From contig NZ_KB235938.1 of assembly GCF_000332315.1 (NCBI RefSeq), positions 145,028 to 203,551 on the forward strand: a stretch of 58,524 bases of DNA. Reading direction: 5' to 3'. Each line of letters starts with the position of its first letter. Position 1 is the stretch's first letter. Shown here piece after piece: positions 1 to 58,524 of this stretch. This stretch comes from Prochlorothrix hollandica PCC 9006 = CALU 1027. GTDB taxonomy: Bacteria; Cyanobacteriota; Cyanobacteriia; Prochlorotrichales; Prochlorotrichaceae. Under the pieces are notes generated by a model. It was not told the DNA's origin. It did no database searches and was given only the letters and a program-made list of their open reading frames with translations. The position numbers and the translations under genes are program-made.

Positions 1-34
1 AACTGGATGAAGTCAGCGCCAACGGGTTGACCAG

Positions 35-56
35 ACAAGGGGCTTAAGCCCCTTGT
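35..56. terminator. Perfect 22-bp palindrome, terminator-like
   Basis: A perfect inverted repeat, arms ACAAGGGGCTT / AAGCCCCTTGT, lies just before the left end of the TnpB element. It could end transcription of a gene lying left of the window. There is no clear T-run, so the role is an inference. Confidence 0.4.
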
Positions 57-97
57 TCCTATATTTACCAAAAATCTGGGTCTAAAGCCCCGTCCTT

Positions 98-238
98 CTA
101 GGACGGCTTTTCTTCCTGCAACCGATCTATCCAGTCTTCCACAAGCTGGGTCATCGTCTTCTCTCTCTGTTCCGCAATCCGCCTAAACTTTGCCAACCTA
201 GCGCCGGACACCCTTAAACTGAGACTTTCTTTCGCCAT
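98..238 (-). CDS. Small ribbon-helix-helix (RHH/CopG-like) protein inside the TnpB element
   Basis: This 46-residue ORF starts MAKESLSLRVSGARLAKFRR and ends in RLQEEKPS. The pattern is one short beta strand (residues 4-10), a charged helix (13-25) and a second amphipathic helix (29-43), as in CopG/Arc-type DNA-binding proteins. It is divergent from tnpB, with 34 bp between the two start codons, and its stop codon lies inside the left-end hairpin. It therefore belongs to the element. The deleted copy at 20.2 kb keeps only its last 18 codons, with a Val-to-Gly change. RHH proteins of this size usually dimerise on short palindromes, and one overlaps the tnpB start (265-283). Autorepression of tnpB is my inference. 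Confidence 0.7.
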   Translation of the reverse strand: MAKESLSLRVSGARLAKFRRIAEQREKTMTQLVEDWIDRLQEEKPS

Positions 239-264
239 TGTACCTACCCATCGTCTATCCATCT

Positions 265-283
265 ATGCTATCATGGTTAGCAT
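265..283. promoter_or_regulatory. Candidate operator overlapping the tnpB start codon
   Basis: ATGCTA and TAGCAT form a 6-bp inverted repeat around a 7-bp spacer that contains the tnpB ATG (273-275). The palindrome survives, with one base changed, in the deleted copy at 20341-20359. A dimeric RHH protein from the divergent gene is the natural candidate ligand. Binding has not been shown. Confidence 0.45.
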
Positions 284-1493
284 GAAAGTACGATACCAGT
301 ATCGAATTTATCCGACACCGCAACAGGTCAAAGGGCTGAATCAGCTTTTTGGGTGTTGTCGAGTTGTGTACAACGATGCCCTGGCGATTGTGCGGTCAGT
401 GCCGCAGGGCGAGAAATGGCCCAGCAATGCTGAACTGCAAAAGCTGGTGATCACTCAGGCCAAAAAGACGGCTGAACGGAAATGGTTGGCCGATGTGTCA
501 GCCGTGCCCTTGCAGCAGTCGGTTCAGGATTTAGGTGTTGCCTTCAAGAACTTTTTCGAGAGCCGTAGCGGTAAACGAAAAGGGCCAAAGGTGGGCTTCC
601 CTCGGTTCAAAAAGAAGCTGAACCAACAGTCGGCACGGTTTGTTCGGACGGGATTCTCCCTCAAGGGCAATAAGCTTGAACTGGCCAAATTAGGCCGCTT
701 CAAGGTGAAGTGGTCAAGGCCACTGCCCTCTGAGCCTAGCTCTGTGACCATTATCCGCAACACGGCTGGACAATACCATGCCAGCTTTGTCGTGGAGATT
801 GGCTCCATCAACATTGAGCCACTACGGCCCTCAATTGGGGTAGATCTAGGCATCAAAACCTTTGCCTTTCTCAGCACAGGTGATCGGGTAGAATCCCCTG
901 GATATAATCGGTTAGATCGAAAGACGCGACGGTTTCAGCGTAAGCTGGCCCGCCAAGTTAAAGGGTCTAAGCGTCGCGAAAAGACTAGGCTACGCCTTGC
1001 AAAGCTGAAGCTAAAAACGGCCAATATCCGAAAAGACTTTCTCCACAAGACCACGACCCAGCTCATCCACGAAAATCAAGTGGTGGTGTTGGAGGATCTG
1101 GCGGTGAAGAATATGCTTGGTAATCGGAAGTTGGCACGGGCCATCAGTCAGCAAGGTTGGGGCACCGCACGAACCATGTGCGAGGCCAAGGCCAGCATGG
1201 TTAATGATCGAGAGGTCAGGATCATCAGTCGGTGGGAGCCAACCAGTCAGATCTGTTCTGATTGTGGCTTTCGGTGGGGCAAGGTTGCTCTATCGGTTCG
1301 TTACATCCTCTGTGTGAGTTGCGGAACCGAACATGATAGAGATGGTAATGCCGCCAAAAATATCGAAAAGTCTGGGTTGGGGCTAACCCAAGACTCTAAA
1401 TGGACAAAGAACGGGCGTAAGACCAGTATTTCTGGCAATCCGACTGCTTTGTCTAGCCAGCCGTACAGCGAACAGCTTGGACTATTCGCCTAG
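273..1493 (+). CDS. tnpB: TnpB, RNA-guided RuvC-type nuclease
   Basis: This 406-residue protein is full length for TnpB, the omega-RNA-guided endonuclease of IS200/IS605 elements and ancestor of Cas12. The RuvC residues appear intact: Asp191 in GVDLGIK, Glu274 in VLEDLAVKNM, and Asp355/Asp357 in EHDRDGNAA. The zinc finger Cys328-x2-Cys331...Cys347-x2-Cys350 is complete. The N-terminal wedge/REC part starts with the usual KVRYQYRIYPT. A second in-frame ATG (residue 4) overlaps the palindrome. The last ~130 nt of the gene plus the right end should also encode the guide-RNA scaffold. With no lost catalytic residue, this copy is probably active. Confidence 0.93.
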   Translation: MVSMKVRYQYRIYPTPQQVKGLNQLFGCCRVVYNDALAIVRSVPQGEKWPSNAELQKLVITQAKKTAERKWLADVSAVPLQQSVQDLGVAFKNFFESRSGKRKGPKVGFPRFKKKLNQQSARFVRTGFSLKGNKLELAKLGRFKVKWSRPLPSEPSSVTIIRNTAGQYHASFVVEIGSINIEPLRPSIGVDLGIKTFAFLSTGDRVESPGYNRLDRKTRRFQRKLARQVKGSKRREKTRLRLAKLKLKTANIRKDFLHKTTTQLIHENQVVVLEDLAVKNMLGNRKLARAISQQGWGTARTMCEAKASMVNDREVRIISRWEPTSQICSDCGFRWGKVALSVRYILCVSCGTEHDRDGNAAKNIEKSGLGLTQDSKWTKNGRKTSISGNPTALSSQPYSEQLGLFA

Positions 1494-1549
1494 TCGGAGA
1501 ATCCCCGCACCTTTAGGTCGGGGAGCATGTCAACTAACCTTGAATCTTG
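1361..1549 (+). ncRNA. Predicted omega-RNA (scaffold to 1533, guide from 1534)
   Basis: In TnpB systems the guide RNA is made from the 3' end of tnpB through the element's right end, and the ~16 nt beyond TCAA act as the guide. Here 1361-1533 is conserved at about 99% (two mismatches) in the deleted copy, although most of tnpB is gone there. That fits retention of an RNA-coding segment. The right-end hairpin (1502-1524) would be the terminal stem. The guide would read from 1534 into the start of the next gene. The 5' end is not determined. Confidence 0.5.
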
Positions 1550-1552
1550 CCT

Positions 1553-2269
1553 ATGTTTTCCTGGTTTTCCCGCTGTCGAGTCTGGGTGTGCCACCGTTCT
1601 CCCTGGCAACGGTGGTTGCTACTGCTGGCCAGTGTTAGCTTCGTTGTGGTGGCCTTGGGGGGGGCGGGGCGTGCTTGGGATCGCCACCTAGAGCGGCAGA
1701 TGATCCAAACCCTGGAGACAGCTACCGGTGTGGCTGTTCAACTCCAGGATCTGCGCATTAACCCTCTGCGGGGACGCATAGAGGTGACGGGGCTGCTGCT
1801 GAGCAATCCCCCTGACTTTTCCCCCCAACCTCTGGTGGCGTTGGATCGCCTGAGCCTGACATTGCATGTTCCCAGTCTGTGGGGTTCTGGGTTACATGTG
1901 TCCCGCATCACGGTTCACGGTCTCAAGGTGCGGGTAGAACAGCGCCTTCAGGGCAATAATTTAGCGATCGTCCTCAATCAATTGGATCAGTTCAAGGGGA
2001 GCCAGGGGGGATCCCCAACGGCTAAAAAAACGTTCAAAATCGATCGTTTGATACTTTCTGAAGTCGAAATGACCGTTAGACTCAATGTTTTAGGGGAGTT
2101 AGGGGCGGAAAAAACCTTGACTCTTACCGCTTTAATCCTGGCTGATTTGACCCAAGACACCTTGGCGAGTCAACTGCGCACCGCTCTGCTGGCCGAGGCC
2201 CAACGTCAACTGCCCCAACTCCTGACTCCTAGTCCCTCGCCCCAGCCCTCTGTTCCTTCGCCCCCCTAA
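1553..2269 (+). CDS. AsmA-like/DUF748-type membrane-anchored protein
   Basis: The first ATG (1553) gives 238 residues. A TTG six bases upstream is less likely. A single N-terminal membrane segment (about residues 18-40) is followed by a region rich in alternating beta pattern (RGRIEVTGLLLSNP, VSRITVHGLKVRVEQ). This resembles the AsmA/DUF748 group of envelope proteins linked to lipid handling. The C-terminus is Pro/Ser-rich. The TnpB element ends 19 bp upstream, and no ribosome-binding site is visible, so the original promoter and leader were displaced. The GNAT gene follows after 9 bp. The family assignment is moderate and the function unknown. Confidence 0.7.
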   Translation: MFSWFSRCRVWVCHRSPWQRWLLLLASVSFVVVALGGAGRAWDRHLERQMIQTLETATGVAVQLQDLRINPLRGRIEVTGLLLSNPPDFSPQPLVALDRLSLTLHVPSLWGSGLHVSRITVHGLKVRVEQRLQGNNLAIVLNQLDQFKGSQGGSPTAKKTFKIDRLILSEVEMTVRLNVLGELGAEKTLTLTALILADLTQDTLASQLRTALLAEAQRQLPQLLTPSPSPQPSVPSPP

Positions 2270-2278
2270 GCTGATGCC

Positions 2279-2926
2279 ATGATTCGAGAGGCTACTCCCC
2301 AAGACGCGATCGCCATCTGTCGCATCTATAACCCCTATATCCTCCAAACCACCATTACCTTTGAAGAATCCCCCGTCATTCCCCAGGACATGGAGGGTCG
2401 CATTCGGGACATCCAAGAACGAGGTTTGCCCTGGCTGGTGTGGGAGGAGGGGGGGGAGGTGCTGGGCTATGCCTATGCCCGTCCCTGGCAAACCCGATCG
2501 GCCTACCGCCACACCCTGGAAAGCTCTATTTATATCGATCGCGCCGCCCAAGGTCGGGGTATTGGTCGCAGCCTCTATGTCGAACTGTTGCAACGGCTGC
2601 GGGATCAGGGGATGCATGTGGTGGTGGGGTGTATTGCCCTGCCCAATCCCTCCAGTGCGTTATTGCACCAAAAGCTGGGGTTTCAGAAAGTGGGCCTGTT
2701 TCCTGAGGTGGGGCTGAAGTTTAATCAATGGATTGATGTGGAATATTGGCAAATTGTGCTCAATACCAGTGCTAGGGTCGAGGGCGGAGCGCAACATCCC
2801 GCTAGCCAGCCCCACCCCACCCCCCACCACCAACTCACCTACACCCAGCCCATTCACGATCCTATTTCCGGCGATCGTAGCGCCCAATCCCTAGCCACTG
2901 AACAACCCAGCCCCGTGGGAATCTAA
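2279..2926 (+). CDS. GNAT acetyltransferase, phosphinothricin/methionine-sulfone type
   Basis: Residues 1-165 match the PAT branch of GNAT N-acetyltransferases: an IREATPQDAIAICRIYNPYI start, TFEE, and the acetyl-CoA loop RAAQGRGIG (about 88-96). Relatives acetylate phosphinothricin, methionine sulfoximine or related amino-acid analogues. The substrate here is inferred only. The last ~50 residues are Pro/His-rich and not part of the domain; a nearby alternative stop or frameshift could have extended the gene. It lies 9 bp behind the AsmA-like gene and is probably co-transcribed with it. Confidence 0.85.
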   Translation: MIREATPQDAIAICRIYNPYILQTTITFEESPVIPQDMEGRIRDIQERGLPWLVWEEGGEVLGYAYARPWQTRSAYRHTLESSIYIDRAAQGRGIGRSLYVELLQRLRDQGMHVVVGCIALPNPSSALLHQKLGFQKVGLFPEVGLKFNQWIDVEYWQIVLNTSARVEGGAQHPASQPHPTPHHQLTYTQPIHDPISGDRSAQSLATEQPSPVGI

Positions 2927-3161
2927 GTCTTCATGTTCCCGGTTCCATTGGCAGCTTGACCGGTTTGTAGCTTGACCTGACCGTGGGGGCTGGTTGTAGG
3001 ATCAGGGTTCCGAGGTTTAGATCAATAGGTGGGTACACAGTAGGTCGTTGCGGGGGGGCAACCGATTGGGCCTAACATGATGACAATGACATTGCCCTAG
3101 GTTGAGGGTCTCTGTCACCCCTTACCCTGGGATCTGTTAGTCGGGGATCGCCCTTGCTTAC
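2927..3161. other. Intergenic, no gene seen
   Basis: This G-rich non-coding stretch lies between the acetyltransferase and the repeat upstream of the permease. I see no ORF with coding character and no clear hairpin or T-run. Confidence 0.5.
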
Positions 3162-3249
3162 GATCGCACCGATCGCCCTGGAAGATCGCACCGATCGCCC
3201 TGGAAGATCGCACCGATCGCCCTGGAAGATCGCACCGATCGCCATTGAA
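3162..3249. repeat. 22-bp tandem repeat, 4 copies, upstream of permease
   Basis: The unit gatcgcaccgatcgccctgg plus aa occurs four times, and the last copy has two changes. Each unit contains two CGATCG-like cores. It ends 54 bp before the permease ATG and can be read in frame from an upstream ATG, but 22 bp is not a multiple of three, so it is most likely leader DNA. Confidence 0.9.
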
Positions 3250-3303
3250 GTAAGGAAGGGCGATTTACCCTTAACCCCACCCTTCACCCCCACTACCCCC
3301 ACT

Positions 3304-4677
3304 ATGGACAACTACCCGCCGTCTCCCCCTAGCGAACCCTTGGGATCTGGAGAGGAGGAATCGGGGGAGCAGTTCCCCACCCTGAAACGGGATCTGAGCC
3401 TTTGGGCCGTGATTTGCTTGGGTATCAATGCCGTGATTGGTCAGGGTATTTTTCTGCTCCCCGGCAAAGCCGCCAGCCTCATGGGACCCGCTGCCCTCTT
3501 GGCCCTGGCCCTGGGGGCGATCCTCTGTTTTGGCATTGCCCTCTGCTTTGCGGAAGTGGGGAGCCGCTTCCAAAGCACCGGCGGTGCCTATGTCTATGCC
3601 CGCGAAACCTTCGGGGACTTTGTGGGTTTTGCGGTGGGCTGGATGACCTGTTGGGTGGCGGTGCTGTCCTGGGCGGCTCTCTCCAAGGGCTTCACTAATG
3701 TGCTGGCCTATTTTCTGCCCGTGGTGGGCCAGGGCTGGACTCAGATGCTGTGTGCGGCGGCTCTGGTGGCGCTGCTGACGGCGGTGAATCTGCGGGGGGT
3801 GGGCACCGGAGCCACGGTGGTTAAGGTGTTTACCCTGGCTAAGTTATTGCCCATTGGCATTTTCATTGGCTTTGGTCTGTTTGCCCTTGAACCCAGCCAT
3901 TTTGTGCCCTTTGCTCCCCAGGGCATTGCCCCGTCCTTAGCAGACACTACCCTGTTGCTGCTCTATGCCTATGTGGGCTTTGAAACCTTGATGGTGCCAG
4001 CGGGGGAAACCCACAATCCTCAGCGATCGCTGCCCCTAGCGTTGCTGATTACCCTGGCCCTTTGTGGGGCGGTGTATATGGGGGTCTATGGCGTTGCCGT
4101 GGGGACCTATGGCGGGCTGGCGGGATCGGCGAATCCAGTGGCGGAAGCGTCTAGCCGTTTTTTGGGACCGGGGGGGGCGGTGTTGGTGGCTATGGGCATT
4201 GTCTGTTCCGTGGCGGGCACCAATGCCGGGGCTGCTCTGGTCAGTCCGCGCCGCTTTTTTGCCATGGCAGAACAGGGCCATTTGCCCCGCATCTTGGGGG
4301 CGATCGATCCCCAAACCCGTGTTCCCCATATCGCCATTGTCCTGACGGGGGTTTTAACCCTGGTATTGACGGTGTCGGGGACTTTTGAGCAATTGCTGGT
4401 GGTGGGGGTGTTGGCCCGGTTTGCCCAATATATTCCCACGGCGATCGCGGTGCTGGTGTTGCGGCGGCGTTCCCAGGGAGATCGGGCCTGTCCCCCTGCC
4501 ACCTATCGCATTCCCGGCGGTCCTCTGGTGCCGTTGCTGACCTTGGTTCTCTGTGGTTGGCTCCTCTGGAACACGGATCCCACTAAGCTGGCCTTTGGAG
4601 CCGGGGCGATCGTCCTCGGTATTCCGGTTTATCTGCTACAGCGTTTCCGAACCTCGGCGGCAAAACTGGGGTCTTAG
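3304..4677 (+). CDS. APC-superfamily amino-acid permease
   Basis: This 457-residue inner-membrane protein has about 12 hydrophobic segments. The first carries the APC hallmark AVIGQGIFLLPG, which lies in the unwound substrate-binding helix; GGAYVYARETFG and YAYVGFETLMVPAGE follow. The family exchanges or imports amino acids and amines with protons. The ATG at 3304 is preferred over an in-frame start 150 bp upstream, because that extension only translates the 22-bp repeat. The ~25-residue N-terminus before the first helix is acidic and Pro-rich. The substrate cannot be predicted. Confidence 0.88.
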   Translation: MDNYPPSPPSEPLGSGEEESGEQFPTLKRDLSLWAVICLGINAVIGQGIFLLPGKAASLMGPAALLALALGAILCFGIALCFAEVGSRFQSTGGAYVYARETFGDFVGFAVGWMTCWVAVLSWAALSKGFTNVLAYFLPVVGQGWTQMLCAAALVALLTAVNLRGVGTGATVVKVFTLAKLLPIGIFIGFGLFALEPSHFVPFAPQGIAPSLADTTLLLLYAYVGFETLMVPAGETHNPQRSLPLALLITLALCGAVYMGVYGVAVGTYGGLAGSANPVAEASSRFLGPGGAVLVAMGIVCSVAGTNAGAALVSPRRFFAMAEQGHLPRILGAIDPQTRVPHIAIVLTGVLTLVLTVSGTFEQLLVVGVLARFAQYIPTAIAVLVLRRRSQGDRACPPATYRIPGGPLVPLLTLVLCGWLLWNTDPTKLAFGAGAIVLGIPVYLLQRFRTSAAKLGS

Positions 4678-4770
4678 GGGGTTGAGTCAGACCGGCTGGT
4701 GTGGATTGGGTCTGGAAATTAGAGATGTTGACGATGCAATGGCTGTCCAGTTTTTTATTGTGATCTGTCC

Positions 4771-7700
4771 ATGGGGATCTGGCCTAGAAACATCGGGAGT
4801 AAACTGCCCAGGGATCAACACACTGGGGATATGCAGTCTGGCAATCAACCAATCGAGGATCTAGAAACCGGAGAGCAACAGTCCGGCGATCAAAAAACCG
4901 GCGATCAGAAAACCGGCGATCAACAGTTCAGCGATCAAAAAACCGGCGATCAACAGTTCAGCGATCAAAAAACCGGCGATCAGAAAACCGGCGATCAACA
5001 GTTCAGCGATCAAAAAACCGGCGATCAACAGTTCAGCGATCAAAAAACCGGCGATCAAAAAACTGGCGATCAACAGTCCGACGATCAAAAAACCGGCGAT
5101 CAACAGTTCAGCGATCAAAAAACCGGCGATCGCCTAATCAGCGATCAACAGTCCGACGATCAAAAAACCGGGTACCAACGATCCGGCGATCGCCTAATCA
5201 GCGATCAAAAAACTGAGTATCAACAGTCCGGCGATCGGCCAAGCAGCGATCACCAGTCCGGCGATCGCAAAACCGGGGATCAATGGCGTTTTAACAGACA
5301 CCTGATACGGCAATGGTGGGCTGGAGTGCGATCGCGCTGTGGGTTGCCGTCGGGATCTGGGGAGGCGGTGCGATCGACCCTAGGCGTGGGATTAGGGGCA
5401 GCGGCGGCGGTCACGGCAGTCAAGATCCTGGGGGAACTGTCCTGGGTGGGGATGGGACTGCTGTCGGGCTGGGAACTGGATGCCTATGACCTGATGGTGC
5501 GCCTGCGATCGCCCTTGCCCATCGACCCCAGGCTGGTGGTGGTGGGCATCACCGAAACCGATGTGGCCCGCTATGGCTGGCCCCTCAATGACGCAGTTTT
5601 AGGGGAAACCTTGGCCACCCTCCAAGACTATGAACCCCAGGTTATTGGCTTAGATCTCTATCGCAATATTCCCCAACCCCCCGGCAGCGATCGTCTGGCT
5701 GACCAATGGGCTGCTGACAATCTGTTTGGGATTTTGGAACTGGGGGAGGGTCAGGGCAATGGGGTGGATCCGCCCCCCTTGTTGCCTCCAGAACGGGCGG
5801 GGTTTAATGATCTGATTCTCGATCAAGATGGGGTGGTGCGTCGGTTTCTGGTGTTCGCCCAAAAGCAGAAGAAAACCTATTATTCCTTGGCATGGCAGGT
5901 GGCCTATGCCTATCTTCAGGGCCGGGACCCGGAATTTACGCTGGAGAACGAGGCTGGGGACTCCAATCGAATTGCTTGGGGTCGCAGTGTGCTGCAGCCC
6001 TTGGACCGGCGATCGGGGGGATATCAGCGGGAAGACGATCGGGGTTACCAACTCCTGTTGGATTACCGCAGTCCCAACGCAGCCGTGACGGTGCTTTCCC
6101 TGGCAACAGTTCTGGAGCGTGGGCCGGAGCTGGAAGCCCAATTGCGTCATAAAATCGTTCTTATTGGTAATTTAGCTCCCAGTACTAAGGATTTATTCTT
6201 TACCCCCTATACCGGTACGAGTTTTGCGCCGGTTGAGGGGATGGCCAACCCAGATCCCCCCCGGACTCGTCGCCCTGCCAATACAGATTTCTATGGTGTG
6301 ATGGTTCATGCCCAGATTGTCAGCTATTTGCTGGATTTGGCCCAAGGCGATCGCGGAACCCTAGGCTTTTGGCCGGAGTGGGCAGAGGTGCTGTGGATCG
6401 CCCTGTGGGGAGGGGTAGGGGCGGCAGTGAGTCGTCGCTGGAGCCATCCAGGGGCACTGCTGGCGGGGGCAGGTCTGGCGGTTGGGGGCTTGTGGGGGCT
6501 ACAGTATGGACTCTTTTTAGGGGGAGTGTGGGTGCCGGGGGTAGCTCCTAGCCTCAGTTTGGGCCTAGGGTTGGGGGGGATGGTGGTTTATCGCAACTAC
6601 CGCATTGAGCAGGAAAAGCAGCAACTGGCCCAACAAGCCCAGGCCCAGGAGGTGTCTATTGCCCTGTTGCAGCAGTTACTCCAGCATCAGTCTCCATCCC
6701 TTGCGGCCAGTCTTGATCCCACTCTTGCCGCTGATGGTGCTGAATCCTTCCGTTTTGGTTCACCCTCTTCGGATATTACCTTGAGGGGCAGCTCTCAGGG
6801 CGATAGCGGTCTTTTGGCATCATTTTCCCAGTGGCCTGAGCAGGGGTCTGATGATAGCCCCACCACCTTATCGGATCTGGCTGAGGGAGAGACCCAGTCC
6901 CTGGGGGAGCCACCAGCGGTAACCCCGATGACCCCATCCCAGCCCAGGGCTAAGCAGTCCCCACCTAAAGCTGGATTATTGGGGGGGCGCTATCAAATTC
7001 AATCGGTGTTAGGGGCAGGGGGATTTGCCATGACGTATTTGGCCCAGGATTGTCACCGTCCCAGTCGGCCCATCTGCGTTATTAAGCGCCTCTGTCCTCT
7101 GCGCCAGGATCCCAAATTTTTAGCGTTAGCCCAACGGCTATTTGATGACGAAGCTAGCATTCTAGAAATATTGGGTAAACACGATCAGATTCCTCAGCTT
7201 TTGGCCCATTTTAATCAAGATAATGAGTTTTATTTAGTACAGGAGTTTATTGCGGGCCATGACTTGAGGAAGGAGTTTAAGTTACAGCAGCAGTGGTCAG
7301 AAGCGGCGACGATCGATCTGTTGCGTAAACTATTGCCGGTGTTGGCATTTATCCACGATCGCCAGATTATCCACCGGGATCTCAAGCCCAGCAATGTCAT
7401 GCGTCGGGAGGATGGGAAGTTGGTGCTGATTGACTTTGGGACGGTGAAGCATTTACTGCCCTCAGAGGTTCAAGACCCCGGACCGGAAACCAAAACCATG
7501 GCGGTGGGAACTCCCGGCTATGGGGCACCGGAGCAGATGGCGGGTTATCCCCAACTCAACAGCGACCTCTATGCCCTGGGTATGATGGCTATCCAGGCAC
7601 TGACGGGGGTGCCGCCCCATCACCTGAAGGTCGATCCCCATCGGGGCGAGTTGAATTGGCGACCTTTGCTGGATCGATCGTTGCCCCTGATGCCCATTTT

Positions 7701-7779
7701 GGAGCGTCTCACCCATTTCAATTCCAGCGATCGCTACGCCTCCGCCGCTGCGGTTCTGCGGGACCTCGATCGCCTTTAA
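4771..7779 (+). CDS. CHASE2-Ser/Thr protein kinase with pentapeptide-repeat N-terminus
   Basis: The 1002-residue protein has three parts. Residues 15-169 are 31 five-residue repeats of the D-Q-x-x-G/S type. Residues ~224-515 are a CHASE2 extracytoplasmic sensor, followed by ~3 membrane helices (535-605). Residues ~740-1002 are a Hanks-type kinase: GAGGFAMTY loop, Lys772, HRD 868-870 with LKPSN, and DFG 888-890. All catalytic residues are present. A helix normally precedes CHASE2 (~200-222), which would place the repeats on the cytoplasmic side. The repeats are encoded by a 15-bp tandem repeat. A GTG start after them (near 5326 or 5371) is possible, so their translation is not certain. The gene is convergent with the next kinase. 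Confidence 0.87.
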   Translation: MGIWPRNIGSKLPRDQHTGDMQSGNQPIEDLETGEQQSGDQKTGDQKTGDQQFSDQKTGDQQFSDQKTGDQKTGDQQFSDQKTGDQQFSDQKTGDQKTGDQQSDDQKTGDQQFSDQKTGDRLISDQQSDDQKTGYQRSGDRLISDQKTEYQQSGDRPSSDHQSGDRKTGDQWRFNRHLIRQWWAGVRSRCGLPSGSGEAVRSTLGVGLGAAAAVTAVKILGELSWVGMGLLSGWELDAYDLMVRLRSPLPIDPRLVVVGITETDVARYGWPLNDAVLGETLATLQDYEPQVIGLDLYRNIPQPPGSDRLADQWAADNLFGILELGEGQGNGVDPPPLLPPERAGFNDLILDQDGVVRRFLVFAQKQKKTYYSLAWQVAYAYLQGRDPEFTLENEAGDSNRIAWGRSVLQPLDRRSGGYQREDDRGYQLLLDYRSPNAAVTVLSLATVLERGPELEAQLRHKIVLIGNLAPSTKDLFFTPYTGTSFAPVEGMANPDPPRTRRPANTDFYGVMVHAQIVSYLLDLAQGDRGTLGFWPEWAEVLWIALWGGVGAAVSRRWSHPGALLAGAGLAVGGLWGLQYGLFLGGVWVPGVAPSLSLGLGLGGMVVYRNYRIEQEKQQLAQQAQAQEVSIALLQQLLQHQSPSLAASLDPTLAADGAESFRFGSPSSDITLRGSSQGDSGLLASFSQWPEQGSDDSPTTLSDLAEGETQSLGEPPAVTPMTPSQPRAKQSPPKAGLLGGRYQIQSVLGAGGFAMTYLAQDCHRPSRPICVIKRLCPLRQDPKFLALAQRLFDDEASILEILGKHDQIPQLLAHFNQDNEFYLVQEFIAGHDLRKEFKLQQQWSEAATIDLLRKLLPVLAFIHDRQIIHRDLKPSNVMRREDGKLVLIDFGTVKHLLPSEVQDPGPETKTMAVGTPGYGAPEQMAGYPQLNSDLYALGMMAIQALTGVPPHHLKVDPHRGELNWRPLLDRSLPLMPILERLTHFNSSDRYASAAAVLRDLDRL
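4813..5277 (+). repeat. 15-bp tandem repeat, 31 units, coding
   Basis: The units alternate mainly between gatcaaaaaaccggc and gatcaacagttcagc, giving DQKTG and DQQFS. The first five units and the last ~8 are more degenerate, yet they keep the GAT codon and the 15-bp period. Being a multiple of three, the array stays open. Its reverse strand is also open and spells a hydrophobic shadow. Confidence 0.93.
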
Positions 7780-7883
7780 GATCGCCTTTAAGATCGCCTC
7801 GAACCCCACCCCAGCTCGGCAGCCAGGGACAAAACCAGGGATCGCGACATCCAGGGACAAAACTCGGTACCCCAGGACAAAAA

Positions 7884-9317
7884 TCAGCCCCCCCGATCGC
7901 TCAGCCACTGATCCGCCAGTTCACACCAGTGGCGCTGATGGTTTGTTTCATCCGCCAAAATGGGTTGTCGTTCCCCCTTCACCACCTTCTTCGGCACCTC
8001 GGCATAGAACAGATCATCGATCGCTGGAGCCAGATCCGGCAACGTTTGCACCGCATCCAACGCATCATAGCGATCCCAGATGGCCGCAGTATCACAGACC
8101 GAATCCCCAGGGTCAGCGGGGGTCGTGGGCGTGGTCGATCGCCCCTGGCGCATCAACTGCCACCCATAGCTCCCACTGGCCAACACCACCGTCAAACCCA
8201 GCACCGACAAGCCGATTCCCCGCGCAAACCGTTGTAAACCTGAGTTTTTGAGCAATTGCCACAGGCCATAGACCCAATCCCCCTGGTAGCGATGGTTGTT
8301 CAGGTCAGCCATAAATGAGTCATCCCCATCTTGGGAAGCTGTGGGGGGCTGGGGCGGACGGGGTGGGGGGCTGGGTTCAGTGACGCGGGCAGCAGGGGGC
8401 TTCGGAAAAGCCACCACGGTTTGGGGGGGGCTGGGGGGCTGGGGGGCTGGATTTTCCAAGGCGGTGCTAGCCGCCAACAGGGGTTGTAGATCGGCCTGGA
8501 CTGCCGCCACCGTGGCGTAGCGATCGCTGGGTCGCGGTTGAATCAGCCCATCGATCACCGCCCCCAAGCCAGGGCTGACCCCCGTGGGACTCAACCCTTG
8601 CCACTGCCCCGGTTGCCAGGGCACCGATTTCGGCTGTTGCCCCGTCAGCAAGACCACCGCCGTAATCCCCAGGGCATAGAGATCACTGGCGGGACAGGGG
8701 TGGCCCTGTTGCTGTTCTGGGGGTGCAAACCCCGTCTTACCGATGACCGTACCGGGGCTTTGGACGGAACCAGAGACCCACTGCTTCACAGCCCCGAAAT
8801 CAATCAAAATCGGCTTGCTTGTATGGCGACAGAGCATGACATTATCGGGGGAAATGTCCCGATGGATCAGGGGTGGTTTTTGGCTGTGTAAATAGTCCAA
8901 TACCGGCAGTAAGTCCTTCAGCCACTGGATTACGACCTTTTCCCCTAAGCCCTGCCCCTGGCCCTGGAGCAGTTGGCCATAGGTTTCCCCCTGAATCCAG
9001 TCCTGTACCAACAGCAAACGCCCCTGTCCCTGGACGCTGGGGACCGATAGCTCGCGAAAGCGGGGGATTTGGGGGTGGTTAAGCCCGTAGAGCACCTGGG
9101 CTTCCCGGTTAAAGAGTTCCTGGGCCTTGGCAAAGGTGGTGGGATCCTGTTGGATCGAGGCTTTGGGGACAAACTCCTTGAGGACACAGGGTTCCCCAAA
9201 GCGCTTGCGATCCTGGGCTTGGTAGGTGCGGCCAAAGCCCCCCTGGCCGAGGACTTGGGTAATGACGTAGCGATCGTCGATGACATGGCCGGGGGGAAAG
9301 GGAGACAGATTCGCCAT
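7884..9317 (-). CDS. Ser/Thr protein kinase with C-terminal membrane anchor
   Basis: This is a 477-residue Hanks-type kinase. It has the glycine loop GQGGFGRTY (24-32), Lys47 in VLKEF, HRD 152-154, and DFG 173-175. The catalytic loop reads HRDISPDN, where most kinases have HRDLKPxN, so the usual Lys is a Ser. This variant is common in cyanobacterial kinases. A Pro-rich linker (~290-330) is followed by one membrane helix (~366-386) and a ~90-residue C-terminal tail that is probably exported. Its target is unknown. It is convergent with the CHASE2 kinase, with 104 bp between the stops. Confidence 0.9.
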   Translation of the reverse strand: MANLSPFPPGHVIDDRYVITQVLGQGGFGRTYQAQDRKRFGEPCVLKEFVPKASIQQDPTTFAKAQELFNREAQVLYGLNHPQIPRFRELSVPSVQGQGRLLLVQDWIQGETYGQLLQGQGQGLGEKVVIQWLKDLLPVLDYLHSQKPPLIHRDISPDNVMLCRHTSKPILIDFGAVKQWVSGSVQSPGTVIGKTGFAPPEQQQGHPCPASDLYALGITAVVLLTGQQPKSVPWQPGQWQGLSPTGVSPGLGAVIDGLIQPRPSDRYATVAAVQADLQPLLAASTALENPAPQPPSPPQTVVAFPKPPAARVTEPSPPPRPPQPPTASQDGDDSFMADLNNHRYQGDWVYGLWQLLKNSGLQRFARGIGLSVLGLTVVLASGSYGWQLMRQGRSTTPTTPADPGDSVCDTAAIWDRYDALDAVQTLPDLAPAIDDLFYAEVPKKVVKGERQPILADETNHQRHWCELADQWLSDRGG

Positions 9318-9416
9318 GGTAGAGAGCTAAGGGGTGATAAGGGATTAGGGTTAGCGGGTAGCTATGGGCTGACTAGTGGCTATTTTACCAATCATCTCCT
9401 AGCAAAATGACTGAAA

Positions 9417-9519
9417 TACAGCAACCCTAAATCAGTTGTAAGGATCTCGAAGGCTGAAACCCTTGGTGTGGTGTGCCCCCTCCGGGGGCACACCACACGA
9501 CCCATTTAGGACTGCTGTA
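9417..9519 (-). mobile_element. 103-bp TA-flanked MITE (family 1), copy A
   Basis: The ends are TACAGCAACCCTAAAT and ATTTAGGACTGCTGTA, an imperfect terminal inverted repeat bounded by TA. The centre is a hairpin GTGGTGTGCCCCC-TCC-GGGGGCACACCAC. The TA flanks suggest an IS630/Tc1-type target duplication. The copy ends 7 bp from the stop of the RND permease, in the same orientation relative to that gene as copies C and F relative to theirs. Confidence 0.85.
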
Positions 9520-9526
9520 GCAGCGT

Positions 9527-12500
9527 TTAGACCGTTGGGGAGTGGGATGACGGGTTGAACAGTTGTTTCCCTAGGGCGCTGGATTCGGGGTCTTGGTTTG
9601 GTAAGCTATCGTCTCGATCGCTGTGCCGATCGCTGTTTCGATCGCTGTGCCGATCGCCATTGCGATCGCCCTGCTGGCCATCATCGTTGCCATGGAGCAA
9701 CACATAAATACAGGGAATCAAAAACAGGGTTAGCACCGTTGCGAGGGAGAGTCCGGAAAACACCACCACCCCCAGGGGTTGCAGCAATTCCGAACCCTCC
9801 CCCAGCCCCAGGGCCAAGGGAAACAGCCCCAGCACCGTGGTAATGGTGGTCATCAAAATGGGCCGCAGTCGTTGGGGTGCCGCTTGGAGAATGGCAGAGG
9901 CTCGATCGCAGCCCTGGTCTTGGTAAATTTGGTTGGCCAATTCCAGCATAATAATGGCATTGTTGACCACAATCCCCACCAGCAGCACCGCCCCCACAAT
10001 GACCGTTGCTCCCACCGCCGTTTGCGTTAGATATAACCCCAAAATCCCCCCCGCTAAGGCCAAGGGGACGGTGAACAAAATCACCAGGGGATCGATCAGG
10101 GAGTTGTATTGCACCGCCATCACCACAAACACCAGAAACACCGCTAACCCCCCTAGGGTTCGTAGGGACTCCTGCAACTGGCGATTACTTTCCCCACTGG
10201 CACTGGGGAGGCGGGAAACCCCAGGGGGCAGATCCACATCGGCCAGTACTGTGTCAATTTCCGCCAGGGCTTGGCTGAGGCTGACTCCCTCCGCTAGGGT
10301 GCCATTGAGCAAAAACACTTGGCGCTGGTTAATGCGCTGAATTTCCCCTGGTGCTGTCCCCAAACCGATGGTGGCCACATCCCCCAGGCGCACCCGTCGC
10401 CCATCCCCCGTCAAGATTGGCACCTGTTCCAACTGATCCAGGGTTTGAACGGTACGAGGGGGGAGTTCTACCCGAATATCCACTAGGCGATCGCCCCGCT
10501 GTAATTGGGTTGGCACGGTGCCATTGAGGGCCGTTTGCAGGGCTTCCCCCAGGCTTTCCGCCGATAGCCCTAAATCCGCCACCCGTTCCCAGTCTGGGTT
10601 AATTTGAACTTCTTCCTGGGGTTCTGCGGCATCGGGGCGAAAGGTGGATAAGGTTGCCTTTTCCCGGAGAATACCGAGAATTTGGCGACCAGACAGGGCC
10701 AGGGCTTGCTGATCCGTCCCCTGGAGCACTAAATCAATGTCGCCCCGCACCGGTGAGTTACTGAGAATCAGACCCCGCACTGTTTCGGGCCGCAGTTGCA
10801 CCAAGGTGTTCACTAAGGGTAACTGGGAAAATTGGGCATTGAGGCGATCGACAAAATCCCCCACTACAGCACCGGGCTGGAGGGTCACCGTCATGCTGCC
10901 CTGGAGGCTGTTTTCGCTGGTGGACGATCCAAAGAGAAATCCCCCAGCAGTGCTAAAAACATAGGTGGTTTCCGGCTGTTTCAGGACTTCCTGCTCCAAC
11001 AGGTTCATAACCTGCACATTATCCTGGAGGGTGGTACCGGGGGGGAAGCGCACAAAGGCGGTGGCTTGGCCCGTATTGATGCGGGGCAGAATTTCCTGGG
11101 GTAACTGGCCCCCCATCCATAGGCTGCTGCCCCCAAACACCAGCACCACCACCGCAATCACCCCTAGGCGATGGCCCACCATCCAGGTCAGGACTTGGCC
11201 ATAGCGCCGGGTGAGTCCTTCCAGGCGCTGCTGGAACCAGTGGAGGGGTCCCCAGTTCTGGAGTCCACTGTTGCGGCGGGGATCCAGAAGCCGGGAAGCC
11301 AGGGCAGGCACCACCGTCAAGGCCAGCAGTAACGACACGGCAATGGCAAAGCTAATGGTGAGGATCAGTTCATTGAAAATCAGGGAAATAAAGCCCCCCA
11401 CCATCAGAAAGGGCACGACGGCCACTAGGTTGGTAGTGGTGGAGGCCAGCAGGGCTGACTCTAATTCCTGACTACTGGCTTCAGTTTGGCGAACAATATG
11501 CCCCCAGGATAAGTGGGGGACGGTTTTAGGCGTGTTATGACCGTTAGGGGAGTGATGGTGAGGCGAGTGATGGTGAGGCGAGTTATGGTGAGGCGAGTTA
11601 TGGTGAGGTGAGTTATGGTGATTCTGCTGGAACTGACCATTCAGATCGCTATTCAGATCGCTATTCAGATCGCTATTCAGATCGCTATCCAAATTCTGAC
11701 CCACATCCTCAGGATGGCCATTCCTAACCTCAAGGGTCTGCGGATCAGGGCTGGAATGCTCCCCTGATCCAGGAGTTGGGTTCTGAGATGGAGTATTGGC
11801 TTGGTATGGAGTATTGGCTTGGTATGGAGCATTGGCTTGGTATTGCAGGGCCGATCGCTGTAACCCCTTGGCGATATTTTCCAACATAACAATGGAGTTA
11901 TCTACCACAATTCCCACTCCCAAAGCCAGCCCTCCCAAACTAAAGGTATTGAGGGAAATACCCGCTAAACCCATGAACATGAGTGCCCCCAAGGTGGCCA
12001 GGGGAATGGCTAACACAATAATCAAGGTTTGGCGAAAGGAACCCAGAAACAGGAAAACCGCCAAGGCAGCGAGAAGGGAGCCACTGAGTCCGGCGATCGC
12101 CACATTGCGGATCGAATTGCGGATAAAGCGGGACTCATCCAGGGTGGCAGTCATCACCATTTCCGGGGGAATCAGGCCCGACTGCCGTAGGGTTTCCAGT
12201 TTGGCCTTGATGCCATCCACCACCACCACGGAGTTGGCATCGGGTTGTTTCTGAATGCTCACCTTAACGGCTGGTGAGCCATTGAGACTGACAAAAATCC
12301 GTTGTTCCTGGGCACCATCGGTCACATTGGCCACATCCCGCAGGTAAATCTGGGCAGGGGTCCGGTTGGCTGCGCTGGAGTTGGTGTTTGCGGGTAAATT
12401 GAGGGGTAGATTCCGAATTTCATCGGCGTTTTGGAACCGTCCCACCACACGGCTGAGGCTTTCGCGATCGCCCCCCTCAATGCGGCCCCCCGACAGATCC

Positions 12501-13150
12501 TGATTCCGTTCCGCCAGGGCATCCAGCACATCGCCGATGTCCAGTTTGCGGGCTTGGAGTCGTTGCAAGTCCAGATCCACCTGAATTTCTTCTTCCACTC
12601 CCCCCGAAATGTCCACATTGGCCACCCCTGGCACCCGCAACAGTTCCCGCCCTAACTCTTGATCTGCAAAAATTCGCAGATCCACTGGGGTTAAGCTGGG
12701 GGAGGTGAGGGCCAGTTCATAGACCGGTAACTGGGAGGGATCGAACTTAAAGAGACGGGGTTGATCGAGGCTGGCGGGCAAGCTGTCCCGTGCCCGGTTG
12801 AGGGTGGCGGTGGCATCGTTGAGGGCTTGGTCAATGTCTCCCCCCGGCTCGAAAAACAGATCTAAGCTAATGCGCCCTTCCCGGGTTTGGGAAAACACCT
12901 GTACCACGCCTTCTGTGGCTGCTAGGGCTTCCTCCAGGGGTCGAGTAATTTCATCCACCGCCACTTGGGGGGAAATGCCGGGGGCTGTCGCCCGCAAACC
13001 AATGCGCGGGTAGGTGATGGAGGGCAGCAGATCCACGGGCAATTGTAAGGTGACAAACAATCCCAAAACAATGACCGTGAGGGTCAACATCAGGGTGCCG
13101 ATGTGGCGGCGAATGGCTATGGTGCTGAGGCTGGGGAACGGGGCAGTCAT
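9527..13150 (-). CDS. RND (HAE1/AcrB-type) efflux permease with repeat-built insert
   Basis: The 1207-residue inner-membrane pump subunit starts with helix 1 (about 15-36) and QLPVDLLPSITYPRI. The first porter domains lie at ~40-345. TM4 has GVGIVVDNSIVMLEN with the proton-relay Asp417, and the second repeat has QEILPRINTGQA and TM10-12 at the end. Residues ~434-556 are an unusual cytoplasmic insert between TM4 and TM5, where relatives have ~30 residues. It is made of YQANTP x3, SDLN x4 and a His-rich HHNSP block. The C-tail has DRHS/DRNS repeats. The partner may be the adaptor at 25.6 kb. A drug or metal substrate is not predictable. Confidence 0.92.
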   Translation of the reverse strand: MTAPFPSLSTIAIRRHIGTLMLTLTVIVLGLFVTLQLPVDLLPSITYPRIGLRATAPGISPQVAVDEITRPLEEALAATEGVVQVFSQTREGRISLDLFFEPGGDIDQALNDATATLNRARDSLPASLDQPRLFKFDPSQLPVYELALTSPSLTPVDLRIFADQELGRELLRVPGVANVDISGGVEEEIQVDLDLQRLQARKLDIGDVLDALAERNQDLSGGRIEGGDRESLSRVVGRFQNADEIRNLPLNLPANTNSSAANRTPAQIYLRDVANVTDGAQEQRIFVSLNGSPAVKVSIQKQPDANSVVVVDGIKAKLETLRQSGLIPPEMVMTATLDESRFIRNSIRNVAIAGLSGSLLAALAVFLFLGSFRQTLIIVLAIPLATLGALMFMGLAGISLNTFSLGGLALGVGIVVDNSIVMLENIAKGLQRSALQYQANAPYQANTPYQANTPSQNPTPGSGEHSSPDPQTLEVRNGHPEDVGQNLDSDLNSDLNSDLNSDLNGQFQQNHHNSPHHNSPHHNSPHHHSPHHHSPNGHNTPKTVPHLSWGHIVRQTEASSQELESALLASTTTNLVAVVPFLMVGGFISLIFNELILTISFAIAVSLLLALTVVPALASRLLDPRRNSGLQNWGPLHWFQQRLEGLTRRYGQVLTWMVGHRLGVIAVVVLVFGGSSLWMGGQLPQEILPRINTGQATAFVRFPPGTTLQDNVQVMNLLEQEVLKQPETTYVFSTAGGFLFGSSTSENSLQGSMTVTLQPGAVVGDFVDRLNAQFSQLPLVNTLVQLRPETVRGLILSNSPVRGDIDLVLQGTDQQALALSGRQILGILREKATLSTFRPDAAEPQEEVQINPDWERVADLGLSAESLGEALQTALNGTVPTQLQRGDRLVDIRVELPPRTVQTLDQLEQVPILTGDGRRVRLGDVATIGLGTAPGEIQRINQRQVFLLNGTLAEGVSLSQALAEIDTVLADVDLPPGVSRLPSASGESNRQLQESLRTLGGLAVFLVFVVMAVQYNSLIDPLVILFTVPLALAGGILGLYLTQTAVGATVIVGAVLLVGIVVNNAIIMLELANQIYQDQGCDRASAILQAAPQRLRPILMTTITTVLGLFPLALGLGEGSELLQPLGVVVFSGLSLATVLTLFLIPCIYVLLHGNDDGQQGDRNGDRHSDRNSDRHSDRDDSLPNQDPESSALGKQLFNPSSHSPTV
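9604..9668 (-). repeat. 12-bp tandem repeat, ~5 units, coding (RND C-tail)
   Basis: The unit cgatcgctgtgc and variants encode the DRHS/DRNS tail of the RND permease. Each unit contains a CGATCG core. The unit length keeps the frame. Confidence 0.85.
11550..11844 (-). repeat. Three tandem-repeat blocks (15, 12 and 18 bp), coding (RND insert)
   Basis: At 11550-11620 a 15-bp unit (gagttatggtgaggc) occurs about five times and encodes HHNSP-like His-rich repeats. At 11641-11689 a 12-bp unit (cagatcgctatt) occurs four times and encodes SDLN. At 11791-11844 an 18-bp unit (gagtattggcttggtatg) occurs three times and encodes YQANTP. All are multiples of three and lie in one protein loop. Confidence 0.9.
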
Positions 13151-13280
13151 AGGGGGCAGGTCACAGAGGAGAGAGTCAGGGGCTGCAAGGGAATCTTAAC
13201 AGTTCTTTAATTATGCCGTGGATACCCGGAAGCAACCAATTTGCCCTAGGGTAAATCCAGGGTTGGGAGACTCCCTGCCC

Positions 13281-14213
13281 ATGCTCGTTTCCCTTGAATT
13301 TTCCGCCATGGCCCGCTCCTCGCCCCCTGTTGCTCCGCTGGTTTTGTCCTTGCTCCCTTGGCCCTTAGGGGTGGGTAATCTCCTGAGTTTGATCCTGCAA
13401 CTCTATCGCCAGCGGTGGTTTTGGTATGTGCGCCACAGTTGTTTGACTGTTCTTTGGTGGGGAGTTCCCCTCTATGGCTTGCTGCGGGCCGCTACCCTCA
13501 CTACTCTGATGGGCTGTTATACCCATGGCATCCTAGTGGGCCAGGGGCAAGACTCCCGACACCAGTGGCGACAGGCCCAGGGTCAGCGGTGGCGGGTGGT
13601 GTGGACTGGGGCTGTGTATTGGGGCTTGGTGGCCTTGGGGGGACTGGTGGCCATGATGTTGGCTGCCTTGGAGATCTGGTTGATGACTCCGCTCATTGAG
13701 CAGGTTCTGGCTTGGACTGCCACGATCGATCGCGTCTGGGGGAGTGTAGTCAGTTTTTTGAGTTTGATGGGGGGCTTGGTTATTATTGTGGCCCTGATGG
13801 TTCTGCCGCCCCTGTGGGTGGCCACGCGCCTAGGGCTGTTGGATGTGGTACTGGTGCTGGAGTCGGGCGTGACGTGGAGACAAGCGTTTCAACGCAGTTT
13901 TGTCTTGACGAAAGACGAATTTTGGCGAATACAACTGTTAGTTTTGGCCTTTAGTGTGGCCTGGTTACCCACGCCTCTGGGGCTAGCGATCGCGGGCTAT
14001 CTGGGTTTTCTGATCCTAGATTGGGTACTGCCCAGCCTGGATCTGGTGGATCAATACTGGCTCCAGGATCTCCTCACGTTAGGCTATGGGGGACTGAATA
14101 TGGTCTTAATCCTGCCCTTAGTGCAAATTCTCAAGGTCAGCCTTTACCATAACTTGCGAGTCCGGCGAGAGGCGATCGATCTCATCGATGATGGGAAAGA
14201 TCTGGCACGGTAA
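13281..14213 (+). CDS. Multi-pass membrane protein of unknown function
   Basis: The 310-residue protein has six or so hydrophobic segments separated by short charged loops. The largest loop (GQGQDSRHQWRQAQGQRW) precedes a long helix. I do not recognise a family with confidence. The stretch TWRQAFQRSFVLTKDEFWRI recalls domains that follow glycerophosphodiester phosphodiesterase-type membrane proteins, but this is weak. ATG 13281 has GGGAG about 10 bases upstream and is preferred; GTG 13218 and ATG 13308 are alternatives. It is divergent from the RND permease, with 130 bp between the starts. Confidence 0.75.
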   Translation: MLVSLEFSAMARSSPPVAPLVLSLLPWPLGVGNLLSLILQLYRQRWFWYVRHSCLTVLWWGVPLYGLLRAATLTTLMGCYTHGILVGQGQDSRHQWRQAQGQRWRVVWTGAVYWGLVALGGLVAMMLAALEIWLMTPLIEQVLAWTATIDRVWGSVVSFLSLMGGLVIIVALMVLPPLWVATRLGLLDVVLVLESGVTWRQAFQRSFVLTKDEFWRIQLLVLAFSVAWLPTPLGLAIAGYLGFLILDWVLPSLDLVDQYWLQDLLTLGYGGLNMVLILPLVQILKVSLYHNLRVRREAIDLIDDGKDLAR

Positions 14214-14481
14214 TGTGATGGGGTAGCCATTCCACGATCCAGCCAGATGAAACCCTGTGAAAACCGTAAAGGGGAGCCAAGCCAGGAACGCTGTCAGGTG
14301 ATCCAAACTCAAGGAAAATACAGCCATAGGGAGGGGGTGGGGTCGAGAGAACCGATGTCTAGGCAGAACTTGCGTCACGAACTTCCATAACCTATGGACT
14401 CTCTTTCCCAACCTCATGTCCCTACTCAGGAGATCTGCTCCCCCCGCCCCTAAAATGGCCCTGATCTCTGATTTGTTTCCC
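14214..14481. other. Intergenic, no gene supported
   Basis: A 99-codon reverse-strand ORF overlaps the previous gene's 3' end, but it lacks coding signals and I do not call it. Nothing else is recognisable. Confidence 0.5.
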
Positions 14482-14645
14482 TATCTGTTTCCCCTTGCCG
14501 ATTTCCCTTGCCAATTCCCCTGTCGGTTTCCCCTTACTGATTCCCCTTGCCGATTCCCCTGTCGGTTTCCCCTTGCCGATTCCCCTGTCGGTTTCCCCTT
14601 GCCGATTCCCCTGTCGGTTTCCCTTGCTGATCCCCCTGCCTATCC
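14482..14645. repeat. 13-bp tandem repeat array upstream of the PqiA-like gene
   Basis: Two alternating 13-bp units, ttccccttgccga and ttcccctgtcggt, occur about 12 times. The array ends 6 bp before the ATG at 14652. Any Shine-Dalgarno sequence would lie inside it, yet none is visible. Confidence 0.9.
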
Positions 14646-14651
14646 CCCTGT

Positions 14652-15434
14652 ATGAACCGCAAATCCACCGCCTTTATCCTCAGCCTGATCGCAGCGTTTG
14701 CCTTTGGGGGAGCCTTGGTCTTGCCCTTTACCTCCAGCGACTTTGAGGTTCACCTACCCCAGCGCCTGGAATCCACCTTCGACACCGCCACGGATCCCTG
14801 TGATGTCCTCGATCGCCCCGCCATTCCCCCCCTGCTGCGGCAGCAATGTCGGCAACGGGTTCAGGGCAGTATTCTCTTTTTCTTCGATCGCACCCTCGGA
14901 CCCGTGACCGCCGATCCCCTCCTCACCTGGGGTGACTGCATTAACCTGGCCCAGGATGCTGGTATCGCGGAACCCTGGCGGCAGTGTGCCAAGGAGTGGA
15001 TTGTGACCATGGCGGCGATTCCAGTGGGACAACAGCGGCTATTGTTTGTGATTGAGGAGTTGCGGCGGGAGGGGGAGTTGCCCTTGGCGAGTTTGCTGTT
15101 AATCTTTTCGATTTTCTTCCCCTTAACCAAGGTTGCCCTCTGTCTCTGGCTCGGTTCCCCCCTCAGCGCTCCCCGACCGTCCAGGGGCTGGCTCAAGTTC
15201 CTGACGTTTACCAGTAAGTGGTCGATGACGGATGTGTTTGTGGTGGCCTTAATTATTGTCTTTTTCAAGGCGGAAAGCTTCAATTTCCATGTGGAGGCGG
15301 AATTAGGAGCCTATTGTTTTGCCATGGGGGCGATTCTGTCTTCGATCGCCGCCGCCACCCTCGAAGCCATCCCCCGATCCCCCTCCCCGTCTGTAACCGT
15401 CCCAGAGATGCCGATCGAGGTTGCTAGGGAATGA
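14652..15434 (+). CDS. PqiA-family (paraquat-inducible protein A-like) membrane protein
   Basis: The protein has 260 residues. An N-terminal helix (8-26) is followed by an extracytoplasmic segment with several Cys (about residues 49, 65, 97, 111). A PqiA-like membrane module comes next: FFPLTKVALCLWL, FTSKWSMTDVFVVALIIVFFKAE, then a last helix at AYCFAMGAILSSIAA. In enterobacteria PqiA works with the MCE protein PqiB in lipid transport across the envelope. No MCE gene lies nearby. The N-terminal Cys-containing domain is not part of classic PqiA. The start codon directly follows a tandem repeat array. Confidence 0.78.
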   Translation: MNRKSTAFILSLIAAFAFGGALVLPFTSSDFEVHLPQRLESTFDTATDPCDVLDRPAIPPLLRQQCRQRVQGSILFFFDRTLGPVTADPLLTWGDCINLAQDAGIAEPWRQCAKEWIVTMAAIPVGQQRLLFVIEELRREGELPLASLLLIFSIFFPLTKVALCLWLGSPLSAPRPSRGWLKFLTFTSKWSMTDVFVVALIIVFFKAESFNFHVEAELGAYCFAMGAILSSIAAATLEAIPRSPSPSVTVPEMPIEVARE

Positions 15435-15557
15435 GTTTAAAGGGTTTCAGCTATGTCAGGCTGAAACCATCGATCTTCGTTAAATGCCTGGGACGGTTAC
15501 CCCCGTTTTCAGTCAGGGAAGCAACTGCGCACTGCGATCGCCTACCGGAGCAGAACC

Positions 15558-16715
15558 CTAAGGCCGCAAGCGGAACAAGAAAAACTCTGTACTTTCATTG
15601 GGATTAAAATTATTATCACTGACCACCAACAGGCTGCGACTGCCATCAGCAAGACGAGGGCCAAAGGCGAGTCCCTCTAAGTTGCGCACAGGGCTATCGA
15701 GGCTATTGAAATTAAACAGTAAGCGTTTATAAATCTTAGTCGCTGCCACGTCCCCCTTGAGGCTTGCCAGCCCCGAAATATCCGTAGCTCCCCCCAGGGC
15801 ACTTTCAAAGAGTTTCACCTGTAATCCCAGGGGAGTCAGCGCCCGTTCCAAGGTCAGAAAATGACCCCCATTGTCCAAGGCCAAGATCTCACTCAGGCCA
15901 TTGACCAAGGCAAAGGGCACCGGATCCAAGCTGTAGAGATATTCCGCCACCAGTAACGGCGGACCCTGGCCCAAATAATAGTGGAGAAAGCGATTGCGCC
16001 CTCCCTCTTGGTTATTATCGGGATCGAGATCCTGAACCAAGGGGGATTCATTGGCCGTAAACAGGCGCAGGGGTTCGCCGATGGTGTTGCCCGTGGACAC
16101 CAGGGTTAGACTTTCAAACCCCTGATTGGGTTGGATGCCCCGTTGCTGGCGACGGCTGGTTTCGTCGATGGTGATGCTGAAACTTGGGGGAATGGGTAGG
16201 CTCCGGATCAGGGTGCCGGTTTCGCGATCGAATTCCCCCAAAAAAGGCTGCACATCCTTGCGGTGGTTGCCCTCACTGGATAGGTAGATGCTGTTCTGGG
16301 GGCTGAGGGCCAGTCCTTCCGGATCCAGGGCATCGGTGGGGTAGGGTTCACCCGTTGCATCCCGCAGAAAGGTGACCGATTCCACGGCAATGGACTCCAG
16401 ACCCGGTTGGGCGGGATCCGTGGTTCGTTCTAGGGTCAGGGTATAGAAATGGGGCGTATTCACCCCATCATGGTCATCGGATAGGGCCAGGAGGCGATCG
16501 GTCTGGGGATCATAGGCCAGGGCAGAAATCCCGCCAAACCGGGTACCCCCCACCATGGGATTGTCCAGTTCATAGCGATCCACCAGTTCCACACTGACAT
16601 CAGAAAAGAGCCGCTCTTGGGCAGAGACGCGGGGGACATCGCAGGCCGCCACTAGGACACTGAAGCCTAGGGTCAATAACAGGGTCAACCAGCGACGGGG
16701 TTCCAAGTAGAACAT
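15558..16715 (-). CDS. Esterase-like activity of phytase family protein, exported
   Basis: From ATG 16715 the protein has 385 residues with a signal sequence. VAAC fits a lipobox, so it may be a lipoprotein; an in-frame start at 16766 adds 17 residues. The body is beta-propeller-like: GGISALAYDPQTDRLLALSDDH, ALDPEGLALSPQNSIYLSSEG, QQRGIQPNQGFESLTL, NLEGLAFGP and SLLVVSDNNFNP. These match the phytase-related esterase-like family (PF13449 type), which lies outside the cytoplasm. The substrate is unknown. The neighbours suggest no pathway. Confidence 0.82.
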   Translation of the reverse strand: MFYLEPRRWLTLLLTLGFSVLVAACDVPRVSAQERLFSDVSVELVDRYELDNPMVGGTRFGGISALAYDPQTDRLLALSDDHDGVNTPHFYTLTLERTTDPAQPGLESIAVESVTFLRDATGEPYPTDALDPEGLALSPQNSIYLSSEGNHRKDVQPFLGEFDRETGTLIRSLPIPPSFSITIDETSRRQQRGIQPNQGFESLTLVSTGNTIGEPLRLFTANESPLVQDLDPDNNQEGGRNRFLHYYLGQGPPLLVAEYLYSLDPVPFALVNGLSEILALDNGGHFLTLERALTPLGLQVKLFESALGGATDISGLASLKGDVAATKIYKRLLFNFNSLDSPVRNLEGLAFGPRLADGSRSLLVVSDNNFNPNESTEFFLFRLRP

Positions 16716-16859
16716 AAGCAACGCAACAGAAGCAACGGAAAGGCAGAGGGAGGGGGAGAGGGACACGAATCGGGAAACGAATTGGGAAATGAAAAAGGCG
16801 GGCGATCGCCCGTTGCAGGCTAGCCTACCATTGTTATCCAGACAGGGGGAGAGCCAGAC

Positions 16860-16956
16860 CCAGGGTGGGGTATCAACTTAAGCCGGGACAGTGGGGCGCG
16901 GAGCGCCCCACTGTCCCGTTAATCTTGTCCCGCTTTAAGCGGTAGCCCCCAGGGTG
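16860..16956. mobile_element. 81-bp MITE (family 2) with 8-bp target duplication, copy a
   Basis: The element is 16868-16948, flanked on both sides by CCAGGGTG. It starts GGGTATCAACTTAAG and ends in an imperfect inverse (CTTTAAGCGGTAGCCC). The centre is the hairpin GTGGGGCGC-GGA-GCGCCCCAC. An 8-bp duplication and GGG ends recall IS1595-type elements, but this is only an analogy. The right duplication abuts the stop codon of the DUF2301 gene. Confidence 0.9.
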
Positions 16957-17610
16957 CTAGGGGGTTTGGGTTTGCAAGCGTTGCTGTTGGAGATGGTCAA
17001 AAACGCTTTTATCGCCGATGTCAGCGGGAATTTCTTGGATCAGTTTACGGGCGCTAAAGATCAGAAACAGGACTGCCCAGATCCCCAGTAAGGCCAACTT
17101 GAGGCTAGGGGACAGCACCCCCGCCAGGTGCCCCAGCAGCAACGCTGGCACCAAGGGAGTTAAGATTTTGGTTTCCAGGCGGTTAAAACAAAAGCCTTCC
17201 TTGAAATAAATACCGGTGAGGGCGGCAAAGACAAACCCCACGCCCAAGAGGGTTAGGGGGTGGTGGTAGACATAGAGGGCTAAGGGATCGGGCTGGCTCA
17301 GGCGCAGGATCAGGGCGCTGGCGCTGCCGATGGCCCAAAAGACTTGGAGCAGCCGGTGCAGGGGGCGCAGGTAAATGTGAATGGTCCACAGGCTCAGGCC
17401 CAGGCCCAGGCAAAAGCCCCCCAGGAGCCAATCCACCATGGCTAAAGCGCCATACTGTTCCCCTTGCCAGATCACCAAACCGGTGGCCACCCCACAACAC
17501 AGGGCAGCAACGGCTAATCCGGCGCGGTAGAGGCGAACTTCGGTGCGATCGTGGGGGGTAATGGTGAAGGAACCAAATTGGCCTTGATAAACGGGGCTGG
17601 GGCTGTCCAT
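16957..17610 (-). CDS. DUF2301 integral membrane protein
   Basis: The protein has 217 residues and about six membrane helices. The N-terminus (YQGQFGSFTITPHDRTEVRL) is followed by two helices, then HIYLRPLHRLLQVFW, and the conserved GVGFVFAALTGIYFKEGFCF region. The C-terminal QEIPADIGDKSVFDHLQQQ is also typical of this cyanobacterial family (PF10063 type). The function is unknown. The gene ends at a MITE target duplication. Confidence 0.85.
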   Translation of the reverse strand: MDSPSPVYQGQFGSFTITPHDRTEVRLYRAGLAVAALCCGVATGLVIWQGEQYGALAMVDWLLGGFCLGLGLSLWTIHIYLRPLHRLLQVFWAIGSASALILRLSQPDPLALYVYHHPLTLLGVGFVFAALTGIYFKEGFCFNRLETKILTPLVPALLLGHLAGVLSPSLKLALLGIWAVLFLIFSARKLIQEIPADIGDKSVFDHLQQQRLQTQTP

Positions 17611-17807
17611 GGTGTACCAGAGTTAAGGGGTGTACCAGAGTTAAGGATTGGGGGAATCTGTGGGATTCGGGGTCGTGGGTCCGCTGGTTGGGTCTGCTGG
17701 CTGGGACCGCTGGCTGGGGCATATTGCAGCAGTCTGTGATGCAGCGTTTGCTGCCGTGATTGCTGGGTCTATTTTAGATTACTGTTGGAGGTCTACGGCC
17801 CTTTTCC

Positions 17808-17864
17808 CTGAATGTCTACCCCTGAATGTCTATCCCTGAATGTCTACCCCTGAATGTCTATCCC
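17808..17864 (+). repeat. 14-bp tandem repeat containing start codons
   Basis: The unit ccctgaatgtctac/t occurs four times, and a partial fifth runs into the SDR gene. Each unit has an ATG. With a 14-bp period the ATGs fall in different frames; the last one is the in-frame start at 17854, and another ATG follows at 17866. Confidence 0.9.
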
Positions 17865-18684
17865 TATGGTTGTCCCGTCTTGCGCCGATCGGCCCCTCCA
17901 ACATCGCACCGTTGTCATTACCGGTAGCACCCGTGGTATTGGCTTAATCATGGCCCAGGCTATGGCCGAGGCTGGGTCCAATGTGGTGATTTCCTCCCGA
18001 TCCCAAGGGGCGATCGCTGCGGTGCTGCCCCAACTCCAGGCCATTCCCCAGGCCCAGGTTTTAGGGGTGCCCTGTGATATCACCGACTTCGATCAGGTGC
18101 AACAGTTGGGACAGCGAACCCTCGATCGTTTCGGCTCCGTGGATGTCTGGTTCAACAATGCCGCCACCACCTGCCCCTTTGGTCCCGTCTTAGACATACC
18201 CATGGCCCAATGGCGACAGGTCATCGAAACCAATGTCATCGGCACCTACCATGGCACCACCGTGGCCCTAGAACGGATGCTACCCCAGGGCCGGGGCACG
18301 ATTATCAACCTCTTGGGGGCGGGCACCAATGACACCGCCAACGGTTACCTCAGTGCCTACACGGCCTCTAAGGCAGCGGTGCAGCGGTTTACCCAGGTGG
18401 CTGCTGATGACTATAAGGACAGTGGCATTAAAGTTTGCGGTTTCAATCCCGGCCTGGTGCCCACGGATCTGACCCTGAAGATCCACCCCCTCAACGCCGA
18501 AGCCCAACGCCGTCTCCAGATCCTCAAGTTTGGTTTGCGCTGGTTGTCTACGGATCCCACAGCCATTGCGAGCCGATCGGTGTCGTTGGCGATCGATAGC
18601 CCCGATATCAAGTCTGGCCACACCTATCGCTGTTTTCCCAGTGTGGCTTTGCGCCTACAACGGGCCTTCTCTGCCCAAGCCTAG
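17854..18684 (+). CDS. Short-chain dehydrogenase/reductase (SDR)
   Basis: A classical SDR of 272-276 residues. The NAD(P)-binding motif TGSTRGIG (about 24-31) is present, as are the structural NNAAT and the catalytic Tyr/Lys in YTASK (about 168-172) with an upstream Ser/Asn context. Arg after the beta2 strand (SSRSQ) favours NADP. It is a cytosolic oxidoreductase of unknown substrate. The start is ambiguous between ATG 17854, within the 14-bp repeat, and ATG 17866. Confidence 0.88.
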   Translation: MSIPMVVPSCADRPLQHRTVVITGSTRGIGLIMAQAMAEAGSNVVISSRSQGAIAAVLPQLQAIPQAQVLGVPCDITDFDQVQQLGQRTLDRFGSVDVWFNNAATTCPFGPVLDIPMAQWRQVIETNVIGTYHGTTVALERMLPQGRGTIINLLGAGTNDTANGYLSAYTASKAAVQRFTQVAADDYKDSGIKVCGFNPGLVPTDLTLKIHPLNAEAQRRLQILKFGLRWLSTDPTAIASRSVSLAIDSPDIKSGHTYRCFPSVALRLQRAFSAQA

Positions 18685-18729
18685 GCTCGCTCAAGCCAAT
18701 CTATAGCTACAGCGTTTTGCTCAGACTTG

Positions 18730-20109
18730 CTACAGGGCTTGTAGCACCCGCATCTTAACGCCACCCTTGGGGGAGAGGGTGAATCCCCGCCGTTGATAGA
18801 CCACAGGCTTGGATTCTGCCAACTCTAGCTCAAAATGCTGGAGGATCGTGGCTAAGACTAAGCGCAGTTCCATTTCCGCCAGGGCATAGCCTAAACAGCG
18901 TCGATTGCCACCCCCAAACGGCAGATATTCGTAGGGGGAGTAGGTACGATCGAGGAAGCGATCGGGATTAAACTGCTGGGGATTGGGATAGATTTCCTCA
19001 CGGTGGTGGAGTAAGTAGCCACTGATATAGATCAGGTGACTTGTGTCAAACTGATACCCTCCTAATACCATGGATTCCTGGGGAATACGGGGAAAGAGGC
19101 TGGGAATGACGGGATACTTGCGGAGGACTTCCTGGGACACTGCCTTGAGGTAGGGCAACTGGATCAGCGCCAAGGGATCCGTGCTGGCCGGTACCGTGGC
19201 CAAATCCTGGTGCAGACGGTCTTTAATGGCAGGATTATGGTGTATTTCGTAGATAGCCCAGGCTAAAATGGTGGCAGTGGTCTCATGGCCCGCAAACATT
19301 AAGGTCAGCATCTCGTCCCGCAGTTCTGGATCGCTGAGGGCTTCTCCCTGTTCATCCCGTGCCTCCATCATCAAACTGAGGATATCGGTGCGCTGACTGA
19401 GGTCTTGCGATCGCCGTTCCTCAATTTCCGCCTGGAGTAAATCGTAAATCTGTTGCCGTTGGTTCCGCATCGCCCCCCAGGGACTATATTTCCCCCAATC
19501 CACCTGTAAAACGCGAAGAAATAAAATACTAGATCGCAGGGGGGAGTCAATGAGATCTAACCATTGCACCAGGATTGCCTTCAGGGTTTTATAACGTGGG
19601 CCTTGATTCAAGCCAAAAATGACTTGAATAATGACTTCTAGGGTAATATCCTGCATGAACGATCGCGCTACGAACCTTTGCCCTGGTTGCCAGTGCTGGA
19701 GGGCGGTCAGGGTGATCTGGCGAATTTGGTGACTGTAGGTTTTGAGGCGATCGCCGTGGAACGAGGGCATCAGCAACTTACGTTCCCGGCGGTGGCGATC
19801 GCCGTCCATTAAGATCAGGGAATTGACTCCCAGCAGTGGTTCCGCTAGCAGGTTGCCGCGACCCACATCAAACCGAAAATCCTGGCTCAGGATCTCCTCC
19901 GCCACAACCGGATCCCCCACCAGGACACCACGGGCCAAGCCCCAAAAATCTAACTCAAACACATCTCCATAGCGTTGACGATTCTCTGCCTGAAACTCCA
20001 AGGGTCCTTGAATCCATCGCCACAGTTGCCACCAATTGGGCAGGTCAACGTTTGGGACGGTTAGGGGAGTCGTGGCAGGGCTGAGGGGGGACACAGGGGA
20101 AGGGTTCAT
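18730..20109 (-). CDS. Cytochrome P450, CYP110-like
   Basis: A soluble bacterial-type P450 of 459 residues. I-helix AGHETTATILAW provides the oxygen-activation Thr. An ExxR lies in the K helix (SQEVLRKYP), and the heme loop FGGGNRRCLG gives the Cys ligand about 54 residues from the end. The N-terminal stretch DVGRGNLLAEPLLGVNSLIL and DGDRHRRERKLLMPSFHG resemble the cyanobacterial CYP110 family, whose known members act on fatty acids or terpenoids. The substrate and redox partner are not evident here. Two nearly identical 15-bp GAACTCCC..ATG segments offer starts at 20124 and 20109. Confidence 0.9.
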   Translation of the reverse strand: MNPSPVSPLSPATTPLTVPNVDLPNWWQLWRWIQGPLEFQAENRQRYGDVFELDFWGLARGVLVGDPVVAEEILSQDFRFDVGRGNLLAEPLLGVNSLILMDGDRHRRERKLLMPSFHGDRLKTYSHQIRQITLTALQHWQPGQRFVARSFMQDITLEVIIQVIFGLNQGPRYKTLKAILVQWLDLIDSPLRSSILFLRVLQVDWGKYSPWGAMRNQRQQIYDLLQAEIEERRSQDLSQRTDILSLMMEARDEQGEALSDPELRDEMLTLMFAGHETTATILAWAIYEIHHNPAIKDRLHQDLATVPASTDPLALIQLPYLKAVSQEVLRKYPVIPSLFPRIPQESMVLGGYQFDTSHLIYISGYLLHHREEIYPNPQQFNPDRFLDRTYSPYEYLPFGGGNRRCLGYALAEMELRLVLATILQHFELELAESKPVVYQRRGFTLSPKGGVKMRVLQAL

Positions 20110-20131
20110 GGGGAGTTCAACCATGGGAGTT

Positions 20132-20228
20132 CAAAATTAGGGTATCAACTTAAGCCGGGACAGTGGGGCGCGGAGCGCCCCACTGTCCCGTTAATCTTGT
20201 CCCGCTTAAAGCGGGAACCCCAAAATTA
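20132..20228. mobile_element. 81-bp MITE (family 2), copy b
   Basis: The element is 20140-20220 with CAAAATTA on both sides (20132-20139, 20221-20228). It has the same ends and central GGA-loop hairpin as copy a. It sits directly left of the deleted TnpB element, and its right duplication includes part of that element's TTAC target. Confidence 0.9.
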
Positions 20229-20229
20229 C

Positions 20230-20531
20230 CGAAAATCTGGGTCTAAAGCCCCGTCCTTCTAGGACGGCTTTTCTTCCTGCAACCGATCTATCCAGTCTTC
20301 CCCAAGCTGGGTCATAGTCTTCTCTCTCTGTTCCCCATCTTTGCTATCATGGTTAGCATATCGAAAAGTCTGGGTTGGGGCTAACCCAAGACTCTAAATG
20401 GACAAAGAACGGGCGTAAGACCAGGATTTCTGGCAATCCGACTGCTTTGTCTAGCCAGCCGTACAGCGAACAGCTTGGACTATTCGCCTAGCCGGAGAAT
20501 CCCCGCACCTTTAGGTCGGGGAGCATGTCAA
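20230..20531 (+). mobile_element. Internally deleted TnpB element (302 bp), guide-RNA-only form
   Basis: It follows TTAC (20226-20229) and ends in TCAA (20528-20531), like the full element at 69-1533. It keeps the left-end hairpin and the last 18 codons of the RHH gene. Two deletions then leave the tnpB start region with its palindrome (20341-20359) joined directly to the last ~170 bp of the element. The tnpB start now reads only 11 codons to a stop. The right end abuts the stop codon of the dehydrogenase gene (20532). Confidence 0.88.
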
Positions 20532-20547
20532 TTAGATCGGGTGATCC
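20359..20547 (+). ncRNA. Predicted orphan omega-RNA with new guide
   Basis: Positions 20359-20531 match 1361-1533 with two mismatches and are joined to the tnpB promoter region by deletion. If transcribed, the RNA would have the same scaffold as the full element. Its guide begins at 20532 (ttagatcgggtgatcc), corresponding to the 3' end of the dehydrogenase gene on the opposite strand. TnpB from the 0.3-1.5 kb copy could use it in trans. Expression is unproven. Confidence 0.45.
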
Positions 20548-21404
20548 AAGGGATTAATCGCTGCAAATAAAGCTGAGTAGTCCCCTTGGGCTAATCCCAA
20601 AGTTAACGCTTTCTCTAAAATTTGGCCGATACCCTGGAGGCTGTCGGTCATCAGGTTTAAGTCCTGGGCTTCTGTCAAAAACAGATCAACGTCTTTGAGA
20701 AGATGTTGGGTGGGGAAATTGGGTCGATCGAAATCGCGATCGACCATGCGCTGGAGTTTTTTGTCAAAGGTGGGGGCATACACGGCACTGTCCCGCACAA
20801 TGGCCATAAATTGCTCCACATCCACCCCTTGGCGCTGAACAAAGGCCAAACTGAGGGCAAAGGTGCTGGTGAGTCCGGCAATCAGTTGATTGAGGGCCAG
20901 CTTCAAGGCCATGGCTTGCCCCACGGCACCGATGGCATGGGGGTGGGGGCTGAAGCACTGGAGCAGGGGTTGCCCTTGGCTAAACTGTTGGGGCGTGGAT
21001 CCCACCATCACGATCAGGGTACCGCTGCGAGCTTCGGGAATACTGCCCAGCACTGGCGCTTCCCAATACTCCCCCCCGGCGGCTTCCACCTGGGCGCAAA
21101 TGTCTCGACTTTCCTGGGGGGCGATCGTCCCCATTTGGACCAGGGTTTTGCCGGGGATCTGCGATCGGGCCTCCTCCGTCAACAGGGTCTCGGCAATGGC
21201 GGCGGCATCGGTGAGCACCAACAGGATACAGTCCGCCTGAGCCAAAACGGTGGCGGGGGTGGGGGCTAGGCTGGCTCCAGCCTGGACGAGACTGGCGGCT
21301 TTGGCAGCGGTGCGGTTATAAACCGTGAGGGATGCGCCGGATTCCAGGAGGCGATGGCCCAGGGGCACCCCCATTAAGCCAGTACCAATGAGACCGTAAT
21401 GCAT
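20532..21404 (-). CDS. NAD(P)-dependent beta-hydroxyacid dehydrogenase family
   Basis: The protein has 290 residues, the usual length for 3-hydroxyisobutyrate/tartronate-semialdehyde-type dehydrogenases. The N-terminal Rossmann motif GLIGTGLMGVPLG is followed by VYNRTAAKA, where Arg favours NADPH as in glyoxylate/succinate-semialdehyde reductases. The substrate loop APVLGSIPEARSGTL and the catalytic Lys in GQAMALKLALNQL are present. It is cytosolic. A semialdehyde reductase role is an inference. Its stop codon is exactly at the edge of the deleted TnpB element. Confidence 0.88.
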   Translation of the reverse strand: MHYGLIGTGLMGVPLGHRLLESGASLTVYNRTAAKAASLVQAGASLAPTPATVLAQADCILLVLTDAAAIAETLLTEEARSQIPGKTLVQMGTIAPQESRDICAQVEAAGGEYWEAPVLGSIPEARSGTLIVMVGSTPQQFSQGQPLLQCFSPHPHAIGAVGQAMALKLALNQLIAGLTSTFALSLAFVQRQGVDVEQFMAIVRDSAVYAPTFDKKLQRMVDRDFDRPNFPTQHLLKDVDLFLTEAQDLNLMTDSLQGIGQILEKALTLGLAQGDYSALFAAINPLDHPI

Positions 21405-21471
21405 GGGTGGGATTCAATATGGGGTGAACAAAGGCAGGAACCCTATTCTACCCCTCACCTTATCGTCCCAA

Positions 21472-21540
21472 GGGCTACCCACTTAAGGGCGGAAGGTGCC
21501 CCACCCTCCCGTTAATCTTGTCCCGCCTTCAACGCAAACC
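21472..21540. mobile_element. Family-2 MITE, decayed copy
   Basis: The right half CCCGTTAATCTTGTCCCGC is intact, but the left half and hairpin are diverged (CCACTTAAGGGCGGAAGGTG). No target duplication is recognisable. Confidence 0.6.
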
Positions 21541-21545
21541 TGTCC

Positions 21546-21648
21546 TACAGCAACCCTAAATCAGTTGTAAGGATCTCGACGGCTGAAACCCTTGGTGTGG
21601 TGTGCCCCCTCCGGGGGCACACCACACGACCCATTTAGGACTGCTGTA
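21546..21648 (-). mobile_element. 103-bp TA-flanked MITE (family 1), copy B
   Basis: It is nearly identical to copy A, with the same orientation and TA at both ends, and lies in the long intergenic region between the dehydrogenase and the small gene at 22178. Confidence 0.85.
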
Positions 21649-21889
21649 ATGGGTCTGAAAAACGCCATAACCCGGTTTTGGGTCTAGGGCACCAGCCACC
21701 ATGACGGAGCCAACCCCGATCGCCCTGAAGTTGCCCCCCAGAGCTAGATCAATGATGAGTGAGGTACCCCTCAGGGTTATTTCCCAGCTAAATTTCCAAT
21801 AGTCTTAAGGTTTTTTGGTTACATACCGTAACAAAGATAACCGAAAGTTATAGGTAATTACGGGAAAACCAATATGTACTCCAATCACA
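21649..21889. other. AT-richer intergenic segment, possible promoter region
   Basis: No ORF looks coding. The part from about 21780 is AT-rich compared with its surroundings. It may hold the promoter for the gene at 22178, but I cannot fix -35/-10 elements with confidence. Confidence 0.35.
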
Positions 21890-21960
21890 GTAGCCCAAAC
21901 TGTTTAGCCCAAACTGTTTAGCCCAAACTGTTTAGCCCAAACTGTCTAGCCTAAACTATC
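21890..21960. repeat. 14-bp tandem repeat, 5 units
   Basis: The unit agcccaaactgttt is repeated, and the last copies differ slightly. It lies between an AT-rich segment and a family-4 repeat. Confidence 0.9.
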
Positions 21961-21975
21961 GATCGCCCAAAATTC

Positions 21976-22153
21976 GTAATTATTCAGGGGTTCACAGGAG
22001 AATGAGGGTTTCAGGCTCTAGACAACAGACCTTAGACGATGTGAGAGGCTCCATTTCACGTTGGCAGATTCCCCAATTTTGGTAGGGGCAATCCCCCCGT
22101 GGTTGCCCCGGTTGTGGGTCCCCCAGAGGGTCGGCCCGGGGGCGAGAACCCTT
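21976..22153 (+). repeat. Family-4 interspersed repeat, right-truncated copy
   Basis: It starts GTAATTATTCAGGGG and follows the 280-bp copy at 52391-52670 as far as GAGAACCC, then diverges. It sits directly before the ribosome-binding site of the gene at 22178, so it forms part of that gene's leader. Confidence 0.8.
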
Positions 22154-22177
22154 TGTTCCCAGGATCAGGAGGACATA

Positions 22178-22495
22178 ATGATGCATGAATCTGACTATGA
22201 CCAACCATCCGTAACCACCGCCTTTCGCCATGAGCGATCGGTGCGCCGTGCCTTGAGCGTTTTGGACATCAAACACCAGCGGCTCCAAGAGGATATCGAG
22301 CAATTTCTACACCATTTAATTTTGCTGGTGCCCACCGCCGAGAGTACCGAAACCACCCCCATGGTGCTGAAAACGGTGCTAGAAGATGCCTTAAAACGCC
22401 TAGGGGATCCAGCCTTTGCCGCCCTGATTCTCCACACCTTTGCTAAACAGCAGGGTCGCCAACCCCCAGAAACACCCCAGCAACGGGTCAGTTAA
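22178..22495 (+). CDS. Small protein of unknown function
   Basis: The 105-residue protein starts MMHESDYDQP. A strong AGGAGG lies six bases upstream and fixes the start. The sequence is mostly helical and acidic with heptad-like character (SVRRALSVLDIKHQRLQEDIEQFLHHLI), then a second helical segment ending RLGDPAFAALILHTFAKQQG. No signal or membrane segment is seen. I do not recognise the family. A family-1 MITE begins 2 bp after the stop codon. Confidence 0.75.
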   Translation: MMHESDYDQPSVTTAFRHERSVRRALSVLDIKHQRLQEDIEQFLHHLILLVPTAESTETTPMVLKTVLEDALKRLGDPAFAALILHTFAKQQGRQPPETPQQRVS

Positions 22496-22497
22496 GA

Positions 22498-22600
22498 TAC
22501 AGCAGTCCTAAATAGGTCGTGTGGTGTGCCCCCGGAGGGGGCACACCACACCAAGGGTTTCAGCCATCGAGATGCGTACAACTGATTTAGGGTTGCTGTA
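22498..22600 (+). mobile_element. 103-bp TA-flanked MITE (family 1), copy C
   Basis: It begins TACAGCAGTCCTAAAT two bases after the previous gene's TAA and ends ATTTAGGGTTGCTGTA. The central hairpin has a GGA loop and 13-bp arms, so it could act as a terminator for the gene it follows. Confidence 0.88.
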
Positions 22601-22730
22601 TCAAGTAGGGTATCAATCCAGTTGCCGCCATCCTGGCCTAGGGGAATCCTTGCAAAACGGGGAATTCTAGTATTGGATAGTCGTAACTCTCCCCATGGTT
22701 TTTTAATAGACTTGCCATAATAACTTTTCT

Positions 22731-23900
22731 ATGCAAGACATTAGCTCTGTTTCCCTGACCCAGCGACAGGCGCAGGTTCTCCAAGCCACTGTGCGCCACT
22801 ACATTGCCACTGCTGAACCCGTAGGCTCCAAGGCATTGACCCAGGAGTATGACTTTAGTGTCAGTTCGGCCACCATTCGCAGCACCATGGGAGCCTTAGA
22901 AAAAGCAGGGTTTCTCTATCAGCCCTACACCTCTGCTGGGCGGATTCCCTCGGATTCCGGATACCGCACCTATGTGGATCAGTTGCTGGTGCCCTCGGTG
23001 ATGCGATCGCAGCATCTGTCCTCCCAGTTCCACGACCAATTGCGGTGGGACAATGGCAGCTTGGAGTCGGTATTGCGGCGGGCTGCCCAGATCTTATCGG
23101 GTCTCAGCGGCTACATGACGCTGATTACCTTGCCCCAAACCTCCAACGCCCGGTTACGCCATTTGCAATTGGTGCCGGTGGAGGGGGGACAAATCATGCT
23201 GATTGTGGTGACTAGCACCTATGAAACCCGATCGACCCTTTTAAAGGTGCCCCACCCCCCAGAGGATGCCGATCGCCAGGAAGAAGTGGAGCGGGAATTA
23301 CAGATTTTAACCAACTTCCTCAATAGTCGTTTGCGGGGGAAATTGCTGCAAGAATTAGCCCAAGTGGACTGGCATAACTTGGAGCGGGAATTGCAGGGTT
23401 ATGCCGACAGTCTTCAACGTCATTTAGTGGATTTGAGTCAACACCTCTTAAAAACCTCCACCACGACCCAATTGGTCATCAGTGGCATGTCGGAGCTGCT
23501 CCACCAGCCGGAATTTAGTGAACTGCAACAGGTGCAAGCCCTGATTCATTTACTGGAGGAGGAACAGGATCAGTTGTGGTCTGTCATGTTTGCGGTGGAA
23601 GCTGCCCAAGACACCTCCTCCGGTGCCCGCACCCCAGATCTCAACCCCAAATCATCCACTCGCTTCCGCATTCACATTGGTTCGGAAAATCCCCTGGAAC
23701 CGATGCGGGGCTGTAGTTTGGTGTCGGCGATGTATCGCCGGGATGGCCAGTTGGCGGGCAGTGTGGGCATTTTGGGACCGACGCGCATGGTCTATGAGCA
23801 GGCGATCGTGGCCGTGGAAGTGACGGCGGACTATTTGTCGGAAGCCCTCAGTTCTGAGCCGTTGGGGGGCAATGGCGATCTGAAGCCCCTCGATCGCTGA
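22731..23900 (+). CDS. hrcA: HrcA, heat-inducible transcription repressor
   Basis: The protein has 389 residues. The N-terminal winged helix has the HrcA signature: LTQRQAQVLQATVRHYIATAEPVGSKAL, SSATIRSTMGALEKAGFL and TSAGRIPSDSGYRTYVD. The GAF-like central domain is followed by a C-terminal segment (GSENPLEPMRGCSLVSA, GSVGILGPTRMVY). HrcA represses groESL/groEL by binding CIRCE and is activated by GroEL. No CIRCE repeat and no chaperone gene lie in the window, so its targets are elsewhere. It is transcribed alone. Confidence 0.95.
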   Translation: MQDISSVSLTQRQAQVLQATVRHYIATAEPVGSKALTQEYDFSVSSATIRSTMGALEKAGFLYQPYTSAGRIPSDSGYRTYVDQLLVPSVMRSQHLSSQFHDQLRWDNGSLESVLRRAAQILSGLSGYMTLITLPQTSNARLRHLQLVPVEGGQIMLIVVTSTYETRSTLLKVPHPPEDADRQEEVERELQILTNFLNSRLRGKLLQELAQVDWHNLERELQGYADSLQRHLVDLSQHLLKTSTTTQLVISGMSELLHQPEFSELQQVQALIHLLEEEQDQLWSVMFAVEAAQDTSSGARTPDLNPKSSTRFRIHIGSENPLEPMRGCSLVSAMYRRDGQLAGSVGILGPTRMVYEQAIVAVEVTADYLSEALSSEPLGGNGDLKPLDR

Positions 23901-23939
23901 CAAGGGTGCAATCAAGGGTGTAATAGGGGATCGGGGTTT

Positions 23940-24545
23940 TTAGGCAGCAGGACCGAAACTAACCCGCTTGTAGAGATCCTGGAGGCTAAGGCTCAGATTG
24001 ACGGAGGATAGCTGTAGGGAAGCCTCAAGACCTGTGATGTCCTGGAGTAACCAGCGGCGATCGTCCAGCTTAGTATAGTGCTCCAGTCGATAGTCTTGCT
24101 GACTGACGAGAATATACTCCTCTAAGCTGGGCAGCGTGCGGTAAAGCTGAAACTTTGCAGTTTTATCATAGTTTGCCGTGGAATCTGACAAAATCTCGAT
24201 AATGAGGCAGGGATTGAGGACTTCGGTTTGGCGGGGAGTCTGGAACTGGGGTTCCCCTTTGATGACCATAACGTCAGGGTAGGTGTAGGTGGCTTGATCG
24301 GGTATAGCCAAGCGCATATCACTCATAAAGACGGTGTAGTTCAGATCTTCTAGGGCGAGCAACAGTCGGGCATGGAATTTTCCGGTTAGAAGATTATGGT
24401 TGGCTGAGGCTCCGGCCATGGGGAAGAGGGTTCCTTGGATCAGTTCATTTTTGCGATCGGCCTGGGGTTCTTGGGCCAAGTATTCGGCGGCGGTGAGGGG
24501 AGGAGTGGGAGCCTCTGCAACAGCGGGAGGGGGTGCGACAATCAT
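23940..24545 (-). CDS. Uma2-family PD-(D/E)xK nuclease-like protein, copy 1
   Basis: The start at 24545 gives 201 residues, exactly the length of its neighbour. An ATG at 24572 adds nine. The Uma2/DUF820 core includes RKNELIQGTLFPM, Asp91 in YPDVMVI, Glu117 in LIIEILSDST and Lys131 in AKFQLY. The family is very expanded in cyanobacteria and the function is unproven. It is a tandem duplicate of the next gene; residues 52-72 differ strongly, while the rest is nearly identical. Confidence 0.88.
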   Translation of the reverse strand: MIVAPPPAVAEAPTPPLTAAEYLAQEPQADRKNELIQGTLFPMAGASANHNLLTGKFHARLLLALEDLNYTVFMSDMRLAIPDQATYTYPDVMVIKGEPQFQTPRQTEVLNPCLIIEILSDSTANYDKTAKFQLYRTLPSLEEYILVSQQDYRLEHYTKLDDRRWLLQDITGLEASLQLSSVNLSLSLQDLYKRVSFGPAA

Positions 24546-24657
24546 GGGTAGTGGAGGAAATGGGACAAGCAAGAACTGAGATCAGGGACTGCTGAGAACT
24601 AGGGTTACATCATCAAAAAGCCGACTTGTAGTCAGATTCAGCAGTATATTAGGGTTT

Positions 24658-25263
24658 TTAGGTAGCAGGACTGAAACTAACCCGCTTGTAGAGATCCTGG
24701 AGGCTAAGGCTCAGGTTGACGGAGGATAGCTGTAGGGAAGCCTCAAGACCTGTGATGTCCTGGAGTAACCAGCGGCGATCGTCCAGCTTAGTATAGTGCT
24801 CCAATCGATAATCTTGCTGACTAACGAGAATATACTCCTCTAAACTGGGCAGCGTGCGGTAAAGCTGAAACTTTGCGGTTTTATCATAGTTTGCCGTGGA
24901 ATCTGACAAAATCTCGATAATGAGGCAGGGGTTGAGGACTTCGGTTTGGCGGGGAGTCTGGAACTGGGGTTCCCCTTTGATGACCATAATATCGGGGTAG
25001 GTGTAGGTGGCTTGATCGGGTACACCTAAGCGCATATCGCCCATAAAGATTTCAAAGGTCTGTTCATCGTTTTCTAGGGGTAGAAGTCGGCACAGGTTGG
25101 TGGCGATGCGGTTATGGTTGGCTGAGGCTCCGGCCATGGGGAAGAGGGTTCCTTGGATTAGTTCATTTTTGCGATCGGCCTGGGCTTCTTGGGCCAGGTA
25201 TTCGGCGGCGGTGAGGGGAGGAGTGGGAGCCTCCGCAACGGCAGGAGGGGGTGCGACAATCAT
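24658..25263 (-). CDS. Uma2-family PD-(D/E)xK nuclease-like protein, copy 2
   Basis: The 201-residue paralog of the gene at 23940-24545 has the same Asp91/Glu117/Lys131 set. The first 51 residues and about 73-201 are almost the same. The middle segment (RIATNLCRLLPLENDEQTFE) is unrelated to that of copy 1. Upstream DNA of both genes is also similar (GGGATCAGGGACTGCTGAGAA), so the duplicated block includes the leader. An array of tandem repeats lies further upstream. Confidence 0.88.
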   Translation of the reverse strand: MIVAPPPAVAEAPTPPLTAAEYLAQEAQADRKNELIQGTLFPMAGASANHNRIATNLCRLLPLENDEQTFEIFMGDMRLGVPDQATYTYPDIMVIKGEPQFQTPRQTEVLNPCLIIEILSDSTANYDKTAKFQLYRTLPSLEEYILVSQQDYRLEHYTKLDDRRWLLQDITGLEASLQLSSVNLSLSLQDLYKRVSFSPAT

Positions 25264-25359
25264 GGGTAGTGGGGGAAATAAAGGGACAGACAGGAATTGG
25301 GATCAGGGACTGCTGAGAACCAGGGTTACTTAATCAAAAAAGGGATGGAGTTCCAGAAA

Positions 25360-25485
25360 GGAGAGCAAAAAAGGAGAGCAATAAAGGAGAGCAATAAAAG
25401 CGAAGTAAAAAAAGCGAAGTAAAAAAAGCGAAGTAAAAAAAGCGAAGTAAAAAAAGCGAAGTAAAAAAAGCGAAGTAAAAACGGC
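25360..25485. repeat. 13/14-bp tandem repeats upstream of Uma2 copy 2
   Basis: Three copies of a 13-bp unit (ggagagcaataaa) are followed by six of a 14-bp unit (agcgaagtaaaaaa). They are purine-rich on the + strand. The translated shadow is Phe/Leu-rich and not a gene. Confidence 0.88.
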
Positions 25486-25589
25486 TTGGAGCTTTTTTCT
25501 GGCCCGATCTAACCAGACTGATAGAGACATACAGGAATATCTCGACTTAGCCTGATGTTGTTTGAAATAATTCCAGATCTTGAAAAGGC

Positions 25590-26882
25590 TTAACCTTCCC
25601 CTGGGTTTTCACTGAGGAGACTCCGTTGCACCGCTTGCCCGGTTTTGAGGGGGGTACCGCTGCGGACCACATAGACATCCCCCACCCCCAGCCCTTGCAA
25701 CACCTCCACCTGGCCATTGAGGGATCGCCCCAACCGTACCGATCGCCCCTCCACCAGGGTTTCCCCTTCCGCCGAGGCTTGGGGTAACACCACAAAGATT
25801 TCTGCGGTATTGCCTACATCCGTGGAACTCTCCCCCACCTCTAGGGCACTGTTCGGCACCACCACCCGTTCTTGGTTGCCCCCCGGCAACGTCACCCGCG
25901 CCAACAGTCCCGCCCCCACTGCGCCTTCGGGATTGGGCATTCGGATTTCGATGGGGATCAACTGGGCTGTGGCATCGGCGATCGGGGCAATACGGTTGAT
26001 CAAGCCGGGAAGGGTAATGCCGGGGAATGCATCCAGGGTAATGCTCACCGTTTGGCCAGGGCGGACTTGGCCCAGGTCTAGATCCGACACGTCTACCTGC
26101 ACTTGGATTTCACTGAAATCCCCTAAGGTCAATACAGCTTGGCCCGGTTGTACCAAATTCCCTGGATCTACCAGCCGTTCCATCACCAAGCCATCCTGGG
26201 GGGCCACTAACTGGCCATAGCGTAGCCGTTCTTGAGCATCCTTGACCAGGGCTTCCTGGGCCGTCACCTGGGCTGCGGCCACTTGAATGCCTCGCTGGCG
26301 GGTGCGGCTCCGTTCCTGGAGCGCTTTGAGGGTTTGCTCCAGGGTGTGGCGGTTGGTTTCCCCCTGTTCAGCGGCCTGTTGGGAAACAGCCCCATCCTTG
26401 GCCAGATTTTGCAACCGCTGGGCATCAAGGCTGGCTTGCTCCAGTTGGCCTTGGCTTTGGGTAATTTCGGCCTGGACTTCCGCCCATTCCGTTTCGGCTT
26501 CCGCCTGGGACAGTTGTTGGCTCACCAATTCAGCTTGGGCATTGGCCAGGTTGGCCCGCAGGAGGGTGTCGTTTAATTGCCCCAGGACTTGACCCGCCTT
26601 GACCCTATCCCCCACATCCACGGTTAAATCCAATAATTGCCCTTCCACTTGGGATCGCAAGCTAATGCGCTGGCGGGGTTCCGTGATGCCGGTGTAATTC
26701 AGGTCTGCTTCCAGGATCTTGGCAGCGGCGATCGCCACATCCACCGTGATCGGTCCGCTGCTTTGGCCCGGTCTCCCGCCACCGCTGGCGGCTGAATTCC
26801 CTGTCTGCTCGTCCTTGGGGTTTGTCCCGCAACCCACCATTAATCCCCACCCCAATAGCCCCAACCCGAGCCACCGGCCCAT
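25590..26882 (-). CDS. RND efflux periplasmic adaptor (MFP/HlyD), lipoprotein
   Basis: ATG 26882 gives 430 residues with a good lipoprotein signal (MGRWLGLGLLGWGLMVGC). An in-frame extension to 27053 would put that signal 57 residues inside, so I reject it. Domain order: lipoyl half (SLRSQVEGQLLDLTVDVGDRVKAGQ), a long coiled-coil hairpin (about residues 115-225), second lipoyl half (GQLVAPQDGLVMERLVDPGNLVQPGQ), beta-barrel and membrane-proximal domain. It links an RND permease to an outer-membrane channel. The only RND permease in the window is 12 kb away. Confidence 0.9.
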   Translation of the reverse strand: MGRWLGLGLLGWGLMVGCGTNPKDEQTGNSAASGGGRPGQSSGPITVDVAIAAAKILEADLNYTGITEPRQRISLRSQVEGQLLDLTVDVGDRVKAGQVLGQLNDTLLRANLANAQAELVSQQLSQAEAETEWAEVQAEITQSQGQLEQASLDAQRLQNLAKDGAVSQQAAEQGETNRHTLEQTLKALQERSRTRQRGIQVAAAQVTAQEALVKDAQERLRYGQLVAPQDGLVMERLVDPGNLVQPGQAVLTLGDFSEIQVQVDVSDLDLGQVRPGQTVSITLDAFPGITLPGLINRIAPIADATAQLIPIEIRMPNPEGAVGAGLLARVTLPGGNQERVVVPNSALEVGESSTDVGNTAEIFVVLPQASAEGETLVEGRSVRLGRSLNGQVEVLQGLGVGDVYVVRSGTPLKTGQAVQRSLLSENPGEG

Positions 26883-27027
26883 GATCCCCAGGGGACGATG
26901 GCGCTGGCTTTGGATCCGGCGATCGGAGTACAACGGGGATGGCAATGGCTGGCGATCGGCGTGCAACATGGCTAACAGTCCTTCAAGGTTTAAGGGTGAT
27001 GCTGAGGGGTCTTGGTCCCAGAGTGAG

Positions 27028-27074
27028 TTAAGCGTGAGCCAAGCGTGAGTCAAGCGTGAGCCAAGCGTGAGCCA
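27028..27074. repeat. 11-bp tandem repeat, ~4 units
   Basis: The unit aagcgtgagcc is repeated with one variant, about 150 bp upstream of the adaptor lipoprotein start. Confidence 0.8.
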
Positions 27075-27459
27075 CGGTTCAACTCTTCTATGAATCTAGC
27101 AGGCGATCGAAATTGATGGCGTTACACCCCGGCACCAGCGGCGGGCCATCCCAGAGGCAGCAGATTCGCGGGCACCTGGATGGGCGGGCAGCGTTGGCTA
27201 GGTCGGTTTCATTCTAGTCATCCCTCAAATCCTGCCTTTACAATGGTTCAGATGGACAAGGGCCACCCTAAAGCCCCAGCTTCAGCCCAAACTTCAGCCT
27301 ATGATTGGGCTATCTGCTGCTGGGTGTCGGGCTGGTGAACTGACCCGTTTGTTTTACGCCCAACCCCATCTCCCAACCGAGACAAACTTGCCGCCGTGAG
27401 CTTGCCCCTTAAGATTTGATCCGGTGCCCCATTAAACCTAGTTTTATCCCTTAACGCTT
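27075..27459. other. Intergenic, divergent promoter region presumed
   Basis: The region lies between the adaptor (reverse) and the protease (forward). I see no ORF and no convincing promoter hexamers or hairpins. Confidence 0.4.
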
Positions 27460-28521
27460 ATGCAATCCGGTTGGCGCTTCGGCACCCTTCGTAACATTCC
27501 CCTCCGCATTGATCCCTCCTGGCTCTACATTGTGGGCCTGATTACCGTCAGCGATGCTGTAGCCTTTGCTCCCCGCTATGGGTTAGCCCTGGGAACCCTG
27601 GCGGGGTTGGCCATGGCGCTGTTGCTGTTTGGGTCGGTGTTGCTCCATGAGTTGGGTCACAGTGTGGTGGCCCAATCCCAGGGCATTACGGTTAATTCCA
27701 TTACCCTCTTTTTCTTTGGGGGGGTGGCGGCGATCGAGCGGGAGTCCCGCACCCCAGGGGGGTTGTTCCAGGTGGCGATCGCCGGACCGGCGGTCAGCTT
27801 TCTGTTGTGTCTGCTGTTTGGGCTGCTGGGGTTGTTGTTGCCCCTGGATAGCTTGGGGGCGACCCTAGCGGTCAACTTAACCCGCATTAATTTGGCGTTG
27901 ACGCTGTTTAACCTGATTCCGGGGTTGCCCCTGGATGGGGGGCAGGTGCTGAAGGCGGGCATTTGGCAGGCGACGGGCAGCCGCCTCCAGGGGAACCGCT
28001 GGGCCGCCACCAGTGGCAAAATTCTGGGAGCCTTGGGGATCGGCTTGGGGCTGCTGTTGCTGTTGCAGACGGGGGATTTTGGGTCCATTTGGTTGGCCCT
28101 GATTGGGGGCTTTATCTGGCGCAGCGCCGATCGCTATGAAACCATCAATGCCATTCAGGAGGTGTTGGTGGAATTGGTGGCCGCTGATGCCATGAATCCC
28201 GCTGACTTTTGGGCACGGGCTGGCAATAATACCCGTCTGTCCCTGGGGCGGATGTTGGCTTTGCCCGATGAGGTGACGGTGCGGGAGAGTTTGCCCCTGT
28301 TGGATGTGGTGGATCAGTTGGATCGGGAGCGGCTGCGATCGCTGCCGGTGGTGTCGCTGTCGGGTTCGGTGTCGGGCACCATCGATCGGGGCAGTATTCT
28401 GGCGATCGTGGCCCAGCGCCTGATGATTGCGGTGACCCCTGCCCAGGTGGAATCTGCGCGGGAAACGGGAGCCTTCCCCCCGAATTTGCCCTTATCAGCC
28501 ATTGTCCAAACCATTAAGTAG
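27460..28521 (+). CDS. Site-2-protease-family (M50) membrane metalloprotease
   Basis: The 353-residue protein has zinc motif HELGH at 63-67 in a membrane helix and the second metal motif NLIPGLPLDGGQ (Asp159). About six helices are followed by a cytosolic C-terminal part resembling one CBS unit (VTVRESLPLLDVVDQLDRERLRSLPVV). This is the CBS-linked M50 type common in cyanobacteria. Such proteases cut membrane-anchored regulators. The substrate is unknown. The stop codon TAG forms part of a MITE target duplication. Confidence 0.9.
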   Translation: MQSGWRFGTLRNIPLRIDPSWLYIVGLITVSDAVAFAPRYGLALGTLAGLAMALLLFGSVLLHELGHSVVAQSQGITVNSITLFFFGGVAAIERESRTPGGLFQVAIAGPAVSFLLCLLFGLLGLLLPLDSLGATLAVNLTRINLALTLFNLIPGLPLDGGQVLKAGIWQATGSRLQGNRWAATSGKILGALGIGLGLLLLLQTGDFGSIWLALIGGFIWRSADRYETINAIQEVLVELVAADAMNPADFWARAGNNTRLSLGRMLALPDEVTVRESLPLLDVVDQLDRERLRSLPVVSLSGSVSGTIDRGSILAIVAQRLMIAVTPAQVESARETGAFPPNLPLSAIVQTIK

Positions 28522-28625
28522 CGGGCACCTCGAAAAATCCAAATTCTCGCCCCTGTGCCAACGCAAGACTAGGGGTTGTGGCGGGCGGCTTCGCCGCCCA
28601 ACCCCATTAATCGAGGTGCCCTAGC
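28519..28625. mobile_element. 99-bp MITE (family 3) with 4-bp target duplication, copy 1
   Basis: The element is 28523-28621, with perfect ends GGGCACCTCGA / TCGAGGTGCCC and TAGC on both sides. It has an internal hairpin GGGCGGC-TTC-GCCGCCC. The left TAGC contains the stop codon of the protease gene (28519-28521). Confidence 0.9.
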
Positions 28626-28656
28626 CTGACATCCTGGGGATAACGGCTCTGAACCT

Positions 28657-28697
28657 GTTCGATCTGCTGTTCGATCTGCTGTTCGATCTTTCGATCT
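28657..28697. repeat. 12-bp tandem repeat, 3 units
   Basis: The unit gttcgatctgct lies 206 bp upstream of the secG start. The region up to 28902 holds no gene; an AT-rich stretch around 28735-28790 may contain the secG promoter. Confidence 0.75.
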
Positions 28698-28902
28698 GTG
28701 CAAGTCGATGTAAACGTGGCGGTGGTTTAGTGCTAGGATCGATCCCTTGAAGATCAAATTAAAAGATCTAAACTTTAAAATCCTCGTTCCCAAAAACCGA
28801 CGCTCGACAATCCGGGCCTTGGGAGTCCAGCCCCCAGGGTGATTGCGAGCCATGTTCACCCCTTTTCCCGTTGTTCACTGACCGTACACCCTAGGCGACA
28901 GC

Positions 28903-29274
28903 ATGACCATCACTGATCTCGTCCGCATTATCTGGTCCGTTTCTGCCGCAGGACTGATTATTTTTGTGCTCCTCCACAGCCCCAAGGGTGATGGACTGGG
29001 GGGTATCGGGGGCCAATCCCAGCTTTTCACCAGTGCCAAGAGCGCCGAAAAAACCCTCAACCGCATTACTTGGATGTTGTTTGTGGTTTTCATCAGTCTG
29101 ACGGTGGTGCTCAGTGCTAACTGGCTGTCCTTTGCGGCGGACCCTGATGTTCCCCCGGCTCCCCCTGTGGATCTGCCAGTTTCTGCGCCTGTGGAGGTGC
29201 CCCGTGATCTGAGCGCCCCCACCCCCGATGCTACCGGAGAGACCCCGGTGGATGCAGCCCCTGCGGGTGAGTAG
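28903..29274 (+). CDS. secG: SecG, preprotein translocase subunit
   Basis: The 123-residue protein has two membrane helices (about 7-25 and 55-75). The SecG loop between them contains LHSPKGDGLGGIGGQSQLFTS and SAEKTLNRITWMLF. SecG stimulates SecYEG-mediated export. The C-terminal ~45 residues are Pro/Ala/Asp-rich and longer than in most SecG proteins. A perfect terminator-like hairpin lies 170 bp downstream. Confidence 0.93.
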   Translation: MTITDLVRIIWSVSAAGLIIFVLLHSPKGDGLGGIGGQSQLFTSAKSAEKTLNRITWMLFVVFISLTVVLSANWLSFAADPDVPPAPPVDLPVSAPVEVPRDLSAPTPDATGETPVDAAPAGE

Positions 29275-29445
29275 GACCCAATTCTGCAAGTCTGAGCTGA
29301 AAGTCTGAACCAGTGTTCTAATCCTGAGTGACTGACAAAATTTGTCAGAACCCCACACCACCGGCAGGGTCAGGTTTTCTGACCCCTACATCGACCAAAA
29401 TCCGGTAGGGGCTGGGTTTCCCCGCCCAATGCAGAATCCCCAGTC

Positions 29446-29481
29446 AAAATCCCCAGCCTTGGCGACAAAGCTGGGGATTTT
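29446..29481 (+). terminator. Probable intrinsic terminator
   Basis: A perfect 12-bp stem AAAATCCCCAGC / GCTGGGGATTTT has a 12-base loop, and a T-rich tail follows (29481 onward). It lies between convergent secG and mobA and could serve both strands. Confidence 0.7.
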
Positions 29482-29532
29482 GTTGCTATTTATTTTTGAG
29501 CAAAACGGAATCAGTTTGCAATAAATTGAGCA

Positions 29533-30180
29533 CTACGAACGGGGGCTGTGTTGTTCCTGGTCGATCGCGGTTAGGGTTTGCCAGTCTTCTGGGGTGTTGC
29601 AGTTCCAGAGCACGGTGCGATCGGTCACCGTGAGGGGGGCAACCTGGGACAAGAGGGGGGGGTGGCGGAGCCAGGGTTGGAACGATCGGCCCCCATCCCT
29701 TAAGAACTCCCCTAGGGATTCTTGGCAACGGCGGTGATAAAAGCCACAGAGGGGATCCCAGCCCTTGGGATGGGGGGGCAGCAGGGCCAGGGTATTGGGG
29801 GGCAGGTGGCTTAATTGGGGCAACCAGCCCTGGAGGGTGGCGGCATTGAGGCGGGGTAGGTCACAGGCCAACAGCAGCACCCAGGGGGTTGTTACCCTCC
29901 CCAAACCTTGGGCAAAGCCCCAGAGGGGACCGGAGGATCGGTGGTTGCTGGCCCAGGGGGCGGGGGCTTCGGGCCAAAGCTGACAACCGGCGGGGAGCCA
30001 GGGTTGGTAGCGATCGCCCCAGGGAGTCACCACCGCCACCGTGCCACAACACCCTTGGGCCAGGGTTCCCAGGTGCTGGATCAGGGGCACCCCCCCCAAG
30101 GGCAGCAGGGCTTTATCGGTGCCCATGCGTTGGCTCTGGCCCCCTGCCAAAATCAGAGCGGTGAGTTGACTTGGATCCAT
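29533..30180 (-). CDS. mobA: MobA, molybdenum cofactor guanylyltransferase
   Basis: The 215-residue nucleotidyltransferase starts with LILAGGQSQRMGTDKALLPL, the GTP-binding signature of MobA. LLACDLPRLNAATL holds the metal-binding Asp. MobA adds GMP to Mo-molybdopterin for enzymes such as nitrate reductase. It lies 19 bp behind the M16 protease gene and is probably co-transcribed with it, although the functions are unrelated. No other molybdenum gene is in the window. Confidence 0.92.
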   Translation of the reverse strand: MDPSQLTALILAGGQSQRMGTDKALLPLGGVPLIQHLGTLAQGCCGTVAVVTPWGDRYQPWLPAGCQLWPEAPAPWASNHRSSGPLWGFAQGLGRVTTPWVLLLACDLPRLNAATLQGWLPQLSHLPPNTLALLPPHPKGWDPLCGFYHRRCQESLGEFLRDGGRSFQPWLRHPPLLSQVAPLTVTDRTVLWNCNTPEDWQTLTAIDQEQHSPRS

Positions 30181-30199
30181 GGTGGGGGTGATGGCTTGG

Positions 30200-31939
30200 C
30201 TAATTGCCTGGGTCCGTCGGTGCTTCCCCCGTCACCAACCGGCCCACGGTGCGGTTCTCTGGGCGTAAAACCGTTTGGGCCACCCGTTGCAGGTCAGCGG
30301 GGGTTAACTGGGCCACCTGATCCAGTTCCTTGAACAAATTGCGCCAACTGCCGGTTTTGACCTCATATTCCGTCAAGGTTGCCGCCATGCCCCGGTTAGA
30401 GCCTAGGGATTGCAAGAGTCCTGCGCGTACTTGGTTTTTGACCCGATCGAGTTCTGAGGTTGTCACCGGTTCCCGTTGGATCTGTTCCAGTTCGCGATCG
30501 AGGGCGGTGGCCACCTCATCCAGGCTATGGCCGGGGGCCGTGAGGGCATAGAACAGCAGCAAATTGGGGTATTTATCATTGGGGTAACCACTGGTTCCCT
30601 GGGCTGCTAGGGCGATCTGTTGTTCATCCACCAGGGTGCGGTAGAGGCGAGAGGTGCGCCCACTGCTGAGGATTTGCACCAACACCTGACAGGTCACATA
30701 GTCGGGATCCCCCACGGCAGGACTGTGATAGGCCACCACATACCAGGGTTGGGTGGGGCGTTGGAGGGTGACCGATCGCGGCTCCTGTTGGGGCGGTTCA
30801 GGGGCGATCGCGCTCACCAAACTCCCTGGGGAGGAAGCTGTTGCCTGGAACCGACCAAAATAGCGTTGGGCCAGGTGGCGCACTGCCTGGGGATCCACAT
30901 CCCCCACCACCGCCAAGGTCAGCTTGTCCGGGGTATAGTGGCTGCTGAAAAACTCCTGAACATCGCGGCGACTGAGGTTAGCAATGTCCTCGGCTTCCCC
31001 AATCACCGGGCGACCGTAGGGGTGAACCTGGAAGGCGGTACCTTGCACCGCATCAAAAAGCTGGTTCACCGGGTTGTTGTCCAAGCGCATTCGCCGTTCC
31101 TCCAGGATCACCTGCTGCTCTGCATAGAACTCCCGGAATACCGGATCTAAAAAGCGCTCCGATTCCAGGGACATCCACAGTTCCAGCTTATTGGCGGGCA
31201 AACTATAGAAATAGAGGGTGGCATCGGTGGAGGTGGAGGCATTCAAGCCCACGCCCCCCATTTGTTCAATGATTTGGCCCAACTCGTTCTGGCGGACAAG
31301 GGCAGCAGCTTGGGTCTGTAGTGTCTCAAATTCGGCGTTCAGGCGATCGATTTCCCCAGCATCCGAACCCTGGCGGGCGATTTGCCGTTGCTCAAAAACC
31401 CGATCGAGGCGATCTAAAATCAGCCGCTCTTGGTCATAGTCCTCGGTGCCAATGCGGGAGGTGCCCTTAAAGGCTAGGTGTTCCAAAAAGTGGGCCACCC
31501 CCGTTTTTCCGTCGGGTTCATCCACGGCCCCCACATCGGCATAGGTCATAAAAGACACCACGGGGGCTTGGTGCCGCTCCATGACGATGAACTTCAGACC
31601 ATTATCAAGGGTAAATTCTGTGATGTTTTGGGCCACCCGATCCAGGTAGGGTTGGAGATCGGTTTGGCCGCTGCGGGGAGCGAGGGGGCTGGCCCAGGCC
31701 CGATCGAGGGAGTGTCCCCCCAGCCCCAGGATCAGAACCCCGGTACTCAATCCCAGGATGAGGGAACGCCAGGATTTTCCTGCCCATGGTGAAGGTCGGG
31801 TAGTCAAGGTTGGGGAGTCTGTTGGGGGCGATCCGGAGGGGAGCCAGTCTCTCAGCCACTGTTGCAGGGTTAGGCTGAGGCGGGCAAGACCGTTGAGGAT
31901 GAAATTTTTGAGGTTAAAACCAAGGAGTCGTTTTAGCAA
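30200..31939 (-). CDS. M16-family zinc protease, membrane-anchored or exported
   Basis: The protein has 579 residues. An N-terminal hydrophobic segment (about 58-76) suggests export or anchoring. The inverted zinc motif HFLEH is at 150-154 (GVAHFLEHLAFKGTSRIG), with a distal Glu in the ERRMRLDNNP region, and the second, inactive half follows (RPTQPWYVVAYHSPAVGDPD). This is the pitrilysin-type one-chain architecture of cyanobacterial processing proteases. The target is unknown. The long, basic pre-helix region makes the exact start uncertain. Confidence 0.88.
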   Translation of the reverse strand: MLKRLLGFNLKNFILNGLARLSLTLQQWLRDWLPSGSPPTDSPTLTTRPSPWAGKSWRSLILGLSTGVLILGLGGHSLDRAWASPLAPRSGQTDLQPYLDRVAQNITEFTLDNGLKFIVMERHQAPVVSFMTYADVGAVDEPDGKTGVAHFLEHLAFKGTSRIGTEDYDQERLILDRLDRVFEQRQIARQGSDAGEIDRLNAEFETLQTQAAALVRQNELGQIIEQMGGVGLNASTSTDATLYFYSLPANKLELWMSLESERFLDPVFREFYAEQQVILEERRMRLDNNPVNQLFDAVQGTAFQVHPYGRPVIGEAEDIANLSRRDVQEFFSSHYTPDKLTLAVVGDVDPQAVRHLAQRYFGRFQATASSPGSLVSAIAPEPPQQEPRSVTLQRPTQPWYVVAYHSPAVGDPDYVTCQVLVQILSSGRTSRLYRTLVDEQQIALAAQGTSGYPNDKYPNLLLFYALTAPGHSLDEVATALDRELEQIQREPVTTSELDRVKNQVRAGLLQSLGSNRGMAATLTEYEVKTGSWRNLFKELDQVAQLTPADLQRVAQTVLRPENRTVGRLVTGEAPTDPGN

Positions 31940-32087
31940 AACCGTTCCGCCGGGGTGACTGTTGTCCTATTATCAGTGTTGACCGGTGTTTATAGGCTGC
32001 GGTGCAGGGGCGATCGGGCACTAATCCCCCATGAAGATACCTCAATATAATGGTGGCGGGTATAATGGTGGCGGGTGGTTCTGTCCC

Positions 32088-32150
32088 CCGCCACAACCCT
32101 GATCCCTAGGTTGGCATAGGGGTCAAAATCTGGATTTTTTGAGCTGCCCA
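32088..32150. mobile_element. Family-3 MITE relic abutting a stop codon
   Basis: It matches one half of the 99-bp element in inverse orientation (CCGCCACAACCCTGATC...TTTTTTGAGCTGCCC). The left half is lost. It ends one base from the stop codon of the 99-residue gene. Confidence 0.6.
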
Positions 32151-32450
32151 TTAGTGGGAGGAGGGGGAGAGGGTTAGGGCATAGGTGTCGAAGAGAATAC
32201 CAACGATCGCCCCCACGGATCCCATGGTCAGTAACCCTTGCCAGGGTTGACCATTGCCGAAAATTTCCAAGAAACTGTGGAGGTGTCCCAGGGCGGGATG
32301 GGTGAAGGAGGCGAGGGGAGGGATAATTTGGCCGACGCAATAGAGACCGATCCAAAGACCACCGAGCAGGAAAATAGGCGCTAAAAAGCTGAAGAAGGCT
32401 GTCAGCAGCAGAGAGGTCCAAACACGAGGCTGAAATTCAAGGTTAAGCAT
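32151..32450 (-). CDS. Small two-helix membrane protein, unknown
   Basis: The 99-residue protein has two hydrophobic segments (about 10-43 and 72-92) joined by a loop with HPALGHLHSFLEIFGNG. No family is recognised. It stands alone between repeat relics, and the codon use looks like that of its neighbours. It may be a real small membrane protein; confidence is moderate. Confidence 0.6.
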   Translation of the reverse strand: MLNLEFQPRVWTSLLLTAFFSFLAPIFLLGGLWIGLYCVGQIIPPLASFTHPALGHLHSFLEIFGNGQPWQGLLTMGSVGAIVGILFDTYALTLSPSSH

Positions 32451-32814
32451 ATATGCTTCCTAGAGCAGCAGGAAATCGAAGTTCTGTTGAGGTTTCAACC
32501 CATCACGGTGGGCTGAATCATGGCACGATATTGGCACCGTATTGGTACTATTGAACCGTACCCCAGGGTGAGAGGGCATCAAATAACTCGTAAAGCTCCT
32601 GAAGGGAATTCACCCTAAAATACGTCCTTGACCTCACCATAAAAGGCATTGGGACAAAATAGATCGAGCTTTAGAATTCTTAGATCTTTATCAAGAAATT
32701 ATATTTCTTTGTAAATCTATGCATCTTCTATTTCTATTCTCATCTTGCTAAGGCGAGGAATGCTGTATCTCAGCTTACAAAAATTTTTAAAGGACACTTT
32801 AATTCCTAGGGGCT
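32451..32814. other. AT-rich intergenic region
   Basis: It is markedly AT-rich from about 32640 to 32800. It presumably holds the promoter of the small membrane protein gene. No ORF, tRNA or clear hairpin was seen. Confidence 0.4.
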
Positions 32815-32871
32815 TGGGGTGAAGCCGTCCGCCACAACCCTGATAACTGCGTTGGCCCAGGGGCAAGAAGT
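32815..32871. mobile_element. Family-3 MITE relic at a stop codon
   Basis: The sequence GAAGCCGTCCGCCACAACCC and the following ~35 bp match the inverse of the family-3 element. The relic runs up to the stop codon of the binding-protein gene (32872). Confidence 0.55.
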
Positions 32872-33945
32872 TTAATGAGATGGCAGTACAGCAGTGGGGC
32901 GGACACTGAAGATAGTGGTGAGATCATCCAAGATCTGTTGGGCGGCGATCGGTCCCTCACTGAGCCAGTAGTCATAATCCACAAAATAGACCTGATCCTG
33001 TTGCACAGCCCGTAGATTTTGCCAGAGGGGCGTTTGGCTGAATTCCTGGAACAGGGTGGATTGGGGATCACTTTGGAGAACCAGCAGGCGATCGCCATCG
33101 GCCTCCCCCAGTCGTTCCAGGGAAATGCGCTCAAAAAATGCTGCTTTCCCCTGGCCTTCCGGTCGCCCTAGTCCCACATCCCGTAACACTTGCCCCGCAA
33201 ACGATCCCCCCAAATACAAGCGCAACTGCCCCGGCATAAACCGCAACACCGACAGGGCATAGTCGCCGGGATCCCGTCCCTCTTGCTCCTGAATCTGCTG
33301 TTGCAACTGGGCAATGCGGTGGTCGTAGGTGGCCACAACCCCCGGTATCGCGTCCTCCCGACCCAGGGCTTCCCCATAGGCCGCTAAAGCCTGTTGCCAC
33401 GGCACAAAGGTTTTACCGTCAAAGACGGGATAGAGCACCGTGGGGGCAATTTGGGAGAGTTGGGCATAGAGGCTGCCATGGACGGGATATAGCCCCAGAA
33501 TCAGGTCTGGCTGGAGACTGACCAAACGCTCTAGGCTCGGTTGCTCTTCGTCCCCTAAATAGGTGATGGGGGCGATCGCCGCTGGGGGCAGATAGGCGGG
33601 GAACTGGCCGGGGTTGCCGGAGAAGCTATCGGGGGCGGCTCCCACCGGGGTCAGTCCCAGGACTAAGGCGGACTCCAGGGGTAAGTTGCCCAAGGCCACT
33701 ACCCGCTGGGGATGGCGGGCGACGACAGTATCCCCCAGGGCATGGTGAATAATGTGGGTGTCGGCATCGGGGGGAGGGTTGAGGCTGGCGGTGGGGGGGG
33801 CTGCGCTACAGCCTTGGAGCAGGATCCCCAGCACCAGAAGCAGACCGCAGCATAGGTAACCCAGGAGACTTCTGGGGGTTAGGGGGCGATCGGCGGTGGC
33901 CTTGGCAGGGGGGGCAGGAACCCAGGTCAAGTTGTCCAGGGACAT
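32872..33945 (-). CDS. Siderophore-type ABC transporter substrate-binding lipoprotein
   Basis: ATG 33945 gives 357 residues, with an N-terminal membrane segment and lipobox LLQGC. The FecB/FhuD fold is seen in RVVALGNLPLESALVLGLTPVGA, PSLERLVSLQPDLILGLYP, FFERISLERLGEADGDRLLVL and DYDYWLSEGPIAAQQILDDL. Such proteins deliver ferric siderophores or heme to an ABC importer. No permease or ATPase gene is nearby. It follows pyrE after 34 bp, so it probably depends on the pyrE promoter or on one inside pyrE. Confidence 0.88.
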   Translation of the reverse strand: MSLDNLTWVPAPPAKATADRPLTPRSLLGYLCCGLLLVLGILLQGCSAAPPTASLNPPPDADTHIIHHALGDTVVARHPQRVVALGNLPLESALVLGLTPVGAAPDSFSGNPGQFPAYLPPAAIAPITYLGDEEQPSLERLVSLQPDLILGLYPVHGSLYAQLSQIAPTVLYPVFDGKTFVPWQQALAAYGEALGREDAIPGVVATYDHRIAQLQQQIQEQEGRDPGDYALSVLRFMPGQLRLYLGGSFAGQVLRDVGLGRPEGQGKAAFFERISLERLGEADGDRLLVLQSDPQSTLFQEFSQTPLWQNLRAVQQDQVYFVDYDYWLSEGPIAAQQILDDLTTIFSVRPTAVLPSH

Positions 33946-33979
33946 GGCAACAGATCCAACGGGGTGGGGGGCAAGGGAC

Positions 33980-34594
33980 TCAGGGTGAACCGACCAGATT
34001 CCCGTCAAGGGTTTTCCAATGGCTTTGAACTTCCGCCAAGGAGAACAGGGACCAAAATTCCAGTCCTTCCCCTTGGTATAACGCTGCGCCCCCTTGGTTG
34101 CGATCGACGAGGGCCAAAATTTGAGTGACCGTATAGCCTGCATCCCGCAGACGCTGCACGGCTTTTAGGGCCGACTGTCCTGTGGTGACCACATCTTCCA
34201 GCACGGCTACTTCGCTACCGGGGGGCAAGGTCGGCCCTTCCAGATAGGCTTGGGTGCCGTGACCCTTGGCTTCCTTGCGGATCAGCAGCCCTGTCAGATC
34301 CCGGCCCTCATAGGCGGCGACGACACTGGTGGCGGACACCATGGGATCGGCCCCTAGGGTGAGACCAGACACGGCGATCGCCGAGGGCCGAATCTGGGGT
34401 AATAAGAGCCGCCCCACGGCTACGGCCCCTTGGGGATGGAGGGTCACCAATTTACCGTTGATGTAGTAGGAACTGGACTGACCAGACGACAGGGTGAAAT
34501 CCCCTTCTTTGTAAGCGACGTTGCAAAACAGGTGTAGCAGGTTTTGGCGCAGGGTAGGCAGGTCAAGATTCACCCAGGGAACTGAAGCAGACAT
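33980..34594 (-). CDS. pyrE: PyrE, orotate phosphoribosyltransferase
   Basis: The protein has 204 residues. It has the PRPP-binding motif VAVLEDVVTTGQSALKAV, the N-terminal GDFTLSSGQSSSYYINGK, and GLLIRKEAKGHGT of the flexible loop. It converts orotate and PRPP to OMP in pyrimidine synthesis. A 15-bp repeat array fills most of the leader, ending about 25 bp before the ATG. The binding-protein gene follows in the same direction. Confidence 0.95.
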   Translation of the reverse strand: MSASVPWVNLDLPTLRQNLLHLFCNVAYKEGDFTLSSGQSSSYYINGKLVTLHPQGAVAVGRLLLPQIRPSAIAVSGLTLGADPMVSATSVVAAYEGRDLTGLLIRKEAKGHGTQAYLEGPTLPPGSEVAVLEDVVTTGQSALKAVQRLRDAGYTVTQILALVDRNQGGAALYQGEGLEFWSLFSLAEVQSHWKTLDGNLVGSP

Positions 34595-34619
34595 AGGTAT
34601 AGGGGGGAAGGGTTAAAAG

Positions 34620-34790
34620 AAAATTCTACGGGAGAGAAGGGTACGGAAGACAAGGCTACGGGCGAAAGTTCTACGGGTGAAAGTTCTACGGGCGAAAATT
34701 CTACGGGCGAAAATTCTACGGGCGACAAGGCTACGGGCGACGAGGCTACGGGCGACAAGGCTACGGGCGACAAGGCTACCGGAGAAACCA
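34620..34790 (-). repeat. 15-bp tandem repeat, ~11 units, upstream of pyrE
   Basis: The unit ctacgggcgacaagg and variants fill the gap between the HEAT-repeat protein gene and pyrE. It can be read as SPVAL/SPVEF repeats, but not in the pyrE frame, and no start with a ribosome-binding site precedes it. Confidence 0.9.
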
Positions 34791-34824
34791 GAACGGGAGC
34801 CAGGGGAAGCCAGGGACAATTATC

Positions 34825-35577
34825 TCAGACCGCTGGGGTTTTAGGGGGTTTCTGGCGGCTGTGGCGGGCGGATTGGACTTTGGTTTTCAGGGTGTGGCGG
34901 CGGCGGGCTAGGGATCGGCGGCATTCTTCCACGACAGCGCGATCGTCATCCCGCAATCCCCGACGTAAATAGGGCAATACCCGGCGAGATTGCAGTTGAC
35001 CGAGGGCCGCGATCGCCCCCTGACGAACCCTAGGATTGGCATCCCGGCTGAGATTGTCTAGCCAAGAAATCGCCCTCAAAACCTGGGCCTGGGGTTGGTG
35101 GGCCAGGGTGGCCCGGAGGGTCTGGTCTAGCTGTAGTTGGCCTTTGTTGTCACGATCGGACCAGAATCCTGGGGTAACCGGGGAGGACGATATTGTAACG
35201 GCATCCGGGGGGGAGAGCGGGGGTAGGGTTTGGGGGGTTGCTGGACGATGCTCTGGGGTAGGGCTTGGGGCAGGGTTTGGGGCAGGGTTTGGGGCAGTAA
35301 CCCCTAGCCCCTCAGGGGCAGCTACCTCTGGATTTGGCGATCGCTGTAGCTGGGCAGTGAGGTGTTGCAGACGGGTTTCATACTGGCTTTTGAGGCTTTC
35401 CGTTGTTGCTTGCAAACGCTGGTTATGGACTTGTGTCAGGCGTTCCTGTTCTTGGTTAAGGCGATTCTGGTGCTGGCGTTCTTGAGCATTCAATCGCCGT
35501 TCCAGCATGATGTAGCTGCTTCCCAGTCCACAGGCCATGCCAAGCAAACCCACAATGATGGCGGTTACTGGTTCCAC
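34825..35577 (-). CDS. Membrane-anchored HEAT-repeat-like protein
   Basis: The 250-residue protein has one N-terminal membrane helix (about 5-24), then a coiled coil rich in Gln/Arg/Glu (25-80). A Pro-rich linker with NPAP repeats (about 95-120) follows, and a C-terminal helical domain (RQGAIAALGQLQSRRVLPYLRRGLRDDDRAVVEECRRSL) typical of HEAT/PBS-lyase repeats. It is likely a scaffold or interaction protein; no function is assigned. The C-terminus is strongly basic. Confidence 0.72.
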   Translation of the reverse strand: MEPVTAIIVGLLGMACGLGSSYIMLERRLNAQERQHQNRLNQEQERLTQVHNQRLQATTESLKSQYETRLQHLTAQLQRSPNPEVAAPEGLGVTAPNPAPNPAPSPTPEHRPATPQTLPPLSPPDAVTISSSPVTPGFWSDRDNKGQLQLDQTLRATLAHQPQAQVLRAISWLDNLSRDANPRVRQGAIAALGQLQSRRVLPYLRRGLRDDDRAVVEECRRSLARRRHTLKTKVQSARHSRQKPPKTPAV

Positions 35578-35807
35578 AGTGACTACTCCTTTGTTTCTCC
35601 CAGCCCGTGGCTTGGACGGGGAACTTAGATCTAGGAGATTGTAGCCTTCTGATCCCCCACCCGTCTTTAGAGTTCCGTACAGAGTTCCTCGTTAAACGCG
35701 GCAATCTTCAACCCTTCAATATCGGCCTATGGCATGTCAATACCGGCCTATGGCATGGACTCCAGCACCGAACAGCAGGCAATTTCGGTGCCGAACTTAC
35801 GTTTAGA
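35578..35807. other. Intergenic with a short direct repeat
   Basis: Around 35720-35760 the sequence CGGCCTATGGCATG occurs twice with a 20-bp period. No gene was recognised. Confidence 0.5.
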
Positions 35808-35910
35808 TACAGCAGTCCTAAATAGGTCGTGTGGTGTGCCCCCGGAGGGGGCACACCACACCAAGGGTTTCAGCTATCGAGATGCCTACAACTGATTTAG
35901 GGTTGCTGTA
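35808..35910 (+). mobile_element. 103-bp TA-flanked MITE (family 1), copy D
   Basis: It is full length, with TACAGCAGTCCTAAAT and ATTTAGGGTTGCTGTA ends and the GGA-loop hairpin. It lies 66 bp beyond the stop of the receiver-like gene (reverse strand). Confidence 0.88.
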
Positions 35911-35975
35911 GGTGCTGGGTGGGTAGGTGCTGGGGGGGTTGGTGCTGGGTTATCTTGTTGGGCACCTAGTCCCCG

Positions 35976-36368
35976 CTAAAGGCAATAACAGGCTTGGCGT
36001 AATTGGGCTGACTGGATCAGTAGCAACAGCACAGCAGGACTAATGGGATCCACTAGAAACCCATCAAAAACAGGGTTGGTGTCATGATTTATCCAGGTCG
36101 GTTGATCGTGATGGGTTAAGCCCACAATGGTGGTGGGTTTGTTGTGGTGTCGTTGACAACATTCCTGGGCCAAGTGGTTTGCCCATAGTCGTTGTTGATC
36201 GACTAAGATCAGCAGATAAGGAGGTCTATGGCGAATCCGATCCATAGCTTCGTCCACAGAGTTGGAGATCGCAATGGAGTTAGGGTTTTCCATTTGCCAT
36301 AATAGGGATTTTAGCCCCTTTAATCCTTTATCTTGTTCTGTCACAACGAGAAGGTAGCTCTGGGACAT
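35976..36368 (-). CDS. Receiver-like (response-regulator fold) protein, degenerate
   Basis: The start at 36368 gives 130 residues. A longer reading to 36485 runs into a MITE fragment. SYLLVVTEQDKGLKGLKSLLW, AISNSVDEAMDRIRHRPPYLLILVDQQ and the later FDGFLVDPISPAVLLLLI follow the alternating beta-alpha pattern of CheY-like receivers. The acidic pocket and phospho-Asp are not conserved (LVDQQ where LxD is expected), so phosphorylation is doubtful. No output domain is present. Confidence 0.6.
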   Translation of the reverse strand: MSQSYLLVVTEQDKGLKGLKSLLWQMENPNSIAISNSVDEAMDRIRHRPPYLLILVDQQRLWANHLAQECCQRHHNKPTTIVGLTHHDQPTWINHDTNPVFDGFLVDPISPAVLLLLIQSAQLRQACYCL

Positions 36369-36470
36369 AACACAAGGGATTAGGTGAGTGGGTCGCTTAC
36401 ATCGATCTGTCCCACACCTAAACCGGTTACCCCCGGCTTGGGGGATTGGGACTAGGCTTCTGGGGGGACA

Positions 36471-36506
36471 TACAGCAGACCACACGACCCGTTTAGGACT
36501 GCTGTA
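36471..36506. mobile_element. Family-1 MITE, 36-bp internal-deletion form
   Basis: Only TACAGCAG of one end is joined to ACCACACGACCCGTTTAGG and the other end ACTGCTGTA. It keeps TA flanks and lost the hairpin. The following 230 bp are AT-rich without a gene. Confidence 0.8.
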
Positions 36507-36736
36507 TTAAGGTTTAGGATCAAGGTATAGCGATGAAAACGGCTTAGAAATCTATTTTGATTCTTGGTTGGATGTGGATATTTTCTTCAGAGCTTCTGTT
36601 TTTCTTAGCTTTTAGGATTGGCTGGACGGCCATCTCTCAATATTTCTTAGGACTTCGTTATAAAAAAACTTGAATCCTACATCAGGGGGAATGGGCAACC
36701 TACGACAGCGCCCTGGTTGGGATGCGGCGAAAAGGG

Positions 36737-37306
36737 TTAATGCAGACTGTAACTAGCCCACTGCGGCGGCTGGTGTGGGTCAGTGCCCTGGGGAGTGAAT
36801 AAGTGCCAGGTTTTGCCTTCAATTTGGGGCTGAAGATATAGCTCAAAGGGGTTGTGGGACGACCAGACTGATGGGAGGGTGGGGGTTTCAGGCGAGGTTT
36901 CGGGCGAGGTTTCAGGAGTCAAGGGCCGATCGTAGCGGAGGCTGTATTCCCCTTGAACCCGGTAGGCTGGGCTGCCATCAATGGTTAAGGGGAGGCGTTG
37001 GCTAATGTGGACCTGGCTCAGGTGAAAGGGCCGAGGCGGTTGGGGAAAGAGGGCGTTAAGCTGGTGTTGAGTAACCTGCAAATGTTGGTTCAGGGCTTGG
37101 GTGACGGTGGCACGATCGGGTTGGGCACCCTGACAGCCCCCTAGGGTGATGCCTAGGCTGAGGATGAGGATCCAAAACGTCAACAGTTGCCATGCTTGGT
37201 AACCCCAGTGTTGGGATCCGGTGGGGGGATGCCAGGGGGGGCGATCGCCCCATCTTTTGCGGTTGCTGGGGGGAGGGGTGTCGGTGGTTCTATAAAATCT
37301 TGTCAT
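36737..37306 (-). CDS. Lipoprotein of unknown function
   Basis: The 189-residue protein has a hydrophobic segment and lipobox ITLGGC about 55 residues from the start, which is a long lead for a signal peptide. The exported part begins with a helical stretch and then has beta-like PLTIDGSPAYRVQGEYSLRYDRPLTPE. An SPET tandem repeat, encoded by a 12-bp unit, follows. The last part is FELYLQPQIEGKTWHLFTP. I do not recognise the family. Its start overlaps the divergent DUF2808 gene's leader. Confidence 0.68.
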   Translation of the reverse strand: MTRFYRTTDTPPPSNRKRWGDRPPWHPPTGSQHWGYQAWQLLTFWILILSLGITLGGCQGAQPDRATVTQALNQHLQVTQHQLNALFPQPPRPFHLSQVHISQRLPLTIDGSPAYRVQGEYSLRYDRPLTPETSPETSPETPTLPSVWSSHNPFELYLQPQIEGKTWHLFTPQGTDPHQPPQWASYSLH

Positions 37307-37313
37307 GGATATT

Positions 37314-37967
37314 ATGATCAAAACTCCCTTTTTACGCCCAGAATATCTGAATTCTCCCTATTTTCCCCTACTGAACCCAAGGACTGTGACTAGTACCCTG
37401 ACGAGTGCTCTGCTGACGAGTGCCCTGTTGACGAGTGCCCTAACCGGTGCCGTAATCTGGGCTAATCCCAGCGCCGCCGTGGAGCTAGGGGACGGCAGCA
37501 CCCATTTTGTAGATTTGCCCCGCTTGGAGGACACTGGCAGCAGCCAAACCGATATTCGTGCCCATGCAGCCAAGCACTATATCACCCTGACGGTACCGCC
37601 GGGAGCGACGGAAGACTTGGGGCAGGTACAGGTGCAACAACGGGAAGGCAGCGATCGCCGGTGGTCCTATCGCTTGGATGCCATCCATGCCTTTGAGGGC
37701 ACCCCGTCCCAACGGGGCGATCGGTTGCCCCTGTTGCCACCGGTGTTCGATCGTCCGACCCACACCCTGACCCTCACCTTCGATCCCCCCGTCTCCCCCG
37801 GTACCACCCTCACCCTAGCCCTAACCCCTTGGCGCAACCCGGCCTACGATGGGGTCTATCTATGGGGAGTGACGGTGTGGCCCGCTGGGGACAATGCGGC
37901 GGGGCAATTTTTGGGCTATGGGCGATTTCATTTCTACCGCCCTGATTCGCGGGTCTGGTTTCGCTAA
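37314..37967 (+). CDS. DUF2808 exported protein
   Basis: The 217-residue protein has an N-terminal signal region (containing TSALL repeats) cleaved around ANPSAA-VELG. The mature part matches the cyanobacterial DUF2808 family: THFVDLPRLEDTGSSQ, HYITLTVPPGATEDLGQVQVQQ, ITLTFDPPVSPGTTLTL-type strand and YDGVYLWGVTVWPAGDN. The family's role is unknown. The start at 37314 is favoured over 37305. The divergent lipoprotein gene starts at 37306, so the two leaders overlap fully. Confidence 0.85.
   Translation: MIKTPFLRPEYLNSPYFPLLNPRTVTSTLTSALLTSALLTSALTGAVIWANPSAAVELGDGSTHFVDLPRLEDTGSSQTDIRAHAAKHYITLTVPPGATEDLGQVQVQQREGSDRRWSYRLDAIHAFEGTPSQRGDRLPLLPPVFDRPTHTLTLTFDPPVSPGTTLTLALTPWRNPAYDGVYLWGVTVWPAGDNAAGQFLGYGRFHFYRPDSRVWFR
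37388..37440 (+). repeat. 15-bp tandem repeat, 3 units, coding (signal peptide)
   Basis: The unit acgagtgctctgctg encodes TSALL in the signal-peptide core of the DUF2808 protein. The unit length keeps the frame. Confidence 0.85.
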
Positions 37968-38054
37968 GCTGCGTACTGGTTTCGCTAAGCTTAGTAACGA
38001 TAGAGTTCTGCCTAAAACCAGGGTGGCCCTCAGTTGGGCGGGGTTATTAATCTG

Positions 38055-38151
38055 GTTTTCAAAGCTTACCGCTGACAGCGGGACAAGATTCACGGGACAG
38101 TGGGGTGCTCCGCGCCCCACTGTCCGGGCTTAAGTTGATACCCGTTTTCAA
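38055..38151. mobile_element. 81-bp MITE (family 2), copy c, inverse
   Basis: The element is 38063-38143, inverse to copies a, b and d. GTTTTCAA flanks both sides. It ends CTTAAGTTGATACCC. The right flank leads into the 13-bp array. Confidence 0.88.
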
Positions 38152-38400
38152 TACTTTGGTTCATTGCTCTGGTTCATTACTCTGGTTCATTACTCTGGTT
38201 CATTACTCTGGTTCATTACTCTGGTTCATTACTCTGGTTCATTGCTCTGGTTCAATACTCTGGTTCAATAGGGCACCTCGATTAATTCAAATTGTCGTCC
38301 AGTGACCCAGGCAAGAATCAGGGTTGTGGCGGGTGGCTCCGCCCAACCCAATTAACCGAGGTTGCCAATACTCTGGTTCATTACTCTGCTTCAATTCATT
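38147..38400 (+). repeat. 13-bp tandem repeat split by a MITE, upstream of gor
   Basis: The unit tactctggttcat occurs about nine times up to 38270 and resumes at 38367-38400. The interruption is the family-3 MITE (38271-38366), flanked by AATA. The array therefore existed before the insertion. It ends 18 bp before the gor start. Confidence 0.92.
38267..38370 (+). mobile_element. 96-bp MITE (family 3), copy 2, nested in a tandem array
   Basis: The element is 38271-38366, with ends GGGCACCTCGATTAA and AACCGAGGTTGCC and AATA on both sides. The empty site can be read directly as the uninterrupted 13-bp array. This confirms mobility and the 4-bp duplication. Confidence 0.92.
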
Positions 38401-38418
38401 GACTAGGAACGACACACC

Positions 38419-39765
38419 ATGACCTTTGACTATGATTTATTTGTCCTCGGCGCTGGCTCTGGGGGCTTGGCCGCATCCAAGCGGGCCGCTAGCTATGGGG
38501 CCAAGGTGGCCATTGCCGAGCAGGACTTGGTGGGTGGAACCTGTGTCATTCGCGGCTGTGTTCCCAAAAAGCTGATGGTCTACGCGTCCCATTTTTCCCA
38601 CTTTTACCAGGATGCGGTGGGCTATGGTTGGAGTCCCGTGGAAGCCACCTTTGATTGGTCGAAGCTGGTCCAGGCGGTGGATGGGGAAGTGCGGCGCTTA
38701 AGTCGGCTGCACATTAGCTTTCTGGAAAAAAACAATGTGGAACTGTTCCACGGTCAAGCCCGCCTAGTGGATGACCATACGGTGGCGGTGGACGATCGCA
38801 CCTTCACGGCGGAGAAAATCCTGATTGCTGTGGGGGGAGAAGCCACCAAGCCCCAAATTCCTGGCATTGAACATGCCATTACCTCCCGCGAGGTGTTCCT
38901 GTTGCCCCTCCAGCCCAAGCGGTTGGCGGTGGTGGGGGGGGGCTACATTGGCACCGAGTTTGCGGGGGTGTTCAATGGCCTGGGGACAGAGGTGTTTCAG
39001 GTTGTGCGTCGGGGACTGATTCTGCGGGGCTTTGATGAGGATCTGCGGGAAGAAGTGCAGACGGGCATGGTCAAAAAAGGCGTGAATGTTTTGTCTGACA
39101 CGACCATCGAGAAAATCGAGAAGGTGCCGGAAGGGGTGCGCTTGGTTCTGAAGGGGGCGAAGGATAACAGCTTGGTGGTGGATACGGTGCTCTATGCGAC
39201 GGGCCGCAGTCCCAACCTGGAGGGCTTAGGGCTGGAAACGGCGGGGGTGGAAACGGCTAAGGGGGCGATCGTGGTCAATGAGTGGAGCCAAACCAGCCAA
39301 CCCCATATTTTCGCCCTGGGGGACTGTACCGATAAGGTGAACCTGACTCCGGTGGCGGTGGCGGAGGGCCGTGCCTTTGCCGATACCCAGTTTGGCAACA
39401 AGCCCCACCACATTAGCTATGAGAACATTGCCACGGCGGTTTTCAGCCAGCCGGAAGCCTGTACGGTGGGCATGACGGAAATAGCGGCCAATGCCCAGTA
39501 TGGGGAAGATGGGGTGAAAGTCTACCGCACCCGCTTCCGTCCCATGATCTATGCGTTGCCCAATGTGGATGAGAAGATCCTGATGAAGCTGGTGGTGCAC
39601 AAAGAGACCGATCGGGTTCTGGGAGCGCAGATGGTGGGTAAGGATGCGGCGGAGATTATCCAATGTGTGGCGATCGCTGTCACCATGGGAGCCACCAAAA
39701 AGGATTTCGATGCCACCATGGCCCTGCATCCCACCTCTGCGGAGGAATTTGTAACGCTGCCTTAA
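38419..39765 (+). CDS. gor: Glutathione-disulfide reductase
   Basis: The protein has 448 residues and the FAD motif VLGAGSGGLAASKRA. The redox centre GGTCVIRGCVPKKL has Cys42 and Cys47. The second nucleotide motif is VVGGGYIGTEFAGVFNGLGTEV, then FALGDCTDKVNLTPVA, and the C-terminal LHPTSAEEFVTLP contributes the His-Glu pair. It reduces GSSG. The pyridine site lacks the plain NADPH Arg pair (VVRRGLILRGFD is present), so NADPH use is inferred. AGGAA about 10 bases upstream supports the start. Confidence 0.94.
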   Translation: MTFDYDLFVLGAGSGGLAASKRAASYGAKVAIAEQDLVGGTCVIRGCVPKKLMVYASHFSHFYQDAVGYGWSPVEATFDWSKLVQAVDGEVRRLSRLHISFLEKNNVELFHGQARLVDDHTVAVDDRTFTAEKILIAVGGEATKPQIPGIEHAITSREVFLLPLQPKRLAVVGGGYIGTEFAGVFNGLGTEVFQVVRRGLILRGFDEDLREEVQTGMVKKGVNVLSDTTIEKIEKVPEGVRLVLKGAKDNSLVVDTVLYATGRSPNLEGLGLETAGVETAKGAIVVNEWSQTSQPHIFALGDCTDKVNLTPVAVAEGRAFADTQFGNKPHHISYENIATAVFSQPEACTVGMTEIAANAQYGEDGVKVYRTRFRPMIYALPNVDEKILMKLVVHKETDRVLGAQMVGKDAAEIIQCVAIAVTMGATKKDFDATMALHPTSAEEFVTLP

Positions 39766-39770
39766 ACAGG

Positions 39771-40120
39771 CCAGCGGGGGAGTTTGTCCACGTTACCTAG
39801 GGGGGAAAGAGACGACTTCTCCCCGTTTCTTGTTTTAAAGACGATCGCCGGTCAGGACCGTCTCAAAGGGGTTCAATTTACTGGGGAACCCTCGACCTCG
39901 GGTAGGGTTCTTGCCCCCGTGCCGACCCTCTTCGCGACCCACAGCCGGGGTAACCACGGGGGGATTGCCCCTACCCAAATCGGGCCAAAATTGGGGAATC
40001 TGCCAAGGCGAAATGGACCCGCTCCAATCACCTCAGGTCTGTTTTCTGGAGCCTGAAACTCTCATTCTCCTGTGGACCCCTGAATAATTACCCAGCGGGG
40101 GAGTTTGTCCACGTTACCTA
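39771..40120. repeat. Family-4 repeat flanked by a 29-bp direct repeat
   Basis: The inverse family-4 copy is about 39797-40091. It begins near GGGGGGAAAG and ends CTGAATAATTAC. The sequence starting CCAGCGGGGGAGTTTGTCCA occurs at 39771-39799 and again at 40092-40120. Such a long flanking duplication is unlike a transposase target duplication and suggests recombination or tandem duplication. Confidence 0.82.
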
Positions 40121-40509
40121 TCAGCTTTAGGGATTCCCCACGGCCAACCGGGTGCTGGGGTTTCTGGGATCAGGGTTTGTTAATTTTGGTTCAATTAAAT
40201 ATAACCTGTCTGGATCCCGATCGAATCCCACTGCCTCGATCGCCCCTCTCTGGGGGCTAGGGCTATTTCTGTTCGTTAAGGCTATAGGGGTCTAAATAGG
40301 GCTATAAATTTTTGTTTTAGTCTAAATCTGGCAATTATATTCAGTTTAGTTGCATTATTCTCCATTAGGGCTATAAATCATCAATTCTATAGTTTTAATC
40401 CTATTTTTAGTCGTTTCTCTGCCATCCGACTTGCCCCTGTAGATCTCTAGGTTTACCCCAGAAGAGATACCGGTCACCGGCTAGAGGTGGGCTTTAACCT
40501 ACGGTCTTT
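40121..40509. other. AT-rich non-coding region upstream of pncB
   Basis: This long gap has no ORF. TAGGGCTATAAAT occurs twice (about 40294-40306 and 40366-40378), and AGGTGGGCTTTAACCT is an imperfect hairpin just before the pncB promoter. It may hold further regulatory sites or a small RNA; I cannot support a specific call. Confidence 0.4.
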
Positions 40510-40550
40510 CCAAAATCATCCTTGTTTATTTTGGTGATAATTACTATAAT
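40510..40550 (+). promoter_or_regulatory. Probable pncB promoter with operator palindrome
   Basis: TTGTTT (40522-40527), a 17-bp spacer and TATAAT (40545-40550) make a strong sigma70-type promoter. A perfect 7-bp inverted repeat CCAAAAT-N11-ATTTTGG (40510-40534) covers the -35. NrtR, encoded downstream, is the obvious candidate repressor. The site was chosen by eye and not compared with a known cyanobacterial NrtR motif. Confidence 0.55.
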
Positions 40551-40577
40551 AAAACCATCAACTGCTTCTGCCTGACA

Positions 40578-40689
40578 CCTTTTGCACCCGCAACCTTTTG
40601 CATCCGCAACCTTTTGCATCCGCAACCTTTTGCACCCGCAACCTTTTGCACCCGCAACCTTTTGCACCCGCAACCTCTTACACCTGACA
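40578..40689 (+). repeat. 16-bp tandem repeat, 6-7 units, pncB leader
   Basis: The unit ccttttgcacccgcaa lies between the predicted promoter and the AGGAGG ribosome-binding site (40691-40696). In RNA, the TTTTGC and GCAA parts could pair between units. Confidence 0.9.
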
Positions 40690-40704
40690 CAGGAGGTCTG
40701 AGCC

Positions 40705-42150
40705 ATGTCCCCCATCCTCTCTGTCCCCCCGGCAACGCTACCTTTGCAGCATTGCCCCCCATCGACCCTCGTTCCCAGCCTGTCCCATTGCAGCCTGTTG
40801 ACGGATCTCTATCAACTGACCATGGCTGCTTGTTACTGCGGTGAGGGATTGGAACAGCGTCCAGCTCGGTTTGAATTATTTGTGAGGAAATTGCCCCCTG
40901 ATTTTGGCTACTTGGTGGCCATGGGTCTGAGTCAAGTGCTGGACTATATCCAGAGTTTCAGCTTCAGTTCGGCGCAGATTGCCGCCCTTCAAGACACCGG
41001 TATTTTTGGCCATGCCCCCGATCGCTTCTGGACTCTGCTAGCCCAAGGGCGCTTTACGGGGGATCTGTGGGCGGTGCCCGAAGGCACCCTAATCTTTGCC
41101 AATGAGCCGATTTTGCGGGTGGATGCCCCCCTGTGGCAGGCCCAATTGATCGAAACCTACCTGCTCAACACCATCAACTACCAAACCCTCATTGCCACCC
41201 GTGCGGCTCGGATCCGAGATGTGGCGGGAGCCGATGCCCTGTTATTGGAGTTTGGGACTCGCCGCGCCTTCAGTCCCCAGGCTTCTTTGTGGGCGGCGCG
41301 GGCCGCTTTGGCCGCTGGTTTTGATGCCACCTCCAATGTCATGGCTGCTCTGGAACTGGGAGAAACCCCCAGCGGGACCATGGCCCATGCTTTGGTGATG
41401 GCCCTCACCGCCATGGCGGGGGACGAGGATCAGGCGTTTACGGCCTTTCATCGCTATTTCCCTGGTGCTGCGTTACTCATCGACACCTATGACACCGTGG
41501 CCGCCGCCGATCGCTTGGCCCAGCAGGTGCAGACCGGGGCAGAGATTCCAGCGGTGCGCCTGGATTCTGGGGATTTGGTTAGCTTGTCCCAGGCCGTGGT
41601 CGATCGCCTGCCGGATACCCAAGTCTTTGCCAGCGGGGATCTGGATGAATATGAGGTGCAACGGCTACGGGCGGCAGGTGCCCCGATTACGGGCTATGGT
41701 TTGGGCACTAAACTGGTGACGGGAACGCCGGTCAATGGGGTTTATAAGTTGGTGGATATGGACGGTGTGCCGGTGATGAAGGAAGCAGCGGCTAAAATCA
41801 CCTATCCGGGCTGTAAGCAGGTGTTCCGCACCGTGGATCAGGGGCAATTCCGGGGCGATCGCTTGGGTCTGATGACGGACTGCCCCCAACCGGGGGAATA
41901 TCCCCTGCTGCAACCCATGGTGCAGGCTGGGGAACGGCTCTACGGGCCGGAACCCTTGGCGACCATTGCCCAGCGTACCCAAGCCCAGGTGGCTCTGCTC
42001 CCGGATCCCTTGCGCCGCATTACGGCTCCTGCCCCGGCTCCCGTGGTGCTGTCCACGGCGTTGGAAGCTTTAACCCAAGCCACGCGGCGATCGTCGGCAA
42101 AAAACACTGCAAAAAACACTGCAAAAAATACTGCAAAAAACACTGTGTAA
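40705..42150 (+). CDS. pncB: PncB, nicotinate phosphoribosyltransferase
   Basis: The 481-residue NAPRTase has LLTDLYQLTMAACYCGEG near the start, FELFVRKLPPDFGYLVAMGL, LLEFGTRRAFSPQ and VRLDSGDLVSLSQ of the catalytic core, and GYGLGTKLVTG. It converts nicotinate and PRPP to NaMN, the entry of nicotinate salvage. The C-terminus is AKNT x4, encoded by a 12-bp repeat (42101-42147), which probably adds a disordered tail. It is the first gene of the NAD cluster, with AGGAGG eight bases upstream. Confidence 0.94.
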   Translation: MSPILSVPPATLPLQHCPPSTLVPSLSHCSLLTDLYQLTMAACYCGEGLEQRPARFELFVRKLPPDFGYLVAMGLSQVLDYIQSFSFSSAQIAALQDTGIFGHAPDRFWTLLAQGRFTGDLWAVPEGTLIFANEPILRVDAPLWQAQLIETYLLNTINYQTLIATRAARIRDVAGADALLLEFGTRRAFSPQASLWAARAALAAGFDATSNVMAALELGETPSGTMAHALVMALTAMAGDEDQAFTAFHRYFPGAALLIDTYDTVAAADRLAQQVQTGAEIPAVRLDSGDLVSLSQAVVDRLPDTQVFASGDLDEYEVQRLRAAGAPITGYGLGTKLVTGTPVNGVYKLVDMDGVPVMKEAAAKITYPGCKQVFRTVDQGQFRGDRLGLMTDCPQPGEYPLLQPMVQAGERLYGPEPLATIAQRTQAQVALLPDPLRRITAPAPAPVVLSTALEALTQATRRSSAKNTAKNTAKNTAKNTV

Positions 42151-42174
42151 ACTGCTGCGATAACTGCTATGGAC

Positions 42175-42340
42175 ATTGCTGTGACAACCGTGCTGTGACA
42201 ACCGTGCTGTGACAACCGCGCTGTGACAACCGTGCTGTGACAACCCCGCTGTGACAACCCCGCTGTGACAATCGTGCTGTGATAATCGCGCTGTGACAAC
42301 CGCGCTGTGACAACCGCGCTGTGACAACCCCGCTGCGAAA
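42175..42340 (+). repeat. 14-bp tandem repeat, ~12 units, upstream of nadD
   Basis: The unit gctgtgacaaccgt/c fills most of the pncB-nadD gap. Its reverse strand is open and looks like a protein of VTARLSQHGCHS repeats, but it is a shadow. Confidence 0.93.
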
Positions 42341-42410
42341 CCGTTTAGAGATCGCGGTTAAGGTCATAGAGTCCCCCTGCCCCCCGATCCTCCCTGCCCC
42401 CCCCTAGACC

Positions 42411-43103
42411 ATGTATCTACCCCGCACCATTGCCCTCTTTGGCACCAGCGCCGATCCTCCCACCCTCGGCCACCGGGCGATTTTGGCCTATGTCAGCCAG
42501 CACTTTGACCACGTGGCTGTCTGGGCATCGGATAACCCCTTTAAAACCCACGGGGCCACCCTGGCCCAACGGCAACGGATGTTAGCGTTGTTACTTCAGG
42601 ATGGGTCTGTTCAGGATGGGTCTGTTCAGGGTTTGTCTGTTCAGGGTTTACCCGTTCAGGGTTTACCCGTTCAGGATCTGCCGTTGCTGCGATCCAAGGT
42701 GCGAGTGTATCCCTCCCTGAGCCACCGCCGCACCCTCCATACCGTGGAACAGGCCCAAGAGCGCTGGCCCGGTGCCCAACTGACCCTGGTGATTGGCTCC
42801 GACTTGGTGACCCAAATACTCCAGTGGTACCAGGCCGAAACCCTGCTTAGCTCCGTGTCTCTCCTGGTGATCCAGCGGCCCCAGGCTCCCCTACAAGGGT
42901 CTGCCCTAGAGCGTCTGCGCCAACGAACCACCGTCACCTTGGCGGATTTTATGGGTCCCCCCGTCTCCTCCACAGCCTACCGGGAACAGGGATTGATCAC
43001 TGCCCTCAGTCCCGCTGTCTGCGACTATATCCACAGTCATCAGCTTTATGCCAGGGTCTCCCCATGCCAGAACCCCAGTCTCACGTCCCGACCCAAACCC
43101 TAG
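42411..43103 (+). CDS. nadD: NadD, nicotinate-nucleotide adenylyltransferase
   Basis: The 230-residue protein has the nucleotidyltransferase start IALFGTSADPPTLGHRAIL (equivalent to GxFDPxHxGH), ASDNPFKTH for the mononucleotide site, and IGSDLVTQILQWY. A later region, PPVSSTAYREQG, stands for the ISSTxIR motif. It makes NaAD from NaMN and ATP. Residues ~63-92 (GSVQDGSVQG-type) are six 5-residue repeats from a 15-bp tandem repeat and are absent from ordinary NadD. The nrtR gene overlaps its end by 40 bp. Confidence 0.92.
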   Translation: MYLPRTIALFGTSADPPTLGHRAILAYVSQHFDHVAVWASDNPFKTHGATLAQRQRMLALLLQDGSVQDGSVQGLSVQGLPVQGLPVQDLPLLRSKVRVYPSLSHRRTLHTVEQAQERWPGAQLTLVIGSDLVTQILQWYQAETLLSSVSLLVIQRPQAPLQGSALERLRQRTTVTLADFMGPPVSSTAYREQGLITALSPAVCDYIHSHQLYARVSPCQNPSLTSRPKP

Positions 43104-43825
43104 CCCCTGGGACTCCCATGGCTCCCGTTTTAGCGGATTTCCGGGTGGGGGTGGATAATGTTATTTTCTCGGTGGATTCCCAGGAAAACCGGCTGTTGGT
43201 GCTGTTGGTGATGCGACAACGGGAGGTGTGCCATGGGCAGTGGGCCTTACCGGGAACCCTGGTGCGTCAAGGGGAATCCCTGGAGTCTGCCGCCGATCGC
43301 GTCCTTGCGGAAAAGATTCGGGCCAAGAATCTCTATCTAGAGCAGCTCTATACCTTTGGGGGCCCGGGGCGAGATCCTCGTGAAGCCCCCGATAGCTATG
43401 GGGTTCGTTATTTGGCCGTGAGTTATTTTGCCCTGGTGCGATTTGGGGAAGCAGAATTAATCGCTGATGGGGTCAATGGCATTGCCTGGTACCCCTGGGA
43501 TCAGTTGCCCGATTTAGCCTTTGATCACGATCGCATTGTGGCCTATGGCTATCGCCGTTTGCGCAGTAAGTTGGAATATAGTCCCATTGCCTTTGAGGTG
43601 TTGCCCCAGCAGTTCACCTTGGGGGACTTGTATCAACTTTATGTCACGGTTTTAGGGGAGGGCTTTTCCGATTATTCTAATTTTCGATCGCGATTGCTGA
43701 AATTAGGATTTCTGGTGGATACCGGCCTTAAGGTATCGCGGGGCGCAGGACGACCCGCTAGCCTCTACCAGTTTGATCCCCAGGCTTTTGCCCCCTTCAA
43801 AGATAAACCGTTGGTTTTTGTCTAG
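43064..43825 (+). CDS. nrtR: NrtR, Nudix-related transcriptional regulator of NAD genes
   Basis: The 253-residue protein has an N-terminal Nudix-like domain (about 25-155) and a C-terminal winged helix (about 165-250: FTLGDLYQLYVTVLGEGFSDYSNFRSRLLKLG, AGRPASLYQF). This is the NrtR architecture. The Nudix box is degenerate: RVLAEKI replaces REUxEE, so hydrolase activity is probably lost and ADP-ribose-type ligand sensing kept. Known NrtRs repress NAD synthesis or salvage genes, which are its neighbours here. ATG 43118 is an alternative start without the 40-bp overlap with nadD. Confidence 0.88.
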   Translation: MPEPQSHVPTQTLAPGTPMAPVLADFRVGVDNVIFSVDSQENRLLVLLVMRQREVCHGQWALPGTLVRQGESLESAADRVLAEKIRAKNLYLEQLYTFGGPGRDPREAPDSYGVRYLAVSYFALVRFGEAELIADGVNGIAWYPWDQLPDLAFDHDRIVAYGYRRLRSKLEYSPIAFEVLPQQFTLGDLYQLYVTVLGEGFSDYSNFRSRLLKLGFLVDTGLKVSRGAGRPASLYQFDPQAFAPFKDKPLVFV

Positions 43826-43837
43826 TGGTTAGGACCC

Positions 43838-44575
43838 ATGGATAATCAAAATATACAGCTTAAAACTAGCCGTTTAGCGGTCTTAATCGATGCCGACAAT
43901 GCCAATGCCAAAATTATTGAACCCCTGTTAAAAGAGGTTTCCAAATATGGCACCTCCCATGTCAAACGCATCTATGGGGACTGGACCAATGAGCAGCTTA
44001 AACCCTGGAAAAGTATCCTCAATGAATTTGCCATTCAACCCATCCAGCAGTTCACCTACACCAGTGGGAAGAATGCCACCGATAGCGCCCTGATTATTGA
44101 TGCCATGGATCTGCTCTACACCGGTAATTTCGACGGATTTTGTATTGTCTCCAGTGACAGCGACTTTACCCGTTTGGCCACCCGTATCCGGGAGTCGGGG
44201 CTATTGGTCTATGGGTTTGGGGAAAATAAAACCCCCCAACCCTTTGTTAATGCCTGCGATAAATTTATTTATACGGAGATTCTCGACACTGGCTCCAGCA
44301 CCAAGCAGAAAAGTAGTAATAGTTCCAAAACCACTAAAACCCTCAGTTCTAAATTAGTGACTCTGTTTAAGGATGTTTACGATGGCATCGCGGAAGAAGA
44401 AGAGTGGATTAACCTAGGACCCTTTGGATCCCAACTGACGAAAATCTCCCCATCCTTTGATCCTCGGAACTATGGCTATAGCAAACTCAGCACCTTGATT
44501 AAAGCCACTGAGGTTTTTGAAGTCAAGCCCCAAAGCGGTTCTTTGTACATTCGTCTCAAGCCTAAATCTAACTAA
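43838..44575 (+). CDS. NYN-domain (LabA/PIN-like) protein with OST-HTH/LOTUS domain
   Basis: The 245-residue protein has an NYN nuclease-like domain (residues 11-150) with Asp18/Asp20 in LIDADN, KNATDSALIIDAMDLLY and SSDSDFTRLATRIRESG, the acidic residues of PIN/NYN RNases. A Ser/Lys-rich linker follows (about 152-165). The C-terminal LOTUS/OST-HTH domain (LVTLFKDVYDG, WINLGPFGSQLTKISPSFDPRNYGYSKLSTLI) binds RNA in relatives. It lies between nrtR (12 bp) and nadE (43 bp), so it is part of the NAD transcription unit. No role in NAD metabolism is known to me. Confidence 0.9.
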   Translation: MDNQNIQLKTSRLAVLIDADNANAKIIEPLLKEVSKYGTSHVKRIYGDWTNEQLKPWKSILNEFAIQPIQQFTYTSGKNATDSALIIDAMDLLYTGNFDGFCIVSSDSDFTRLATRIRESGLLVYGFGENKTPQPFVNACDKFIYTEILDTGSSTKQKSSNSSKTTKTLSSKLVTLFKDVYDGIAEEEEWINLGPFGSQLTKISPSFDPRNYGYSKLSTLIKATEVFEVKPQSGSLYIRLKPKSN

Positions 44576-44618
44576 CTTTCCCTTTTTTGTTCGATTTTTT
44601 GTTCGATTTTTTTGTTCC

Positions 44619-46400
44619 ATGAAAATTACCCTTGCCCAACTCAATCCCACCGTTGGGGATCTGGTTTACAATGCCCAACAGATCGAGGCAGCGGCTCACC
44701 GGGCGGCGGCCCAGGGGGCGGATCTGTTGCTGACTCCTGAGCTATCCCTGTGTGGCTATCCCCCTCGCGATTTACTCCTGAATCCCAGCTTTACCCAAGC
44801 CATACAGCACCAACTCCAAACCCTAGCCCAGGCTTTGCCCCCAGCCCTAGGGGTGTTGGTGGGGACGGTGGAACCCAATCTTGAGGCCGATCGCCACGGG
44901 GAAAAGCCCCTGTTTAACAGTATTGCTCTGCTCAAAGATGGCCAGGTGCAACAGATTTTCCATAAGCGCCTGTTGCCTACCTATGATGTTTTTGATGAAG
45001 ATCGCTATTTTGAACCGGGCAAGGCTAGCCATGATTTGGTGTTTCAACTGGGTCCCGATTCCCCCAAGATTGGGGTGACTATTTGCGAAGATTTTTGGAA
45101 TGAGGAATCCTTTTGGGGCAAGCGCCACTATCCCCAAAATCCCATTGCTGATTTGGTGGCTCAAGGGGTTGACTTGATTGTTAATTTATCGGCATCCCCC
45201 TATATTTTGGGCAAGCAGGTTTTGCGAGAGTCGATGTTAGGTCACTCGGCCCGCCTACACCAGGTGCCCATTCTCTACGCCAACCAGGTGGGGGGTAATG
45301 ATGACTTGATTTTTGATGGCCGCAGTGTGGTTTTGAATCGCCAGGGCGAGGTGGTGAGCCGTGCCCCCGGTTTTATCCCCGCCCTACGATCGGTGTGGTG
45401 GGATGCCCAGGGGAGGGATGTGATCGCAGCGGTGGAACCGGATATGGAACCGGATGGAGAACCGGATGGAGAACCGGCGATCGATCCCCTAGCCCCTAGC
45501 CCGGAGGCGGAACTGTGGGAAGCCTTGGTTTTGGGAGTGGGGGATTATGGGCGTAAATGTGGGTTTCGCAAAATTGTGGTGGGGCTGAGTGGGGGCATTG
45601 ACTCGGCCCTGGTGGCCACGATCGCCGCTGCTGCCCTAGGTGCGCCCCAGGTTCTGGCGGTGTTGATGCCCTCCCCCTATAGTTCCGATCATTCCGTGGG
45701 GGATGCCTTGGCCCTGGTGGATAATCTGGGGATCCAAAGCCATAAAATTCCCATTGCGCCGGTGATGGCGGGCTTTGACCAGGGCTTAGCGGATTTGTTT
45801 GCCGGTCAGGAGCCGGACGTGACGGAGGAAAATCTGCAATCCCGCATCCGGGGCACCCTGTTGATGGCTATTGCCAACAAATTTGGCCATTTACTGCTGT
45901 CTACGGGTAATAAGTCGGAAATGGCCGTGGGCTATTGCACCCTCTATGGGGATATGGATGGGGGCTTGGCGGCGATCGCCGATGTGCCCAAAACCCAGGT
46001 CTATCGCCTCTGCCAGTGGATTAATGGGGCGGGCAATGGTCGGGTGCGCCAGCAGTTAGCGGCCCTGAATCCCAATTTCGGGGAGCGATCGGCCAGCCAA
46101 CCCCTGATTCCGGTGCATATCCTCACCAAACCCCCCAGCGCCGAACTGAAGCCGGACCAGGTGGATCAGGATTCCCTGCCCGATTATGAGATCTTGGATG
46201 CCATCCTCGATCGCATGGTGCATCAACACCAGTCCCAGGAGCAGATCATTGCAGCGGGGTTTGAGGCGGCGGTGGTGCAGAAAATCTGGAAACTGGTGGT
46301 GCGATCGGAGTTCAAGCGCCGACAGGCTCCGCCGGGGTTGAAGATCACCGATCGAGCCTTTGGGACGGGTTGGCGAATGCCGATCGCCAGCCGCTGGTAA
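44619..46400 (+). CDS. nadE: NadE, glutamine-dependent NAD+ synthetase
   Basis: ATG 44619 gives 593 residues; an upstream in-frame start only reads the T-rich leader. The N-terminal nitrilase-type glutaminase has Glu in TPELSLCGYPPRDLL, Lys in HKRLLPTYDVFDE and Cys in ICEDFWNEE. The synthetase domain has the PP-loop VGLSGGIDSALVAT and LSTGNKSEMAVGYCTLYGDM. It makes NAD+ from NaAD, ATP and glutamine. The interdomain linker carries an EPDG-type repeat (12-bp units, about 45437-45486). It is the last gene of the NAD cluster. Confidence 0.95.
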   Translation: MKITLAQLNPTVGDLVYNAQQIEAAAHRAAAQGADLLLTPELSLCGYPPRDLLLNPSFTQAIQHQLQTLAQALPPALGVLVGTVEPNLEADRHGEKPLFNSIALLKDGQVQQIFHKRLLPTYDVFDEDRYFEPGKASHDLVFQLGPDSPKIGVTICEDFWNEESFWGKRHYPQNPIADLVAQGVDLIVNLSASPYILGKQVLRESMLGHSARLHQVPILYANQVGGNDDLIFDGRSVVLNRQGEVVSRAPGFIPALRSVWWDAQGRDVIAAVEPDMEPDGEPDGEPAIDPLAPSPEAELWEALVLGVGDYGRKCGFRKIVVGLSGGIDSALVATIAAAALGAPQVLAVLMPSPYSSDHSVGDALALVDNLGIQSHKIPIAPVMAGFDQGLADLFAGQEPDVTEENLQSRIRGTLLMAIANKFGHLLLSTGNKSEMAVGYCTLYGDMDGGLAAIADVPKTQVYRLCQWINGAGNGRVRQQLAALNPNFGERSASQPLIPVHILTKPPSAELKPDQVDQDSLPDYEILDAILDRMVHQHQSQEQIIAAGFEAAVVQKIWKLVVRSEFKRRQAPPGLKITDRAFGTGWRMPIASRW

Positions 46401-46483
46401 CGGGTCGGCGCTGGGGTCGAGCCGCTAGGGGCTATAATCCTGGGGCATTTGTTTTGTGCCTTGTGATGTGCAATTGTCCCGAA

Positions 46484-46590
46484 GACCCTCACCCTAAATC
46501 CCTCTCCCAGGGCGGGAGAGGGACTTTGAAGAGTTCTTGCTCCCCGTCTCCCCTTTTGGGAGAAGGGGCTGGGGGATGAGGGTTTCCCAG
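46484..46590. repeat. Interspersed repeat with CCCTCACCC/GGGGATGAGGG ends
   Basis: The sequence ACCCTCACCCTAAATCCCTC runs into two hairpins (CCCTCTCCC-AGGGC-GGGAGAGGG and CTCCCCTTTTGGGAGAAGGGG) and ends GGGGGATGAGGG. It follows nadE by 83 bp and could end that transcript. Similar sequences are common in cyanobacterial genomes. Confidence 0.7.
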
Positions 46591-46637
46591 CAGTTGCCCC
46601 TCGTGTTTATAGAACCGTTTCAGCGTTGATCTAGCCC

Positions 46638-47117
46638 ATGGCCCTACAGATTGGTGATCCCGCCCCCGACTTTACCCTCGCCGCTGCCGATGGCCAACCC
46701 TACACCTTGGCGGATCTGCGGGGTCAGTTTGTGGTGCTGTACTTCTATCCCCGCGACAACACTCCCGGTTGCACCCAGGAAGCCTGTGGGTTCCGCGATC
46801 GCTACGGAGCCATCCAGGCCCAGGGGGCGATCGTCCTGGGGGTTAGCACCGACGATGCGAAAAGTCACCAGAAGTTCATCACCAAGTATCAACTGCCCTT
46901 TCCCCTCCTCTGCGATCCAGGGGGCACCGTAGCCACTGCCTACGACAGCTATGGTCTCAAAAAATTCATGGGCAAAGAATTCATGGGGGTGTTTCGCCGC
47001 ACCTACCTCATTGATCCCCAAGGATCCATTGCTAAAATCTACCCCAAGGTCAAAGCTGAACCTCATCCCGCCGAGGTCTTGCAGGATTTACAAACTCTCC
47101 AAACCCCAGGGACTTAG
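46638..47117 (+). CDS. bcp: Bcp/PrxQ-type peroxiredoxin
   Basis: The 159-residue protein has peroxidatic Cys45 and resolving Cys50 in NTPGCTQEACGFRD, the PrxQ spacing. The catalytic-site context is FYPRDNTPGC, followed by GVSTDDAKSHQKFITKY and FRRTYLIDPQG. It reduces peroxides with thioredoxin. The Nudix gene starts two bases after its stop, so the pair is surely co-transcribed. Confidence 0.94.
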   Translation: MALQIGDPAPDFTLAAADGQPYTLADLRGQFVVLYFYPRDNTPGCTQEACGFRDRYGAIQAQGAIVLGVSTDDAKSHQKFITKYQLPFPLLCDPGGTVATAYDSYGLKKFMGKEFMGVFRRTYLIDPQGSIAKIYPKVKAEPHPAEVLQDLQTLQTPGT

Positions 47118-47119
47118 CC

Positions 47120-47662
47120 ATGGAACCGCGATCGGCCCAGGGCCAGGGGGATAGCCAAGGGGATCTTGCACGACAGGGGGCGCGATCGGGGTTGCGGCGA
47201 TCGCTCCTGCGCCAAGCTCTCCGCTACGCCAAAGCCATTGCCCAGGTGGCCTTTCGTCACCCGATTTTGGGGGTGGTGATTATTCCAGTCTTAGCCGATG
47301 GTTCCCTGGTGTTGGTGCGGCGGGTGGATGATGGGCGCTGGAGTTTGCCCGGTGGTTTGGTGGACTGGGGCGAGGATATTGCCACCACGGCCACGCGGGA
47401 ATTGCAAGAAGAAACCGGTTTGACCTTGGTGCAGATGGGTCGTTTAGTGGGGGTGTATTCCGACCCCGATCGCGATCCCCGTGTCCATTCCGTGGCCATT
47501 GCCATAGAAGCCCAGGTTTCCGGTCAATTTGCGGTGCAGGACACCCTGGAAATCTCCCAGGTGGCGGCTTTTGCCCCGGATCAAGTGCCCTTGGATCAGT
47601 TAAGCCATGATCACAGCCGCCCACTTCAGGACTATTTTCAGGGCGCAACCCGCATTGCCTAG
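47120..47662 (+). CDS. Nudix hydrolase
   Basis: The 180-residue protein has an intact Nudix box (GGLVDWGEDIATTATRELQE then ETGL). A basic, Gln-rich ~50-residue N-terminus precedes it. VLVRRVDDGRWSLPG is typical of nucleotide-diphosphate housecleaning or ADP-ribose enzymes. The substrate is not predictable. It is translationally linked to the peroxiredoxin, which suggests a role in oxidative damage, but that is inference. Confidence 0.88.
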   Translation: MEPRSAQGQGDSQGDLARQGARSGLRRSLLRQALRYAKAIAQVAFRHPILGVVIIPVLADGSLVLVRRVDDGRWSLPGGLVDWGEDIATTATRELQEETGLTLVQMGRLVGVYSDPDRDPRVHSVAIAIEAQVSGQFAVQDTLEISQVAAFAPDQVPLDQLSHDHSRPLQDYFQGATRIA

Positions 47663-47692
47663 ATGGTAGCCCCAGGGTTCATAAGTCGTCTC

Positions 47693-47718
47693 CACTGTCC
47701 CGGCTTAAGTTGATACCC
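47693..47718. mobile_element. Family-2 MITE half-copy abutting a stop codon
   Basis: Only CACTGTCCCGGCTTAAGTTG and the final ATACCC remain. It runs up to the stop codon of the YdcF-like gene (47719). Confidence 0.7.
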
Positions 47719-48360
47719 CTATAAAATCCCCTCGTAGGGACCTAAGAATGTGGGTTTGGGCCGTAGAATATGCAACTCTAACAAGGCTTTAACCACCGCT
47801 AAGACTTCCCGCAGGGTTAGCGATCGCATCGTCACCCCACTGTAATAGTTCCAGTCGGGGGTGCCCAATCCCACCGCATCAATGCCTAAGGTGCGGCAGG
47901 TGTAAACACTGCGGGCTAGATGGAAATTTTGGGTTACCACAGTGCCCTCCGTCATGCCAAAAATCACCTTGGCGCGGTAGCAGCTTTCGTAGGTGCTGAA
48001 GCCGGCGTAGTCCAAAGTAATGTCCCCTGGATTGACCCCCTGCTGTTGGGCGTAGTTTCCCATCACGGTCACTTCGTCATAGTCTTGGCTGCCGTTGTCG
48101 CCGGACATCAGCAATTTTTGCACTTGGCCCTGGTGGTAGAGGCCGATCGCCCCCTCCAAGCGATCGGCCAGCATCGGGGTGGGAGTCCCATCGGCCCAGA
48201 CTCCCGCCCCCAGCACCAGGGCAATTCGGGCTGCTGGCACCGTCGATCGATCCCCATACCGATAGGCTCCGGTCATCCACTGCACATAGGCCACAGATAC
48301 CGCTGGCACCAGAAGGCCCAGGGCCAAGCCTTGCCAAAATAGCGATCGCCACAGGTTCAT
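47719..48360 (-). CDS. YdcF/SanA-family (DUF218) envelope protein
   Basis: The 213-residue protein has an N-terminal membrane helix (about 8-28). The DUF218 core follows: IALVLGAGVWADGTPTPMLADRLEGAIGLY, LLMSGDNGSQDYDEVTVMGNYA and TYESCYRAKVIFG. SanA-type proteins affect envelope permeability in enterobacteria; activity is unknown. It is convergent with the Nudix gene. Confidence 0.86.
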   Translation of the reverse strand: MNLWRSLFWQGLALGLLVPAVSVAYVQWMTGAYRYGDRSTVPAARIALVLGAGVWADGTPTPMLADRLEGAIGLYHQGQVQKLLMSGDNGSQDYDEVTVMGNYAQQQGVNPGDITLDYAGFSTYESCYRAKVIFGMTEGTVVTQNFHLARSVYTCRTLGIDAVGLGTPDWNYYSGVTMRSLTLREVLAVVKALLELHILRPKPTFLGPYEGIL

Positions 48361-48431
48361 CGGGGGGAAGTCTCCATCTGAGGTTTCTCGATTGGGGTTT
48401 GAGAATCGGTTTGTTTTAGAACCGGATTATT

Positions 48432-48495
48432 GTGACCGATCGGACTAGCGATCGGACTAGAGATCGGGCTAGCGATCGGGCTAGCGATCGGCCCG
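48432..48495. repeat. 12-bp tandem repeat, ~5 units, upstream of DUF760 gene
   Basis: The unit gatcggactagc/gatcgggctagc contains HIP1-like GCGATCG at the junctions. It lies about 80 bp before the ATG at 48576. Confidence 0.88.
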
Positions 48496-48575
48496 AATTT
48501 GTCAGGGTTCGGCTTCTCTCACTGGCGATGACTCTGCTTTCCTTGTTACCCTGAAGGCCAAGTGAATGCGAGGTA

Positions 48576-48935
48576 ATGGCTGTGAACCAAGATTTTTACA
48601 CCAACCCAGATTTCTTTGAGCCTCATGCTCAGGATTCCCTGGTGCGTTATGTTCAGAACCTTCACCCCGATGTTGTCAGCCAACTCTCCAAACCCCAATC
48701 CCAGGATGTGATCCGGGTCATGGAGCAAAATATTTCTGGGCTGCTGGGGAATTTGCCCTCAGAACATTTTGACATGGCCATCACCACCAGTAAGGAAAAT
48801 TTGGGCCGCTTATTGGCTTCTGCCATGATCAGCGGCTATTTTCTTCGCAATGCCGAACTACGCCACTCCTTTGAGCGATCTGTTGATGATTTAGCCAACA
48901 GTGGTACCCCCGAAGTGCCCCCTGCTGAAGCCTAG
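48576..48935 (+). CDS. DUF760 protein
   Basis: The 119-residue protein is dominated by the DUF760 domain: SLVRYVQNLHPDVVSQLSKP, GLLGNLPSEHFDMAITTSKENLGRLLASAMISGYFLRNAELR. The family occurs in cyanobacteria and chloroplasts. In plants DUF760 proteins have been linked to Clp-type proteolysis; no function is shown for the bacterial ones. It is soluble and helical. A family-2 MITE follows the stop by 5 bp. Confidence 0.88.
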   Translation: MAVNQDFYTNPDFFEPHAQDSLVRYVQNLHPDVVSQLSKPQSQDVIRVMEQNISGLLGNLPSEHFDMAITTSKENLGRLLASAMISGYFLRNAELRHSFERSVDDLANSGTPEVPPAEA

Positions 48936-48940
48936 CCTTG

Positions 48941-49037
48941 CGGACTCAGGGTATCAACTTAAGCCGGGACAGTGGGGCGCTTCGCGCCCCACTGTCCCGT
49001 TAATCTTGTCCCGCTTTCAGCGGAAACCCCGGACTCA
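48941..49037. mobile_element. 81-bp MITE (family 2), copy d
   Basis: The element is 48949-49029, with CGGACTCA on both sides. The hairpin is GTGGGGCGC-TTC-GCGCCCCAC, so the loop is inverted relative to copies a and b. Confidence 0.92.
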
Positions 49038-49045
49038 AGGGCTTA

Positions 49046-49173
49046 GTCTACTAGGCTCTCCTGAGTTTATGGTGGGGGCGCGGAGCGCCCCCACCATAAA
49101 CCTACCGTTTCAGCTCTTTGGTTTGTATCTGACTATACTATTTGCACCCAAATCCAAGGAGAGCCGTCTACTA
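49046..49173. mobile_element. 112-bp MITE with 8-bp target duplication (ISL3-like ends)
   Basis: The element is 49054-49165, with 9-bp perfect ends GGCTCTCCT/AGGAGAGCC and GTCTACTA on both sides. A 17-bp-arm hairpin (GTTTATGGTGGGGGCGC, GGA loop) fills the left half. The GGCTCT ends and 8-bp duplication resemble the ISL3 family. The right duplication contains the stop codon of the phosphatase gene (49171-49173). Confidence 0.88.
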
Positions 49174-51048
49174 GGGGGATTCTGTGGTGTCCGGTGGGGC
49201 AGTGTCGGGGGGTGGGTTTTGGAAATAGTCCAGTTGCCGCACAATAATTAACCCCACTAGCCCCACTAAGCCCAAGCCCAGGAGGGTCAGGGCTGCAATG
49301 CGCCATCCCCCCCCGGCCCGTTTTGCAGACGGGGTTAAGGGACGAACCAGGGCCATAGCCGTTGCCGGTTCCAGCTCTCCTGCCACCGGGACGGACATGA
49401 TGCTGGTGATCACCGGTTCCTCCTCTAACTGCTGCACTGCCACCTGCTCCAGGCTTCCCCCATAGGACGGGGACACCTGACAGCGCAACAGCACCACCGA
49501 CACATTGTCATGGCCGTTGCGTTGGTTGGCCAAATCCAGCCAATCATGGGCCGATCGCTCCAAACTTTGGGCACCGCTCAAAATAGCATCGATCGACCCA
49601 TTCCAAGAACGTTCCACCCAGCCATTATCGCTAAGGCCATCGGAACACAGCAGCAAGACCCCATCTTCATCCAAAATAAAGCGGCGCACCTGGAGATAGA
49701 GATCTTCCCCATGGCGGGCACCCAGGGCTTGGGTGAGGGATCCCGCATCGGGCCGTTGGAGGACTTGGCGATAGAACCCCCGCCCCATGCGCACTTCCCG
49801 ACAAGCCACATCATCATCCACCGTCAGCCGCTGGCAATAGTGGGGGGTGATCCAATAGGCACGACTATCCCCCACATGGACCACATACAGCTCATGGCTA
49901 TTGCCCTCTCCCTGGGGCAACGGCTGCTGTAAATGCACCGCCATCACCAGGGTTGTGGCCATGCGCTGGCGGTTTTCCCGACCTTGGACATCGTTTTGGA
50001 CGCTGATCAGGTTATTGACCACCCGCACACTGGCGGCGAGTTGTTCCATCACCAGATCCGGGGAGAGGGACTGTTCCTGTTGCAGAATTTCGCTGAGGAG
50101 GGCTTGTACCTGGAGCTTGAGGGAGCGCACCGCCAACTGACTGGCCACCTCCCCCCCCTCATGGCCCCCAATGCCATCACAGACCAAAGCCACATGGGGA
50201 ATCAGTTGGCTATCGGGGGGAATGTTGCGATTCTGGAGATCCCGAGGCAGGGGGTAGCAGGCATCTTCGTTGTGGCGGTGGTTGGGTCCGGTGTCCGTTA
50301 ACCCTAGGGCTTGGATCCGCAGGGGAGGATCCGCCGTTAGCCCCAGCAAGAGATCATTTAAGTCGGGGGCTAAGGTGGCAATGGAAGCCCCGGTATCCTG
50401 CATCTGTTGGGCTAGGTTAATAAGGCTGGTGCGGATTTCTGGGTGGACATGGGGCATCCAGGTGAGCCACAGATGGCCTAAATCAGCCAAGTCGGGCCGA
50501 TCTAGGGTGCCTTGGTAGCGCGGCTCCGGTAAATCTAAACCCGCCCCCAAGGGCCAGTCTCCCCCCAGCCCCGCATACAGTTCCCGCAGCCGCAGCAGTC
50601 CCCCTTCCACCCGCAAGTTGTCGGGCACCAGCAAGCTCGCCGCCACCCCCAGGCGATCGAGGGGTTCCCACAGTTGCAGCATTTGCCAGAACCAATAGAC
50701 CTGACGCAGGGGTTTAGCCGTGGCCAGGGCTTGGTCTAGGCTGGGTAATAACCGCCCCGCACCTTCCAGGGGGACATTTTCTAATAAAACGACGGTTCCG
50801 GCGGCGGTGGAGCATAGGCCATAAACCACGGGAATGTGGAGCCGCAGGGGATAGAGGTATTGGTAGGGCAGCAGTTCTTGGGGAATGGCTTGGGGGGCGG
50901 GGAGGGAAGATGCTGGTTGGGTATCTAGCCAAACTTGGGAGGAAATCACCCGATAGCGCCCTTCCACTTCCGTTTGCGGGGTTAGCATCAGCGCGGCTTT
51001 GCCAACAGCCCAAAGATATGGATTAATGAGGGGTTCAGCGCTGCTCAT
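49171..51048 (-). CDS. PP2C-family Ser/Thr phosphatase, membrane-anchored
   Basis: ATG 51048 gives 625 residues. An N-terminal ~230-residue region is typical of cyanobacterial phosphatases of this type and includes a short zinc-less GRYRVISSQVWLDTQPA start. The PPM domain (about 245-490) has metal-binding Asp in NHRHNEDAC, VCDGIGGHEGGEVAS, LCSDGLSDNGW and NGHDNVSVVLL. One C-terminal helix (about 585-610) anchors it. It removes phosphate from Ser/Thr and could oppose the two kinases at 5-9 kb. Confidence 0.9.
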   Translation of the reverse strand: MSSAEPLINPYLWAVGKAALMLTPQTEVEGRYRVISSQVWLDTQPASSLPAPQAIPQELLPYQYLYPLRLHIPVVYGLCSTAAGTVVLLENVPLEGAGRLLPSLDQALATAKPLRQVYWFWQMLQLWEPLDRLGVAASLLVPDNLRVEGGLLRLRELYAGLGGDWPLGAGLDLPEPRYQGTLDRPDLADLGHLWLTWMPHVHPEIRTSLINLAQQMQDTGASIATLAPDLNDLLLGLTADPPLRIQALGLTDTGPNHRHNEDACYPLPRDLQNRNIPPDSQLIPHVALVCDGIGGHEGGEVASQLAVRSLKLQVQALLSEILQQEQSLSPDLVMEQLAASVRVVNNLISVQNDVQGRENRQRMATTLVMAVHLQQPLPQGEGNSHELYVVHVGDSRAYWITPHYCQRLTVDDDVACREVRMGRGFYRQVLQRPDAGSLTQALGARHGEDLYLQVRRFILDEDGVLLLCSDGLSDNGWVERSWNGSIDAILSGAQSLERSAHDWLDLANQRNGHDNVSVVLLRCQVSPSYGGSLEQVAVQQLEEEPVITSIMSVPVAGELEPATAMALVRPLTPSAKRAGGGWRIAALTLLGLGLVGLVGLIIVRQLDYFQNPPPDTAPPDTTESP

Positions 51049-51261
51049 GAAAACAAGGGCGGTTAGGGATGATTCAACCCACACTGTATAGCAGATTTTG
51101 GGGAGTCGCAGAGGTTCTAGGCAGAAAGGGTTTAGGTCGATCGCCCCTCGATCGCCCTGGCAATCGGTGTAAAAATTCAGAATAGCCCTAGTTTCTTAAC
51201 ACTGTTTAACATTAAGATGGGTATTAAGGGAGACGCTCTCCCCAGCCGCCAGAACCGAGTC

Positions 51262-51475
51262 AGCGATCGGTCTTGTAGATTTGGTCTTGTAGATTTGGTC
51301 TTGTAGATTCGGCTTTTCGATCGGTTAGGTTCATCGGTTAGGTTCCGAGGTCGCTGTTGCTTGCCTTGATCTGCCGATTGCGCCCAGTATTGCGCCCGGT
51401 ATTGCGCCCAGTATTGCGCCCAGTATTGCGCCCAGTATTACGCCCAGTATTACGCCCGGTATTGCGCCCGTAATT
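51262..51475. repeat. Three short tandem arrays (13, 13 and 12 bp) upstream of the TerC gene
   Basis: ttggtcttgtaga occurs about three times (51262-51310), atcggttaggttc twice (about 51320-51345), and gcgcccagtatt about eight times (51380-51475). The rest of the 51049-51551 gap holds a perfect GGGAGA-CGC-TCTCCC hairpin (51229-51243) and no gene. Confidence 0.88.
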
Positions 51476-51551
51476 TTATCCTTTGTCCTTGCCCGTTTGT
51501 CCTTGCCCTATTTATGGCTCCAACCTTGAGCTACACCCAAACCCTCTGACC

Positions 51552-52244
51552 ATGCTCGACCCCATTCTTGATGTATCCCCCAACCTCGGTCTGGATACCC
51601 TCTTGCTTCTGCCCGTGCTCGTGGCCCTGGAAACCATTTTGTCTGCCGATAACGCCATTGCCCTTGCGGCCATTTCGCGGGGACTGCCCACCCCTGAACT
51701 CCAGCGTCAAGCGTTGAATGTGGGGTTAGTGGTTGCGTTTGTCCTGCGGATTGGGCTAATTTTGACGGCTGTTTGGGTTTTGCGCTTTTGGCAGGTGGAG
51801 TTGGCGGGAGCCGCTTATTTGATTTGGCTGGCGATTCAGTATTTTTTCAGTAGTGACAGTGACGAGACGGAGGGTTCCAGCAGTCACCACCGCTTTACCT
51901 CCCTGTGGCAGGCCATTCCCATTCTTGCCCTGACGGATTTAGCCTTTTCGTTGGATAGTGTGACGACGGCGATCGCCATCGCCGATGAAGTCTGGATTGT
52001 GTTGTTGGGGGCCACCATTGGCATTATTACCCTGCGGTTTATGGCGGGCTTGTTTATTCGCTGGCTCCAGGAATATGTCCACCTGGAGGATGCGGGATAC
52101 CTGGCGGTGGCCCTGGTGGGGCTGCGGTTGTTGCTGCGGGTGGTGGCTCCCCAGGCGGTACCCCCAGACTGGATCATGATTAGTTTAATTGCCCTCTTTT
52201 TTGCCTGGGGCTTTTCCAAACACACAGAATCCAATCAAATCTAA
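51552..52244 (+). CDS. TerC-family membrane protein
   Basis: ATG 51552 gives 230 residues with about seven helices. It has the conserved acidic motif LETILSADNAIALAAI in the second half of helix 1 and its partner ALTDLAFSLDSVTTAIA. The family exports metal ions such as Mn2+ or Ca2+ or helps load exported proteins with metal. An in-frame extension to 51483 lacks a start signal. I see no yybP-ykoY-type Mn riboswitch in the leader. A MITE follows 5 bp after the stop. Confidence 0.88.
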   Translation: MLDPILDVSPNLGLDTLLLLPVLVALETILSADNAIALAAISRGLPTPELQRQALNVGLVVAFVLRIGLILTAVWVLRFWQVELAGAAYLIWLAIQYFFSSDSDETEGSSSHHRFTSLWQAIPILALTDLAFSLDSVTTAIAIADEVWIVLLGATIGIITLRFMAGLFIRWLQEYVHLEDAGYLAVALVGLRLLLRVVAPQAVPPDWIMISLIALFFAWGFSKHTESNQI

Positions 52245-52249
52245 GGGAG

Positions 52250-52352
52250 TACAGCAGTCCTAAATGAGTCGTGTGGTGTGCCCCCGGAGGGGGCACACCA
52301 CACCAAGGGTTTTAGCCATCGAGATGCCTACAACTGATTTAGGGTTGCTGTA
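52250..52352 (+). mobile_element. 103-bp TA-flanked MITE (family 1), copy F
   Basis: It starts TACAGCAGTCCTAAAT five bases after the TerC gene's TAA and keeps the full hairpin. The position and orientation relative to the gene match copy C. Confidence 0.88.
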
Positions 52353-52390
52353 TTTCAGTTTGGCAACTTGTTCTTCATCCCTCATCCCCC

Positions 52391-52670
52391 GTAATTATTC
52401 AGGGGGTCACGGGAGAATGAGGGTTTCAGGCTTGAGAAAACAGACCTGAGGCCATTGGAGAGGGTCTATTTCACCTTGGCAGATTCCCCAATTTTGGTAG
52501 GGGCAATCCCCCCGTGGTTGCCCCGGTGGTTGGCGGTCAGAGGGTCGGCCCGGGGGCGAGAACCCTACCCGAAGTCGAGGGTTCCCCAGTTAACTGAACC
52601 CCTTTGAGACGGTTCTGACCGGCGATCGTCGGGCTGAAACCCTACTCACTTTCCCCCTGAATAGTTGCAA
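52391..52670 (+). repeat. Family-4 interspersed repeat, longest copy (280 bp)
   Basis: The ends GTAATTATTCAGGGGG and CCCCCTGAATAGTTGCAA are imperfect inverted repeats. Inside are GGGGCAATCCCCCCGTGG and other G/C-rich palindromic parts. It lies 7 bp from the stop of recQ and covers most of the TerC-recQ gap. Confidence 0.85.
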
Positions 52671-52677
52671 TCGCGGA

Positions 52678-54948
52678 TTAGTGGGTTTGTTGATGTCGCC
52701 ACCACCCCCGCACGAGTTTGAGGGTTTCATAGTCGTAGCGATCGCCCAAATGGCCGCGAATTTCAGCAAGGCGAAAATCCCCTACAGCCTCGATCGCCCT
52801 CTGGATTTCTTCCCGTTGTTGGTCGGTCACAAAGTCTTCTAGCCGCACCGTTTCCCCCATCTCCAACAAGTCCGCGAGGTGGTTAAAAACGGTGGTTAAT
52901 TTGAGGTTGCGCTGGTCAGCGATGTCCTGGGGACCGAGACCTTTTTTGTGCAGGTCGTAGGTGTCATAGATGGTCATTCTAATGCGGGATCGGGAGGCGG
53001 CATCCGTGGCTGACTCCGGGGGTAGGGGTCCGGACGAGTCTGCTGCCATCAGGGGTAGGCCCATATCCCGACAGTAGGCCCGAATTTCTGTGGTAAAGCG
53101 ATCTCCGTAGTCCTCCAGTTTGCGCCGCCCCACCCCAGAGATCTGGCTAAACTGATCCAGGGTTTGGGGCCGTTGTTGGGACATCAGCCGCAGGCTGGAA
53201 TCGGTGAAAACCATGTAGGGGGCCACATTTTGCTCGTCGGCGATGGATTTGCGCAGAACCCGGAGACGATCGAATAATTGTTCTGCCTCCAGACGGCTGG
53301 CCTGGGGTTGGCGCTCCTGGGCTGTTTGGGGGATGGCGACTTGGATCGATCGCTGCTTGCGCATGATCTCCCAACTGGCCGCCGTTAGTTTCAGCACGGG
53401 GAATTTGTCCTGGGTTTCCTCTAAACACCCCTGTTGCAGCAGGGTGCGCCCCAACAGCCGCCATTGCTCCACGGTGCGGTCTTTGCCGATGCCATGGGTG
53501 GACAGGCGATCGTGGCCCAGTTGCTGAATGCGCTCTTTGCGGGATCCCCGCAGCACATCAATGATGTGGGTCATGCCAAAGCGTTCGTGGCAGCGGGCTA
53601 CGCAGGAGAGAAATTTTTGGGCTTCGATCGTCCAGTCTTCCTGGGGTTTGGGGTGGCAGCAATTATCGCAGCGATCGCAGTCCCCCGGAAACTGCTCCCC
53701 AAAATAGGACAACTGGACAATGCGGCGGCAGGCGGCACTTTCGGCATAGTCCACCACCTGGCGCAGTTGTTGGCGGGCAATGCGTTGCTGGTCTTCCAGG
53801 GGTTCGCCGGTGTGGGGATCAACCTTTTGGTCAATCATCCATTCCACCCGTTTCATGTCTCCCACACTGAAATAAAGGGTGCAGTGGGCTGGCTCCCCAT
53901 CCCGTCCGGCCCGTCCCGCTTCTTGGTAATAACTTTCGATGTTGCGGGGCAAATCATAATGCACCACCCGCCGCACATCGGGCTTGTTGATGCCCATGCC
54001 AAAGGCCACTGTGGCCACCATCACCTGCACATCGTCCCGAATAAAGCGTCGTTGGTTGGTGGTGCGGGCTTCGTCCCCCATGCCCGCATGGTAGGGCAGC
54101 ACCGTTACTCCATCCCGTGCTAACTGGTTGGTCAGTTCATCCACCTGGCGACGACTCATGCAGTAGACAATGGCGGAGTCTTGGGGCTTTTGCCGCAGCA
54201 GGTGCAACAGGTTGCCATAGGTGCTCTTACCTTTGGCGACAATTTCGTAGTAGAGGTTGGGGCGGTTAAAGCTGGCAATGTGAACAAAGGGATCCCGCAG
54301 TTGCAATTGGTGCATAATGTCCCCCCGCACCCGTGGGGTAGCCGTAGCCGTTAAGCCCATAAAGGGAACGCTGGCAAACTGTTGCCGTAATTGTCCCAGT
54401 TGCCGATACTCCGGGCGGAAATCATGGCCCCATTCCGAGACACAATGGGCTTCGTCAATGGCAAAGGCGGAAATCCCGACGGTTTGCTGAACCCCTTGCA
54501 AAAATTGCAGGAAGGGGGGACTGAGCAGCCGCTCTGGGGCAACGTAGAGTAATTTGATTTGATCCCTGAGGATCGCCTGTTGCCGCGATCGGGCCTCATC
54601 CCCCCGTAAGCTGCTGTTTAAAAAGGTGGCCGCAATGCCGTTCTTTTGCAGGGCTTCCACCTGATCTTGCATTAAGGCAATTAAGGGGGAAACCACCAGC
54701 ATCACCCCGCTGCGCAGGAGGGCAGGCAACTGGAAACAGATGGATTTCCCGCCCCCCGTGGGCATCACCACCATCACATCCCGGTTACTTAAAAGGGCTT
54801 CGATGATGGCCTGTTGACCGGGGCGAAAACTGTCGTAGCCAAAGGCTTGCTTGAGGGTTCCGGGCAGGTTGTAGGCGGTGGGGTTGGGACCGATCGTGGT
54901 GGTGGAAGCAGACGACGGAGCGGCAGAGGAGGGGGAGGAGTGGGACAC
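52678..54948 (-). CDS. recQ: RecQ, ATP-dependent DNA helicase
   Basis: The 756-residue protein has Walker A PTGGGKS (63-69), DEAHCVSEWGHDFRPEY, and helicase motif GRAGRDGEP. The RecQ zinc site has Cys residues in ACRRIVQLSYFGEQFPGDCDRCDNC split by spacing. The winged RQC region, an HRDC domain (about 560-640) and a C-terminal helix-turn-helix (about 665-750: DTYDLHKKGLGPQDIADQRNL) follow. It unwinds recombination and repair intermediates. A Ser/Thr-rich ~25-residue leader is unusual but harmless. Confidence 0.95.
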   Translation of the reverse strand: MSHSSPSSAAPSSASTTTIGPNPTAYNLPGTLKQAFGYDSFRPGQQAIIEALLSNRDVMVVMPTGGGKSICFQLPALLRSGVMLVVSPLIALMQDQVEALQKNGIAATFLNSSLRGDEARSRQQAILRDQIKLLYVAPERLLSPPFLQFLQGVQQTVGISAFAIDEAHCVSEWGHDFRPEYRQLGQLRQQFASVPFMGLTATATPRVRGDIMHQLQLRDPFVHIASFNRPNLYYEIVAKGKSTYGNLLHLLRQKPQDSAIVYCMSRRQVDELTNQLARDGVTVLPYHAGMGDEARTTNQRRFIRDDVQVMVATVAFGMGINKPDVRRVVHYDLPRNIESYYQEAGRAGRDGEPAHCTLYFSVGDMKRVEWMIDQKVDPHTGEPLEDQQRIARQQLRQVVDYAESAACRRIVQLSYFGEQFPGDCDRCDNCCHPKPQEDWTIEAQKFLSCVARCHERFGMTHIIDVLRGSRKERIQQLGHDRLSTHGIGKDRTVEQWRLLGRTLLQQGCLEETQDKFPVLKLTAASWEIMRKQRSIQVAIPQTAQERQPQASRLEAEQLFDRLRVLRKSIADEQNVAPYMVFTDSSLRLMSQQRPQTLDQFSQISGVGRRKLEDYGDRFTTEIRAYCRDMGLPLMAADSSGPLPPESATDAASRSRIRMTIYDTYDLHKKGLGPQDIADQRNLKLTTVFNHLADLLEMGETVRLEDFVTDQQREEIQRAIEAVGDFRLAEIRGHLGDRYDYETLKLVRGWWRHQQTH

Positions 54949-54978
54949 GGCGATCGAAGCTAATGAAAGAAGACGGCA

Positions 54979-55081
54979 TACAGCAGTCCCAAATGGGTCG
55001 TGTGGTGTGCGCCCTCCGGGTGCATATCAGCCAAAGGGTTTCAGCGATCGAGATCCTGACAACTGATTTAGGATTGCTGTA
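54979..55081 (+). mobile_element. 103-bp TA-flanked MITE (family 1), copy G, diverged
   Basis: The ends are kept, but the hairpin is damaged (GTGGTGTGCGCCC / GGGTGCATATCAG). It is the only full copy in a gene's upstream region (recQ starts at 54948). Confidence 0.82.
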
Positions 55082-55106
55082 CAGACCCAATATATAGCAA
55101 TCCTCA

Positions 55107-55490
55107 TCTAGCGTAGTAGTAGCGACTTCGGTCCCTCAGGTTTGTAGTAGCGACTTCAGTCCCTCAGGTTTGTAGTAGCGACTTCAGTCCCTCAGGTTTG
55201 TAGTAGCGACTTCAGTCGCTCTGACCGATAGCTCTGGAGGGATAACGACTGAAGTCGTTACTACGAACGAGGGTAGCGACTTCAGTCGCTCTGACCGATG
55301 GCTCTGGGGGGATAACGACTGAAGTCGTTACTACGAACGAGGGCGGCGATTTTAGTCGCTCTGACCGATGGCTCTGGGGGGATAACGACTGAAGTCGTTA
55401 CTACGAACGAGGGTAGAGATTTCAGTCGCTCTGGTTTGTCGCTTCCTGGAGGGGAACGACTGAAGTCGTTATTACGAACGTAACTGTGAG
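55107..55490. repeat. 28-bp and ~70-bp tandem repeats with GACTTCAGTC palindromes
   Basis: About four units of 28 bp (starting tagtagcgacttcagtccct) are followed by about four of ~70 bp. Each of the latter holds GCGACTTCAGTCGC and, further on, AACGACTGAAGTCGTT. Both motifs are palindromes, so the long units fold in several ways. The remaining gap to 55612 is without a gene. Confidence 0.88.
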
Positions 55491-55612
55491 AGGTGAAGAC
55501 TGAAGCCCTTGAAACTCGTTCACTACCAACCTCGATCGCACCCTAGCCCTTCCCAGGAGAAGAACAAGAGGGGGAGAGGGCCAAGGTGGGGGTCTTTAAG
55601 CTACCCAGGGCG

Positions 55613-56389
55613 TTAATAGCGAATTTGCAGCGTCACCGTGGCGAAAACCGTTTGTTCCCCGCCCACCACTGGCGTGGGTGCTACATTCGCCGCCATGGTT
55701 TGCACATCAGCCCGCAGTAGGGGTCCGGGGGGAAGGGGGGCACTGGCTCCATTAATTTGGATACCCACCACCTCTTGGGATTGGAGACCTAGGCTGTTGA
55801 AAACGGTTTGGGCTTGGGTTTGGGCGGATTGGGTGGCCTTTTGGAGGGCTTGTTGTTGAGCCGCATCCAGCACAGTATCATCCGCTAAAAACTGTAACCC
55901 ATCAATGCGGGTCGCTCCCGCCTTCACGGCTCCATCCATAATGGCTCCCGCCTGCTCCGTGGGCACTTCAAAGCTGACCTGGTTACTGGCGCTGAAGCCC
56001 TCTAGGGTCTGTTGCCCATCGTTGTAGTTATAGCGAGGATTGAGCTGAATACCGGTGGTTTGGAGGCGATCGACCTTACGATCCTTGAGCAAGGCCACCA
56101 CGGCGTTCGATTGCTGGGCCGCTTGGGCTTGGGCGGCGGCGGCGGTGGGGGCTAGCACCTCGACTCCTAGGGTAATGGCACTGCGACTGGTGGCCACCCG
56201 CACTTCCCCTTGGCCGGTGACGGTTAGGATCCGCACCAGGGCTTCTTGGGCCAGGACACCGGGAGCGAGGGGCAGCACCAGCAGTCCGACGGCCAGGGGC
56301 AGCGATCGCAACCAAGAACCCAGGGCAGGGCGGTACAAGCCGAGGGCGAGGGGCGAGGTCAAACGGATGGGGGACGGGGAAGATAGCAT
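55613..56389 (-). CDS. SIMPL-domain (DUF541) exported protein
   Basis: The 258-residue protein has a signal peptide ending near GVLAQEA (about residue 48). The SIMPL domain follows: ILTVTGQGEVRVATSRSAITLGVEV, TTGIQLNPRYNYNDG, FEVPTEQAGAIMDGAVKAGATRI and QTVFATVTLQIRY. Bacterial relatives (e.g. periplasmic BP26/YggE) form rings and are linked to oxidative stress; activity is not known. The signal peptide is long, so the start may lie a few codons inside. Confidence 0.88.
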   Translation of the reverse strand: MLSSPSPIRLTSPLALGLYRPALGSWLRSLPLAVGLLVLPLAPGVLAQEALVRILTVTGQGEVRVATSRSAITLGVEVLAPTAAAAQAQAAQQSNAVVALLKDRKVDRLQTTGIQLNPRYNYNDGQQTLEGFSASNQVSFEVPTEQAGAIMDGAVKAGATRIDGLQFLADDTVLDAAQQQALQKATQSAQTQAQTVFNSLGLQSQEVVGIQINGASAPLPPGPLLRADVQTMAANVAPTPVVGGEQTVFATVTLQIRY

Positions 56390-56616
56390 GGGGTTACCTC
56401 AGGGAAAAAGGACGGCTACGATCGCAGATTTTAGTATTGATGGGCCTGGAACAGAATCTACGGTCTAAAGCCTAACCCAGGCTTGGGCGGATGTATGTGG
56501 GGTTACCAATCCTGTAACCGATGGGCCGTAGAGAGGTTATTGCCAGGGTCTAACAGCATGGGTAACGTAGCCGAACCCCCATGGCCCAAAAATCTCCCCA
56601 ACGGACGGCGATCGGT

Positions 56617-58464
56617 CTATTGCCCCAGCATTTGTAACTGATAGAGACTGGCATAGAGACCGCCCTGGGCCAGGAGTTGGCTATGGCTGCCAGACTCCAC
56701 CAAACGGCCCTGTTTCAACACCAGAATGCGATCGACATTGCGAATGGTGGAGAGGCGGTGGGCAATGATAATGGCGGTGCGGTTCACCAGCAGGCGATCG
56801 AGGGCTTTCTGCACCAAGCTTTCCGTCCCCACATCCAGGTTAGCCGTCGCCTCATCCAACACCAAAATCTTAGGATCCCGCACGGCAACCCGCGCGAAGG
56901 CCAGCAACTGTTTTTCCCCCACCGAGAGATTAGTGCCCCGCTGGCGTAACTCGGTGTCGTAGGCTTGGGGCAACTGATCAATAAACTGATCAACGTTCAT
57001 GCTTGCCGCAGCAGCCCGGATTTGATCCAGGCTATAGGACTCGCCCAGGGCAATGTTCCCTTTCACATCCCCGGCAAACAGGAAACCATCCTGCAAAATC
57101 ACCCCTAAATACCGCCGCAGATCCCCTTGGGCTAAATCCCGCACATTTAAGCCATCAATTAAAATCTGGCCCTCGGTGGCTTCATAGAGGCGGCAGAGGA
57201 GACGAATAATAGAACTTTTGCCGGCTCCCGTCGGTCCCACCAGGGCCACCTTTTCGCCGGGGTGAATGGTGAAGTTTAAATCGTGGAGGACATATTCCCC
57301 CGGTTTATAGGCCAAGCTCACCTGCTTAAAGCAAATTTCCCCCGATGGGGTGTGGGGGGAGCCGAGGGTCAGGGTAGGCGCAGCCAAGGTTTGGGCCTGG
57401 TGTTGGTGGGGATCTTGGATTTCGATCGGCTCATTGAGTAAATCGGCAATGCGTTCCACCGCCGTTAATCCTGACTGGATGGCGGTGAATTTCTCGGCCA
57501 GTTGCCGCAGGGGATCAAAAACCCGCTGGGAAAACAGAATAAAAGAGGTTAACGTCCCCAGATTCAAGCTTTGGCCTTCCACTAACCATCCCCCCAACCA
57601 GAGAACCCCAGCAATGGCCACCAAGGAAATCCATTCCAACGTGGCGGAAATAGCCGAGTCATGGAAAATAGTTTTATCCACCGCCCCCATATAGCGGTAG
57701 TTTGTCCTGCGAAACTGTTCGGAATTAAACCGTTCACGGCGGAAGATCTGCACCACCCCAATGCCTAAAATATTCTCTTGCAGGGCAGAGTTAAGTTGGG
57801 ATAGTTCTTCCCGTGCTTTGTAGTTGGCTTTGCGATATTGGTGTTGTAAATAAAGAATCAGACCGGTCACGGGCACCAAAATCAAAACCAACAATGACGC
57901 AAGTTTCCATTGCAGGGAAAACATGGCCACCGTCACAATCAGCAGGGATAAAATATCGCTGACAATGCCGATCGCCCCCGTGGAAAAGACATCCCCCAGG
58001 GCTTCCACATCACTGGTGAGACGGGTGATGAGCTTGCCGACGGGGGTGCGATCGTAAAACCGCACCGCTAGGGCTGTCACATGGTCAAACAGGTCATTGC
58101 GAATGGCGGCGGTGATTTGTTGCCCCACCTCCTGCACGAGGTAGCCCTGCACCCCCCGAAAGGCTAGGCGCACCCCAATGGTGGCGGCCAGTAACAGGCT
58201 CAGGAGGTTGAGACCCTGTTGCAGGGGGCGATCCATCAGCCAGGACACGGTAGACTCCCGCCGAATCAGGGACACAGCCTCTCCCACCAGGATCGGTTGT
58301 ATGGCTCCTGCAAAGGCCAGGGGGACGAGAAGAACCAAGGAAATAGCTAGTAAGCGGCCACTTTTGCGGGCATAGGGCACCAGGCGCAAGAACAAACGCC
58401 AGTCACTTTCCTTGGGACGGGGAGTTGCTAAGCTGGGAGTCACGGCGATAGGGTTAGAACCCAC
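56617..58464 (-). CDS. ABC exporter, fused permease and ATPase
   Basis: The 615-residue half transporter has six helices in residues ~35-330. The ATPase starts at ~375, with Walker A GPTGAGKS (410-417), Q-loop LQDGFLF, signature NLSVGEKQ and Walker B ILVLDEATANLD; all are present. The signature reads LSVGE instead of LSGGQ, as in many lipid/multidrug exporters of the MsbA/MdlB type. It would work as a dimer. The substrate is unknown. The window ends 60 bp upstream, so the promoter may be cut off. Confidence 0.92.
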   Translation of the reverse strand: MGSNPIAVTPSLATPRPKESDWRLFLRLVPYARKSGRLLAISLVLLVPLAFAGAIQPILVGEAVSLIRRESTVSWLMDRPLQQGLNLLSLLLAATIGVRLAFRGVQGYLVQEVGQQITAAIRNDLFDHVTALAVRFYDRTPVGKLITRLTSDVEALGDVFSTGAIGIVSDILSLLIVTVAMFSLQWKLASLLVLILVPVTGLILYLQHQYRKANYKAREELSQLNSALQENILGIGVVQIFRRERFNSEQFRRTNYRYMGAVDKTIFHDSAISATLEWISLVAIAGVLWLGGWLVEGQSLNLGTLTSFILFSQRVFDPLRQLAEKFTAIQSGLTAVERIADLLNEPIEIQDPHQHQAQTLAAPTLTLGSPHTPSGEICFKQVSLAYKPGEYVLHDLNFTIHPGEKVALVGPTGAGKSSIIRLLCRLYEATEGQILIDGLNVRDLAQGDLRRYLGVILQDGFLFAGDVKGNIALGESYSLDQIRAAAASMNVDQFIDQLPQAYDTELRQRGTNLSVGEKQLLAFARVAVRDPKILVLDEATANLDVGTESLVQKALDRLLVNRTAIIIAHRLSTIRNVDRILVLKQGRLVESGSHSQLLAQGGLYASLYQLQMLGQ

Positions 58465-58524
58465 ATTCAGCAGGTTTCTAAGATAAACAGAAAATTAAGG
58501 GAACCCAGAGCCAGAGGGGGATAG

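Follow-up and report, generated by a model that had tools for sequence, protein, structure and literature searches.

The closest described relatives of the pump analysed here are the RND permeases of the AcrB/MexB/MdtB type, with which it has in common the overall fold, the relay Asp in TM4 and the porter domains. ZnT zinc transporters carry a His-rich cytoplasmic loop between TM4 and TM5. In ZIP zinc transporters, according to the accessible part of the source, His clusters stand in a cytoplasmic loop between two membrane helices (TMD3-TMD4), as they do in our pump (PMC7391401); the ZIP family is however unrelated, and nothing about the pump indicates that it transports metal or that its His are conserved. 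A further point of reference is the in-frame protein repeat, described in the available part of another paper as made by duplication and enriched in disorder-promoting residues (PMC7230257). The loop discussed below is likewise predicted to be disordered, but it differs from the repeats of disordered protein regions in belonging to a membrane pump, in lying beside the proton-relay helix, and in being unusually rich in His. A literature search, judged by titles and the beginnings of abstracts, returned no His-rich loop in an RND pump, which does not prove that there is none. A search for tandem repeats in Prochlorothrix found no pertinent paper, and the accessible part of the Prochlorothrix genome paper names repeats only for CRISPR and annotation (PMC5069947).

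We analysed a window, by which we mean a whole stretch of 58,524 nucleotides from Prochlorothrix hollandica, in which an open reading frame at 9527..13150 on the minus strand encodes an RND (AcrB/AcrD/AcrF-type) efflux permease of 1207 aa. The protein matched Pfam ACR_tran (PF00873) in two stretches with 960.5 bits, against a cut-off of 28. In the whole-genome search, positions 2-420 and 421-1021 of this model aligned on either side of the enlarged loop, both halves of the model, which we required for membership in the family, being present. The pump stayed under the cut-offs of all the NCBIfam permease models listed for it, the best among them being RND_permease_2 (NF033617), with 645.9 bits against a cut-off of 1250. 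Membership in the heavy-metal RND group (CusA/CzcA, TIGR00914) was rejected, with 413.5 bits against a cut-off of 701.45. An AlphaFold model of residues 1-1160, built with 38 aligned sequences (mean pLDDT 73.4), found its top structural matches in AcrB-type pumps, with TM-scores by query length of about 0.73-0.76, and CusA came only at rank 19. By its sequence, the pump belongs among the RND permeases of broad multidrug type. A long TM4-TM5 loop is absent from all three of the genome's other full-length RND pumps. In one paralogous RND pump of the same genome (L174:6201-9470, minus strand) the second half contains a long additional segment, which appears LysM-like by eye and gave no Pfam match to LysM at E 0.001.

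TM4 with the proton-relay Asp was located by alignment to solved pumps at residues 402-426 (11873..11947, minus strand; motif GLALGVGIVVDNSIVMLEN), and in the model it forms a helix from residue 402 to 440. The TM4 motif VVDNSIVMLENI is separated from the conserved ESALLAS that precedes TM5 by 137 residues, 17 of which are His. In the alignment with the solved pump 6ows, residues 431 and 557 of our pump correspond to residues 421 and 432; therefore 125 residues here (432-556; 11483..11857, minus strand) stand where 6ows has 10. The original prediction had described an insertion of about 120 residues at 11550-11844, in the cytoplasmic loop between the proton-relay helix and TM5. The position between the two helices was confirmed by the alignment, and the size was close to what we measured, the loop exceeding that of 6ows by about 115 residues and that of the modal cyanobacterial homologue (63/128) by about 105. 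The coordinates located the feature correctly but understated its extent, since the enlarged loop is wider, at about 11483-11857.

The presence of three different tandem arrays in this one loop, also predicted, was verified with TRF, and all three are on the minus strand and in the frame of the pump. They consist of 3.1 copies of an 18-nt unit read as QANTPY (11788..11843), 4.2 copies of a 12-nt unit read as NSDL (11639..11688), and 5.1 copies of a 15-nt unit read as HHNSP or HHHSP (11546..11621), and together with non-repeat sequence they make the loop a mosaic. The three periods are all multiples of three and the 1207-aa frame stays open. A fourth array, read as DRNSDRHSDR, occupies the C-terminal tail of the pump (9614..9669, minus strand). 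Fifteen of the 17 loop His fall in a block at residues 511-551 (11498..11620, minus strand), where they are grouped in HH and HHH clusters; 12 of them belong to the 15-nt array and three are at positions 538, 546 and 551, while the remaining two lie upstream, at 465 and 479. The window contains 53 TRF rows with a score of at least 50, whereas 40 resamplings of it under a first-order Markov model gave 0.25 on average and at most 2 (best score 64), and the loop arrays are far beyond chance. That their copy number, or even their presence, is an error of assembly could be argued from the fact that the loop sequence rests on one assembly of the order. The arrays are however short (50-76 nt, within one read length), partly imperfect and frame-keeping, and dozens of similar ones exist in the window, so that we find an error of this kind scarcely credible. 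In the AlphaFold model the TM4 helix is followed by coil at residues 441-548 and by the next helix at 549-584, with a pLDDT of about 30-38 across residues 451-540. The prediction is thus of a disordered appendage in the cytoplasm, low pLDDT being no proof of disorder.

The frequency of such arrays in the genome was assessed with TRF on 60 stretches totalling 1.188 Mb, or about one fifth of the genome (10,400 of the 1,188,000 bases being N). The G+C content of this sample was 53.7%, beside 54.56% published for the 5.5-Mb genome of Prochlorothrix hollandica (PMC5069947), and few genes of phycobilisome families were seen in the genome. We found 721 arrays, or 61 per 100 kb. Across 80 loci of relatives the density was 26 per 100 kb, although five of these loci exceeded the genome of the window. 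ORFs were defined in this census as the longest open frames of at least 150 aa (at least 120 aa for the density comparison with relatives), not as gene-finder calls. The period was divisible by three in 236 of 262 coding arrays versus 157 of 408 intergenic ones (Fisher p 6e-44), which is the bias expected if arrays arise everywhere and are then purged from genes wherever they shift the frame. Peptides encoded by arrays were more hydrophilic (mean hydropathy -0.81) than segments elsewhere in their ORFs (-0.22). In-frame coding arrays of three or more copies numbered 130 and were spread over 101 ORFs, and the pump is one of seven among these with three or more arrays. The pump loop is not unusual for its genome. 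HIP1 palindromes were considered as a general seed of the arrays and rejected, CGATCG occurring in only 6 of the 219 array units of the first 340 kb. The N-terminal part (4858-5283) of the CHASE2/Ser-Thr kinase gene at 4771-7779 consists of about 14 in-frame copies of a 30-nt unit (GDQKTGDQ...), an array much larger than those of the pump. Long arrays whose period is not divisible by three are found at 38147-38267 (13-nt unit, nine copies), 42178-42343 (14-nt unit, 12 copies) and 55203-55480 (70-nt unit, four copies).

The original prediction had also called for an alignment with homologues, expecting a short loop in most pumps. We started from 141 pump-family loci, of which 137 remained after removal of the partial L002 and L125 and of two exact duplicates, 129 after removal of L111 and of near-identical rows (at least 99.5%), and 128 after removal of one row with less than 50% identity. 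Within this set the expectation held: the TM4-TM5 loop is short in 112 of the 128 homologues, most of which have about 31 residues, and long in 16, with 63 of the 128 sharing exactly one span. Its length also varies more widely than that of any other internal segment (SD 14.5), with residues 253-265 coming next (SD 9.0). The latter segment, located in the porter domain, is a second and smaller site of length variation, of 0-37 residues among the 128 homologues, and contains no His in any of them. On a tree made with FastTree only, from which the loop columns were left out and in which L001 sits on a long branch, the long-loop label changed 11 times, with 10 changes forced by the starred branches, a count that is blind to gain versus loss. 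In three homologues (L094, L092 and L027) the proton-relay motif VVDNS is replaced by AVDCS or AIDTS, with the Asp retained and the Asn after it lost.

Cyanobacterial homologues that are 60-68% identical to our pump (e.g. L031, L056 and L033) present the same protein with a variable loop, which in several is long and repeat-built. The loop of L032 (Symploca sp. SIO2C1) consists of 34 copies of a 7-nt unit read as FPIPNSQ repeats, and that of L049, from its relative SIO1C2, combines 8-, 9-, 7- and 14-nt arrays. L031 has 5.6 copies of an 18-nt unit read as NGHNGS, its relative L123 has a rearranged version with differing arrays, and L130 has NG repeats. Not every long loop is visibly repeat-built, since four of the 15 others (L020, L004, L065 and L133) had no TRF array; among the visible sources of loop length, repeat expansion is the main but not the sole one. 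The TM4-TM5 site is mildly special in this respect. What marks in-frame tandem-repeat expansion, namely periods that keep the frame together with predicted disorder and length variability in homologues, was found in this loop. The same recurrence, by differing sequences in 16 of 128 homologues, would fit a selected flexible spacer or docking segment, in which length and hydrophilicity and not His are maintained, for example for partner binding or for the tuning of turnover. Against such selection, a short loop suffices in 112 homologues, of which 63 have the same exact span, and the loop arrays resemble arrays elsewhere in the genome, which leaves this explanation very improbable in our judgement.

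The context of the gene was considered as a clue to the substrate of the pump. Most cyanobacterial homologues combine a loop of about 31 residues with a gene for an HlyD-type adaptor adjoining the pump, unlike the situation here. Upstream ORFs were tested in seven of the eight listed loci of relatives (all but L032), and in six of the seven the ORF directly upstream of the pump encoded an HlyD/CusB-type adaptor; the seventh, in L049, was a histidine kinase. The best match in our genome to the adaptor that adjoins the pump in relatives is an HlyD/CusB-type protein at 25590..27053 on the minus strand (Pfam HlyD_D23; over 25608-26801 it is 47% identical to the adaptor of L056). It is on the same strand as the pump, about 12.4 kb away, with intervening genes on both strands. 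Because this best match does not adjoin the pump, the context gave no substrate and was set aside as a clue. The neighbours of the pump are kinase, PqiA-like and phytase-like genes, and among those tested no metal gene was recognised.

The original prediction had left the choice between a tolerated accident and a metal-sensing or metal-buffering appendage, in which the His block at 511-551 would bind Zn, Ni, Co or Cu and gate or feed the pump. The clustering of 15 His in HH and HHH motifs would speak for the latter, as would N/G/H repeats in the loops of L031, L123, L033 and L113. Precedent comes from bacterial metal-binding proteins, in which low-complexity regions rich in His are over-represented according to the part of that study available to us (PMC6821194), and from the ZIP loop, which binds metal as far as the accessible part of its source goes (PMC7391401). 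By analogy with these two cases, metal affinity of the loop in vitro is plausible. We asked how surprising the His content is. The 15-nt array of the pump is the most His-rich of the 130 in-frame coding arrays sampled (46%, the next having 26%) and the only one of these with at least 40% His. When the repeat units were read in all open frames, at least 40% His was reached in 2 of 375 intergenic-unit frames and in 9 of 621 coding-unit frames, the latter including the pump array. This gives an expectation of 0.7-1.9 His-rich arrays among the 130, with a probability of 0.50-0.85 for at least one. With one observed, the His content of the pump array is unsurprising. The 40% threshold was chosen after the pump array had been seen, which would favour surprise, yet no surprise was found. 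A scan for odd sequence will pick out the most striking array of a genome. Composition by itself does not point to a function.

Homologues point in the same direction. His conservation, taken as the mark of a metal-binding regulatory loop, was not found: only 8 of the 128 homologues have three or more His in the loop, a label that changes six times on the tree. Two of the longest loops, in L020 (120 residues) and L032 (117 residues), have no His at all. In the long loops of other homologues His accounts for 31 of 1125 residues (2.76%), compared with 27 of 3463 (0.78%) in short loops, and much of it sits in N/G/H low-complexity sequence. Because His is commoner in long loops, and because at least three are present in those eight homologues, there may be a weak shared leaning to His. 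Such a leaning could be read as convergence on His, in the genome of the window and in L031/L123, L113, L033, L035 and L094, of a repeat-recruiting hotspot that became a metal- or pH-responsive cytoplasmic appendage by the proton-relay helix; we consider this highly improbable. Without conservation, metal context or metal-pump membership (the CusA/CzcA score being under the cut-off), the metal-sensor reading is not supported. A His content that matches chance at the array density of this genome, long loops free of His, the short loops of 112 homologues and the kinase, PqiA-like and phytase-like neighbours all argue against it, and a metal-sensing or metal-buffering role is in our view quite unlikely.

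The accident half of the original alternative is well supported, being backed by the genome-wide arrays and their in-frame bias, by an insertion site that is recurrently used and changeable in homologues, and by predicted disorder. The loop is very probably a set of tandem repeats that arose by slippage or recombination and that an otherwise ordinary RND exporter tolerates in a cytoplasmic loop which is permissive and disordered. Duplication of short units occurs at many places in the genome, and inside genes few arrays remain unless their period is a multiple of three; those that do remain lie mostly in hydrophilic stretches. The TM4-TM5 loop is one such stretch and has grown repeatedly, by different units, in different cyanobacteria. 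Slippage is the generating mechanism that we infer. The His content would be accidental, set by the particular 15-nt unit that expanded and by its reading frame, and His probably has no selected role.

The loop is thus most likely the ordinary product of a repeat-prone genome, at a place where the pump family can afford variation. It provides a calibration case, since a repeat-rich genome is expected to hold some striking low-complexity block by chance. For the family, the natural variation among homologues charts a loop of an RND pump that accommodates insertions of over 100 residues next to the proton-relay helix in several lineages. Such a chart can guide the placement of tags or sensors and show which regions of these pumps are free to change.
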